53,229 nt of DNA, taken from contig CACNYO010000005.1 of assembly GCA_902624765.1 (NCBI GenBank), forward strand, positions 1 to 53,229, read 5' to 3'. The stretch's first letter is position 1. Every line of letters starts with the position of its first letter. Made by a program: the position numbers and the translations under genes. Below the pieces are notes generated by a model. That model was not told where the DNA came from, ran no database searches, and was given only the letters and a program-made list of their open reading frames with translations. This document shows positions 1 through 53,229 of this stretch, piece after piece. This DNA comes from an uncultured SAR86 cluster bacterium (lineage in GTDB: Bacteria; Pseudomonadota; Gammaproteobacteria; Magnimaribacterales; AG-339-G14).

Positions 1-2
1 CA

Positions 3-458
3 GTGCTTTCGAATAAAAATAAGAATACTCCAAAAGAGCTGTATGCAGTTATTAATAATTATCTTCCATACGGCAAACCCCATTATGAAGAAGATTTTGT
101 AACAGATTTGTCTAGGGAATTTTTTATCTCAGAGATAATCAGAGAAAAGGCCATAAATAGGCTTGGCGATGAATTACCTTACAGCATCAGCATTATTATA
201 GATGCCCTGAAGGAGGATAAGAAATTACTCAGTATTTCTGCAACTATTTACGTGGATAGCAAATCACATAAACCTATATTGCTGGGTAAAAAAGGGGATA
301 TGATGAAATCCATTGGAACAGCAGCAAGAAAAGAAATTCAATTTGAATACGATAAAAAAGTATTTTTAGAACTATGGGTGAAAGTCAAAAAAAAATGGAC
401 CGATGATGTTAATTGGATTTCTCAACTTGGCTACGACCTAAAAAAATATGAAAACTAG
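3..458 (+). CDS. era: GTPase Era, C-terminal part with KH domain (5' end outside window)
   Basis: Translated ELYAVINNYLPYGKPHYEEDFVTD...REKAINRLGDELPY...ILLGKKGDMMKSIGTAARKEI is typical of the Era C-terminal/KH region; recO follows. Confidence 0.93.
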   Translation: MLSNKNKNTPKELYAVINNYLPYGKPHYEEDFVTDLSREFFISEIIREKAINRLGDELPYSISIIIDALKEDKKLLSISATIYVDSKSHKPILLGKKGDMMKSIGTAARKEIQFEYDKKVFLELWVKVKKKWTDDVNWISQLGYDLKKYEN

Positions 459-1140
459 AAATAGTCTAGCTTTTCTTCTGCACGCAAGGGACTATTCAGA
501 GACAAGTGTTATAGCAAGTTTTCTGACAAAGGATTTTGGAATTTTCAATGCCTTGCTAAAAGGAGCCAAACGAAAAGGCAGTAAATTTGCCAATATTTTA
601 TCGCCAGGTTCCGAACTTTATATTAGTTATTCTGATAAAAATGCTCTGAAAACCATCTTCGAATGTGAAATAAATAAGCAAATTCCAATAGCTCCCAAAA
701 ATCTCAAAGTCCTTATTTACCTTAATGAATTGATTTTAAAAATTTTTGAAAAAGAACATGATATTCCTGTTGTGTTTAAAGACTATGATGAATTAATGCG
801 CCTTATGACTTTAGACAACAAAGATGAGATTCTAGAACTATCTTTAAGGAATTTTGAATATAGATTAATAAAAGACTTAGGCTATGGATTTGATTTGACT
901 AAAAATGATGCCGGAATCTCAATTGAACCAAATCAGGATTATCTATTCAGTCCAGTCAGAGGAATATATCCCTTGGATAAAGAAGATTCAGATACATCTT
1001 TTAAAGGACAGCATTTGTTAGATTTCATGTCTGGAAAGTTTTCAAATAATATGACGAAGAAAGTAATAAAATCTATTTTCAGAGAATCTTTAGAGGAGAT
1101 ATTGGGTAAAGAGTTGAATGCAAGAAAATATTTCAATTAA
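448..1140 (+). CDS. recO: DNA repair protein RecO
   Basis: N-terminal LLHARDYSETSVIASFLTKDFG...LLKGAKRKGSKFANILSPGSEL; position after era. Confidence 0.9.
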   Translation: MKTRNSLAFLLHARDYSETSVIASFLTKDFGIFNALLKGAKRKGSKFANILSPGSELYISYSDKNALKTIFECEINKQIPIAPKNLKVLIYLNELILKIFEKEHDIPVVFKDYDELMRLMTLDNKDEILELSLRNFEYRLIKDLGYGFDLTKNDAGISIEPNQDYLFSPVRGIYPLDKEDSDTSFKGQHLLDFMSGKFSNNMTKKVIKSIFRESLEEILGKELNARKYFN

Positions 1141-1531
1141 TAAAAAGCTTAGAAGTGGAATTGATCTCATCGAGATCAAAAGATTAGAAAAATCATATGA
1201 AAAATTTGGAGTGCGAATGCTAACAAGACTTTACGATGAAAGTGAAATTGATATTTTTTCAAAAAGAAAAGGTTACAACGGTGCAAGGTACCTTGCTAAA
1301 AATTTTGCTGGAAAAGAAGCTGTTTCAAAAGTTTTAGGATACGGTTTCACAAACGGAGTTCGTCCTAGAGATATTATTATTCACAGACGTTACGGCGGTC
1401 CAGAAGTAGAACTTAAAGGGAAAGCAAAAGATATCGCTGAAAAAATAAAATTAACTGAAATATCTATAAGCCTTAGCGACACCGATACTCTTGCCGTTGC
1501 CGTCGCTCATGCCATAAGAGAGGATACCTAA
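1118..1531 (+). CDS. acpS: Holo-[acyl-carrier-protein] synthase
   Basis: [31 protein letters not shown]...[20 protein letters not shown] matches the AcpS signature; overlaps the recO 3' end. Confidence 0.92.
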
Positions 1532-2181
1532 TGAGAATTATTTTACTTGGGCCGCCTGGAGCAGGAAAAGGAACTCAAGCTGAGAACATAATAGAAGCTC
1601 TCAATATACCTCATATCTCAACAGGCAATATGCTTAGAGAAGCCATTGAAGAGAAGTCGCCTTTAGGAATTGAAGCTAAAAAGGTCATGGACAAAGGAGC
1701 GCTTGTTTCTGATGATATTATTGTTGGATTAGTAGTGGAAAGATTAAAAAAACCTGATTGTTCAAATGGAGTCTTATTTGATGGCTTTCCGAGGACGATT
1801 CCTCAGGCTCAAGCTTTAGATGATGCCAAAATAGGAATTGATTTAATCATTGAAATTCAGCTAGATGATGAAAATATTATTGAGAGAATGTCTGGAAGAA
1901 GAGTTCACATATCGTCTGGCAGGAACTACCACGTTAAATTTAATCCCCCAAAAAAGGAAGGTTTTGATGACTTAACTGGGGAAGAGTTAATTCAAAGAGA
2001 TGACGATAAAAGAGAGGTGGTTGAAGAGAGATTGATTGTCTATAGAAATCAGACTGAGCCATTAATAAGTTTCTATAAAGCTAAGCAAACAAATAATGAT
2101 CTTGATTATCTTACAGTTGATGGCTCCGGGAGTGTTGAATCAATCAGTCAATTTATTCTAAATTTCTTCAAAAATAAGTGA
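1531..2181 (+). CDS. adk: Adenylate kinase
   Basis: [19 protein letters not shown]-loop and [13 protein letters not shown] motif. Confidence 0.97.
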
Positions 2182-2834
2182 ACGTACTTGCAATCGAAAC
2201 GTCTGCAATGTTTTGCTCCATTGCCCTTTTCAAGGATGAGCAAATATTTTTTAAACAAGATACGAATAAAAGTCAGCATGGAAAAGTTATCCTTGGATTG
2301 ATCGATGAGCTTTTAGAGCAATCTGAATTATGCTTGGAGCAATTAGATAAAATTTTAATAAGCTATGGACCAGGATCTTTTACGGGCTTGAGAGTCGGAT
2401 GTGGAGTTGCTCAATCCTTTAATTTAATTCACAGAATTAAATGTTTTGGAATTTCTAGCCTCAAAGTTCTTGCTTCAACCGCTTATCAAAATGAATTAAA
2501 AGGAAAAGTAGTCACTTTAATTAGCTTAGGTATGGGAGAATTTGCAGCCTCAAAATTTGATGACAAAGAAAGTCTTTTAGATGACAAAACTGAGGAATTT
2601 ATCTTGCAAAATGAGGATCTTGCATCGTTCTTAAATGAGCATAAAGATTATCATGTGATAACTTCGTCAGAAAATACAGATATGATGAATATTCTTAAAA
2701 GCAAAAATTTTTCTTTTATACAGCCTGAGGCAAAAAGCATGTTCGAGTTTATTACTATCAGTGATGTAGCGTCTCCACAGGGTGATAGCTTTATAGTTCC
2801 GAATTACCTATCCAATGAAGATCACTGGAAATAG
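2178..2834 (+). CDS. tsaB: tRNA t6A biosynthesis protein TsaB (GTG start overlapping the adk stop)
   Basis: [17 protein letters not shown]...[19 protein letters not shown] matches TsaB/YeaZ. Confidence 0.92.
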
Positions 2835-2840
2835 TTCTAC

Positions 2841-3620
2841 ATGGATTTAATTCAGATAGTCGTTTTATCAATAGTTCAGGGAATTACCGAATTTCTTCCT
2901 ATAAGTAGTTCAGCTCATTTGATCCTAATTTCAAAGTTGTTTGGTTGGCAGGATCAAGGAATACTTTTTGACATATATGTTCATGGCGGAAGCCTTTTTG
3001 CGATAATTTATACCTTTAGAAAGGAAGTCAGTGTATTAATTCAAAGAGCATTTTCCCCTTACAAGCAAAATCTATTATTGTGTTTAATAGTGGCAACATT
3101 GCCTGTTGCATTAGTTGGTTTCCTGGGAGGGGATTTTATTGAACAGAATTTTCGTTCTTTGGAATTTCTAATTCTAACCACTTTTTTATTTGCAATTTTT
3201 TTATACATTGCAGATAAATACGGTAAAAAAACGAATTCAGTTGAATCCATTGATCTCAAAGATTCTTTTATCGTTGGCATGTTTCAAATATTTGCTCTCA
3301 TGCCAGGAGTCTCAAGATCGGCCATCACTATGATCGGAGCTTTAATATTAAGTTATAGCAGGGAAGATGCAGCTAGATTCTCTTTTCTTTTATCTATACC
3401 TACATTGTCGGCAGTCTTATTGGGAAGCTCAATAGAAGCAGTTCAATCAGAAGAGGCTATTGACTGGTCTATTTTAATTCTTGGCGGATTAATTTCCTTT
3501 GCTATATCGCTTTTATGCATTAATTTATTTTTATCTTTCATACAAAAAATAGGATTCACTCCCTTTGTTTTGTACAGAATTATCCTATCGATCACATTAG
3601 TTGGAATCTTGTGGATTTAG
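2841..3620 (+). CDS. uppP: Undecaprenyl-diphosphatase
   Basis: GITEFLPISSSAHLIL and MPGVSRSAITMIGAL motifs, multipass membrane protein. Confidence 0.95.
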   Translation: MDLIQIVVLSIVQGITEFLPISSSAHLILISKLFGWQDQGILFDIYVHGGSLFAIIYTFRKEVSVLIQRAFSPYKQNLLLCLIVATLPVALVGFLGGDFIEQNFRSLEFLILTTFLFAIFLYIADKYGKKTNSVESIDLKDSFIVGMFQIFALMPGVSRSAITMIGALILSYSREDAARFSFLLSIPTLSAVLLGSSIEAVQSEEAIDWSILILGGLISFAISLLCINLFLSFIQKIGFTPFVLYRIILSITLVGILWI

Positions 3621-4318
3621 TAATTGATAAGCTTGACGATAATTTAAAACTTAGAGAATTTGCTGCTAGGCATCAGATACCTGCAGTATCGGATATAGGT
3701 TCATCAAAATTGAAATATTTAGTTACTGAAAGAAATGAACAATTTCTGTTCAAAGATCTCAGAAGAAAAAAATCACATTTTTTTTCTTTAGATCTCAAGC
3801 CTATGAATGTTGACAAAATTTTTAAATCAAATTTTTCAAAATGTTTCCTTTCCCTTGATAAAAATTTACAAGTATTTGACTCTACGGCCGGTTTATTAAA
3901 TGATTCTGTTCACATTGCTAATATGGGTTTCCAAGTTACCGCAGTAGAGAAGATCTCATGGCTGTACGAAGTCATGCAAAATGAGCTAGATTTAGCAAAA
4001 TTAGGAGACTCTGTATTAGAAAACATCAATCTCCAGTATGGAAACTCGCTTGAATTAGCAGAAAAAATGAAGCCTGATGTTATTTATTTTGATCCGGTCT
4101 TTGATGTCAAAAGAAAAGCAACTGCTAAACAACCCATGGAACTTCTGAGATCAATAGCATCAGATAAAAATCCTCAAGACTGCATTGAACAACTTTTAGA
4201 CTGTTGTTCAGAGAGATTAATCTATAAACGACACAAAAAACAAAAATCAACTTTTCAAAAATTTATTACTTTTTCTGTTATAGGAAAGTCTGTTGCCTTT
4301 GACGTGTATCAAAAATAA
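3611..4318 (+). CDS. rsmJ: 16S rRNA (guanine-1516-N2)-methyltransferase RsmJ-like (GTG start)
   Basis: Class I methyltransferase with FDSTAGLLNDSVHIANMGFQVTAVEK and DVIYFDPVF. Confidence 0.82.
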   Translation: MDLVIDKLDDNLKLREFAARHQIPAVSDIGSSKLKYLVTERNEQFLFKDLRRKKSHFFSLDLKPMNVDKIFKSNFSKCFLSLDKNLQVFDSTAGLLNDSVHIANMGFQVTAVEKISWLYEVMQNELDLAKLGDSVLENINLQYGNSLELAEKMKPDVIYFDPVFDVKRKATAKQPMELLRSIASDKNPQDCIEQLLDCCSERLIYKRHKKQKSTFQKFITFSVIGKSVAFDVYQK

Positions 4319-4320
4319 AA

Positions 4321-4345
4321 GAGGCTGCAACAGCAGCCTCTTTAG
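4321..4345. terminator. Bidirectional intrinsic terminator between convergent rsmJ and hsp20
   Basis: GAGGCTGC-AACA-GCAGCCTC stem followed by TTT; AAAA on the other side. Confidence 0.75.
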
Positions 4346-4356
4346 GGAAAATAATA

Positions 4357-4818
4357 TTAAGCTGTTTCGCCGTTTATAACTTTCCCAGAATTTATCTCAA
4401 TCTTCTTAGGTTTTTCTGATTCAGGGACAATTCTTTCCATGTTAATGGATAGAAGACCATTATTTAAATCAGCCCCTTTCACAAGAATCTCAGGAGATAA
4501 GGTAAATTGAAGCAGGAAAGATCTTGCTGCTATTCCTCTATGCACAACGTTACTTTTATCGTTTTTCTGATTATCGTGCTTGATGGATAAAACATTATCT
4601 TTAGTTTCTACTTCAATATCTTTATCACCAAGACCAGCAACAGCTACTTCAATCGTGTACTCATTACCGTCCCTTCTTAAATTATAGGGAGGATAACTAG
4701 AAGACCTTGTCTCAGGTAATTCGCTGAAAGTTCTAAGTGAATCGAAAAGGTTTTCAAAACCCAACCATCTTGAAGAAAAGAAAGGATCAGAAAGATCCAA
4801 TAAACTTCTATTAGTCAT
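4357..4818 (-). CDS. Small heat-shock protein, Hsp20/IbpA family
   Basis: PYNLRRDGNEYTIEVAVAGLGDKDIEVETKDNVLSIKH alpha-crystallin domain; RGIAARSFLLQFTLS. Confidence 0.93.
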   Translation of the reverse strand: MTNRSLLDLSDPFFSSRWLGFENLFDSLRTFSELPETRSSSYPPYNLRRDGNEYTIEVAVAGLGDKDIEVETKDNVLSIKHDNQKNDKSNVVHRGIAARSFLLQFTLSPEILVKGADLNNGLLSINMERIVPESEKPKKIEINSGKVINGETA

Positions 4819-4938
4819 AATTTTACTCCTTAATAAAGCAAGTTAATTTCAAATGGCACCTCTAATGAGCGCGCCTCCAATGGATAGATCCATAAAGCAA
4901 TCTATCTCAATATTTATATAGGGATTAAATAAGAAAAT

Positions 4939-7377
4939 TCAAGAGTTATAGGAAGTTTGATTCAACTCCTCGCGCCAATCAGGCATTATGAATTTAGAAG
5001 CAGCAACTTGCATTTTTTTTGTAATTCTTGATGCGTAAATTAGTCCGTGCTCATCTTCTTTAACAAAGCGTTGTTCTATTAGTTTTGATAAGAATTGCAT
5101 GAAAGTCCATCTATCTGAAAATTCTGGCGCCATCCAGTCATACTTAGCTTGAAGATTCATTGCTATTTCTTTACAAGATATTTCCAATTGATTTTTGGAA
5201 ATGTGCTCGCTTTGATTTTTCCATAGCTGCAACATAAGAATATAAAACCTATCTATTGTTGGTTGGATCATTCTTCCAAGAGATTTTGTTTCCAAATAAT
5301 GAGGCGAATCAAAAGAAGGTCTTTTGTATAAATCTCTATCATTAGACAATAATTTTAGAGCTACTAAAGCATCTAACCGCTTATCAATTTCAAGTTTTAG
5401 CTCCTCGTTATTCCATTTTAAAAATAGCTCTCCCTTCAAATAAGGATAGAGCATTTCTATGATCTCTATGATTTCATTCTTTGAAACTTCTTCTCTAGCC
5501 TGAAAAATGCCGCAAATAAAAGATTCTAATGCCAGCAAATGGAGAATGGTATTTCTGTAGAAACTCATCATTGCCCCTTGTGCTTTATCTAATTTAACAA
5601 GAGACTTTTCGCTATCCTCTAGCTTTGGAATTAGTTTTAACGCATTAACTTGTTCAAGTAATTTTTTGCTTGATTGATTCGGGAGGATAGTTTTATTGGA
5701 ATATCGTGATGAATTCATCAGAGAAATATAAAGATCTATTCGACTCTCAAGTTTATCTTTTGGAAGACTGTGATTATTTGAATTTAAAAGGGCTGCTGCA
5801 ACCAGACTTGAAGAGGTTACTACAGTACTCTCGTTTATGTTCATCATGATTTTCTCACCTAATTTTGGCGTTGCATTAAATAGCCAAGCATTATCGTCAG
5901 AAGATGGCCCATCAGTTTGAGAATCATTGTTTTCCCAACCTGGGTTTTGGGAATCAAGGAAATCTTTTAAATCAATTGGATCGCCAAATTGCAAATAGGC
6001 ATTACCTAGAAAACCTCTAAAATCACTGGCGACTCTGAAGATATCTGAAATTCTCTCTTTTCGTTTTTTCCCACCCATGAGTTCAGATAAATATGAATTT
6101 CCCTCAAGAACTTTCTCATAATTAATACTTACCGGTATAAATTTCACAGGTTTTTCTGTTCTGCTCTTAAATGATCTTATCAACATGGAAAGAAGGCCAG
6201 GTCTTGGTGGAAGCAGCTTGCCCGATCTGCTTCTAGCACCTTCAGGAAAAAACTCGATTGAATTACCTCTTATTAAAAGTTTTTTTAGGTGTTCAAAAAA
6301 TACGATTGAATAAAGTCTATTTTCACTAAAAGATCTTCTCATGAAAAAAGCACCGCCGTTTCTGAGAATTCGGCCGAGAATAGGTAAATTTAAATTTATA
6401 CCAGCCGCTATTTGAGGCAGCATTAAGTCATTTTTATAAAGGATGTAAGAAAGTGCTAGATAATCAACATGACTTCTATGGCAGGGAGTAAAAATTAATG
6501 AGTTATCGACAGCAAGATTTTTTACTTTTTCTAGCCCTATAAACTTAAGTTCCTCATATCTGTTGTTCCAAAACCAGGTTAAAGCTGCATCGTATAATGA
6601 ACCTACCACTGTATAGGACACGTCTGAGCAAATCTCTTCTGCATATTTTATTGCTCTTCTGTTGAGAAGCATGGCTTTTCTCTTATTGCTTCCAGCTTCA
6701 GATTCAATGTATTTATTAATTTCTTTTGAATTCACTAAAGTTTTAATCCAATTTCTTCTATGAGAAACATCCAACCCGAGAATAGCTTGTTTATTTTTTC
6801 TGAAACGACCTCGCAACAACCTTTCTGTCTTAAGAAGAATTTTTTCTGAAGATTCTCTATCTTCGAAAATATCTTCCATCTCTAATGCATTTAAAAATCT
6901 AACTTTTACTTGTCTACCGTTGATAAGTAATCGAAGGTATCTTTTAATAATTGATGTTCCTTCCCAAGATTCAGAAAATAATTTTTTCATAAGGTTATCT
7001 TGGCTTTCTGCACCTTTTCCCCAGTAAACATCTACCGGAATTATTTTTAATTTTTTAGAAATATCTGGATATCTGCTTATTTCATATAGATCATTAGAGT
7101 GTTTTCTTTTTGATCTGGCCCAGGGAAGAAGTTGTTTAGGTTCCCTCAATTGAAAATAGTTTCTTTTGATTGGAGAAATTGCTCTTCTATTACTGGGCCT
7201 TATAAAGCCCATTTTTTTGCAGATCTTATCTACTGCCGCAAGATTCGTAGAAGAATCGTTAGATAGAGCAAAAATAAATTCGCCCTTAAGTAATTCAGGG
7301 ATATTGTCATTTTCAAATTCAGCTTCAGCGCGAATGAATGCCTTAAGAAATCCGTTAAAGATGTTAATATTCGCCAT
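4939..7377 (-). CDS. plsB: Glycerol-3-phosphate acyltransferase
   Basis: 812 aa with LIFTPCHRSHVDYLALSYILY and EFFPEGARSRSGKLLPPRPGLLSM acyltransferase motifs. Confidence 0.95.
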   Translation of the reverse strand: MANINIFNGFLKAFIRAEAEFENDNIPELLKGEFIFALSNDSSTNLAAVDKICKKMGFIRPSNRRAISPIKRNYFQLREPKQLLPWARSKRKHSNDLYEISRYPDISKKLKIIPVDVYWGKGAESQDNLMKKLFSESWEGTSIIKRYLRLLINGRQVKVRFLNALEMEDIFEDRESSEKILLKTERLLRGRFRKNKQAILGLDVSHRRNWIKTLVNSKEINKYIESEAGSNKRKAMLLNRRAIKYAEEICSDVSYTVVGSLYDAALTWFWNNRYEELKFIGLEKVKNLAVDNSLIFTPCHRSHVDYLALSYILYKNDLMLPQIAAGINLNLPILGRILRNGGAFFMRRSFSENRLYSIVFFEHLKKLLIRGNSIEFFPEGARSRSGKLLPPRPGLLSMLIRSFKSRTEKPVKFIPVSINYEKVLEGNSYLSELMGGKKRKERISDIFRVASDFRGFLGNAYLQFGDPIDLKDFLDSQNPGWENNDSQTDGPSSDDNAWLFNATPKLGEKIMMNINESTVVTSSSLVAAALLNSNNHSLPKDKLESRIDLYISLMNSSRYSNKTILPNQSSKKLLEQVNALKLIPKLEDSEKSLVKLDKAQGAMMSFYRNTILHLLALESFICGIFQAREEVSKNEIIEIIEMLYPYLKGELFLKWNNEELKLEIDKRLDALVALKLLSNDRDLYKRPSFDSPHYLETKSLGRMIQPTIDRFYILMLQLWKNQSEHISKNQLEISCKEIAMNLQAKYDWMAPEFSDRWTFMQFLSKLIEQRFVKEDEHGLIYASRITKKMQVAASKFIMPDWREELNQTSYNS

Positions 7378-7430
7378 TAGATAGAATCCGCTAAGTAAAT
7401 TTCAGATTTCAATCGAATTTTACATGATTT

Positions 7431-7516
7431 GCCGGAGTGGCGGAATTGGTAGACGCGCTCGACTCAAAATCGAGTGCCCAAAAGGCGTGAGAGTTCGAGT
7501 CTCTCCTCCGGCACCA
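7431..7516 (+). tRNA. tRNA-Leu(CAA)
   Basis: Acceptor GCCGGAG/CTCCGGC plus ACCA; long variable arm; anticodon stem CTCGA-CTCAAAA-TCGAG gives CAA; T-loop GTTCGAGTC. Confidence 0.96.
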
Positions 7517-7530
7517 AAAAGTGAGGAATT

Positions 7531-7851
7531 ATGAAAGAAGTAGAAATATTAACTGCCCAAACATCAGGTTTTTTTGGAACGCAACTCATAATGATTTTTG
7601 GGTTTATATTGTTGCTCTATTTTTTGCTCATCAGACCACAAAACAAAAGACTCAAGGCTCATCAAGAGTTAGTAAATAACTTAGAAATTGGAGATGAAGT
7701 TATTACTTCTGGAGGCATTGTATGCACTCTGGTTAAACTCACAGATTCATATGTGACTGCCAGAACTGGCAATAATCAAGAAATAGTTATACAACGTCAG
7801 CAAATTAACAGCGTCCTTCCAAAGGGAACTGTAAAATCATTATTTGAATAA
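7531..7851 (+). CDS. yajC: Preprotein translocase subunit YajC
   Basis: FILLLYFLLIRPQNKRLKAHQELVNNLEIGDEVITSGGI. Confidence 0.95.
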   Translation: MKEVEILTAQTSGFFGTQLIMIFGFILLLYFLLIRPQNKRLKAHQELVNNLEIGDEVITSGGIVCTLVKLTDSYVTARTGNNQEIVIQRQQINSVLPKGTVKSLFE

Positions 7852-7853
7852 AA

Positions 7854-9683
7854 TTGAATAATTTCTCTTTATGGAAATACATCCTTGTTTTGGGTGTATT
7901 CGTATTTGGAATTATTTATGCCTTACCTAATTTAAGTCCTCCAGATCCAGCTGTTCAAGTTTCTCTCCAAAGTGCGAGCGATTCTTTTGATAGTAGGCTT
8001 GTCCAGTCTGTAAGAAATATAGTCAGAAAAGAGGGCATCCCAGACGAAAATATTGAGGTAAATCAAAAATCATTACTTATCAGAACAAATTCATACGAGG
8101 AACAAATTAAATTAAAGGATGAGTTGCGACGTGAATTAGGACCAGATTACGTTGTTGCTTTAAATTTAGCTTACTCAACACCCACCTGGCTTCAAAATCT
8201 AAACGCCTCACCGCTAAAACTTGGTTTAGACTTAAGAGGAGGGATCTACTTTTTATTGGAGGTAGATACTGACTCGCTTATCGAAACAAGGCTTGAGGCT
8301 AATGCAGAAGATTTTAAAAGAAGACTCCGAGAAGAATCTTTAAGCTTTAGATCCATAGAAAGCGACAAAGAATCAGTTACTTTCCTTTTTGCAACTGAAG
8401 AAGATAAATCAGATTCTTTATCTTTTCTAAGGGGCTTCTTAACAGATTTTGAGATTATCGAAGAATCTGAATCATTCAAAATAAAATTTTCTAGAGAAGG
8501 CATTACATCAATTCAAGATTATGCAGTTCAGCAAAATTTAACTACTCTCAGAAATAGAGTTAATGAGTTAGGTGTATCTGAACCCGTAGTTCAGAGGGAA
8601 GGGGCGAAAAGAATTTCTGTTCAACTGCCAGGAATACAAGATACTGCTGAGGCAAAAAAAATAATTGGTAAAACTGCTAACTTAGAATTCAGACTTGAAG
8701 CAAATAATCGTACTCTGAGGTCAAGAAAAGAACCTTTCGATTTCAGGGGAGTTAGCGTTGACCTTGAAAAAAATATTATCATTTCTGGAGATAAGGTCGC
8801 TGACGCAAATGTTGGTTATGATGAGAGCGGATTCCCGCAAGTAAACATTACTCTCGATGGAGAGGGGGGAGCCAAAATGCACAGGTCAACAAGAAATAAT
8901 GTTGGCAGAAAAATGGCTGTTCTTTTCATAGAAAGAAAGTCAGCAGCTAAAGAAATTATTCTCCCTAACGGAACTTTAGATTTAATCATCGAGCCAGTAA
9001 TTACAAAAAGAGTCATAAGCCTGGCAACAATTCAATCAGCACTGCCAAACAGATTTAGGATTACTGGACTTGATTCACCTAATGAGGCTTCTGAATTGGC
9101 ACTATTACTGCGTGCAGGTGCTTTGGCAGCTCCGATGGAGTTTGTTGAGGAAAGCACAGTTGGTCCAAGTCTTGGGGCTGAAAATATTCGTTTGGGTATT
9201 CAGTCTTTAATATTGGGACTCTTTTTAGTCCTGATATTCATGATCATTTACTACAAAATCTTTGGATTATTCGCCAATATTGCAGTAATTTTTAACTTAA
9301 TACTTATCACGGCAATCATGTCAATTTTATCTGCCACTCTAACCTTGCCGGGCATTGCAGGAATTGTTTTGACCGTTGGTATGGCTGTCGATGCCAATGT
9401 ATTAATTTTTTCAAGGATTCGGGAAGAGCTTAAAAATAACTCAAGAGCTACTGACGCCATTATTGCAGGCTATGATAGAGCTTTCGTTACCATTCTTGAT
9501 GCAAACATCACTACTTTAATTGTTGCAGTTATTCTCTATGCTATTGGCACTGGTCCTATAAAAGGCTTTGCTATTACGTTAAGCATTGGAATAGTCACCT
9601 CGATGTTTACTTCAATTCTGGGAACAAGGGCTATGGTTTCATTAATTTATAGAAAAAATAATGTAAGGAGACTTTGGATTTAA
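7854..9683 (+). CDS. secD: Protein translocase subunit SecD (TTG start)
   Basis: LGLDLRGGIYFLLEVD and TVGMAVDANVLIFSRIREEL; follows yajC. Confidence 0.96.
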   Translation: MNNFSLWKYILVLGVFVFGIIYALPNLSPPDPAVQVSLQSASDSFDSRLVQSVRNIVRKEGIPDENIEVNQKSLLIRTNSYEEQIKLKDELRRELGPDYVVALNLAYSTPTWLQNLNASPLKLGLDLRGGIYFLLEVDTDSLIETRLEANAEDFKRRLREESLSFRSIESDKESVTFLFATEEDKSDSLSFLRGFLTDFEIIEESESFKIKFSREGITSIQDYAVQQNLTTLRNRVNELGVSEPVVQREGAKRISVQLPGIQDTAEAKKIIGKTANLEFRLEANNRTLRSRKEPFDFRGVSVDLEKNIIISGDKVADANVGYDESGFPQVNITLDGEGGAKMHRSTRNNVGRKMAVLFIERKSAAKEIILPNGTLDLIIEPVITKRVISLATIQSALPNRFRITGLDSPNEASELALLLRAGALAAPMEFVEESTVGPSLGAENIRLGIQSLILGLFLVLIFMIIYYKIFGLFANIAVIFNLILITAIMSILSATLTLPGIAGIVLTVGMAVDANVLIFSRIREELKNNSRATDAIIAGYDRAFVTILDANITTLIVAVILYAIGTGPIKGFAITLSIGIVTSMFTSILGTRAMVSLIYRKNNVRRLWI

Positions 9684-10585
9684 TGAACTTTAACCTAGAT
9701 TTTTTAAGATTCAGATTTATTGCACTGGTTGTGTCTGTTTCTTTTATTTTAGTTTCTTTTGCTACGATTTCTATTCAACAACTACAGCTAGGATTAGATT
9801 TTACCGGTGGAACGCTCGTAGAAGTAGGATTCACTGAAACTGTAGATCCAGAAGAGATTAGAACTTATCTTGAAGGTAATCAGATAGATGCACTAGTGCA
9901 AGCGTTTGGTTCAGATAAAGACTTGCTTATCAAAATCCCAAGTTCAGAAAATATTGAGAATGCGAATATTGTAATCGATTCTTTAAAAGAGCAATATTCA
10001 TTTCAATTGAGAAGATCAGGCTTTGTTGGCCCCCAAGTTGGAGGCGAGCTAAGAGATCAAGGAGGACTGGGTCTCTTGGCAGCATTGCTAGTCATGATGA
10101 TATACATTATGTTTAGGTTTCAGTATAAATTTGCAATTGGAGCCGTCGTTGCTCTTTTTCATGATGTGTTAATTGTCTTGGGTATATTCTCAATATTTAG
10201 ATTGGAATTTGATCTTTCTGTCTTAGCAGCACTGATGGCGGTCATTGGATACTCATTAAACGATACGATCGTTGTGTCAGATAGGATCAGAGAAAATTTT
10301 AGAGCGAAGAGAAAGTTAAACAGCGAACAAGTCATCAACAGATCTCTTAATAATACTTTAGGTAGAACTTTAATCACCTCACTAACAACATTATTAGTTC
10401 TTTTTTCATTGTTATTCCTAGGTGGCGAAATTATTAGAAATTTTGCAATTGCTTTATCGATAGGAGTGGTTGTTGGAACTTATTCGTCTATCTATGTTTT
10501 AACAAATGTTTTACTTTCGATGAAAATCAGCGCAGATGATCTTGCTGAAAGAACTAAAGAGAGTTTTGATGATGGGATGCCTTAG
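9674..10585 (+). CDS. secF: Protein translocase subunit SecF
   Basis: LGLDFTGGTLVEVGF and VIGYSLNDTIVVSDRIREN. Confidence 0.96.
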   Translation: MDLMNFNLDFLRFRFIALVVSVSFILVSFATISIQQLQLGLDFTGGTLVEVGFTETVDPEEIRTYLEGNQIDALVQAFGSDKDLLIKIPSSENIENANIVIDSLKEQYSFQLRRSGFVGPQVGGELRDQGGLGLLAALLVMMIYIMFRFQYKFAIGAVVALFHDVLIVLGIFSIFRLEFDLSVLAALMAVIGYSLNDTIVVSDRIRENFRAKRKLNSEQVINRSLNNTLGRTLITSLTTLLVLFSLLFLGGEIIRNFAIALSIGVVVGTYSSIYVLTNVLLSMKISADDLAERTKESFDDGMP

Positions 10586-11373
10586 GAAATTGTACCTTTA
10601 AAGGCCTTGATCATTTGTGACATACATTTAGGACTACAAGCAATTAAGTGATGACTGTCATAAGGATCGGGATTTCCTAAAAGATCGCTAACAAGTCCTC
10701 CTGCTTCCTTTACCAATAATATGCCGGCAGCAACATCCCATTGCTTTAGACCATAACCCCAAAAACCGTCGAGATATCCAGCTGCAACGTAAGCGAGATC
10801 AAGCGCAGTAGAACCAGTTCTCCTGATAGTTAAGCCATTAGAATATAAATTTCTCATAGCCATCAATTGATCCAATTTAGGTTCATTATCTTCATCTAAA
10901 TGTGACGATGAAGATAGAAGGGAACCTCTTAAACCCTTGATTTTACTAACTCTTATTCTAGTTTGGTTGAGATAGGCTCCTTTACCTTTACTTGCTGTGT
11001 ACTCATCATTTCTGGAAACATCAACAATGATTGCATGCTCAGGCTCGCCGTTGACATAACACGCAATAGAAATAGAAAAATAAGGAAATCCATGAATGAA
11101 GTTTGTTGTTCCATCAAGAGGATCAATTATCCATTTACACTCCGCCTTGGGATTTCCAATAAGACCTAATTCTTCTCCTTGAAAACAATGATCAGGAAAT
11201 GATTCTCTTATTGTTTCTACAAGGATTGTTTCAACTTTTTTATCAACTTGAGTTACAAAATCAACAGGAGCCTTCTCTGATATAGTTAGCTTTTCTCTTC
11301 TTTTATAAAAGTAATGTATTTCCTTTGCAGCAAGACGAGCAGCCTTGATTGCGATGTTTACTTTTGGCTCCAT
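10582..11373 (-). CDS. suhB: Inositol-1-monophosphatase family protein SuhB
   Basis: WIIDPLDGTTNFIHGFPYFSISIAC and QWDVAAGILLVKEAGG. Confidence 0.95.
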   Translation of the reverse strand: MEPKVNIAIKAARLAAKEIHYFYKRREKLTISEKAPVDFVTQVDKKVETILVETIRESFPDHCFQGEELGLIGNPKAECKWIIDPLDGTTNFIHGFPYFSISIACYVNGEPEHAIIVDVSRNDEYTASKGKGAYLNQTRIRVSKIKGLRGSLLSSSSHLDEDNEPKLDQLMAMRNLYSNGLTIRRTGSTALDLAYVAAGYLDGFWGYGLKQWDVAAGILLVKEAGGLVSDLLGNPDPYDSHHLIACSPKCMSQMIKAFKGTIS

Positions 11374-11429
11374 AAGGGATGCTAGTTTAACAGACGATGA
11401 TCAATCATAATTAGATTGATAGATTTATT

Positions 11430-12155
11430 ATGAAAATTTTTGAAAATCTAAATTTTGTTCTTGTGGAAACTTCTCATCCTGGAAACATTGGAGCATGCGC
11501 TAGAGCTATGAACTCGATGGGAATCCATAATTTATGTTTAGTAAATCCTAAGGATTTTCCAAGTAAAGAATCTGAGGCAAGAGCCAAATCAGGCAAGACG
11601 GTTTTAGATAAAGCGAAAATTCATGAAAACATTAATGAGGCAATAGATGCTTCCAACTTAGTCATCGGAACAAGCGCACGATCACGTTCCATGCCATGGC
11701 CAATGATGGAGATAAATGAATTGGGAAAAGTCATCAATGAATCTATGGCCAGAAAAGAAAAAGTTTCGATAGTTTTTGGCAATGAAGCTGTCGGTTTAGA
11801 TAATGAAGATTTAGGAAAGTGTGATTTTCATCTTCAGATTCCTACCTCAGAAGATAAATCATTGAATTTATCTCATGCAGTTCAAATAGTCGCTCATGAA
11901 ATTTATAAAGGAACGTCATTATCAGATCTTTCTACTCAAGTCAGAGAAGTTGAATTAGCTTCAAGTCAGCAAAAAGAAAAATTAATTGAACACATTGAAT
12001 TAGTTCTGGAGTTATTAGATTTCTATGATCATCAAAACCCTAAACAAGTTCCTGCAAGATTGAGAAGATTAATCAAGAGAATGCAGTTAGATAAACTTGA
12101 AATAGGAATATTAAGAGGCATCTTATCTAATTTAGAACAACGTCTTAACAAATGA
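11430..12155 (+). CDS. trmJ: tRNA (Cm32/Um32) methyltransferase TrmJ
   Basis: SPOUT family: VLVETSHPGNIGACARAMNSMG, VFGNEAVGLDNEDL, SLNLSHAVQIVAHEIY; divergent from suhB. Confidence 0.93.
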   Translation: MKIFENLNFVLVETSHPGNIGACARAMNSMGIHNLCLVNPKDFPSKESEARAKSGKTVLDKAKIHENINEAIDASNLVIGTSARSRSMPWPMMEINELGKVINESMARKEKVSIVFGNEAVGLDNEDLGKCDFHLQIPTSEDKSLNLSHAVQIVAHEIYKGTSLSDLSTQVREVELASSQQKEKLIEHIELVLELLDFYDHQNPKQVPARLRRLIKRMQLDKLEIGILRGILSNLEQRLNK

Positions 12156-12187
12156 ACTGGGCATGCTAAAATCGCTTTTCCTGAAAT

Positions 12188-12262
12188 GTCCCCTTCGTCT
12201 AGTGGTTAGGACACCGGGTTTTCATCTCGGCAACAGGGGTTCGAATCCCCTAGGGGACGCCA
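12188..12262 (+). tRNA. tRNA-Glu(UUC)
   Basis: GTCCCCT/AGGGGAC acceptor plus GCCA; anticodon loop TTTTCAT gives TTC; T-loop GGTTCGAATCC. Confidence 0.96.
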
Positions 12263-12267
12263 CTAAG

Positions 12268-12301
12268 AGACATGCTCAATTTTGATGCATGTCTTTTTTT
12301 T
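12268..12301 (+). terminator. Intrinsic terminator after tRNA-Glu
   Basis: AGACATGC ... GCATGTCT stem followed by TTTTTTT. Confidence 0.75.
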
Positions 12302-12403
12302 ATGTTGAAGCAGCTTAAAAACCCAAAAAAAACCTAGTCTTTTTTTGCACTAAATTAGTTCAATTTGATCTGTGTAAATCCTTAACATTGTTAAAAATTA
12401 GTT

Positions 12404-12751
12404 TTGAGCTCTATGAAGTTACTTACTTTAATTGTCAAACCGTCAAAGACAGAATTGGTCAAGGAAGCATTAGATGCGTCCGGTATTGGTGGAGCTACAA
12501 TTATTGACGCTTCAGGTTATGGCTCACAAAAGGGTCAATCTGAAACTTACAGAGGAACTGAATATCGTATCGATACCAATCCCAAAGTAATGTTTCAAGT
12601 TGCATGTGATGATGACGATACTTCTTCAATCATCGAAGCTGTTAAAAAAGCAGCAGGCACAGGAAAGATAGGCGACGGGAAAATTTTTATTACTGAATTA
12701 ACAGATGTAGTAAGGATTAGAACAGGTGAGACAGGCTCAAAAGCTATTTAA
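12404..12751 (+). CDS. Nitrogen regulatory protein P-II (GlnB/GlnK family); ATG at 12413 is the likelier start
   Basis: GSQKGQSETYRGTEYRID T-loop with the uridylylation-type Tyr, AAGTGKIGDGKIFI, VVRIRTGETG; followed by amtB. Confidence 0.93.
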   Translation: MSSMKLLTLIVKPSKTELVKEALDASGIGGATIIDASGYGSQKGQSETYRGTEYRIDTNPKVMFQVACDDDDTSSIIEAVKKAAGTGKIGDGKIFITELTDVVRIRTGETGSKAI

Positions 12752-12767
12752 TTTTTAGGAGTATTAA

Positions 12768-14006
12768 ATGGATGAAATAAAATTTGCGATGGATACCTTC
12801 TACGCAATCATGGCTGGTGCTTTAGTCATGTGGATGGCAGCAGGATTTACAATGCTTGAAGCAGGATTGGTCCAAAAGAAAGACGTATCTGAAATCGTAA
12901 CAAAAAATTTAGGTTTATATTCAATTGCTTGCATTATGTATTTAGCATGCGGATTTATTTTAATGTACCCAGGGTCTGCAGTTATAGAGGGAATCTTGCC
13001 AAGTATTGGTTCTTCTTGGGGGCTGTCCACAGCTCTTCCAATTGAAGAAATTGGAATGGAATACGGAATGGATTATTCTCAACAAGCAGATTTCTTTTTC
13101 CAAGTTGTATTCGTAGCAACAGCTATGTCTATTGTTTCTGGAGCGGTCGCTGGAAGAATGAAGCTAATCCCATTCTTTCTTTTTGCAGTAATATTAACTG
13201 GATTTATTTATCCTATTCAAGGTTATTGGAACTGGGGTGGAGGATTCCTCAGCTCAGGCGGATATTCTGATTATGCTGGCTCTGGAACAGTTCACTTATG
13301 TGGAGCTGCCGCTGCTCTAGCTATTGTTACAGTACTCGGTCCTAGAAGAGGCAAATATAATTCCGATGGCAGTGTAAATGCAATGCCCGGTTCAAACATT
13401 CCAATTGCAGCTCTTGGTGCATGGATACTATGGCTTGGATGGTTCGGGTTTAATGGTGGTTCAGAGTTAGTTGTTAGCTCAGAAGCAAGTGCAATAGCTG
13501 TTAGTCAGGTATTCTTAAATACAAACATGGCAGCTGCAGGTGGTGTTGTCGCAGCATTACTGACAAGTCTTTTTGCTACTGGAAAAATGGATGTAACCAT
13601 GGCTATCAATGGTGCCATTGCAGGTCTTGTTGCCATCACGGCGGGTCCTAGCGCACCAACTGGTGGAGAAGCAGTGATAATCGGTGCCATAGGTGGAATT
13701 ATCGTGTACTTTTCTATCCTATTCTTTGAAAAAAGACTCAAAATTGATGATCCGGTCGGTGCAATCTCTGCTCATGGTATAGTCGGTATTTATGGAGTAA
13801 TGGTAGTTCCATTTACATCTGAAGCTTCGTTTTTATGGCAATTATATGGGGTAGTTGCTATCGCTGGCTTTACTTACATTGCAAGCTTAATAGCGATTAA
13901 TGTGATTAATTCTTTCATTGCTATCCGAGCTACAGACGAAGAACAAATGGCAGGACTTGACTCTACAGAAGTAGGTGTTGAGGCTTATCCAGAGTTCAAA
14001 AATTAA
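12768..14006 (+). CDS. amtB: Ammonium transporter
   Basis: Amt family: VMWMAAGFTMLEAGLVQKKDVSEIVTKN, DYAGSGTVHLCGAAAALA, GWFGFNGGSEL, SAHGIVGIYGV. Confidence 0.95.
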   Translation: MDEIKFAMDTFYAIMAGALVMWMAAGFTMLEAGLVQKKDVSEIVTKNLGLYSIACIMYLACGFILMYPGSAVIEGILPSIGSSWGLSTALPIEEIGMEYGMDYSQQADFFFQVVFVATAMSIVSGAVAGRMKLIPFFLFAVILTGFIYPIQGYWNWGGGFLSSGGYSDYAGSGTVHLCGAAAALAIVTVLGPRRGKYNSDGSVNAMPGSNIPIAALGAWILWLGWFGFNGGSELVVSSEASAIAVSQVFLNTNMAAAGGVVAALLTSLFATGKMDVTMAINGAIAGLVAITAGPSAPTGGEAVIIGAIGGIIVYFSILFFEKRLKIDDPVGAISAHGIVGIYGVMVVPFTSEASFLWQLYGVVAIAGFTYIASLIAINVINSFIAIRATDEEQMAGLDSTEVGVEAYPEFKN

Positions 14007-14021
14007 GTTTTTTTCTCCCTT

Positions 14022-14055
14022 AAAGCAGGCGATATTTTCTCGCCTGCTTTTTTTT
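14022..14055 (+). terminator. Intrinsic terminator after amtB
   Basis: AAGCAGGCGA ... TCGCCTGCTT stem followed by T-run. Confidence 0.85.
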
Positions 14056-14072
14056 GATTTTACAAAAAATGT

Positions 14073-14078
14073 TATAAT
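14073..14078 (+). promoter_or_regulatory. Candidate sigma-70 -10 box (TATAAT) for the 14.1-14.4 kb leader/small-ORF unit
   Basis: Exact TATAAT consensus just after the amtB terminator; the -35 (TTTTTG, 17-nt spacing) is weak. Confidence 0.5.
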
Positions 14079-14084
14079 GAGTTC

Positions 14085-14276
14085 ACGTTCATCCTTTAAA
14101 TTTCATAAATTTTTAGGACGGAAGTAGGGAGATAGGAAAACCTCTTTCTTTGTTCTTTAAGAAAGGTTAGCAAGTACCGAAAGGGAACGAGACCGAATAT
14201 CTACCGAAGGAACGCGTTGAGAAGGGTGTATATCAATTGATATACGTACGTTTGAAACGAAAACTGGAGGAATGAT
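14085..14276 (+). ncRNA. Putative structured 5' leader with repeated ACCGAA/GGAACG motifs
   Basis: Hairpin 14139-14168 (AACC.TTTCTT/AAGAAA.GGTT), three ACCGAA copies (14176, 14192, 14203), two followed by GGAACG, 18-bp perfect palindrome 14228-14245, then GGAGG before ATG 14277. Confidence 0.55.
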
Positions 14277-14438
14277 ATGACTATTCAGTACAGAGGTGTC
14301 AAAGTTACTTCAAATAATTCTGGTGAGGCTAAGCCTTTCGCTGGAAATTACAGAGGTACAAAATACACTGAAAAAACTATAGAAAAGTCACCCAAAGCGA
14401 CTAACGGTATTTACCGTGGGTCAAAATGGGTTTCATAA
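14277..14438 (+). CDS. 53-aa protein with three YRGxK[V/Y/W] motifs; DUF4278-like (tentative)
   Basis: MTIQYRGVKVTSNNSGEAKPFAGNYRGTKYTEKTIEKSPKATNGIYRGSKWVS*; upstream GGAGG RBS; own terminator. Not in the supplied ORF track because of its length. Confidence 0.75.
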   Translation: MTIQYRGVKVTSNNSGEAKPFAGNYRGTKYTEKTIEKSPKATNGIYRGSKWVS

Positions 14439-14458
14439 CCTGTCTTTAGGTTGAAAAA

Positions 14459-14483
14459 GGGAGGCGTAAGCCTCCCTTTTTTT
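14459..14483 (+). terminator. Intrinsic terminator of the small YRG ORF
   Basis: GGGAGGC-GTAA-GCCTCCC stem followed by TTTTTTT. Confidence 0.88.
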
Positions 14484-14516
14484 ATTTAGACATTATCGGG
14501 TAGAATCTAATTTAAG

Positions 14517-15416
14517 ATGGCAGAGTTAAAGCATTTATCGTCGAACACTTCAGTGGACAACATTACCGAAGTCTTGCATGAAGATGCTGGTGTGATTATT
14601 GATAACGTTGTTGATTCGGATTTCTTAGAAGCATTGAATAATGAACTTGATCCTTTTTTATCCCACGACAACTTTGGCCGAGATGAATTTACTGGATTTA
14701 AGACAAAAAGAATCGGTGCTTTGATTGCTCGATCGGAAAAATGCAGGGAACTTGCTTTAAATTCACTCATTTACAAATCCGCAAAAAGTTTTCTTCAGCC
14801 TTATTGCGATGGACTTCAGTTGCATTTCACTTCGGCAGTTAGCATTGGCCCGGGAGAGTCCTCTCAAATTCCTCACAGAGATAGAGGCATTTGGGGAGGG
14901 TATGTTCCAAGAAAAGTTGAACCATTGTTCAGTACAATATGGGCTGCATCAGAATTTACAAAAGAAAATGGCGCTACGCTGATTGTGCCTGGATCTCATA
15001 CATGGGATAAAGATCGTCTCCCTGAACCAAATGAAATAGCATATGCAGAAATGGAAGCTGGTTCGGTTCTTATATATACGGGTACGGTCCTACACGGCGG
15101 AGGAGAGAACATCACTACTGATAAAATAAGAACTGGAGTATTTCTTCATTACGCTGTGAACTGGATAAGGCAACAAGAAAATCAATATTTATCCTGTCCG
15201 CCAGATATCGCTAAAAGTCTCAGTCCTGAGCTTAGGTCACTTATAGGCTATTCAAAAGGAGGATATGTTCTCGGTTTCTACTCAGATCCTTATGACGATA
15301 ACGCTAAATATGAATCAGTTTCTCCAGAAAATATGTTTAGCGACTCTTTTGATAGATTTTCAAACATTCCAGATCCAAAAGATTTAGTAAATAAATCTAT
15401 AAAATCAAACCAATAA
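14517..15416 (+). CDS. Phytanoyl-CoA dioxygenase (PhyH) family Fe(II)/2OG oxygenase
   Basis: IPHRDRGIWGG (HxD), GATLIVPGSHTWDKDR, VLIYTGTVLHGGGENITTDKIRTGVFLHYAVNWIRQQENQYL. Confidence 0.87.
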   Translation: MAELKHLSSNTSVDNITEVLHEDAGVIIDNVVDSDFLEALNNELDPFLSHDNFGRDEFTGFKTKRIGALIARSEKCRELALNSLIYKSAKSFLQPYCDGLQLHFTSAVSIGPGESSQIPHRDRGIWGGYVPRKVEPLFSTIWAASEFTKENGATLIVPGSHTWDKDRLPEPNEIAYAEMEAGSVLIYTGTVLHGGGENITTDKIRTGVFLHYAVNWIRQQENQYLSCPPDIAKSLSPELRSLIGYSKGGYVLGFYSDPYDDNAKYESVSPENMFSDSFDRFSNIPDPKDLVNKSIKSNQ

Positions 15417-15435
15417 TTTAACTTTAACTTAACAG

Positions 15436-18039
15436 GTGAAATTCTTATTTTACTCTTTTATATTCTTTTTAGCTTTTTTGAATGCTGAGGAGGAAATAGT
15501 CGTCACTGGGTCTTATTTAAAAAATTCTGAAAATGATTTAAGTCCGGTTGAAACTTTTTCTAAAGACGACTATCTCAAATTTAACACGATTACTTTGTCG
15601 GAAATTTCTAGATATATTCCTTCAATTTCTGGATCACATTTTCAAACCAATTCAATGGATGGAGAAGATCAAGGAATGTCTGCGATCACATTAAGAGGCC
15701 TTGATCACGCCTCAACATTATTGATGATTAATACAAAAAGACAAACCTTTGCCGGCACTCCGTCGCACGAAGGTGAAGGGTATATTGATGCAAATATTAT
15801 TCCTGATATCGCAATAAAATCGATTGAAATTCTTAAGGAGGGAGCTACATCAATTTATGGATCAGATGCTGTAGCAGGGGTGATAAATGTTTTAACACAA
15901 AAAGATTTTGAAGGATTTTTATTTAGGTCAGATCACCAGATTACCGAGTCTCATAAACAAAACGACAATAAAGTCGGTTTTTTGTATGGATTCAAAAGCG
16001 ATAAAAGCAATCTTATTCTTGGTATAGAAAGTCTCTATAGATCTCCACTTTCTGCCAAAAAAATTGATGGAATTGCCGACTTATCAATAAGCACATTTGG
16101 CAAGACTTTTATCACAACTGGAAAGGAAGAAATTTCATCCGGACCTTACGAAGGTATCTATGAAAAAGGAGCTAAGATCCCTGATCCAAATTGCAAGAGT
16201 AACGGCGGCATCTTACTTGGAGGTTTTTGTAAATTCGCTTACGGGGAGAGGTTTAATATCATAAATAAAGAAAGACATCATAAAGCCTATCTTAATTTAA
16301 ACACCTCCGTAGATGATTCATACCTCATTTCTAACGACTTTAACTTGATATATGCAAAAGTAAATGTTTTAGATAACCCACAGTCCCCTTCCTACCCAGC
16401 ACTTCCTTTTTTAACTAGAAATATTCATCCCGATGAAGGAAGTAGCCCATTTAAAAATGAAATCAAATGGCGTGGAAGACCTCTTGGTTCGAATTATCCT
16501 TCACCTTTTTCTACAAAGGATATTTATCAGTACCACATTACTGATTCTATGAAATTTTCTTTTTCTGATATAGATTTCTTAGAAATTTCAATTTCTCATA
16601 GTGCTCACAACAATCTGGCTGTTAGACCCGACATCATTAATTCAAGATTTCAAGAAGCTCTAGCAGGCCAAGGGGGAGAGAAAAAAAATCTTTCTTGGAA
16701 TTTGTTTAGTGATACAAATGCAGATGAGTTAGTTCAATATGTAAGAGGCAATCTCATAGCAAAAAAGAAAGGATCCTTAAGTTCAATTGATGGAGTTTAT
16801 TTGACAAACTTTAACGATATTGATTTTTCTGCTGGATTTCAGATTGCAACAGACACATTAAATATAGGATATAACGACTTAAGTAGAATAGAAGTAAATG
16901 AGGAAGGAAAAATCACAAAGCAAGCTGATCTATTTTTTTTGGGAGGAGGAACAGACGTTAAAAAAGCCAGATCTAAAACTGCTTTATTTGGGGAACTCAA
17001 CAAATCTATCTCAGGAACTTTAGATATAAGAGCAGCATTAAGATACGAGGAGTTTAAAAATGAAAATTCATTAGATCCAAAAATCTCATTGCGGTACCAA
17101 CCAAATGATATTTTTTCTTTAAGGTTTTCTACAGGCACTTCTTTTACCATGCCTTCGATGTCTCAAATGTTTGGATCAGACATAGTCTTAGGCAGTGTAA
17201 GAGACGTTAATGAGAGTGTCTTCGTCAGACAAGGTCAGACAGGAAATCCTTTATTAAAGCCAGCTACATCAATCAATACAAACCTTGGTTTTATGTTTTA
17301 CCCAGAAGAAAACTATTCTTTAAGCTTTGATTTTTTTGAGATAAATTATAAAGATCGAATTGAAGCTGAAAGTGCACAAGCCATAGTTTCAAATAATCCA
17401 AACAGTTCAAAAATCACCAGAAATTCTTCAGGAGAAATTGTTGGTGTCATTGCCTCTTATGTGAACGAAGAAAAATCAATTATTTCAGGCATGGACTTTG
17501 AATGGAATTCTTTTTTTGATTTAAACGATTATGGCTTTTTAAATTTGAAAATATCGTCCACAACTCTTTTTTCTTTCTTAACTCCTCAGCATCTTGGTCA
17601 CGATGAGAATACAGAAGACCATGATCATCATCGAGATGATGAAAAATTAATCAATAGAGTAGGAAAGTTCAACCATGATGCACACATTCACTCGCTTCCT
17701 AAAAATAGAATAAACCTATTTCTAGATTGGAAATATAGAGAATTCTTGTTGAATTGGACTACACGATATATTTCGGAATACACCAACGATAGAGAGTTGA
17801 GTGATTATGCAATAACCTTAGGTTACACGAATAAAGTGCATTCTTTTTTAATTCATGACTTATCAATTTCAAGGCCTATTAAGACTAAGGGAGGTGAAAT
17901 AGATTTAAAATTTGGAATTTTGAATATCGCTAATAAACTTGCCCCACAATTATATGACGCTCCTGATTTTAGCTTTGATACCAGGCTTCATGACCCAACA
18001 GGAAGAACGTTTACTTTTTCTATTCAGTATCAGCTGTAG
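15436..18039 (+). CDS. TonB-dependent receptor (GTG start)
   Basis: EEEIVVTGSYLK plug start, LRGLDHASTLLMINTKR, IEILKEGATSIYGSDAVAGVINVLTQ, C-terminal beta strand TFTFSIQYQL. Confidence 0.93.
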   Translation: MKFLFYSFIFFLAFLNAEEEIVVTGSYLKNSENDLSPVETFSKDDYLKFNTITLSEISRYIPSISGSHFQTNSMDGEDQGMSAITLRGLDHASTLLMINTKRQTFAGTPSHEGEGYIDANIIPDIAIKSIEILKEGATSIYGSDAVAGVINVLTQKDFEGFLFRSDHQITESHKQNDNKVGFLYGFKSDKSNLILGIESLYRSPLSAKKIDGIADLSISTFGKTFITTGKEEISSGPYEGIYEKGAKIPDPNCKSNGGILLGGFCKFAYGERFNIINKERHHKAYLNLNTSVDDSYLISNDFNLIYAKVNVLDNPQSPSYPALPFLTRNIHPDEGSSPFKNEIKWRGRPLGSNYPSPFSTKDIYQYHITDSMKFSFSDIDFLEISISHSAHNNLAVRPDIINSRFQEALAGQGGEKKNLSWNLFSDTNADELVQYVRGNLIAKKKGSLSSIDGVYLTNFNDIDFSAGFQIATDTLNIGYNDLSRIEVNEEGKITKQADLFFLGGGTDVKKARSKTALFGELNKSISGTLDIRAALRYEEFKNENSLDPKISLRYQPNDIFSLRFSTGTSFTMPSMSQMFGSDIVLGSVRDVNESVFVRQGQTGNPLLKPATSINTNLGFMFYPEENYSLSFDFFEINYKDRIEAESAQAIVSNNPNSSKITRNSSGEIVGVIASYVNEEKSIISGMDFEWNSFFDLNDYGFLNLKISSTTLFSFLTPQHLGHDENTEDHDHHRDDEKLINRVGKFNHDAHIHSLPKNRINLFLDWKYREFLLNWTTRYISEYTNDRELSDYAITLGYTNKVHSFLIHDLSISRPIKTKGGEIDLKFGILNIANKLAPQLYDAPDFSFDTRLHDPTGRTFTFSIQYQL

Positions 18040-18448
18040 CTTCTTTGAAAGTAGGCTTGCTATTTGATGCATTTCTCATAAGCAGGGAGGTACCTAAAAT
18101 CCAGACGGATAATACTACTTCTACAAATAATTGAGTCTGAACTTCACCTCCTAAGTACATCACGTGATAGATATTAAAACCCAAAGCAAAAAGATATATT
18201 AATCCCGCAGCTAAAAGCCAAGACGCTTTAAAAGTAAAAAAAGCAAAAAGACAAAAAAGAGAAGAAACAGCGAAAAATGTTGTGAAATCTCTAAAAAGTG
18301 AATTTTGTCCATGATTTGACATGCCTTCGTAATCTATTCCAAATCCTGTTGCAGTTGTCGCAGGATCAGTAAACCATTGGTAAGCAACTAGGCCTAACAA
18401 AATGCATGGAATCAAAGACATCAGACGGATAACAAATTTATTTCTCAT
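18020..18448 (-). CDS. Small integral membrane protein (possibly DUF4345-like)
   Basis: 142 aa, about four hydrophobic segments; family assignment uncertain. Confidence 0.65.
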   Translation of the reverse strand: MRNKFVIRLMSLIPCILLGLVAYQWFTDPATTATGFGIDYEGMSNHGQNSLFRDFTTFFAVSSLFCLFAFFTFKASWLLAAGLIYLFALGFNIYHVMYLGGEVQTQLFVEVVLSVWILGTSLLMRNASNSKPTFKEATADTE

Positions 18449-18891
18449 GCAAATATTTTATATCTTAATTTATAAAAAATTCCACCTGATAAGCCCCCAG
18501 CCATAACATGGAAAAACGTACCAATACCAGTTCTATTTCCTGCTATCACTTCGGTTTCATAGAGTAATTCAACAGTACCTATCAATACAAGCCACATTGT
18601 TAAAGCTGAAATTAAAAAATACCGAACCGAGTCAGAAATGAAGGGCAAGCTAGAAGTATATCTAGATATCATAAGGCTTATTCCTACAGGAATCATTAGA
18701 ATTAAAAATAAAAGCAAACCTAGGTTGATAAAATCTGAAATTAAGACTTCAAAGACTATTTTTATTCCCACAGGCATATTCATGGAATTTAACCAAATGA
18801 GGTTTGAAAAGCTTGTTATTGGAACAATCAACAAGGTTAGTATGAGTGTTGCTAAGAGATATAAGGAAAAATTTTTGAATAAGATTTTCAC
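18445..18891 (-). CDS. Hypothetical integral membrane protein
   Basis: 148 aa with about four hydrophobic helices; overlaps the next gene by 4 nt (coupled). Confidence 0.7.
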   Translation of the reverse strand: MKILFKNFSLYLLATLILTLLIVPITSFSNLIWLNSMNMPVGIKIVFEVLISDFINLGLLLFLILMIPVGISLMISRYTSSLPFISDSVRYFLISALTMWLVLIGTVELLYETEVIAGNRTGIGTFFHVMAGGLSGGIFYKLRYKIFA

Positions 18892-18941
18892 TGTTTAGAA
18901 CTTTTCTGTGAGAAAATCGCATTCTATTATCATTCCGCAGT

Positions 18942-20501
18942 ATGCTCAAAAACTTTATTTTTTTAATCTCTCTCTCGTCTAGTTTTGAAATTTACTCTCA
19001 ACAATTAGATTACACCTCAAATACAGTTCTGGATGGACTAAGTTACCCATGGGGCATGGATTTCATTTCTGAAAATAAATTGTTGATTACAGAAAAAGTT
19101 GGAAATCTAAAACTTTTGGATTTATCTTCTGGAGAGGTTAAAAATATAAAAGGGCTTCCTAAAATTCACTTCAGAAATCAAGGAGGATTGTCAGAAATTA
19201 AAGTAAGCCCAAACTTCAAAGATGACAAAACAATTTTTTTCTCTTACACAAGTTTGAATACTGTTGATGGGACTAACACCTTGGTTGTTTCATCGGCTGT
19301 TTTGAATAAAGACAATTTAGATAATGTAAAAGAAATTTTTAGAGCAAAAGCAAATCGAAAAACTGGTGCTCATTACGGTGCAAAAATTCTCTTTCTGACG
19401 GATGGAACTTTACTTATTTCCAGCGGAGATGGTTTTGATCATAGAGAGCAAGCTCAATTCTTAGATAATCATTTTGGAAAGCTGATAAGAATTAACAAAG
19501 ATGGCTCAGTGCCAGGAGATAATCCTTTTTTAAATGACAATAGGTCTCTTGATGATATTTTTTCTTATGGTCACAGAAATCCCCAAGGCTTAATTCAACT
19601 TGAGAATGGAACAATTATTGAGCACGAACATGGTCCTTTTGGTGGTGATGAAATAAATATCATTCAATCTGGAAAAAATTATGGTTGGCCTGCTATAACT
19701 TATGGTCGCGATTATTCTGGGGCAATCATATCTCCTTTTACAGAAATGGATGGTATGGAGCAACCAATTAAGTATTGGGTACCCTCGATTGCACCATCTG
19801 GAATGATTTTTTACACTGGCGATGCCTTTCCAGAATGGAAAAATTCTTTATTGATCTCAGCCTTAAAAGCAAAAAAAGTTTCTAAAATTTCTTACGATAA
19901 AAAAATAAGTCCATCTGAAGATAATCTTTTTCAAGAGTTAAATTATAGGTTTCGAAATATTCTTCAGCATGCCAATGGAAATATATTTTTGCTGACTGAT
20001 GGACCTAGAGGAAAATTAATTGAAATCAGTCCAATGAAAAATTTAGAAATTGTTACTCCGGACGGAATAACAGCTTTCTTTCTAAGAAATCCAGAATCCC
20101 TTCAAGTACCAGCAAAACCATATGATACCTCTGCAGATGCAGACGCTTTACTGGAAAGTGCTCTGAATTCTCTTGATGATGATAAAAAATTATTGTTAAT
20201 TCTTGGAGGTAATTGGTGTCCAGATTGCAGAGTTTTAGCTGGCATGCTTAAAAGTCGAGAGGTAAAAGATGCTATTAATAAAAATTATATAGTTCAGCAC
20301 ATAGACGTAGGAAAGTTTGATAAAAATCTCCACATACCAAAAAAATTTGGCATTGAAAAATTATATGGGGTTCCAACTGTGTTAGTCATCGATCAAGATG
20401 AGAATGTTCTTAATTCTCCTTTTATAGAAGATTGGACAACTGCTAGAACAAAAAAACCGGAAGATTTAACTGATTATCTTTCTAGATGGATAGAAGGATA
20501 A
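18942..20501 (+). CDS. Secreted PQQ-dependent sugar dehydrogenase (GSDH) fused to C-terminal thioredoxin-like domain
   Basis: GLSYPWGMDFIS, ISSGDGFDHREQAQ, GHRNPQGLIQLENGTIIEHEHGPFGGDEINII; C-term LLLILGGNWCPDCRVLAGMLKS...YGVPTVLVID. Confidence 0.88.
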   Translation: MLKNFIFLISLSSSFEIYSQQLDYTSNTVLDGLSYPWGMDFISENKLLITEKVGNLKLLDLSSGEVKNIKGLPKIHFRNQGGLSEIKVSPNFKDDKTIFFSYTSLNTVDGTNTLVVSSAVLNKDNLDNVKEIFRAKANRKTGAHYGAKILFLTDGTLLISSGDGFDHREQAQFLDNHFGKLIRINKDGSVPGDNPFLNDNRSLDDIFSYGHRNPQGLIQLENGTIIEHEHGPFGGDEINIIQSGKNYGWPAITYGRDYSGAIISPFTEMDGMEQPIKYWVPSIAPSGMIFYTGDAFPEWKNSLLISALKAKKVSKISYDKKISPSEDNLFQELNYRFRNILQHANGNIFLLTDGPRGKLIEISPMKNLEIVTPDGITAFFLRNPESLQVPAKPYDTSADADALLESALNSLDDDKKLLLILGGNWCPDCRVLAGMLKSREVKDAINKNYIVQHIDVGKFDKNLHIPKKFGIEKLYGVPTVLVIDQDENVLNSPFIEDWTTARTKKPEDLTDYLSRWIEG

Positions 20502-20505
20502 AAAT

Positions 20506-21873
20506 TTGAATTCTGTAAATAAAAGTGAACAAGAAGAACTGGTTGATTCTCCAGCCAGTCCAGAAACGCTATCGGTTTGGGGCCTTGCTTGGCCATCAAT
20601 TCTAAATAACATTCTTTTTGCTTTCGTAAGTATAGTTGCTCTGAAAGCAGTTGGCTCACTAGGAACAGAAGCTATGGCTGCTGTTGGTACTGGTCAAAGG
20701 ATATTCTTTTTCTTGCAGGCAGTACTGATGGCGACAGCTACAGGGACTCATGCTTTGGTTGCTAGAGCAATTGGTGGAAATAAGCCAATTGAAGCAGCTG
20801 AAGTTACCTTGTTATCAACAATTGTTGCAATTATCTTTGGTGTTTCTTCAACTTTAATATTTTTTATAGCTGGAGAAGAAATTATTGGAGCTTTTGGACT
20901 TGATGAACTTAGTCAGAAGTTAGCAGTGGAATATTTACAAATATCACTATCTTTTGTCCCTGGTTTAGCAATCTTATTTATTGTTGGTGCGGCATTAAGG
21001 GCTGCTGGGGATGTAATTACTCCACTAATCATTAATCTCATCGTAAATGTAATAAATGTTTTTTTGCTGATTGCCCTTGTTAATGGTCAGTTTGGATTTG
21101 AGGCTATGGGTGTTGTAGGAGCAGCGTATGCTTGGGGTGTTTCATTTTCCATCGGAGCAGTCTTGGCTTTATGTATTTGGTTTAGCAATAGATTCGTCAT
21201 TCCAATGCCATCAATCAATTTTTATTCATTCTCAAGATTAAAAACTCTCATAGAAATATCCGTACCCGCAGGAATAGAATCTGTCGTTTTTAACCTTGGA
21301 CTACTAGCCTATTTTTGGATCATTTCAGTTTATGGAAATGAGCCTATCGCAGCATATAACGTTGCTATAAATATTCTTATGATTAGCTTTATGATAGGTC
21401 ATGGTTTTTCCATAGCTGGAGCGACTCTGACCGGTCAATACCTAGGTGCAGAAAATCCAAAAGAAGCAAGAAGAAGTGGTTGGAAGTCTGCAAGATTGAC
21501 AGTTTTCTCAATGACTATTGTCGGATTAGTAATCGCAATATTTTCAAAACCAGTTTCAGGATTTTTTATAGATGATTCTGAAGTAATCAGGCTGACAGTA
21601 GTTTTTTTATGGATTTTTGCTCTTTTACAGCCATTAATGGGCATAGAATTCTCATTGGGTGGAGCGCTCAGGGGTGCAGGCGATACAAAATCACCCTTAA
21701 TCATAACCATGATAGGTTTAATTTTCTTCAGATTAGTTCTCGCATCAATATTTTTGTTACTAAAAATGCCCGTCGAGATAGTTTTTTCAGCTTTAATCGC
21801 TGATTATTTAGCTAAAGGCATCTTATTTACAATGCGTTTTAAATCTGGCAGGTGGGTCAAAGCATTAAACTAG
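20506..21873 (+). CDS. MATE family efflux transporter
   Basis: 455 aa multipass; LAWPSILNNILFAF, AALRAAGDVITPLI, GGALRGAGDTKSPLIIT. Confidence 0.92.
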   Translation: MNSVNKSEQEELVDSPASPETLSVWGLAWPSILNNILFAFVSIVALKAVGSLGTEAMAAVGTGQRIFFFLQAVLMATATGTHALVARAIGGNKPIEAAEVTLLSTIVAIIFGVSSTLIFFIAGEEIIGAFGLDELSQKLAVEYLQISLSFVPGLAILFIVGAALRAAGDVITPLIINLIVNVINVFLLIALVNGQFGFEAMGVVGAAYAWGVSFSIGAVLALCIWFSNRFVIPMPSINFYSFSRLKTLIEISVPAGIESVVFNLGLLAYFWIISVYGNEPIAAYNVAINILMISFMIGHGFSIAGATLTGQYLGAENPKEARRSGWKSARLTVFSMTIVGLVIAIFSKPVSGFFIDDSEVIRLTVVFLWIFALLQPLMGIEFSLGGALRGAGDTKSPLIITMIGLIFFRLVLASIFLLLKMPVEIVFSALIADYLAKGILFTMRFKSGRWVKALN

Positions 21874-21953
21874 CTTTTTAAGCATTATTTTGGCAGAATG
21901 AAAACTGTTATATTTTGTATATAAAATTTTTAACTTATTTAAATAGGTGAATT

Positions 21954-22652
21954 ATGGGAGAAATATTAGCTGTTGACGATTACGTTGGTATATCGTTTTG
22001 GTTAGCTACCGCTATCATGTTAGCTGCAACTGTGTTCTTTTTTGTAGAAAGATCAGATGTTCCAGCTAAATGGAAGACATCTCTTACTGTCGCTGGACTA
22101 GTGACTGGTATTGCCTTCTGGCATTACTTATACATGAGAGGTGTTTGGATTTATGCAGGTGAAACTCCGACTGTATTCAGATACATCGACTGGTTGATCA
22201 CTGTACCTCTTCAAATTGTTGAGTTTTACTTAATCATTGCTGCTGTTACAGCAGTTAGCTCAGCAGTTTTCTGGAAGCTTTTAATTGCATCATTAGTGAT
22301 GTTAATTGGTGGTTTCATTGGAGAAGCAGGTCTTGGTGATGTAGTCGTATGGTGGATCGTTGGAATGATCGCTTGGCTTTACATTATTTATGAAATCTTC
22401 ATGGGAGAGACTGCTAAAGCAAACGCTGGCAGTGGACACCTTGCAAGTCAACAAGCATTTAATACAATTAAATGGATTGTGACTATTGGTTGGGCAATAT
22501 ACCCAATTGGATACGCTTGGGGTTACTTTGGAGATGGCTTAAATGAAGATGCTCTTAACATTGTTTATAACCTCGCAGATTTGATCAACAAAGCTGCATT
22601 TGGTTTAGCAATATGGGCAGCTGCTAAAAAAGCCTCTGGTCACGTAACGTAA
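21954..22652 (+). CDS. Proteorhodopsin, predicted blue-tuned (Gln at position 105-equivalent) proton pump
   Basis: FWHYLYMRGVW, FRYIDWLITVPLQIVEFYLI (Asp97, Gln105, Glu108 equivalents), LINKAAFGLAIW (retinal Lys). Confidence 0.97.
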   Translation: MGEILAVDDYVGISFWLATAIMLAATVFFFVERSDVPAKWKTSLTVAGLVTGIAFWHYLYMRGVWIYAGETPTVFRYIDWLITVPLQIVEFYLIIAAVTAVSSAVFWKLLIASLVMLIGGFIGEAGLGDVVVWWIVGMIAWLYIIYEIFMGETAKANAGSGHLASQQAFNTIKWIVTIGWAIYPIGYAWGYFGDGLNEDALNIVYNLADLINKAAFGLAIWAAAKKASGHVT

Positions 22653-22664
22653 CCAACTGCAAAT

Positions 22665-22698
22665 AAAAAAACCCCAGTCTTTACTGGGGTTTTTTTTT
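22665..22698. terminator. Bidirectional intrinsic terminator after proteorhodopsin
   Basis: AAAAAACCCCAGT ... ACTGGGGTTTTTTTT. Confidence 0.85.
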
Positions 22699-23434
22699 AT
22701 ATGATTACTTCCGATCCAGGATCTTTGAACACATTAATATTGTTTCTTTCAAAAATCTCGAGATTTTCTTTACCAATTTTTAAAAAATAACTTATGAAAC
22801 CTTTTGTTTCTGCAGGATCAGATCCTTGAATCATGATGTTCTTGCATTCAAGCTCCTTTAGAATTTCAAGAGTTGTTTCAGATGAATTGGAAAGACGTAA
22901 TAAACCAAGAATTTTTACTTCTTCAGAAGTTAAGATAGCACAATCCGCCTTTAAACCTTTTTGCCTTATTCGGTAAGGTGTATCAACATGACTCTCAAAA
23001 TATAATATTTTGTCTTCATGAATTATCTCAAAGCTAAATGTCCAAAGGTAGTTATATGGATAGCCTGCATCATGAATTTTAATTTTTAGATCGCCCAAAC
23101 ATTTTTGATTACCCGCCTTAAGAATTTCAATATTACAAAACCCGAGTTTTTTTAATTTTTTTTCAGAAGGTTTGCTTGTTAAAACTAGTGTTTTAGGATC
23201 AAATTTTTTTAAACTTTTTTCATGCAAGTGATCTTCAAATGGAGCGCTAATTAATATGCAGGATACTTTATTGATCATTTCATCATCTATAAGAGCATTT
23301 TGATCTCTTGAACGATTAATAAAGAAATTGGATTTCGGTTGCATTACCTTGTCTAACCAAGGATCTATGATTATTGCTGTATTGTCGGACTCAATATACC
23401 AAGATTGATAGTCATCAATTTTCTTAATTTTCAT
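22697..23434 (-). CDS. Metallo-beta-lactamase-fold hydrolase-like protein
   Basis: IIIDPWLDK, CILISAPFEDHLHEKSLKKF, KIHDAGYPYNYLWTFSFEI; resembles MBL proteins with a DDHxH-type motif. Confidence 0.65.
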   Translation of the reverse strand: MKIKKIDDYQSWYIESDNTAIIIDPWLDKVMQPKSNFFINRSRDQNALIDDEMINKVSCILISAPFEDHLHEKSLKKFDPKTLVLTSKPSEKKLKKLGFCNIEILKAGNQKCLGDLKIKIHDAGYPYNYLWTFSFEIIHEDKILYFESHVDTPYRIRQKGLKADCAILTSEEVKILGLLRLSNSSETTLEILKELECKNIMIQGSDPAETKGFISYFLKIGKENLEIFERNNINVFKDPGSEVII

Positions 23435-23469
23435 AAATTAATTTACTGTAAGATACTCCTTTAATAAAG

Positions 23470-23844
23470 ATGGAAAGTATATTAGAAAATATATTTGTTT
23501 TCGAAGATTTGTCGCTCAGAGGATTTGTCTTTGGTTTTGTTCACGTTTCATTGATACTTGTCGGGTACTACACTGGATGGAGCATTAATAGGTTTTTAAA
23601 AATTTTATCAAAAGGATATGTAGCTGGGATAATTGGTGCTGCCAGTGCCCACGTTATCGCTGATTTAGTAGCATCGCTGATAGATCCCTCGATAAGACCT
23701 ATGACCTTTGGCATAGTTATAGGTGGAATAATCCCCTTACTTTTGATACCGATTTTTGAAAAGTATGTTGTGAAAAGTAGTGATCATATTATGGTAGGAG
23801 ATCACGAGGACATTAAGAAAGATTTACAACAAGACCATTCTTAA
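23470..23844 (+). CDS. Hypothetical membrane protein
   Basis: 124 aa with three hydrophobic segments, acidic/His C-tail; divergent from the MBL gene. Confidence 0.6.
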   Translation: MESILENIFVFEDLSLRGFVFGFVHVSLILVGYYTGWSINRFLKILSKGYVAGIIGAASAHVIADLVASLIDPSIRPMTFGIVIGGIIPLLLIPIFEKYVVKSSDHIMVGDHEDIKKDLQQDHS

Positions 23845-23855
23845 AAGCAAAAACT

Positions 23856-24776
23856 TCAACTAAATCTACTTGAGACCATTTCTAAAAAAATCTTTGCTAT
23901 TTGCGATTTCACCCACTTCTTATTTATTGCGATCATCGCGTTAAGTTTTTCTGGAAAGTTTTTAATAGGAATTAGTTTAAGTTGTTCTTTTGAATTTATT
24001 AGATCAAATTCATAGAAAATGCCAATGCCATTACCTTTTTCTACCATCTTTAAGTGCAAATTTTGATCTGCAGATACAAGGAAGATTTTATCTACAATCT
24101 CAGAATATGGAATATCTTTACCTAGCTCTTTTTCATAGAAATCATGAAACCAGGCTGGTGGCAAAGTTGTGTAAATATTATGATCAAAAATATCATCAAT
24201 AGAGATCTCTTTATTATTCTTAAAAATTTCATGATTTTCTTTAGCATAAAATTTTGGCGAATCAATTTTTATAGGAATGACATCTAAAGTGTCTAAATCT
24301 TTGTTTGAATCAGGTCGTATGTTGCGTTGATCATAACTTATGAGAATATCAAATTTATTGGCTTTTAGCTGAGCAACTCCGGAATAGGTTGAGAGATAAA
24401 AAAATCTATATTTTATTTCTGGATATATACCCATCATGTCAGAAATTATTGGCTCTAAAATAGCTCCTGAAAGATAAGGATCCAATCCGATTTTTAAAAG
24501 GCCAGCTTTAGTATTATCAATCAAACTTATTTGATTGATAATTTTGTCTTCTATATCAACTATTTCATCCGTCAAAGAAATAAGCATTTCTCCATAAACT
24601 GTTGGTTTAGTCTTACCGTTTTCTCTTTGAAAAAACTTTACTCCGTAGTGATCCTCTAATTTTTTTATGTTTTGGCTTAAGGCGGATTGAGTAAGACCAA
24701 TACTCTTGGATGCCTTCCCAAAGGATTCATGCTTAATTAAAGCTTGTGCCGATTTGAATAATTTAATGCTGCTCAT
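23856..24776 (-). CDS. LysR-family transcriptional regulator
   Basis: N-terminal HTH ALIKHESFGKASKSIGLTQSALSQNIKKLEDHYGVKFFQRENGKTKPT; LysR substrate domain. Confidence 0.92.
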   Translation of the reverse strand: MSSIKLFKSAQALIKHESFGKASKSIGLTQSALSQNIKKLEDHYGVKFFQRENGKTKPTVYGEMLISLTDEIVDIEDKIINQISLIDNTKAGLLKIGLDPYLSGAILEPIISDMMGIYPEIKYRFFYLSTYSGVAQLKANKFDILISYDQRNIRPDSNKDLDTLDVIPIKIDSPKFYAKENHEIFKNNKEISIDDIFDHNIYTTLPPAWFHDFYEKELGKDIPYSEIVDKIFLVSADQNLHLKMVEKGNGIGIFYEFDLINSKEQLKLIPIKNFPEKLNAMIAINKKWVKSQIAKIFLEMVSSRFS

Positions 24777-24868
24777 TTAAGTATAAGTAAAATTAATAAA
24801 GAAAATTAGAAAATTTAATTATAAGTAAAACTACTTTAGATTCAATTTAAATAACTGAAATTAATTTG

Positions 24869-25519
24869 CTAATGATTATGAATATGTGGCGGCTGGTCGT
24901 TTTCAAAAGTTCCCTCAGGAGGTCCGTAATCAATTCCCGAAAGAGTCATATTGGTGATTACACTGTTCCCATTATTGGCACTGCTGACAGTATAAAAATT
25001 TCCATCGCTAAAAACAGAACCGGTGATTAAAAAACTTCCTGCAACAATTGTTGAATTACCTACATCATCTTGACTGAAAGACTTAACCACTTTATTGCCT
25101 ATTTTCATTTCAAGCTTACCGATATTAAGCTCTAAGGTTTTATTATCTTGAACATCAATCAAGACTTTGTCACCAACAATTAAATCTGCAACTGTTGATT
25201 TGAAGTTAGTCATCAAGAGGAATGCATCAGAGTTTGCATCTTGCACATTGTAATCTTCAGGTATTTGAATAGTTTTTACTTCGTGAGTTATTGGGGTAGT
25301 TCTATTACTGAATTTTGTGACATCTCCATTAAATGAGGCGTCATCCTCAGCTATTGAAACCGAAATCTCTTTCCCATTAATTCTTTTTGTTTGAAAATTG
25401 TACTTATCAGCAAGGTTAACCGGAAAAATTTCTTTTACTGCAATCTTTTCTTCATCCTCATTAAAGTAAAAATAAAGACCCAAAGAAATTAATAGAAAAA
25501 GGATTATAGCTTTTATCAT
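24869..25519 (-). CDS. Membrane-anchored/secreted hypothetical protein with HIHNH C-terminus
   Basis: N-terminal hydrophobic segment; directly abuts the upstream lipoprotein gene (25519/25520). Confidence 0.65.
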   Translation of the reverse strand: MIKAIILFLLISLGLYFYFNEDEEKIAVKEIFPVNLADKYNFQTKRINGKEISVSIAEDDASFNGDVTKFSNRTTPITHEVKTIQIPEDYNVQDANSDAFLLMTNFKSTVADLIVGDKVLIDVQDNKTLELNIGKLEMKIGNKVVKSFSQDDVGNSTIVAGSFLITGSVFSDGNFYTVSSANNGNSVITNMTLSGIDYGPPEGTFENDQPPHIHNH

Positions 25520-28500
25520 TTACTGTACTAATGGATCTAAAGGAGCGCTATCAAATTGATCTGATACTCCATCGTTATCATCATCATCTTCGCCAACAAA
25601 ATTATTATCCATTCCATCACCGTCGGTATCTACAGAGACAAGTTGCCAAACTTCGCCGTGATGTTCAAATTGAGCGATACCAACTTCTGGATGAAGGTAG
25701 AACTTATTAAAATAAGATGCGCTTTCTTTTGCATCACTGCTGTATTGCTGTTGAACTAGCATAAATGTGATGTAGTCACCGTAAGGAGTACTAACAGCTT
25801 GGTATCTCTTTTCAATACCTGAAAAGGCAGGAAGGTTATATGGCAAAGATTCTTTAGCATACTCAGTTGGATCTTTACCCTTGAATGTATGAACAGCTAA
25901 AAAGCCTCCTGCAACTCCGTTCCACCTATCGACAAGATATTCGAATCCTTTAAAAGCACAATCAAACTCTTGGTAATGCCCAGGAGAGAAGTTTGCGCTA
26001 AGAAAAGGACATCCTAATGAAGAGTCGAGATCATATCTTAAGGCTGGACCTCCTTGATAAATTGGTCTCAAATTAGATCCATCGCTAGCAGGCCAATTTT
26101 TATTATCGTCATAAGCAGAGAGAAAATAGTGACCTTCAGGGCTTATTCTAAATCTAAACACGGTTTGAGAAGGATCGTAAAATCCAGCCCAGCGTGGTTC
26201 TTCGCCTTCAATAAAATCTCCATGGCCAAGAGCTCCCACAGGGCAGTTATGCTTGGTAGGATGCCTGTTATCATCTAAATTATCACAGATCTCTTGTCTG
26301 GTAGAGCAGTGTTTAGCATAAGAAATATATCCACAATATTCTTTGCCAAGATCTTCTACAAATCTAAATTCTTGATATGAAGTACCATCAATCGTTACTG
26401 GATCGTCTTCGATAACGAGCATTCTTTTTGTTCTTTGTCCGTTAGTGAAGGTGTATTCACCACCATCAATCAAAGGAAATAACATTCTTGATGATACAGC
26501 CGGAGAGGTCGCGGATGAATCGTATCTATCCATATCAACCTGATTATTACCGGCAACTTCACCAGCCAGTTGAGCTTCTTTATGATCCCAAAGATTGGCG
26601 TAGTAATAAGACCACTCGTTAAATAGATCTCTTGCCATCTCTCCGCCGCTATCAACACTGCTGTCGTAGATATTTCCATCCTCATTTCCATCCACTGGAG
26701 GTTTTTGACAGACGATTGGTTCACTGTTCAAATCATCATTGGGCACACAAGTTCTTGAAGAACTTGTTTCCATAACAGTTGAAGAGCTATGTGATTGAGT
26801 AATAACTTGATCCGGAGGAACTTTCATACTACCTCCACCATTCATAAGAGTATCTTTTCCTATATTTTCAAAGTTTACTCCAGCACATAAAGACCCTTTT
26901 GGACTTGTATTACTGTTTTCTGGCCTATTATGTGCAGCACACATTGTATGGCCGATTTCATGCCATAGAGTATCTATATAGTCATACCACAAAACAGGAG
27001 CTATCTCTGGAGCCATGCTTCCTGGCACCATGTTTTCTTGTTCTTCCGGATTGTTACCTGTACTAAAGCCTGAAAGTATATTGATGCCTTCCCAAGTTGC
27101 GAGAAAATTAGCATCGGTATCCCAATCCCTTTTGCTGCCAGCTACACCGCTAACAGGAGCTTTAGGATTATTGTTTTCTAAATTAGTCATTAAAACCATA
27201 TGAAAATCTGCTTCTACCGCGTCATGCGCCGCTCTTCTTTGATTGAGTGCTTCGTTACATTCATCTGTTTCAAACACATATTCTTCGTAATTGGTACAAC
27301 CATTTGAATACCATAAAGGGAAATAAGGGTGATCGAGAGAATCTTCAGAAAGCGGAGCGTCCCAAAAATCTGATCCCACAATGTTCCATTCAAGTTTAAT
27401 TCTCTGATTGACGTACATCTCATTGATCACCTCAAACATGAAGGCTGCTCTGGTATCCATAGCAGATTTACCTGCTTCTCCATCACCAAAGTGAACTTGA
27501 CTATCCTTGGAATACCATAAATAAACATTGGCCACTTTAGGCGGGGCAGCTTCAGCAGCTGCCTGAGCAGCTGCATCTTCAGCAGCAATCTCAGCTTGTT
27601 GAGCTTCATAATCAGCTATCATTTGTTCAGCCAGACTCAATGGTTCAGGTTCTGGGGGAGAATTTTCGACTAACTCCGCAATGACTTCATTAACATTTTC
27701 ATTTTCATTATCGCTAGCCAAGTCTGTATCTTCAATATCCTCAGCAGTGATTTCATCGCCAGCATCTTGAATCACTATATCAACACTAGCTTGAAGTTCA
27801 TCATTATTCGAGGCCGACCAACTGATGTCATCACTTTCATCTACAGCTAGTCCTGAATCTGGTATCTGAGAGCTCAAATCCTGAGAAAGTATTGGTGCTT
27901 CATTAACTTTTAATCTTGTTGCATCAATACTTAAAGTTGCAGATAAAGTCTCAACAATCGATTCTGCGTTATATGATTCAATCTTTTCATCCGAAGCAGT
28001 ACCCTCAACTATTTCAACTACATCGCTTAAAAAAGTCGTCACCCCAAAGGATAAGACCGCTTTAGTTGTTTCATCATCTTGATCGGCAGATATGGTGGAA
28101 ACTAAATTCGCTACGGCATTTACAACGTTTGATAACTTATCTTCTTCTATTTCAATATTTGCTTCAGTTAGAACATCGTCAATAAGATTATCAACAATCT
28201 CAGTTGATTCTAAAGAAACCTGACCGGTAGGCGATTCTTTCTTTTTTTCTTTGATTTCTTCGCTCAGTTTTTCGATTATGTTTAAAGTACTTTCCTCGCC
28301 AGATGATTGAGTTTCAACTACTTCTTGAAGCGATAAAGCCATCACAGTAATTTGGTTTCCTACTTCATACAAAGTATTGTCACCACCTTCTCTTTCTCTC
28401 TCGACTATTGGATCGGCTGTATTTAAATCAAGGTATTCGGGAATTCCAAGAGCTTCTTTTATTTCTGCTTCCTCAGCCTCCGAAGATAGCAAAGAAGTAA

Positions 28501-28933
28501 CTGGAGTTATCATTTTGGTTTCTGTGTATTCTTCCATAGGAGCAGAGAGAGATAGTCCATCGACGGGTTGCTGAGTTCCAATATCAATTCCGCCAATACT
28601 TATTAATCTTCCAACTGCAAACGGAAGACTATAATTACCAAAATTATCAGAAATGGTTGATGGCTCATCTTCATCTAAGGTTTCATTGCCATTAGTATCT
28701 ATAAAAACGGTTGCCCCAGATATATAATCATCTACGACTTTTCCAGAGACATATTGAGTTTGGTTTTGAACTGTATCCTGAGTAGCTTGCGAGGATGCAT
28801 ACGGGCTAATTGGATTATTACTTTGCGGCTCGACAGAATTACCTCCGCCTCCGCCTCCGCCACAAGCAACTACAAATAGAATCAAAAAGAATTTAAAAAA
28901 TTTTTTCACAGAAAGATTAAAAATACGACTCAT
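25520..28933 (-). CDS. Large lipoprotein, putative metzincin-like zinc metalloprotease with Ca-binding type-3-like C-terminal repeats
   Basis: Lipobox LFVVACGGGGGGG; WHEIGHTMCAAHN (HExxHxxxxxH); C-term DTDGDGMDNNFVGEDDDDNDGVSDQFDSAPLDP. Confidence 0.75.
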   Translation of the reverse strand: MSRIFNLSVKKFFKFFLILFVVACGGGGGGGNSVEPQSNNPISPYASSQATQDTVQNQTQYVSGKVVDDYISGATVFIDTNGNETLDEDEPSTISDNFGNYSLPFAVGRLISIGGIDIGTQQPVDGLSLSAPMEEYTETKMITPVTSLLSSEAEEAEIKEALGIPEYLDLNTADPIVEREREGGDNTLYEVGNQITVMALSLQEVVETQSSGEESTLNIIEKLSEEIKEKKKESPTGQVSLESTEIVDNLIDDVLTEANIEIEEDKLSNVVNAVANLVSTISADQDDETTKAVLSFGVTTFLSDVVEIVEGTASDEKIESYNAESIVETLSATLSIDATRLKVNEAPILSQDLSSQIPDSGLAVDESDDISWSASNNDELQASVDIVIQDAGDEITAEDIEDTDLASDNENENVNEVIAELVENSPPEPEPLSLAEQMIADYEAQQAEIAAEDAAAQAAAEAAPPKVANVYLWYSKDSQVHFGDGEAGKSAMDTRAAFMFEVINEMYVNQRIKLEWNIVGSDFWDAPLSEDSLDHPYFPLWYSNGCTNYEEYVFETDECNEALNQRRAAHDAVEADFHMVLMTNLENNNPKAPVSGVAGSKRDWDTDANFLATWEGINILSGFSTGNNPEEQENMVPGSMAPEIAPVLWYDYIDTLWHEIGHTMCAAHNRPENSNTSPKGSLCAGVNFENIGKDTLMNGGGSMKVPPDQVITQSHSSSTVMETSSSRTCVPNDDLNSEPIVCQKPPVDGNEDGNIYDSSVDSGGEMARDLFNEWSYYYANLWDHKEAQLAGEVAGNNQVDMDRYDSSATSPAVSSRMLFPLIDGGEYTFTNGQRTKRMLVIEDDPVTIDGTSYQEFRFVEDLGKEYCGYISYAKHCSTRQEICDNLDDNRHPTKHNCPVGALGHGDFIEGEEPRWAGFYDPSQTVFRFRISPEGHYFLSAYDDNKNWPASDGSNLRPIYQGGPALRYDLDSSLGCPFLSANFSPGHYQEFDCAFKGFEYLVDRWNGVAGGFLAVHTFKGKDPTEYAKESLPYNLPAFSGIEKRYQAVSTPYGDYITFMLVQQQYSSDAKESASYFNKFYLHPEVGIAQFEHHGEVWQLVSVDTDGDGMDNNFVGEDDDDNDGVSDQFDSAPLDPLVQ
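28842..28861 (-). repeat. GGCGGA hexanucleotide repeat encoding a poly-Gly linker after the lipobox Cys
   Basis: Plus strand CCTCCGCCTCCGCCTCCGCC; minus strand gives seven GG runs separated by single bases. Confidence 0.8.
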
Positions 28934-28970
28934 TATATGACAAAATGTCGATTCAAATATACTTATAAAA

Positions 28971-31346
28971 ATGAAAAAATCATTAATTTACTTTTTATCT
29001 CTCTTTGTTATTTTTCCTATATATGCTTTGGAAAATGACGATATCAACGAAGACAATATCATTGATGAAATTATAGTTTCTTCAACAAAAAGAGCCGACG
29101 AAGCAAGAGACGTATCTGTCACTGTTTTAGCATTAAGGGATGCTGATTTAGATAGATTGAATATTTCAAATTTCGATGATTTTTCATTATTTCTTCCTAA
29201 TGTAACTTCTGCTGGAAGAGGGCCGGGCCAATCTACAATGTTTATAAGAGGAATGGCTATTGATCCGATTTCTGTCTTTGTTTCTGGTTCGCAAGGATCA
29301 ACGCCAAATGTAGCTTTTTATCTTGATGAGCAACCGATCACTTCTGTTGGAAGAAATTTAGATGTTTATGCTGCTGACCTAGAAAGAATTGAGGTTTTAT
29401 CTGGACCGCAAGGTACTCTTTTTGGAGCAAGTGCACAGGCAGGAACGGTTAGACTGATTACAAAGAAACCTGTCTATGATGTTTTCGATGCAGGCTTTCA
29501 ATCTTCTTACTTTGCTACAAAGGGCGGAGATAACAGTTCTTCTGTAGAAGCATACATAAACTTTCCAGTCATTGATGATGAATGGTCAATTAGAGGCGTT
29601 TTCTACAATACTAATTTTGGAGGATATATCGATAATATCTTTGGAGAGAACATTTTATCTTCAGAAAATCCTTATTACCCGGAAAACGCAGAAAAAAGAA
29701 AAATTAACAATGCGGATCTAGTCGAAGATGACTTTAATGATTCAAGTTATCGAGGATTTAGATTAGCTTCCAGAAGTAAATTTGCAGAGACTTGGGAAGT
29801 ACTGGTTCAATTTTTACAGCAAGACATTTCAGCTGACGGTGTTTATGATTTCGATCCAACTTTGGGTGACCTTAAAGTTCAAAGATTTAATGAAGATACT
29901 TTGGATGATAGTTTTTCTCAGATAGCTGCAACTATTTCTGGAAAGATAGGTTCAACACAGTTCCTTTACACGGGAGCTATTTTAGATAGGGAAGTTAGAC
30001 AGAATGCTGATTATTCAGGCTTTGCTGGGAAAAATGGAATTTATGTTCCTTATTACACTTGTAACCATCCTCTTTATACTTCTTGTGATGACCCAAGTAT
30101 CTTTTTTCAAGGAGTTGTAGACTCACAAAGAAATACTCATGAAATTAGAGTTGCAACAGATGGTCAGAAGAAGTACGTGTTCACTGGTGGTATCTTTTTT
30201 GATGCTTCTAAATCAGAAAATCAAGAAAACTTTAATTATCCAGGCTACAACCCCTCGTTTGCTCTTAACTCACCCATATCAACAGCAAGATCAATCAATT
30301 CCAGCGCAAGATTACCCGGAGTGCTCGAATTTAGTGATATAACTAGGGAGCAAAGCCAAACCGCTTTGTTCGGTGAACTAACCTTTAGGATCCTGCCGGA
30401 AAAATTTCATCTGATGCTAGGAGGAAGGTTCTATCAACAAACAGTTGATTTCTATGGATCAAGTAATAATCCAACCTTTGGGTCTGCTGATGCAGACGAT
30501 GGAATTGATTTTGATTCTTCTTTTGGACACTCCAAAGAGAAATTAGAGGAAAATGATTCTATATATAAGGTTACTTTAAGTTACTTTCCTCAGGATGATG
30601 TCCTTCTTTTCTTGACAGCTACTGATGGATTTAGGCCCGGTGGTTTCAATAGAGGAGGAGGGGCGGCATCTAGGAATCCAAATTATCCAAACGTTCCTTT
30701 AACTTACTCAACGGATAATACTGAGAACATTGAATTTGGAGTTAAATCAATTTTCTTAGAAGGATCTCTTAGATTTAATGCAAACCTTTATCAGGTAAAC
30801 TGGAAAAATATTCAAGTTTCTAGATTAGACCCTATAAATATTTCGTCATTAACTTTCATAGACAATTCAGCAGAAGCAAAAATTCAGGGTCTGGAAGCAG
30901 ATATTCTTTATTACATTGACGATAATTGGACATTAGCAACAGCTATGTCCTTCAATAATTCAGAATTGACTAAGAGGACATCCGATATTATTGAATTAGC
31001 TCCTTTGGGTTCAAGCCTGCCTTTAGCGCCTGAGACGCAATGGAATTTAAGATTGAGATACGACAAAACATTCAATACGGTTCCTATGTATTTTCAGCTA
31101 AGTACCACTTCGGCTTCGGAATCTTACAGTTCTCTTGTGCTTGCAAGAAGATACAAACAAGAGGCTTATAACATCCTTAATTTTTCGATCGGAGTAGATT
31201 TTGAAGATTGGGCAATAGAATTATTTGCCAGAAACCTTGACGATGAAAGAGCTGAACTTTACTACAATGAGATGGATGAAACACCTAGAATGCATACCAT
31301 ACGTCCTCAGAACATTGGGTTAAGATTTAAATATACTTTCAGATAG
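28971..31346 (+). CDS. TonB-dependent receptor
   Basis: DEIIVSSTKRADEARDVSVTVLAL, GPGQSTMFIRGMA, LERIEVLSGPQGTLFGASAQAGTVRLITKKP; C-terminal IGLRFKYTFR. Confidence 0.95.
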   Translation: MKKSLIYFLSLFVIFPIYALENDDINEDNIIDEIIVSSTKRADEARDVSVTVLALRDADLDRLNISNFDDFSLFLPNVTSAGRGPGQSTMFIRGMAIDPISVFVSGSQGSTPNVAFYLDEQPITSVGRNLDVYAADLERIEVLSGPQGTLFGASAQAGTVRLITKKPVYDVFDAGFQSSYFATKGGDNSSSVEAYINFPVIDDEWSIRGVFYNTNFGGYIDNIFGENILSSENPYYPENAEKRKINNADLVEDDFNDSSYRGFRLASRSKFAETWEVLVQFLQQDISADGVYDFDPTLGDLKVQRFNEDTLDDSFSQIAATISGKIGSTQFLYTGAILDREVRQNADYSGFAGKNGIYVPYYTCNHPLYTSCDDPSIFFQGVVDSQRNTHEIRVATDGQKKYVFTGGIFFDASKSENQENFNYPGYNPSFALNSPISTARSINSSARLPGVLEFSDITREQSQTALFGELTFRILPEKFHLMLGGRFYQQTVDFYGSSNNPTFGSADADDGIDFDSSFGHSKEKLEENDSIYKVTLSYFPQDDVLLFLTATDGFRPGGFNRGGGAASRNPNYPNVPLTYSTDNTENIEFGVKSIFLEGSLRFNANLYQVNWKNIQVSRLDPINISSLTFIDNSAEAKIQGLEADILYYIDDNWTLATAMSFNNSELTKRTSDIIELAPLGSSLPLAPETQWNLRLRYDKTFNTVPMYFQLSTTSASESYSSLVLARRYKQEAYNILNFSIGVDFEDWAIELFARNLDDERAELYYNEMDETPRMHTIRPQNIGLRFKYTFR

Positions 31347-31388
31347 CTTGAAAAGGTAATATTTAATAGGTAAATTGAATTTTCTTTT

Positions 31389-31464
31389 GCGAGTATAGCT
31401 CAGCTGGTAGAGCGCGACCTTGCCAAGGTCGAGGCCACGGGTTCGAACCCCGTTACTCGCTCCA
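31389..31464 (+). tRNA. tRNA-Gly(GCC)
   Basis: GCGAGTA/TACTCGC acceptor plus TCCA; anticodon loop TTGCCAA; T-loop GGTTCGAACC. Confidence 0.96.
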
Positions 31465-32106
31465 TTATAGTAAATCGTCAGCTATTTGGTGATTTTTGTC
31501 TCTATGACCAGCCTCATCATTTCTAACGGCTACAACAACGTCTCTCAAGGTTGCTTTGCTTCCTAAATCCCAGTAATCAACCGCAATTTTTGGGGCAGGT
31601 ACGTTTTCGATCCTACCTTTGTCGATTTCTTCAAGAAATTCTGTATAAGAGGTAACAGCTTCTTCCTCAAAATAACCTATCATTCTGTGTGCTGTTCCTC
31701 TAAAAAATACATATAGAAAAAAATAGAAGGTAGCAAAGATAATCTGTGCAGATAAAACTAAAAGTCTTTCAAATAGGGTAGGCTTAGAAATTTCGATGAA
31801 TGTCATTAAATGCATTCTTTCGTTTTCAGCCTCATCCAAAAGTTCTTTAATAATTCCATCATCATTGGTCATATTACGAAGACTTTTGAAGTGATGAAGC
31901 ATACCTGCCACCATCCCTGGCACTGCTGCCACTGTTTCCAAAACTACCGCTCTGTGTCCATACCTTTTTCGAAAAAATAGATCAGCAGCAATCCTTAACG
32001 CTCTAGTTATTAAATAGGCTGATCTATCACTTAATCCATGTGGATATTTGTGTGTACTTTCTTGGTCGACAAAACCTATATTTTTTTGAAATGGAGTGTT
32101 TTTCAT
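31465..32106 (-). CDS. aox: Alternative oxidase (AOX, di-iron ubiquinol oxidase)
   Basis: [62 protein letters not shown]: all four di-iron ligand motifs. Confidence 0.95.
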
Positions 32107-32193
32107 CTAGATACATAATATATATCTTAGAGTTATAGATAAAATATTTATTCTATTTATTAGATATATATACCTTTAGAGCATAAGAAAAAA

Positions 32194-33315
32194 TTAACTA
32201 TCAATGTAGCTAATTAAAATATCTTGATATATCTCTTTGAGAACTTCTAAGTGTTCAACTTTAATATGCTCATCTATTTTATGGATTGAGGCATTGATTG
32301 GTCCTAATTCAACCACTTCAGCTCCATGTGGATGCATGAATCTACCGTCAGATGTTCCCCCGCCGGTATCTTCGATTGTATTAATGCCAGTGATTTTTTT
32401 AATAGAATTTCTTACTATATTTCTTAAGAAAGGTTTATCAGTATAAAAAGGTTTTGCATTTAACTCCCATTCTAGCTTGTAATTTTTTATATTTTTTTCG
32501 ATGACTTCAATTACTTTTCTTTTAATGTCATCTGCTGTTATTTCCGGAGAAAATCTAAAATTAAATTCAACCTTCAAGTCTCCTGGAACAACATTTTTAG
32601 CACCTGTACCCGAATTTATATTTGATATCTGAAAGGATGTAGGAGGGAAATTTTTATTTCCTTTATCCCATTTCTTTTCTGAAAGCTCTTTGATGATTCC
32701 ACCAGAAAGCATAATGGGATTTATAACATCGCTCGGGTAGGCAACGTGTCCTTGTTTACCTATTATTATTAGGGATCCAGATAAAGATCCTCTTCTTCCA
32801 ATTCTGACGGTATCTCCAAGCTCATTTTTTGATGAAGGTTCACCAGCCAAGCAATAATCGATTGCATTGTTATTCTGTTTTAGTTCATCTAAGACTTTTT
32901 CAATTGTTCCATCTATAGCATCTCCTTCTTCATTGGATGTAAGCAATATGGATATTTTTTTTCTATTCTTAGTAAGATCAATGTCTTTGAGAGCAAATAA
33001 AAAAGCAGAGATACTGCTTTTCATATCTGCAGCACCCCTTGCCGTAATTACATTTCCTTTAATATCTGCAGCAAATGGATCGCATGACCATGATTCAACT
33101 GGACCAGTAGGTACTACATCAGTATGTCCAAGGAAACAAAAATTATCTCCTGAGCCAATTTCTGCATATAGGTTTTCAACGTTTGAGTAATTAATTCTTT
33201 TTGTCGAGAATCCCATCTTTTTTAACTCTGGTTCGATTAAATCAAAACAACCCATATCTCTAGGAGTAATTGATTGTATTCGTAATAATTTTTGTGTAAA
33301 TTCAATTAAGTTCAT
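32194..33315 (-). CDS. dapE: Succinyl-diaminopimelate desuccinylase
   Basis: CFLGHTDVVPTGPVESWSCDPF, RGAADMKSSISAF, LLTSNEEGDAIDGT, GGTSDGRFM. Confidence 0.95.
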   Translation of the reverse strand: MNLIEFTQKLLRIQSITPRDMGCFDLIEPELKKMGFSTKRINYSNVENLYAEIGSGDNFCFLGHTDVVPTGPVESWSCDPFAADIKGNVITARGAADMKSSISAFLFALKDIDLTKNRKKISILLTSNEEGDAIDGTIEKVLDELKQNNNAIDYCLAGEPSSKNELGDTVRIGRRGSLSGSLIIIGKQGHVAYPSDVINPIMLSGGIIKELSEKKWDKGNKNFPPTSFQISNINSGTGAKNVVPGDLKVEFNFRFSPEITADDIKRKVIEVIEKNIKNYKLEWELNAKPFYTDKPFLRNIVRNSIKKITGINTIEDTGGGTSDGRFMHPHGAEVVELGPINASIHKIDEHIKVEHLEVLKEIYQDILISYIDS

Positions 33316-33379
33316 ACAGGCGCATTTTATTGTAAAAAAAATACAATCTAAAATTTTTCTAATATAAAAAGAGGAACAT

Positions 33380-35539
33380 ATGACTGAAAGAGTTAACGAA
33401 GGTAAATTAAGTATCAGTACATCATTGCATGCTTTATTAGAGCAAGAAATTGCTCCTGATCTTAATCTAGATACTGCACAATTTTGGCAAGATTTTCAAA
33501 AAATTGCAGAGAAATATATTCCCATCAATGAAGAGCTGCTTAGGAAAAGAGAAGATTTACAAACAAAAATAGATGAATGGCATTTATCTAATAAGGATTT
33601 TGATTTTGATTCATATAAATCTTTTTTAAGAGAAATAGGATATTTAGTTGAAGAAGGCGCTGACTTTGAAATTTCTACCGCAAATGTGGATGCCGAAATA
33701 GCCCAAATCGCCGGTCCACAATTAGTAGTCCCTGTCATGAACGCTCGATTTTCTTTAAATGCTGCTAATGCCAGGTGGGGCAGTTTGTATGATGCTCTTT
33801 ATGGAACGGACATGATATCTGAAGATGATGGAGCTGATAGAGCAGGTGCTTACAATCCTGTAAGAGGTGACAAAGTTATCGATTTTTCTAAAAACTTTTT
33901 AAACGATCACCTTCCTTTGGCTGAAGGAAAATATCAAGACGTTGTTTCTTTTCAAATATCAAATGGAGACTTAGAAATTTCTTTATCAGATCAATCAAAA
34001 ACCTCTCTAAAAAATGACTCAGCATTTGTTGGTTTTAAAGGCGATGAATCAAATCCCGAAAGCATATTATTGAAAAATAATGATTTACATGTAGAAATCA
34101 AAATTGATAGAAATGACTCAGTTGGTTCCACGGATCCTGCAGGAATTAAAGACGTTTTTCTAGAATCTGCTGTAACCACCATTCAGGATCTAGAAGATTC
34201 TGTTGCTGCTGTGAATGGTGAAGATAAAACTGATGTTTATAAAAATTGGCTTGGTCTAATGAAAGGAACCCTAGCAGAAACTTTCGAAAAGGGCGGGTCA
34301 ACTCTTACAAGAAGTCTAAATGAAGATTTATCCTTTTTATCTCCAGATGGAAAACCCATGACGATTGCAGCTAGAAGTCTAATGCTTGTCAGAAACGTTG
34401 GTCATTTGATGACTAATCCAGCGGTTTTACTTGACGGTAAAGAAATACCCGAAGGAATAATCGATGCAATGTTCACAATCGCGATAGGTAAGCATGATTT
34501 AGATCAAACGGGATCTGTCCAGAATTCTAAAACAGGCAGTATATATATCGTAAAACCTAAGATGCACGGCCCTGAGGAGGTTCAGTTTACTTGCGATCTA
34601 TTTTCCGATGTTGAAAGCGCTCTTGGTTTAGAAAAAAATACCGTGAAGATCGGGATAATGGATGAGGAGAGACGGACAACGGTAAATTTAAAAGAATGCA
34701 TCAGAGTTGCAAAAGAAAGAGTTATTTTTATCAACACTGGATTTTTAGATAGAACCGGCGACGAGATTCACACAAGCATGGAAGCTGGCCCAATGATAAG
34801 AAAGGCAGAAATGAAACAGCAACCTTGGATCTTATCTTACGAGGATTGGAATGTAGACAATGGTTTATCTTCAGGCTTTAAGGGAAAAGCTCAAATTGGA
34901 AAAGGTATGTGGCCCATGCCCGATATGATGTTAGATATGTTTAATACTAAAACCATGCATCCAAAAGCAGGAGCAAATTGTGCTTGGGTGCCTTCACCTA
35001 CTGCAGCAACCTTGCATGCAATGCATTATCATCAAATAAGTGTCTCATCTGAACAATCAGATTTATTAAAAAGAGAGAGGGCAAGCCTTGATGATATTTT
35101 AACAATTCCTTTATTGGAGGATGCAGGGTCGCTTTCAGCCGAAGAAATACAGGCAGAATTAGATAATAATGCTCAAGGAATATTAGGCTACGTTGTCAGA
35201 TGGATTGATCAAGGAATTGGATGCTCTAAAGTTCCTGATATAAACAATATAGGCTTAATGGAGGATAGAGCAACTTGCAGAATATCCAGTCAACATATGG
35301 CAAATTGGCTTCATCACGGACTTTGTTCAGAAGAACAAGTCATAGAGACCATGAAAAAAATGGCCTTGGTGGTCGATGAACAAAATGCTGGTGATCCAGA
35401 ATATGTAAACATGGCGCCTAGTTTCGATGGCGTAGCATTTAAGGCTGCATGCGACCTTGTTATTAAGGGAAGAGTCCAGCCTAGTGGTTACACAGAACCT
35501 ATTCTCCATGAAAAAAGACAAGAGTTTTTAGGCGGCTAA
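33380..35539 (+). CDS. glcB: Malate synthase G
   Basis: 719 aa; [71 protein letters not shown]. Confidence 0.97.
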
Positions 35540-36543
35540 TGAGTAATCCGCTTGATCGCCATTTAGAATGGCTGAATCAACATACGGAAGAGATTATTGA
35601 TGCTGAAAGGCCAATAATAGATCCTCATCATCATTTATGGCCTGGAGAATCACAATATTTATTGGAAGATCTTTGGGATGATACTTCATCGGGACACAAT
35701 ATAAAGCACACGGTATTCATAGAGTGCACTCAAGAATTTCTTACCTCTGGACCCGACCATCTAAAACCTGTTGGAGAAACAATTTTTGTAAAAAAAATTG
35801 CTGATGAGGCAAAAAAAGAACCATCAAAATCACAAATATCAGGAATAGTTTCTCACGCTGATATGACTTTAGGAGAGGGTATTAATGAAGTTTTAGATTT
35901 ACATTTTCAATATGGAGAATCTTTATTCAAAGGTATTCGTCATGCTGGCGGCTGGGATCCGCATGAAAACATGAGAAATTCTCATCACAGTCCACCAAAA
36001 GATATGTATTTGAGCGATGTTTTCAATCAATCTCTAAAGATTCTTGAAGAAAAAGATCTAGTTTTTGAGGCGTGGCAATATCATCATCAGATTAATCAGG
36101 TTGCAGAAATTGCAGATAGAAATGAGGAACTCACAATCATTCTCAATCATTTTAGCGGGCCGATAGGAATAGGGCCTTACGAGGGTAAGGAAAATGAAAT
36201 TTTTAAAGTTTGGCGAAAAGATATAAAAGAGCTATCTAAAAGACCAAATGTATTAGCTAAGCTTGGCGGACTTGCCATGCCAGTAAATGGCTTTAAATTT
36301 CATGAGCAAGAAACGCCAGCAACTTCAGACCAAATGGTAGAAAAGCAAAAACGTTATTACTTAGAATGTATAGAATCTTTTGAGCCATCTAGGTGTATGT
36401 TTGAAAGTAATTTTCCAGTTGATAAGCAATCTATTTCGTATCATGTCTTATGGAATTTTTTTAAGAAAATCTCAGAAAATTTTAGCGAAGATGAAAAAAA
36501 CAGTATGTTTTACGATTGCGCTAAAAAAGCTTACTCAATCTGA
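35539..36543 (+). CDS. Amidohydrolase family metal-dependent hydrolase
   Basis: RPIIDPHHHLWPGESQYLLEDL, FKGIRHAGGWDP, MFESNFPVDKQSISY; start overlaps the glcB stop (TAATG). Confidence 0.88.
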   Translation: MSNPLDRHLEWLNQHTEEIIDAERPIIDPHHHLWPGESQYLLEDLWDDTSSGHNIKHTVFIECTQEFLTSGPDHLKPVGETIFVKKIADEAKKEPSKSQISGIVSHADMTLGEGINEVLDLHFQYGESLFKGIRHAGGWDPHENMRNSHHSPPKDMYLSDVFNQSLKILEEKDLVFEAWQYHHQINQVAEIADRNEELTIILNHFSGPIGIGPYEGKENEIFKVWRKDIKELSKRPNVLAKLGGLAMPVNGFKFHEQETPATSDQMVEKQKRYYLECIESFEPSRCMFESNFPVDKQSISYHVLWNFFKKISENFSEDEKNSMFYDCAKKAYSI

Positions 36544-36546
36544 TGT

Positions 36547-37641
36547 TTACTGATTAAAGCCCTGCAATTCTGCAGCTTCCTCTCTAACTAGTTCTGGACC
36601 ACCAAGAATTTGTCTATTTAATCCAATTCTTTTAAACCAGTAATGTAATCCTAAGAGATCTGTAAATCCCATACCTCCATGTACTTCTGTTGCTTTTTTA
36701 GAAACCATTTTTGCAACCTCAGCAATATGTGATTTTGCTTGGCAAGCTTGTAGGCGAGCCTCGTCAGGATCATGATCAAAAGAATGAGCAGCTTGCCATA
36801 GCATTGCGTAGCAAGGCTCTAAATCAGCAGCCATCTCAGCACACATATGCTTTACGGCTTGAAATGATCCTATTACACGATTGAATTGCTTTCTTTCTTT
36901 TGCATATGAAACTGCTTTCTCAATCATTGTCTCAGAAGCACCTAGTGAGTCTGCCGAGAGAATAATTCTTCCCGCATCTATAACCTTCTGGATAACAAAA
37001 GGATTATTTTCTGTTTCTTGAAGCACCTCAGCTTTTACATTTTTAAGATTAAGTTCCAAATACAATCTAGTTTTATCCACCGTGGTTAGCTGAATGATTT
37101 CAAGACCTTTTTCATTTCTATCAACGATAAACATGGTTCCACCCTTATCCGATAAAATAAAGAAATCTGCATCGTCTCCATCTATCACAAAAAGGGCTTT
37201 ACCCGAGGCCTTGCCTTTATTTAGTTCAATGCCAGAATCTTCCCTTGAAGCAACGTACTCACTAAGACCAACACCAAACTTAATTTCATTTGATGCAATT
37301 TTTGGTAGGTATTTATCTTTCTGATCATCATTACCACCAAGACTTAATGCAATAGGAGCCATAACATAAGATCCAGCAAAGGATATTGGTCCCACTCCGG
37401 TCCCTAATCCTTGAGCAATGGACACTGCAGATAATAAATCTCCTCCTAAGCCACCATAATTTTCAGGAATTAATAAGCTACTTAATCCAAGATTCATCAA
37501 ACCAGATTTAATATCCTCATGAAGTTTTTGATCATCTCCGTTGGCTATTTTTCGGATCTCATCAACGGTTACGTTATCTGATAAAAATTTTTTTACGTAG
37601 TCTTGAAACTGATTTTGCTCTTCAGATAGTCCGAAATACAT
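36547..37641 (-). CDS. Acyl-CoA dehydrogenase
   Basis: LIPENYGGLGGDLLSAV, SYAKERKQFNRVIGSFQAVKHMCAEM, HGGMGFTDLLGLHYWFKR. Confidence 0.93.
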   Translation of the reverse strand: MYFGLSEEQNQFQDYVKKFLSDNVTVDEIRKIANGDDQKLHEDIKSGLMNLGLSSLLIPENYGGLGGDLLSAVSIAQGLGTGVGPISFAGSYVMAPIALSLGGNDDQKDKYLPKIASNEIKFGVGLSEYVASREDSGIELNKGKASGKALFVIDGDDADFFILSDKGGTMFIVDRNEKGLEIIQLTTVDKTRLYLELNLKNVKAEVLQETENNPFVIQKVIDAGRIILSADSLGASETMIEKAVSYAKERKQFNRVIGSFQAVKHMCAEMAADLEPCYAMLWQAAHSFDHDPDEARLQACQAKSHIAEVAKMVSKKATEVHGGMGFTDLLGLHYWFKRIGLNRQILGGPELVREEAAELQGFNQ

Positions 37642-38834
37642 TATGAAGCCTCTTGTACTTTTGGTTCTTTAGGCATTCCAAGCCCTCTTTCAGAAATAAT
37701 ATTTTTCTGTATTTGATTAGTACCTCCTCCGATTATCAACCCAAGGAAATACATGTAATGAAATTGAAATGATCCGTTTTCTTTTAATCTTGGTGTCTCT
37801 TCATATAAGGTTCCTATTTCACCCAGTACATCAATCGCCAAAGCCTCCATTTCATGTCTAAGTTCTGTCCCGACTAGTTTTTGAATCATGCCGCCTAATT
37901 TAACATTCTGACCAGGGTTAATTTTTGAAGATAGCAACCTCAAGGAGTGAGCTTGATTAGCCATAACTTTACCCTGAACTTGCATAAGACGATCTCTATA
38001 CGATGGAATATCTATCAACCTTCTTCCATCGATAGTCTCTTCTTTCATCATATTGATAAGGGTATTAAGTCTATTCATCGTTGCATTAGGATCCGCTAAA
38101 GATCCTCTCTCATGTCCTAGAACAGAATTCGCTACCGACCAGCCATCTCCTCTTTTACCCACAATATTTCCCTCAGGTACCGTAACATCAGTAAAGAAAA
38201 CCTCATTAAATCCAGCATTTAGAGTCATATCTACTAACGGTCTAATCTCAATACCTGGAGTATCCATAGGAATTAATATAAAGCTTATCCCAGAGTGTTT
38301 TGGAGCTTGCGGTTCAGTTCTAACTAAGCAAAACATCATTTGTGAGTATTGTGCTGTACTTGTCCAAATTTTTTGTCCATTTATGACCCAATTGCCGTCT
38401 TTAAGCTCACCTTTAGTCTGTAAGCTTGCCAAATCTGAACCGGCATTAGGTTCAGAATATCCCTGACACCAAATCATTTCTCCGTGCAATGTAGGTTGGA
38501 TGTACTCTTGTTTTTGTTCCTCAGTTCCCCATTCCAACAGGGTAGGTACCAGCATATCGATTCCTTGACCACCCATACCTCCAGGAATTTTTGCTTTAGA
38601 AAATTCTGTAGCAATGATTCTACTTTTAATAATGTCTGTTTCGCCTCCAAAGCCACCATACTCTTTAGGAATTGCTCTTGCTATGAAGCCTTTCTCAATA
38701 AGTATCTTCTGCCATTCAGATCTAGAGATATTTTTACTTGATGTATTTTCAAAAGAGATACCCTCGTACTCCTTACAAAAATCTATAACTTCGGTTCTAA
38801 AATCTTCGTATTCTGGACCATATTCAAGATTCAT
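37641..38834 (-). CDS. Acyl-CoA dehydrogenase
   Basis: IPKEYGGFGGETD, WCQGYSEPNAGSDLASLQTKGELKDGNWVINGQKIWTS, GGGTNQIQKNIISERGLGMPK. Confidence 0.95.
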   Translation of the reverse strand: MNLEYGPEYEDFRTEVIDFCKEYEGISFENTSSKNISRSEWQKILIEKGFIARAIPKEYGGFGGETDIIKSRIIATEFSKAKIPGGMGGQGIDMLVPTLLEWGTEEQKQEYIQPTLHGEMIWCQGYSEPNAGSDLASLQTKGELKDGNWVINGQKIWTSTAQYSQMMFCLVRTEPQAPKHSGISFILIPMDTPGIEIRPLVDMTLNAGFNEVFFTDVTVPEGNIVGKRGDGWSVANSVLGHERGSLADPNATMNRLNTLINMMKEETIDGRRLIDIPSYRDRLMQVQGKVMANQAHSLRLLSSKINPGQNVKLGGMIQKLVGTELRHEMEALAIDVLGEIGTLYEETPRLKENGSFQFHYMYFLGLIIGGGTNQIQKNIISERGLGMPKEPKVQEAS

Positions 38835-38924
38835 ATAAAACTCCTTTTTTTTTAATTATTATTCTAATTAGATTTAGTCTTTATTTGTATTATTTTTGCT
38901 TTATATTATGCGGCTGCAAAAGTT

Positions 38925-39782
38925 ATGAAAAACACAACATATATATTAAGAATCAAATGTCCCGATGCTTACGGCATTGTTGCCAAAGTTTCGACATCTT
39001 TAAATAATATGGATATTTTCATTATGGACTCTTCTTTTTTCAGTGATCCTTCAACGAAAAGCTATTTCATGAGATTAAAAATATTCTCAAGTAAAGGAGA
39101 GATTGAATTCTCTAATTTTTCAAATGCTTTTAATGAAGCCTGTAGCGATCTAAAGATGGAGTGGACTTTAGAAAATGAGACCTCATCACCCAATACATTA
39201 ATCTTTGTTTCTAAATATGGGCACTGTCTACAAGACTTACTTTACAAAAATAGCATTGATTCTTTGAAAATGAATGTATGCGGGATCGTTTCAAACCATG
39301 AAAATTTAAAAACCATTGCAGATAATTATTCAATTCCTTTCTTTTATATTAAAAATAATTCAGAAATAAGAGAAAAAGCTGAAGATGAAATTGAAGGATT
39401 AATTAATGATAATAATATCGAGTTAATGATTTTGGCAAGATATATGCAAATTTTTTCATCTGACTTCTGTTTAAAATATTCAGGTAAAGTTATTAATATT
39501 CACCACTCTTTTTTACCTAGTTTTAAGGGAGCAAAACCTTATAAACAGGCATATGAAAAAGGAGTGAAAATAATGGGCGCTACGGCCCATTACATTACTG
39601 AAGAATTAGATGCTGGACCTATTATTGAGCAAACTGTTGAGAGAGTTGATCATTCGCAGAGTCCAGAAGAACTTGAGCTCATCGGCCAGGATATTGAATC
39701 AATTACTCTAACAAGAGCAGTAAAAAAGCATTTGGAAGGGAAGGTTTTTATCAACGACAAAAAAACTGTTGTCTTTGATTAG
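38925..39782 (+). CDS. purU: Formyltetrahydrofolate deformylase
   Basis: N-terminal ACT-like domain; LARYMQIFSSDFCLKYSGKVINIHHSFLPSFKGAKPYKQAYEKGVKIMGATAHYITEELDAGPIIEQ. Confidence 0.94.
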   Translation: MKNTTYILRIKCPDAYGIVAKVSTSLNNMDIFIMDSSFFSDPSTKSYFMRLKIFSSKGEIEFSNFSNAFNEACSDLKMEWTLENETSSPNTLIFVSKYGHCLQDLLYKNSIDSLKMNVCGIVSNHENLKTIADNYSIPFFYIKNNSEIREKAEDEIEGLINDNNIELMILARYMQIFSSDFCLKYSGKVINIHHSFLPSFKGAKPYKQAYEKGVKIMGATAHYITEELDAGPIIEQTVERVDHSQSPEELELIGQDIESITLTRAVKKHLEGKVFINDKKTVVFD

Positions 39783-40939
39783 TTTAAAGCTTTATCTAAA
39801 TCGTTTATTAAATCATCTGCTGATTCAATTCCAACCGACAATCTAACAAGTCCATCAGTAATGCCAATCTGGTCTCTGACTTCTTTTGATATGGATGCAT
39901 GAGTCATCAAAGCAGGATGTTCAATTAAACTCTCTACTCCACCCAGGCTTTCAGCGAGGGTAAAAAGCGATGTCTTTTCTAAAAATGTTTTAGAAGCCTT
40001 AAGTCCATCTTTTATCTCTACAGAAATCATTCCTCCAAAAAAATCCATCTGTTTTTTAGCAACAGAATGCTGAGGATGGCTTTCTAAGCCTGGATAAATA
40101 ACATTTGAGATTTTAGGATGAGATTCTAAAAAATCAGCAATTTTTTCAGCATTTGAAGAATGTCTTTCCATTCTAAGAGCGAGAGTTTTAAGGCTCCTTA
40201 ACGCAAGGTAACTATCAAAAGGGCTGCTTATGGGTCCTAAGGAGTTGTGTATGTTCGAAAGTCTTTTGGAATTATCTGACTCAGCATCTTTCATTACTAA
40301 AACACCCATGATGACATCTGAATGGCCGCATAAGTATTTTGTTGCCGAATGGATTACATAATCGAAACCTTTGGTAAGAGGTCTTTGAATGTAGGGCGAG
40401 CAAAACGTATTGTCTGCTACGGTAATGATATTTTTAGATCTTGCAAAATCAGCTAATTTTTCGAGATCAATAATTTTTAATAGGGGATTAGTAGGCGTCT
40501 CCGCAAACAGCATTTTTGTATTAGGCTTAATGGAGGCTTCAATGTTTTCCTCTTTGGACATATCAACATATGAAATCTCAATGCCTTGAGATATGCTTTT
40601 AATTTCATTGAAGAGTCTTACGGTTCCTCCGTAGAGATCATCCATTGCAATGATATGATCACCAGGTTGCAATAACTCTACACACGCTGAAATTGCAGCA
40701 ACACCCGAAGAAAAAGCATGTGCCTTCTCGCCTTCCTCTAAACTAGCTACACAAACCTCAAAAGCATGTCGGGTTGGATTGGATGTTCGAGAGTAATCAT
40801 ATCCTTTGTGTTCTCCTGGACTTTCCTGAGCATAAGTGGAAGTTGTATATATTGGTGGAATTACTGCGCCTGTTACTGGATCAGGATCCTGACCAACATG
40901 AATAGCCTTTGTCTCAAAATCTAAATCTTTATTTTTCAT
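39779..40939 (-). CDS. Cystathionine gamma-synthase/gamma-lyase (PLP-dependent)
   Basis: TKAIHVGQDPDPVTGAVIPPIYTTSTYAQ, YDYSRTSNPTRHAFE, HSATKYLCGHSDVIMG. Confidence 0.93.
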   Translation of the reverse strand: MKNKDLDFETKAIHVGQDPDPVTGAVIPPIYTTSTYAQESPGEHKGYDYSRTSNPTRHAFEVCVASLEEGEKAHAFSSGVAAISACVELLQPGDHIIAMDDLYGGTVRLFNEIKSISQGIEISYVDMSKEENIEASIKPNTKMLFAETPTNPLLKIIDLEKLADFARSKNIITVADNTFCSPYIQRPLTKGFDYVIHSATKYLCGHSDVIMGVLVMKDAESDNSKRLSNIHNSLGPISSPFDSYLALRSLKTLALRMERHSSNAEKIADFLESHPKISNVIYPGLESHPQHSVAKKQMDFFGGMISVEIKDGLKASKTFLEKTSLFTLAESLGGVESLIEHPALMTHASISKEVRDQIGITDGLVRLSVGIESADDLINDLDKALN

Positions 40940-41904
40940 TATAAATTCTCACTTAACCAAGCATTATTAAAAGCCTTAGATAAATATTTATTTCCAGTGT
41001 CACAAATCAAAGAAACTACAGTTTTGTGACTTTTCTGTCTCTTGCAGTAATCCACCGCAGCTTTAACTAGAGTCCCGCAAGAAGAGCCGGCTAGTATACC
41101 TTCCTTTTTTAAAAGAAGATTAACCATTTCAAAAGCTTCTTTGTCTGAAACATAGATCCCTTCATCAATTACACTTAAATCTAGGTTATCTGGAATGTAA
41201 TCCTCACCAATTCCTTCAACTAGCCACTGTCCTCCAGAATATTCAAAAGTTCCATGATTTACAGCATCTGCAACAACAGAACCTTCTGGATCAGCAACAA
41301 TAATATCTATCTCTGGATTCTGACTTTTTAAGTATCTTCCTATGCCGGAGATGGTTCCACCCGTACCAACGCCAGCAACAAATGCATCTACTTTTTGATT
41401 TGTTTGATCCCATATTTCTGGTCCTGTTGTTGTTTCGTGTATGTATGGATTGGCAGGATTAGAGAATTGATTTGCAAAAAAAGAATTTGGCGTATCCTCA
41501 ACTAATTTTGCTGCAACCTCAGTGTAATACTCTGGATCTCCTTTTTGAACATCTGAGCGAGTTAGAATGATCTCAATTCCCATTGCTCTTAAATGAGCCA
41601 ATTTTTCTTCACTCATCTTATCTGGGATAACTAAAATCAATTTATATCCCTTCAAAATTGCAGGAAGAGCCAATCCCAAGCCTGTATTTCCTGCAGTGCA
41701 TTCAATAATTGTCCCTCCGGGTTTTAAAAAACCGTTTTCTTCAGCGGATTCTATTATGCTTTTTCCGACTCTATCTTTAATAGAACCACCAGGATTTAGA
41801 TTTTCCAATTTCAATAAAAGGTCACATTTTCCAGTATCAATATTATTGACCTTAACCATAGGAGTGTTTCCTATGCTTTCTAATATGTCATTGTGTAGAT
41901 TCAT
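40939..41904 (-). CDS. Cysteine synthase / cystathionine beta-synthase family
   Basis: ESIGNTPMVKVNN, LKLENLNPGGSIKDRVGKSII, ECTAGNTGLGLALPAILKGY, GVGTGGTISGIGRYLK. Confidence 0.92.
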   Translation of the reverse strand: MNLHNDILESIGNTPMVKVNNIDTGKCDLLLKLENLNPGGSIKDRVGKSIIESAEENGFLKPGGTIIECTAGNTGLGLALPAILKGYKLILVIPDKMSEEKLAHLRAMGIEIILTRSDVQKGDPEYYTEVAAKLVEDTPNSFFANQFSNPANPYIHETTTGPEIWDQTNQKVDAFVAGVGTGGTISGIGRYLKSQNPEIDIIVADPEGSVVADAVNHGTFEYSGGQWLVEGIGEDYIPDNLDLSVIDEGIYVSDKEAFEMVNLLLKKEGILAGSSCGTLVKAAVDYCKRQKSHKTVVSLICDTGNKYLSKAFNNAWLSENL

Positions 41905-42115
41905 CTTCCTTGATAGTTTTTTTTCTATTGTATTTACTTTTATCTTTAAAAACCTTTGGTTTATTAAATTTATAGAGATTTTTTGCGACAGGATTTTTTT
42001 TGGATTTTTTCTTTTCTGTAGGCACGACTTTATGAAAGACGCTTGTAGGCTTCTTCTTTAAGAAGCCAGATTCTATCTTGTCCCCAAACATAAAAAGGAT
42101 TTGAGCCATCTTCAT
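41888..42115 (-). CDS. Possible small Lys-rich protein (uncertain)
   Basis: About 75 aa ORF filling the 125-bp gap between two genes but overlapping both; KKKSKKNP...KPKVFKDKSKYNRKK. Confidence 0.25.
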   Translation of the reverse strand: MKMAQILFMFGDKIESGFLKKKPTSVFHKVVPTEKKKSKKNPVAKNLYKFNKPKVFKDKSKYNRKKTIKEDESTQ

Positions 42116-43370
42116 TGGTTAATTTATAGCTTGGTACTCCCCAGCAGTTACCTGAATACATATCTTCGAGATTATCCGATAACACTTTTTTCCATTCTTC
42201 TTTATCTAGATGAGGTTCTAACTCATCCCAGCTGATATTTAACTTTTCAGCTATCGCTTTCAATTTATCAATCTCACCTATGTTAATTCCTTGATTAAAA
42301 GAAGCATCCATCAACAAAGCAATATACTCAAAACCTTTTCCAAAAGAATCAATAACCGGAAAGAGAGAATAAGCTCTTCTGGCTGGTTGACCTAGAGGCG
42401 AATAAATTTTATCAATCTCTTGCTCATATCTTCTTCCTTCTCTAGCCGCATCAGAAATTATGTATTTGGCTTTATATAGAGGAATATACATTTCTCTCAT
42501 CAGCATAGGAAGGACAGGGCGCGTAATAAGATTTAAATTATATTTAGCTGCAAAATCTCTTGTTCTATTAATGCTCACATACGTGTAGGGACTATTCAAA
42601 GATGGAAAAAAGTGTAAATTCAATTTTTTTTCTGAAGTAATCTCAGCAGGGGCAGTTAATGCAGGCGAAATGATGTAGTCATTAAAATTTTCTTTATTTA
42701 ATTTAAGGTCTATCAGCCTGTCTTCTAGATGATTGAGCCTATCTAGGCCCCAATAATTTTCTCCTTCATAATGAAAGGCTGAGCCAAAATAATAGCCGAC
42801 TTTATCTCGAACCATGTTTCCTTCTTTTAGAGCTTTTTGAATTTCTGTGACTGATAATTCATTATTTGATAACTCGTTGGACATTTCATTTTTATCTCCC
42901 CATATAACCTTGGCAATTTCTAGGGCATTATGGATGAAATCTTTTTTGTCACTTTTGATTAGAACAGAATTAGCTTCCTGAACGAGTTTATTATCTGGAT
43001 ACGTATCTGTGTGAAAATGCACGTCGTAATACGGTCCAATTCTTTTTGCATCATTCAAACAATGAACGTCATACATGCTGGGTTCATGAACTGTTTCAGA
43101 GACATCATCACCAACTAATATTGGGGTAACTTCAACGTTAAATCTTTTTCTTATTTCTCCTGCATAAGATGCAGTTAAATACGAGTAGGGGTCATCTACT
43201 TTATGAAAATATAAAACTTCATGAGGACGATTCTCTTTGGCTCTTGTTTCTTCAGCCTTTAGTCTTTGATCAAGAAAAGCCTGTTTATCTGCAAAACCCA
43301 TCATATTGCGATTTCGTACTGGAGCCGCGATGGTCGATCTGTTAAAAAATTTCAAAAAGGTTTTTAACAT
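42030..43370 (-). CDS. Tandem DsbA-like (2-hydroxychromene-2-carboxylate isomerase/GST-kappa type) domain protein
   Basis: Two similar starts HEVLYFHKVDDPYSYLTASYAGEIRKRFNVEVTPILV and LNLHFFPSLNSPYTYVSINRTRDFAAKYNLNLITRPVL; C-term NCWGVPSYKL...PFYVWGQDRIWLLKE. Confidence 0.82.
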   Translation of the reverse strand: MLKTFLKFFNRSTIAAPVRNRNMMGFADKQAFLDQRLKAEETRAKENRPHEVLYFHKVDDPYSYLTASYAGEIRKRFNVEVTPILVGDDVSETVHEPSMYDVHCLNDAKRIGPYYDVHFHTDTYPDNKLVQEANSVLIKSDKKDFIHNALEIAKVIWGDKNEMSNELSNNELSVTEIQKALKEGNMVRDKVGYYFGSAFHYEGENYWGLDRLNHLEDRLIDLKLNKENFNDYIISPALTAPAEITSEKKLNLHFFPSLNSPYTYVSINRTRDFAAKYNLNLITRPVLPMLMREMYIPLYKAKYIISDAAREGRRYEQEIDKIYSPLGQPARRAYSLFPVIDSFGKGFEYIALLMDASFNQGINIGEIDKLKAIAEKLNISWDELEPHLDKEEWKKVLSDNLEDMYSGNCWGVPSYKLTNEDGSNPFYVWGQDRIWLLKEEAYKRLS

Positions 43371-45136
43371 TAAAATCTTACATTGCCCGATTGGATGCTT
43401 TTGTATAACTCTTCGTTAATTTCTTCGTATTTATCGCCATTTAAAAAATACACTGGATCTTGAGATTTAGATGGATCAAAACCTATTTTTTTTAAGTCTT
43501 CTTTTTGATGCTTAAAGGTACCAGTCGTCTGCATTTCTTTTGTTAGACGTAAAAAGTAGGGTTTCTGAAAACCGTTAAGATTTTTTTCTACGTGATCAGC
43601 AAACGAAGTTAAATTAAAGTTTTCGCTTACATTCATCTGGGCCATGCCAGCTCGTCCTTCGGTATTATCAACTTGAACTCCGTAAACATTAGCATCAAGA
43701 ACACCTTCTGCTTTATTAACTATTGCTGCTACTTCCATGGTTGATACATTTTCTCCTTTCCATCTAAAAGTATCGCCAACTCTATCGGCAAAAGACAACC
43801 AATTGTTTTCATGAAGGGTTAACAGATCTCCACTATTAAAATATCTGTCTCCATCCTTAAAGCAATCCGTCAGAATTTTCTTTTGAGAAGCTTGCGAATC
43901 TAGGTAACCGTCAAAAGATGCTAATTTTGAAATTTCACTAATATAAAGACCGGTTTCACCAACGTTAACCTTTTCACATCGACCTTCTTCGTTTCTTATT
44001 AATTCACCGCTTTCTAAATCACATTTAACGATCTTATCAGCTGATCTATGCCTACCGATCATGCCGGGCCTGCCAGCTCTGTTTATAAAGCCAGTTACTC
44101 CTTCTGTAGCACCATAAATTTCTCTTATTTCAGGAATTTGAAATCTTTCTTGGAATTTTTCCCAAATATCAGGTCTTAGGCCGTTTCCAGAAATTCTTCT
44201 TATTTTATGACCTTTCTCTTCAGGAACTTCTTTAGAGTTCAAAAGATATCTGCAAAGTTCACCCACATAAGGAAAAATTGTAGCTTCGTATTTCTGAATG
44301 TCTGACCAAAAATCAGATGCTGAAAATTTTTCTTTAATAACAATAGCATTACCAGCCCTTAAAGAAGCTGCCCAACAATACAAAAGACCAGTTGCGTGAT
44401 AGAGCGGCAGGGTATTGTAGAGAACATCGCTCTGTTTAAAATTAAAACCTAAAAATTGGCCAAAATAAGTCATTCGAACAGCTCTTTCATTTGTAATTAG
44501 CGCTGCTTTTGGTAGGCCGGTTGTTCCAGATGTATACATATACATACATGCTTCTTTAAATGTAGTAGCTACTTCATCACAAGGAATCGAATTTTTTTCT
44601 AAGTTTGTTAAATCTTGGATATCTGATGGAACTTTCTCTTGATCGTCTATCCCCACAATAATTAAATTTGCCCTTTCTTCATCTGTGAGAGAAGAATTAA
44701 ATTTATCTAGGTGAGAAGCACCAATGAATATGGCCTTAGCATTTGCCACGTTCAAAACATGTCTTAAACCTTCACCTCTGACAGTCGTATTAATTAACGC
44801 AGCTATAGTTCCTGACTTAACAGCAGCCAAAATCAATAAAAGATACTCGATTCGGTTATCCATTAATAGAGCAAAAGAATCTCCTTTGTTTAAGCCCAGT
44901 GATCTAATTACTCCAGAGTAATTATCGATTTTGTCTGAAGCTTGCTTCCAAGTAAGAACTTCCTCTTTGAATAGAAATGCATTCTCGTTTGGATACTTTT
45001 TAATGTTCCATTTAACAAACGTGTAAAGATTAAGTGGAGATTTTTCACCCCAAAAAAGAATGAAGCGAGGGAGGGCAGTTACGTAATAATAAATATCTTC
45101 AAATATTCCATGAAATTTCCAGTATAAGTTCTCCAT
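43370..45136 (-). CDS. Long/very-long-chain acyl-CoA synthetase (FATP-like AMP-binding enzyme)
   Basis: MYMYTSGTTGLPKAALITNERA, REIYGATEGVTGFINRAGRPGMIGR, FADRVGDTFRWKGENVSTMEVA. Confidence 0.92.
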   Translation of the reverse strand: MENLYWKFHGIFEDIYYYVTALPRFILFWGEKSPLNLYTFVKWNIKKYPNENAFLFKEEVLTWKQASDKIDNYSGVIRSLGLNKGDSFALLMDNRIEYLLLILAAVKSGTIAALINTTVRGEGLRHVLNVANAKAIFIGASHLDKFNSSLTDEERANLIIVGIDDQEKVPSDIQDLTNLEKNSIPCDEVATTFKEACMYMYTSGTTGLPKAALITNERAVRMTYFGQFLGFNFKQSDVLYNTLPLYHATGLLYCWAASLRAGNAIVIKEKFSASDFWSDIQKYEATIFPYVGELCRYLLNSKEVPEEKGHKIRRISGNGLRPDIWEKFQERFQIPEIREIYGATEGVTGFINRAGRPGMIGRHRSADKIVKCDLESGELIRNEEGRCEKVNVGETGLYISEISKLASFDGYLDSQASQKKILTDCFKDGDRYFNSGDLLTLHENNWLSFADRVGDTFRWKGENVSTMEVAAIVNKAEGVLDANVYGVQVDNTEGRAGMAQMNVSENFNLTSFADHVEKNLNGFQKPYFLRLTKEMQTTGTFKHQKEDLKKIGFDPSKSQDPVYFLNGDKYEEINEELYKSIQSGNVRF

Positions 45137-45152
45137 TTTTATCCCCTAATTT

Positions 45153-47243
45153 TTAATTTAAACCACGTTTTCTCAGCAAAGAACTCACGTTTGGCTCTTC
45201 ACCTCTAAATTTTTTATATTGATTCATCAAATCAACTGAGTTACCTGAACTATAAACAAAATCTTCTAGTTTTTCAGCATATTCACTGTCATATAATCCT
45301 TCTTTATCAAATATCTCAAAAGCATGAGAGTCAAGAACTTCAGACCACATATAACTGTAATAACCCGCAGCATAACCTCCAGCAAAAATATGACCAAAAT
45401 AGGTGCTTCCATACCTACTATCTATTTCGACTGGCTTTCCAATTTCTTTGAAAAGAGTTTGCTCAAATTCTTCTGTGTTCTCTACTGGTGATTCAATTGT
45501 GTGCCAAGCAAGATCCAACATTGAAGCTATCATGTATTCAGTGGTAGCAAATCCTTGATTAAAAGTGCCAGCAGATGACATTTTTTCTAACAATCTTTTT
45601 GGAATAGGTTTGCCGGTTTCAAAATGCTTTGCAAATTCGGCTAAAAAATCAGAATGTCTTATCCAATTTTCCATTAATTGAGAGGGAAATTCGACATAAT
45701 CTCTTGTGACGCTTGTTCCTGATAGATAAGGGTAATCCACATCCGAAAGTAATCCATGTAAGGCATGACCGAATTCATGAAACAGAGTCTCGGCATGCTC
45801 AAACGTTAGAAATGCTTTTTCACCATCATTAGGTTTTGCAAAATTACAAACATTCAAAACAATAGGTCTAACTCTTCCATCGAAATTGCTTTGATCTCTA
45901 AAAGTGTTCATCCAAGCACCACCTTGCTTAGATGGTCTAGCAAAATAATCGGTTAGAAAAACTCCTAAATGATCTCCATTTTTATCTAGTACCTCAAAGG
46001 TATCTACGTCAGGGTGATATTTAGGAATATCATTTTTTTGAATAAACTTTATTCCAAATAGCCTATTAGCAAGCTCAAAGGCAGAATCCCTGATTGTATC
46101 CATCTCAAGATACGGTTGAACCTCCGCTGAATCAAAGTCGTATTTTCTTTTTCTAACTTTTTCAGAATAATGCATCCAATCCCAAGCTTGAAGAGCAAAA
46201 TTATTACCTTCCTCTTGAATAAGGTCTTGCATATCCTTTATCTCTTCTTGGGCCATTGCTTTCGCAGGCTCCCATACTTGATTGAGAAGAGCGTTAACTC
46301 CGTTTGAAGATTTCGCCATGGTTTTCTGTAAAGAAAGTTCGGCGTGGTTTGTAAAACCCATCAGTTGAGCTTTTTCTAACCTCAAATTAGCCATTTCCCT
46401 GACGATTTCTTCGTTATTGAACTCATTAGGATTTTTTCCTCTGTTTACATACATTTTATAAAGTTGCTCACGTAATTCCCTATTTGTAGAACTTGTTAAG
46501 AATGGATACATGCTAATTCTTGTGGGATTGAAAACCCAACCGGATGAATAACCTTTATTTTTTGCTAAACGTTTAGCTTGGTCTTTAATTTTCTCTGAAA
46601 GGCCGCCTAATTCTTTTTCATCGCTTATGTACAATTCAGAATTGTTGGTATCTTTTAAAACATTTTGATCAAATTTTATGGAGAGCTCAGTGAGTTTTTT
46701 ATTAATTTCGATGAATCTTTCTTTGCTCTGTTCAGATAGGTTTGCACCATTCATCTCAAAGTTTCTTATCATCTCATCGGTTAATCTTTGTTGTTCCGAA
46801 CTTAAAGAAGAGTACTCGTTAGTTTTTATAGATTTAAGTCTTTTGAATATTTTCTCATTCAGGAATAACGAATCTCTGTGGGCAGAAAGTTTAGGACCAA
46901 TCTTCTCAGATAATTTATCTAAGTCATCGTTAGTATCTGCAGATAATAAATTATAAAAAACAGCAGTAACTTTGGTTAATAACTCTCCAGATCTCTCAAG
47001 TTCAGCGATCGTGTTTTCGAACGATGGATTTTCATTGTTCTTTGAAATATTAATTATCTCTTTCTCATGCGCTCTAATGCCTTCCTCAAATGCAGGTAAG
47101 TAATGATCTATTTTTATTGATTTGAAATTAGGTACTTGAAACTCGTTTTTATAATCTTCATAGAATGGATTTGACATCTCACTTTCCTCCGAACAACTTA
47201 AAATTAGAAATGAAATAAGAAAAATGTAACTTATTTTAAACAC
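45153..47243 (-). CDS. M3 family peptidyl-dipeptidase (Dcp-like), lipoprotein
   Basis: Lipobox FLILSCSEE; FEHAETLFHEFGHALHGLLSDVDYPYLSGTSVTRDYVEFPSQLMENW. Confidence 0.94.
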   Translation of the reverse strand: MFKISYIFLISFLILSCSEESEMSNPFYEDYKNEFQVPNFKSIKIDHYLPAFEEGIRAHEKEIINISKNNENPSFENTIAELERSGELLTKVTAVFYNLLSADTNDDLDKLSEKIGPKLSAHRDSLFLNEKIFKRLKSIKTNEYSSLSSEQQRLTDEMIRNFEMNGANLSEQSKERFIEINKKLTELSIKFDQNVLKDTNNSELYISDEKELGGLSEKIKDQAKRLAKNKGYSSGWVFNPTRISMYPFLTSSTNRELREQLYKMYVNRGKNPNEFNNEEIVREMANLRLEKAQLMGFTNHAELSLQKTMAKSSNGVNALLNQVWEPAKAMAQEEIKDMQDLIQEEGNNFALQAWDWMHYSEKVRKRKYDFDSAEVQPYLEMDTIRDSAFELANRLFGIKFIQKNDIPKYHPDVDTFEVLDKNGDHLGVFLTDYFARPSKQGGAWMNTFRDQSNFDGRVRPIVLNVCNFAKPNDGEKAFLTFEHAETLFHEFGHALHGLLSDVDYPYLSGTSVTRDYVEFPSQLMENWIRHSDFLAEFAKHFETGKPIPKRLLEKMSSAGTFNQGFATTEYMIASMLDLAWHTIESPVENTEEFEQTLFKEIGKPVEIDSRYGSTYFGHIFAGGYAAGYYSYMWSEVLDSHAFEIFDKEGLYDSEYAEKLEDFVYSSGNSVDLMNQYKKFRGEEPNVSSLLRKRGLN

Positions 47244-47248
47244 AATGT

Positions 47249-47704
47249 TTATTTTTTAAATATCGCTTTAATCTTATTGGATATGAACTTTTTTTCACCA
47301 GAATTGCTCAATGATGCTTTTGCGAAATAAGTCATGTGATCACTTCCCGAAGGAAAAGACATATCCGAAAAATATACTAAACACCCATCGGGATTGGGTG
47401 GGCAATCAAAAGTTTTCCACTTTTCTGCTTCAATCTGATCGCCCTTTGATCGATAAATGTCTACAAAAATCGTTAAATCCTCTGATTGATTTCGCTCCGA
47501 AGAATTTATGACAGATAACTGTAGTCGTGGAGTCCTTGAAAGTGAATATTCATTCAACTCTATGAAGGCATCATTTTCTGATTCTTGAATCAATAAATTA
47601 AGGTCCAAATTATATTTTTCATCGAATATTCCTATTTGATTAAAAATTAAAGTAATGGCGATTAGAGCCATTGCTAAATAAGGAGCATTTTTCTCTAAGT
47701 TCAT
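47249..47704 (-). CDS. Hypothetical membrane-anchored protein
   Basis: N-terminal TM segment; 151 aa; overlaps the upstream gene by 4 nt. Confidence 0.6.
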   Translation of the reverse strand: MNLEKNAPYLAMALIAITLIFNQIGIFDEKYNLDLNLLIQESENDAFIELNEYSLSRTPRLQLSVINSSERNQSEDLTIFVDIYRSKGDQIEAEKWKTFDCPPNPDGCLVYFSDMSFPSGSDHMTYFAKASLSNSGEKKFISNKIKAIFKK

Positions 47705-48423
47705 TTCTTTAATTTATCCCAGACTGCAAATGGAGTATATATCAATGCAAAAATAATGAATGCAAGAAGAACAAAAATTGGAATTTGAGCCGGTGGATCA
47801 GGAAGAAAATCAGCAATAGATGCGCCATCAGGCCTTGCCATCAGGTACCAATAATTTGCAGGCTTACCCTCTGCAAAATAATTTATAAAACTATTAATAG
47901 CGTAGACAATTGGAGATAAAAAGACAGTGATGAAGAATATCTTTATGAAAGTACCAAAGAAAGGTCTTACCCTATAAACAATTAAGGAAAAGAATATTCC
48001 TAACCACATTAATCCATGACCAAAGAAAAAAAGAATAAAATTTGGATCAGGAAAAGCAAATCTAATATCTGGCTGTGTATTAGCAATCAATCCGCCTGCA
48101 ATTCCCCAAAAAAAAGATATTTCAAAAAAAATTTTCTTTCTAGAGAGTAAAAAAATAGCTGCACAGATTGCTGATAAGTGACAAAAATGAAGAGGCAATA
48201 TTTTTAGTATGGAGAAATAATCAGGATAAAGTGCAGGGTAGTATATTGGTTTAGAAAATTCGTTAAGTAGAATCAGTAATGCCAATGAGGTGGAAATTAT
48301 ATTCTGAGTTTTTTCTTTCAAGGTTAGAACTAAATAAGGAATAATAATTATTGAAATAAATATCAAACTCAGGGCTATCAAGTGATCGTACCCAAATATT
48401 ATGAAAGGCTCATCTGTAAACAT
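47701..48423 (-). CDS. TIGR02206/YwaF-like integral membrane protein
   Basis: 240 aa; YDHLIALSLIFISI, LPLHFCHLSAICAAIFLL, YWYLMARPDGASIADFLP. Confidence 0.8.
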   Translation of the reverse strand: MFTDEPFIIFGYDHLIALSLIFISIIIIPYLVLTLKEKTQNIISTSLALLILLNEFSKPIYYPALYPDYFSILKILPLHFCHLSAICAAIFLLSRKKIFFEISFFWGIAGGLIANTQPDIRFAFPDPNFILFFFGHGLMWLGIFFSLIVYRVRPFFGTFIKIFFITVFLSPIVYAINSFINYFAEGKPANYWYLMARPDGASIADFLPDPPAQIPIFVLLAFIIFALIYTPFAVWDKLKK

Positions 48424-48784
48424 GTTTAAATCTTATGTCAAAGGTACATATTTATTCTATATCTTTTTAGCTTTTTTAATTATTTCGTGCTCTGAAAATG
48501 AGGCCTTAAATAAAATCAGTTGGGAAGGTAATTCTTTTTACGTCAACAGAGAAAACGATGAATACAAAATTGATTACTCGGTGACTCTGGATATTACTTC
48601 TGCAGAAATTGGCACGAAAATAAATATATTCTCATTTCCTGAAAGAAAAATTATTGACAATTTTTCTGTCGAATTAATTGAAAAAGAAGAGAGAGTGGAT
48701 GGAGTTAAATTTTGTAGAATCTGGGGAAATTCAGAAATTTATCTATCTATGAACTATGTGGTTGTCAATGACTGTCTTTATTAG
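48422..48784 (+). CDS. Hypothetical lipoprotein (ORF track start 48401; ATG 48422 preferred)
   Basis: MFKSYVKGTYLFYIFLAFLIISCSENE signal peptide with lipobox. Confidence 0.65.
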   Translation: MFKSYVKGTYLFYIFLAFLIISCSENEALNKISWEGNSFYVNRENDEYKIDYSVTLDITSAEIGTKINIFSFPERKIIDNFSVELIEKEERVDGVKFCRIWGNSEIYLSMNYVVVNDCLY

Positions 48785-49562
48785 GATCAGCTGAATCTAT
48801 GAAATCTGTAAACTGTGTTTGTAATCGTTGCATGCCTGAAATCCATCTATCTCGATCATTGCCTTTTCTGGATACATACTCAAGAACTTCCTTATGCGGA
48901 GCTGCTAAAAATCTTTCATTGATTATGGCATCCAAAACTTCTGCAGCGCACTCTTCAGGTTCTATCATTCCATCAACTCCTGCAACACCAGGTCCATTAG
49001 CAGTCATAGCAGTTCTTACCGCTTGAGGGCACAAGCAGGTTACGCCAATACCATTTGAACCGTAGGTAATCTTCAGCCATTCAGCAAAAGAAACTGCGGC
49101 TGCTTTGGTGACAGAATAGGGCGCAGCTCCAATTTGAGTCAAAAGTCCGGCTGCTGATGCGGTATTCATGAAGTAACCAGATTCACGTTTAAGCATGTTA
49201 GGTAAACAATATTTAGCTGCATGAATATGAGACATTACATTTATATCCCATATGGTTTGCCAACCTTGTGCAGTAGTATCGAGCAGACCGAACTCTCCCC
49301 CGATACCGGCATTTGAACAAAATATATCTATGTCGTTTTCTTTATGAACTTCTTCAATTAGATTCTTAATTTCTGATTCTTTTGAGACATCAGTTTTTAT
49401 TACAATACCATCCATTAAATCAGCCGTTTCTACTAATCCTTCTTCGTTAAGATCTGCTATGTAAACTTTATCTGCTCGAGCGTTTTTAAAAGCTTGAGCA
49501 AGAGCTCTTCCAATTCCGCTAGCAGCTCCTGTAACAACTACAATTTTTTCTTCAATATTCAT
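48765..49562 (-). CDS. Short-chain dehydrogenase/reductase
   Basis: VVVTGAASGIGRALAQAF, FCSNAGIGGEFG, YSVTKAAAVSFAEWL. Confidence 0.93.
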   Translation of the reverse strand: MNIEEKIVVVTGAASGIGRALAQAFKNARADKVYIADLNEEGLVETADLMDGIVIKTDVSKESEIKNLIEEVHKENDIDIFCSNAGIGGEFGLLDTTAQGWQTIWDINVMSHIHAAKYCLPNMLKRESGYFMNTASAAGLLTQIGAAPYSVTKAAAVSFAEWLKITYGSNGIGVTCLCPQAVRTAMTANGPGVAGVDGMIEPEECAAEVLDAIINERFLAAPHKEVLEYVSRKGNDRDRWISGMQRLQTQFTDFIDSADPNKDSH

Positions 49563-49563
49563 A

Positions 49564-51279
49564 TTATTTTCCCATGGTTGTGACTGCTTCTTCCCTCAGT
49601 TGTTTCTTTGCAATTTTCCCAGAAGCAATTCTCGGAAGTTTTTCTGTTTGAAATTTCATAAATTCTGGAATTTTAAATTTAGCTAATTTTGATGCTAAAA
49701 AGCCTGATAATTCTACTTCATCAATCATTTGATCTTCTCTACACGATACAACAGTCGCAAGTTTCTCACCAAGTCTCTGATCAGGAATTCCAAAGACAGA
49801 TGCCTCTAAAACTGATGGGTGTTCAGTTATAGCTGCCTCAACCTCAAGACATGCAATATTTTCACCACCTCTGATAACGATATCTTTCTTTCTATCTTTT
49901 ATGTATAGAAAACCATCGCTGTCTAATAAGCCTAAATCTCCCGACTTAAACCAACCTTCATTATCTAAAACTTCATCAGTGGCATCCTGATTTTTCCAAT
50001 AATTTTTAAAGTTACAAGCACCTCTTATACAAACTTCTCCAATTTCATCTGTTCCGAGGTCATTACCATCGTCATCAACTATTTTTAGGTCTATTAATTT
50101 TGGAAGAGCAAAGCCAGTGCTTGAGGGTTTTTCTGAATACAAGTCTCCAGCATTATTAGCTGCTAAAGCATTTGTTTCAGTAAGACCATAACCAATCCCA
50201 GGAGATGTATCTTTAAAATTTTCTCTCATTTCTTTTACTTGCTCCGGAGGTCGAGCAGCTCCGCCACCGTTCAATCCTCTCAGGGAAGATATATCTCTAG
50301 GTTTCTTTTTTTGTGCCTCGACAAGCTCATATGACATAGTAGGCACTCCAGTAAAATCAGAAATTTTCTCTCTTTCAATTAAATCCAAGGCCACTTCAGG
50401 ATCCCACTTATGCATGAGGACTGTTTTTCTTCCTACAGGGATAGATAACAAAAATATGGCATGAGAACCTGTCACATGAAATAAAGGGACGCTCACAAGA
50501 ACAGCAGCTTGATCTCCTTCATCCGTATTTTCCGAATTTTCTTCATCTGAAGACTCCTTCAATAAAGTTTGAAGAGCAATCCAATAAAAAGGAGCAAACA
50601 TCACTGATCTATGCGATGAAACAACTCCTTTAGGATGTCCGGTGCTACCAGACGTATACATAATTGATGCATCATCATCAAGACTCACGGCAACTTCTTT
50701 ATCAAGAGTTTTATTCTGATTTTCGATAACTTTATAAAAATCTATGTCTGAATGATCGGGATTTTCAGATCTTACCGAAATTCTTTTTATATCAGGACAC
50801 TTGCCTCCAAGTCGTTCTAAACGTTCTTGATCAGCAATAAATAATTTTGACTCGCTATTATTTAATCCGTATTCAAGTTCATCTCCTTGCCACCAGGAAT
50901 TTAAGGGAACAGCAACAGCACCTATAGATGTCACTGCCATGTATGCGAACATCCATTCTGGATAATTTCGCATCGAAAAAGCAACTTTATCTCCTTTTTT
51001 TATATCGTAAATATTCTGAAGAGAGTTTGCCAGCTGATAGGATCTTGAAAGAGTTTCGCTATAAGGAATCTCTTGATCTTCAAAAACGACATGAGTCCAT
51101 TCACCATGAGTTAAACCCAGCTGATAATATCCTAAGAGATTATCTGGAGATTCTGAGAAAACATAATATTCATTTTCTCTTATTACCTCTTTATGAACTG
51201 CGAGCAGTCCTTCAGAGGAAATCTTTTCAAATGTCTCTAATCTTTTTTGAGGATCAATCAGATCCAACTGGCCAGCCAT
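49564..51279 (-). CDS. Acyl-CoA synthetase (AMP-forming)
   Basis: SIMYTSGSTGHPKGVVSSHRSV, GYGLTETNALAANNAGD, GWFKSGDLGLLDSDGFLYIKDRKKDIVIRGGENIACLEVE. Confidence 0.95.
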   Translation of the reverse strand: MAGQLDLIDPQKRLETFEKISSEGLLAVHKEVIRENEYYVFSESPDNLLGYYQLGLTHGEWTHVVFEDQEIPYSETLSRSYQLANSLQNIYDIKKGDKVAFSMRNYPEWMFAYMAVTSIGAVAVPLNSWWQGDELEYGLNNSESKLFIADQERLERLGGKCPDIKRISVRSENPDHSDIDFYKVIENQNKTLDKEVAVSLDDDASIMYTSGSTGHPKGVVSSHRSVMFAPFYWIALQTLLKESSDEENSENTDEGDQAAVLVSVPLFHVTGSHAIFLLSIPVGRKTVLMHKWDPEVALDLIEREKISDFTGVPTMSYELVEAQKKKPRDISSLRGLNGGGAARPPEQVKEMRENFKDTSPGIGYGLTETNALAANNAGDLYSEKPSSTGFALPKLIDLKIVDDDGNDLGTDEIGEVCIRGACNFKNYWKNQDATDEVLDNEGWFKSGDLGLLDSDGFLYIKDRKKDIVIRGGENIACLEVEAAITEHPSVLEASVFGIPDQRLGEKLATVVSCREDQMIDEVELSGFLASKLAKFKIPEFMKFQTEKLPRIASGKIAKKQLREEAVTTMGK

Positions 51280-51282
51280 AAT

Positions 51283-52083
51283 TTACTTACCTGTGAAATT
51301 CGCAGGTCTTTTTTCTATGAAATGTTTAACTCCTTCTTTGAAATCATCAGATCCGAAACTTTCAACCATTTTTTGAAATGCTTTTTGAATATGATCGTCA
51401 AATGATTCTTCCAGAGACGCATACATTTGCTCTTTCATAATTTTCACAGACCTTGGAGAAACATTCTTTGCTAGATCTTCTGCGTAAGCAATGACTTCAT
51501 CCATAAAAGAATCAGCTGGAATAGCTTTATTAACTAAACCGATTCTTTCGGCTTCTTTCCCATCAAATTTTCTTGCAGAGAAAAGAAGATCATTAGCATG
51601 AGATAAACCAATTATCCTACTCAACATCCAACCAACACCCCATTCAGCGATCAAACCTCTTTTAGAGAAAGCAGTTGAAAACACTGCGGTCTCGGAAGCA
51701 AATCTAATATCACAGTAAAGAGATAAGATAAAACCAACTCCGGCAGCAGGACCATTTATAGCTGCTATGACCGGCTTCTCTAAATTACGTACATAACTGA
51801 ATCCTTTCCAAGGTTCGTCATCATTAGATTGTTCAGAAGAATCTGATTTACCTTCAGAGGTACTAGCAAGGCCATCCATATCTGCGCCTGCAGTAAATCC
51901 TCTTCCTTCTCCAGTGAGAACAATTACTTTTACAGAATCATCCGCACATGCCTGATCTAAGATCTCCTTGAGCCTTGCACTGAGTGCAGGGGTTATTGCA
52001 TTTAATCTTTCCGGTCTATTTAATTTAACTAGTCCAACACCATTTTTTAAATCTTCATATAAAACTAAATCTTTATTATTCAT
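51283..52083 (-). CDS. Enoyl-CoA hydratase/isomerase family protein
   Basis: NRPERLNAITPALSARLKE, GRGFTAGADMDGL, KPVIAAINGPAAGVGFILSLYCDIRFAS. Confidence 0.94.
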   Translation of the reverse strand: MNNKDLVLYEDLKNGVGLVKLNRPERLNAITPALSARLKEILDQACADDSVKVIVLTGEGRGFTAGADMDGLASTSEGKSDSSEQSNDDEPWKGFSYVRNLEKPVIAAINGPAAGVGFILSLYCDIRFASETAVFSTAFSKRGLIAEWGVGWMLSRIIGLSHANDLLFSARKFDGKEAERIGLVNKAIPADSFMDEVIAYAEDLAKNVSPRSVKIMKEQMYASLEESFDDHIQKAFQKMVESFGSDDFKEGVKHFIEKRPANFTGK

Positions 52084-52085
52084 AA

Positions 52086-52859
52086 CTAAACTGTTGTGCC
52101 TCCATCGACGACAATTGTGTGACCATTCACATAACTACCTGCTGCAGATGCAAGAAATACAGCAGCTCCTCCAAGCTCATCGGGCTCACCAATTCTATTC
52201 TGTGGTGTGCCAGTTAAAGCTGATTTTAAAATTTCAGGGTTCTCCCATAAAGCTCTTGCAAAATCAGTTCTGATTAAGCCAGGGGCAATGCAATTTGTTC
52301 TGACATTGAATTTACCAAATTCAGATGCATAATTTTTTACAAGCATAATGTCTGCTGCTTTTGAGACGTTGTAGGCTCCTATAACCTGACTTGCTCTCAT
52401 GCCTCCTATAGAAGAAACAATAATAATATTTCCATCTTCTCTTTCAACCATCTCAGGAATTACCATTTGACATAAATTATGATTACTTTTGATGTTGTTA
52501 TTCATAATTTTTTCAAATGCCTCATCGGGGATATCTTTGATAGAGCCAAAGAAAGGATTAGTTGCAGCATTACAAACCAAAATATCAATCTGACCAAGTT
52601 GGATCCTTGTTTCTTCAACTAACATCTCCAAAGCAGCTTTATCAGAGATATTGCATGGAATCACAATTGCTTTTCCAGGGCCATCCTTGCAAGCTTCATT
52701 AATTTCATCAGCTGTTTCCTGACATACATCAGCTTTCCTACTGGATATAACTACTTCGGCACCATGAAGTGCCATAGCTTTGGCAATAGATTTCCCAATC
52801 CCTTTGGAGGAGCCTGTAATAATGGCTTTTTTTCCTGTTAAATCAAATAATTCGCTCAT
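52086..52859 (-). CDS. Short-chain dehydrogenase/reductase
   Basis: AIITGSSKGIGKSIAKAMA, LVCNAATNPFFG, YNVSKAADIMLVKNYA, VNGHTIVVDGGTTV. Confidence 0.94.
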   Translation of the reverse strand: MSELFDLTGKKAIITGSSKGIGKSIAKAMALHGAEVVISSRKADVCQETADEINEACKDGPGKAIVIPCNISDKAALEMLVEETRIQLGQIDILVCNAATNPFFGSIKDIPDEAFEKIMNNNIKSNHNLCQMVIPEMVEREDGNIIIVSSIGGMRASQVIGAYNVSKAADIMLVKNYASEFGKFNVRTNCIAPGLIRTDFARALWENPEILKSALTGTPQNRIGEPDELGGAAVFLASAAGSYVNGHTIVVDGGTTV

Positions 52860-53228
52860 TTACTTTCCTTTCCAGTTAGGTAGTCTTTTTTCGGCAAATG
52901 CTACTGGACCTTCAATAAAATCTTCACTCCCAAACAATTCTTTGACAGCAGAATAGTGGGCTTTCATGGATTTTTCTAGATCGGGTTCGTTGAAATTTTC
53001 ATAGGCAACTTGTTTAGTCGCCCTAATTGACATTGGCGAACATTCTTCAATTTGTTTTGCCCAGGCCTTAGCTGCGCTTAGTAAATTTTCTGGTTCCACA
53101 ACTTCATTTACAAAGCCTAAGTCTTTACCTTCTTCAGCAGATACGTGTCTACCAGTAAGCATCATGCCTAATGCGTTTTTCATACCGATTTGTCTTGGAA
53201 GTCTTTGCATGCCTCCTGCAAGAGCTGC
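52860..53228 (-). CDS. Enoyl-CoA hydratase/isomerase family protein (5' end outside window)
   Basis: In-frame AALAGGMQRLPRQIGMKNALGMMLTGRHVSAEEGKDLGFVNEVV; open reading continues to the window edge. Confidence 0.88.
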   Translation of the reverse strand, partial: AALAGGMQRLPRQIGMKNALGMMLTGRHVSAEEGKDLGFVNEVVEPENLLSAAKAWAKQIEECSPMSIRATKQVAYENFNEPDLEKSMKAHYSAVKELFGSEDFIEGPVAFAEKRLPNWKGK

Positions 53229-53229
53229 C

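Follow-up and report, generated by a model that had tools for sequence, protein, structure and literature searches.

Cyanobacterial glutamine aptamers mainly precede DUF4278 genes and switch expression ON, and a 2018 review calls glutamine riboswitches restricted to cyanobacteria (PMC6316151). The paper that reported the discovery of the motif gives its distribution as "Cyanobacteria, marine", names PII, GS, GOGAT and Amt genes in association with it, and describes some tandem copies (PMC2864571). The type 2 glutamine riboswitch is found before short ORFs, DUF4278 genes of marine picocyanobacteria (PMC6316151, PMC2864571). It should also be noted that phages of SAR11 and OM43 carry glutamine riboswitches (PMC9004378).

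Here we analyze the leader of a microprotein gene (YRG) in a 53,229-nt stretch of DNA from an uncultured SAR86 cluster bacterium, referred to as the window. We conclude that this leader is probably a class-I (glnA-type) glutamine riboswitch that controls YRG translation and carries a structured insert in P3. The riboswitch class of the leader is already known (RF01739), whereas the conserved domain nested in P3 is new.

Layout of the locus

All features described below are located on the forward strand. The neighbors of the YRG gene in the window are the genes for P-II (glnK) and an ammonium transporter (amtB), and this upstream unit ends at an intrinsic terminator (14022-14050, terminator scan). 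A -10 box, TATAAT, follows at 14073-14078, and -10-like boxes in relatives have a similar spacing; a scan of the region yielded no full sigma-70 promoter match at the leader. The transcript is expected to start immediately 5' of the aptamer. The 53-aa YRG ORF (14277-14438, ATG at 14277) is a DUF4278 protein (Pfam PF14105, 27.0 bits, cut-off 25.3); downstream of it lies a likely terminator (14454-14481), which was read from the sequence and is absent from the terminator-scan list. Because the leader and the YRG gene lie between the glnK-amtB terminator and this likely terminator, they probably form a one-gene transcription unit of ~400 nt with its own promoter. The positions given in the initial annotation for the -10 box (14073), the arms of a hairpin (14139-14168) and the start codon (14277) agree with our reading of the window.

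The outer aptamer

Comparison of the Rfam library to the whole window (cmscan) returned three tRNAs and a single further match, to RF01739 (glutamine riboswitch, glnA leader), at 14084-14218 with 40.0 bits (cut-off 35, E = 2.7e-5); the matching aptamer is interrupted in P3. In the whole-genome scan the same locus scores 25.6 bits, with a different 3' half, and in such scans the aptamers of many relatives score under the Rfam cut-off for RF01739. No match of the leader to RF01704 (Downstream-peptide RNA) was found in the Rfam search up to E = 10.

The Rfam alignment and the comparison of 39 leaders indicate that the conserved core strands, P1, P2 and P3 are all present. The 5' strand of P1, CGUUC (14086-14090, partner 14210-14214), is invariant across the 39 leaders, as are the core CGGAAGUA and the 5' GG of P3 that follows it (14119-14128), and the 3' CC of P3, the core GAAG and the 3' strand of P1, GAACG, occupy 14204-14214. 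The P2 hairpin (14092-14118) covaries, being 94% paired with its own partner versus 68% with swapped partners, while P1 provides no covariation, because it never varies. Nested leaders of other lineages (L112, L114 and L119) match RF01739 as well, and the genes associated with this family recur, with DUF4278 downstream of the leader and ordinary copies of the aptamer before gltB and a GSII-like synthetase. The initial annotation had proposed a riboswitch among other kinds of cis-regulatory RNA, and the RF01739 match supports that option. From sequence we infer L-glutamine as the ligand.

A nested three-way junction in P3

The inserted domain (14129-14203) forms a three-way junction of stems A, B and C, nested in P3 and described by our covariance model R1. 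It has no counterpart in the Rfam library, which gave chance-level matches only. The initial annotation had named an existing Rfam family as grounds for giving up its proposal; the outer aptamer does belong to such a family, and the 75-nt insert does not. The covariance model that it had proposed to derive from homologous leaders was built for the insert, and stems A, B and P2 all covary. Stem A (5' strand AGAUA at 14130-14134, partner 14198-14202) is fully compensated in three forms, AGAUA/UAUCU, AAGAU/AUCUU and AAAAC/GUUUU, and is 100% paired with its own partner versus 57% with swapped partners in the 39 leaders. Stem-loop B (14144-14165), which is the hairpin of the initial annotation, has covarying pairs at several positions. 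Stem-loop C (14177-14184) consists of CC-GAAA-GG, with invariant CC/GG, and is extended by covarying pairs in longer members (L034, L119 and L112). The junction strand GAACGAGACCGAA is located at 14185-14197, and its part GAACGAGACCGA is identical in 38 of 39 leaders; this part, GAAAACCU and YWAGCWAGUA are the near-invariant junction strands. The diverged members L112-L117 helped to tell the stems from the junction. Because P1 and P2 of members with a short P2 are misplaced in the MAFFT alignment A3, anchored strands served as the basis for counting pairs.

The AGUA/GAA on either side of stem C may form a loop E and is similar to the AGUA/GAA beside P3 of the aptamer. A loop E common to both is only suggestive, because L112 has AUUA in this place. 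Two other foldings were considered and rejected. An alternative P1, in which CGUUC pairs with a GAACG of the insert (RNAalifold), is incompatible with L117, which has GAAAG there, and five diverged members lack the GG/CC that would close the inner junction. Within genus g3, a subgroup (L113-L117) has a diverged insert with the AAAAC/GUUUU version of stem A and a P2 like that of other g3 members; the YRG protein of this subgroup has a longer last spacer.

The initial annotation missed both the P1-P2-P3 aptamer and the nested junction and took structural elements for repeats. The three ACCGAA copies that it listed are indeed at 14176, 14192 and 14203; they are not, however, a single repeat unit. 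The copy at 14203 belongs to P3 and the core of the aptamer, the copy at 14192 to the junction of the insert, and the copy at 14176, which is different in most relatives, to a stem and its GAAA loop.

Distribution of nested leaders and ordinary aptamers

The nested architecture is common to 39 distinct homologous leaders. In the first set of relatives, taken upstream of YRG ORFs, every leader but L058, 29 in all, fits one strict nested pattern. An impression voiced earlier, that CCGAAGGAACG leaders precede YRG ORFs in other bacteria, proved right for related genomes. We searched 204 genomes of the order using R1 (E <= 0.01) and obtained matches in 44 of them; the match in G177 (25.6 bits) is spurious, since it is located inside a coding sequence, and its removal leaves 43 genomes from three families. 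The insert precedes the YRG gene at every locus whose gene context was read, and no second copy in the same genome was found among the genomes searched with R1. Even sampling of the class (369 genomes) and of the phylum (399 genomes) gave no insert outside the order, and RF01739 was likewise confined to the order in two samples, one of 274 and one of 259 genomes; we also looked for phage relatives and found none. Flanking genes vary by genus, and glnK-amtB adjoins the locus in g1 and g4 only, suggesting that the YRG gene travels together with its leader.

The YRG protein is small, lysine-rich and repetitive. Its homologues are 33-52% identical to the copy in the window, a much lower conservation than that of the leader. 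Within the genus of the window, the YRG protein is ~50% identical to other copies (L037, L038, L046, L050, L054 and L055), compared to 90-94% for the neighboring AmtB; judged from these sequences, this divergence may reflect an ORF that evolves rapidly or one that has been replaced, while the leader stayed nearly unchanged. One locus of family f2 (L133, G172:C37) has a DUF4278 match above the cut-off, and the 330 nt that precede it contain no glutamine aptamer.

In the sister genera g14 and g17, the YRG gene is preceded by a tandem of two ordinary glutamine aptamers (L058, L131, L132 and L134), with a similar ACUGGAGG site and without the insert. Since the tandem is located at the same gene, the nested and tandem forms substitute for each other there. 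Another microprotein of the order (MNALNIQKKINT...) also sits behind tandem aptamers.

The genome of the window contains a second, ordinary RF01739 aptamer before gltB (63.2 bits; L001 1501-1560, G000:C8:9225-9284, minus strand). The Shine-Dalgarno sequence of this copy, GGAAGG, can pair with CAUCUUUC directly 3' of P1, which would fit an OFF switch. Copies of RF01739 in relatives precede genes for a GSII-like glutamine synthetase, a ~477-aa protein and a possible TorF-like porin, products that were named from sequence only; this wide set of genes, together with the microprotein behind tandem aptamers, comes from L003-L007, L009-L011, L014, L015, L019-L021, L023 and L024.

Nitrogen sensors of the streamlined host lineage were also surveyed, with E. 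coli as control. GlnE was found in none of 61 genomes (G000-G060). GlnD is missing from each of the 37 genomes of f1, the family of the window, and from 8 of 8 genomes of f4; in f2 and f3, most genomes (15) have it. The absence of GlnD and GlnE suggests that RNA may serve as a principal sensor of glutamine in this lineage.

Proposed expression platform and switch

The aptamer is followed by a linker (14215-14259), which contains a hairpin and possibly a helix X (14215-14222 with 14252-14259). The hairpin corresponds to the palindrome GTATATCAATTGATATAC (14228-14245) noticed in the initial annotation; it covaries, and in relatives it is a hairpin of variable sequence. The element CGTTTGAAACG, reported earlier near the ribosome-binding site, is located at 14249-14259 and is common to the genus only. 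The Shine-Dalgarno sequence CUGGAGG (CTGGAGG in DNA, 14264-14270) was identified from sequence, predicted pairing and accessibility. As no terminator separates the aptamer from the ORF, control is likely to be translational.

The invariant CUGG of the Shine-Dalgarno sequence is complementary to the 3' strand of the aptamer, CCGAAGG. We folded the 39 leaders twice, once freely and once with the aptamer enforced, using nearest-neighbor energies, which take no account of the ligand, the core or loop E. Enforcing the aptamer increased the unpaired probability of CUGGAGG from a mean of 0.45 to one of 0.73. The stretch from the Shine-Dalgarno sequence to AUG opens in 34 of 39 leaders; in the leader of the window itself the unpaired probability of CUGGAGG hardly moves (0.35 free, 0.31 with the aptamer enforced). 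In the spacer part of the candidate anti-Shine-Dalgarno pairing, the 3' strand of stem A would pair with the spacer before the start codon; this looks compensatory by eye in three lineages, and was rejected because random spacers pair equally well. Helix X was rejected as well, the mean energy being -4.1 kcal/mol both for own and for swapped partners.

These data are consistent with the following model. Binding of L-glutamine would close P1 and P3, and the closed aptamer would keep the 3' strand UAUCUACCGAAGG from pairing with CUGGAGG...AUG. The Shine-Dalgarno sequence would thus be freed, and glutamine would turn YRG translation ON. The insert would stiffen P3, thereby shifting the balance of the two folds, or would supply a second input, and the YRG microprotein would probably act as an effector of nitrogen excess. 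The ON direction is suggested by the average gain of accessibility in the folding model and by the cyanobacterial precedent. The expression platform is a putative one, because the spacer pairing and helix X failed their controls.

Possible functions of the insert

Several readings of the insert, and of the leader as a whole, have to be weighed. It is plausible, although we put it somewhat below an even chance, that the insert is a rigid scaffold, with junction and tertiary contacts that only stabilize P3 and tune the glutamine affinity or the folding kinetics. The insert sits exactly in P3 and keeps it closed, helix C with AGUA/GAA next to CC/GG resembles P3 of the aptamer itself, and a scaffold is simpler than a second ligand. 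However, ~30 junction bases that are near-identical over three families exceed the needs of a spacer, other glutamine riboswitches of the same genomes lack the insert, and L112 departs from AGUA. Near-invariant bases at a three-way junction, surrounded by stems that drift with compensation, are the usual appearance of a ligand pocket. This argues for a second aptamer, which might bind another metabolite (e.g., one from the carbon side of nitrogen status), such that the nested RNA reads two signals. The tandem aptamers before the same gene in sister genera and the missing GlnD and GlnE point in the same direction, but no known aptamer matches the insert and, in the genomes searched, it is never found alone or before another gene; we regard a second aptamer as rather unlikely. 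The broader proposal, in which an undescribed second aptamer in P3 makes one interleaved RNA that integrates glutamine with another signal and partly replaces the missing GlnD/GlnE sensors, is speculative, and we consider it quite unlikely.

The constant position of the insert before the YRG gene, wherever the context was read, could alternatively be explained by a protein-binding site, possibly for the lysine-rich, repetitive YRG microprotein itself (autoregulation) or for another RNA-binding protein. This appears improbable, given that the protein has diverged much more than the RNA and that the YRG leaders of g14 and g17 have no insert. Finally, the -10 box and terminator of its own, the ~400-nt unit and the AU-rich hairpins could be those of a thermometer, of an ordinary untranslated region, or of an independent sRNA with the ORF inside it. 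Such an explanation is extremely improbable: the RF01739 match is above the threshold and has its known gene partner, and the constraint is located in the junctions, not in a single melting stem over the Shine-Dalgarno sequence. We found nothing in support of the thermometer or the separate sRNA that the initial annotation had also suggested.

Comparison with known systems

The reading of the leader as a glutamine riboswitch with a nested P3 domain extends glutamine riboswitches to a bacterial order outside cyanobacteria, in which GlnE is missing throughout and GlnD is missing in the family of the window. It also offers a natural example of a structured RNA domain inside the aptamer of another riboswitch, and the insert, being compact and well conserved, lends itself to ligand screening.

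The leader shares with RF01739 the P1-P2-P3 junction, the conserved CGUUCA, CGGAAGUA and GAAGGAACG, the association with a nitrogen gene and the DUF4278 partner. The RF01739 model has 6 nt in P3, whereas the leader has 75 nt there, with a conserved nested junction; the model tolerates these 75 nt as an insertion, which is indicative of variation, not of a defining loss. Unlike the DUF4278 riboswitches of cyanobacteria, the leader comes from a host that is not a cyanobacterium. The type 2 glutamine riboswitch, RF01704, also precedes short ORFs, but the leader does not match it. For the encoded protein, the closest described case is gifB/IF17 of Synechocystis, in which the N-terminal part is DUF4278 and the glutamine riboswitch is turned ON by glutamine (PMC6316151). 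The YRG protein consists of DUF4278-like repeats only, and its likeness to IF17 rests on the DUF4278 similarity; the glutamine synthetase homologue in the family of the window is a ~330-aa, GSII-like protein, unlike the cyanobacterial enzyme that is inhibited by IF proteins. Tandem glnA RNAs resemble the leader in placing two sensing units before one gene, provided that the insert is a sensor. They are, however, two side-by-side copies of one aptamer, whereas in the nested leader the inner unit lies inside the outer one and is of a different kind.
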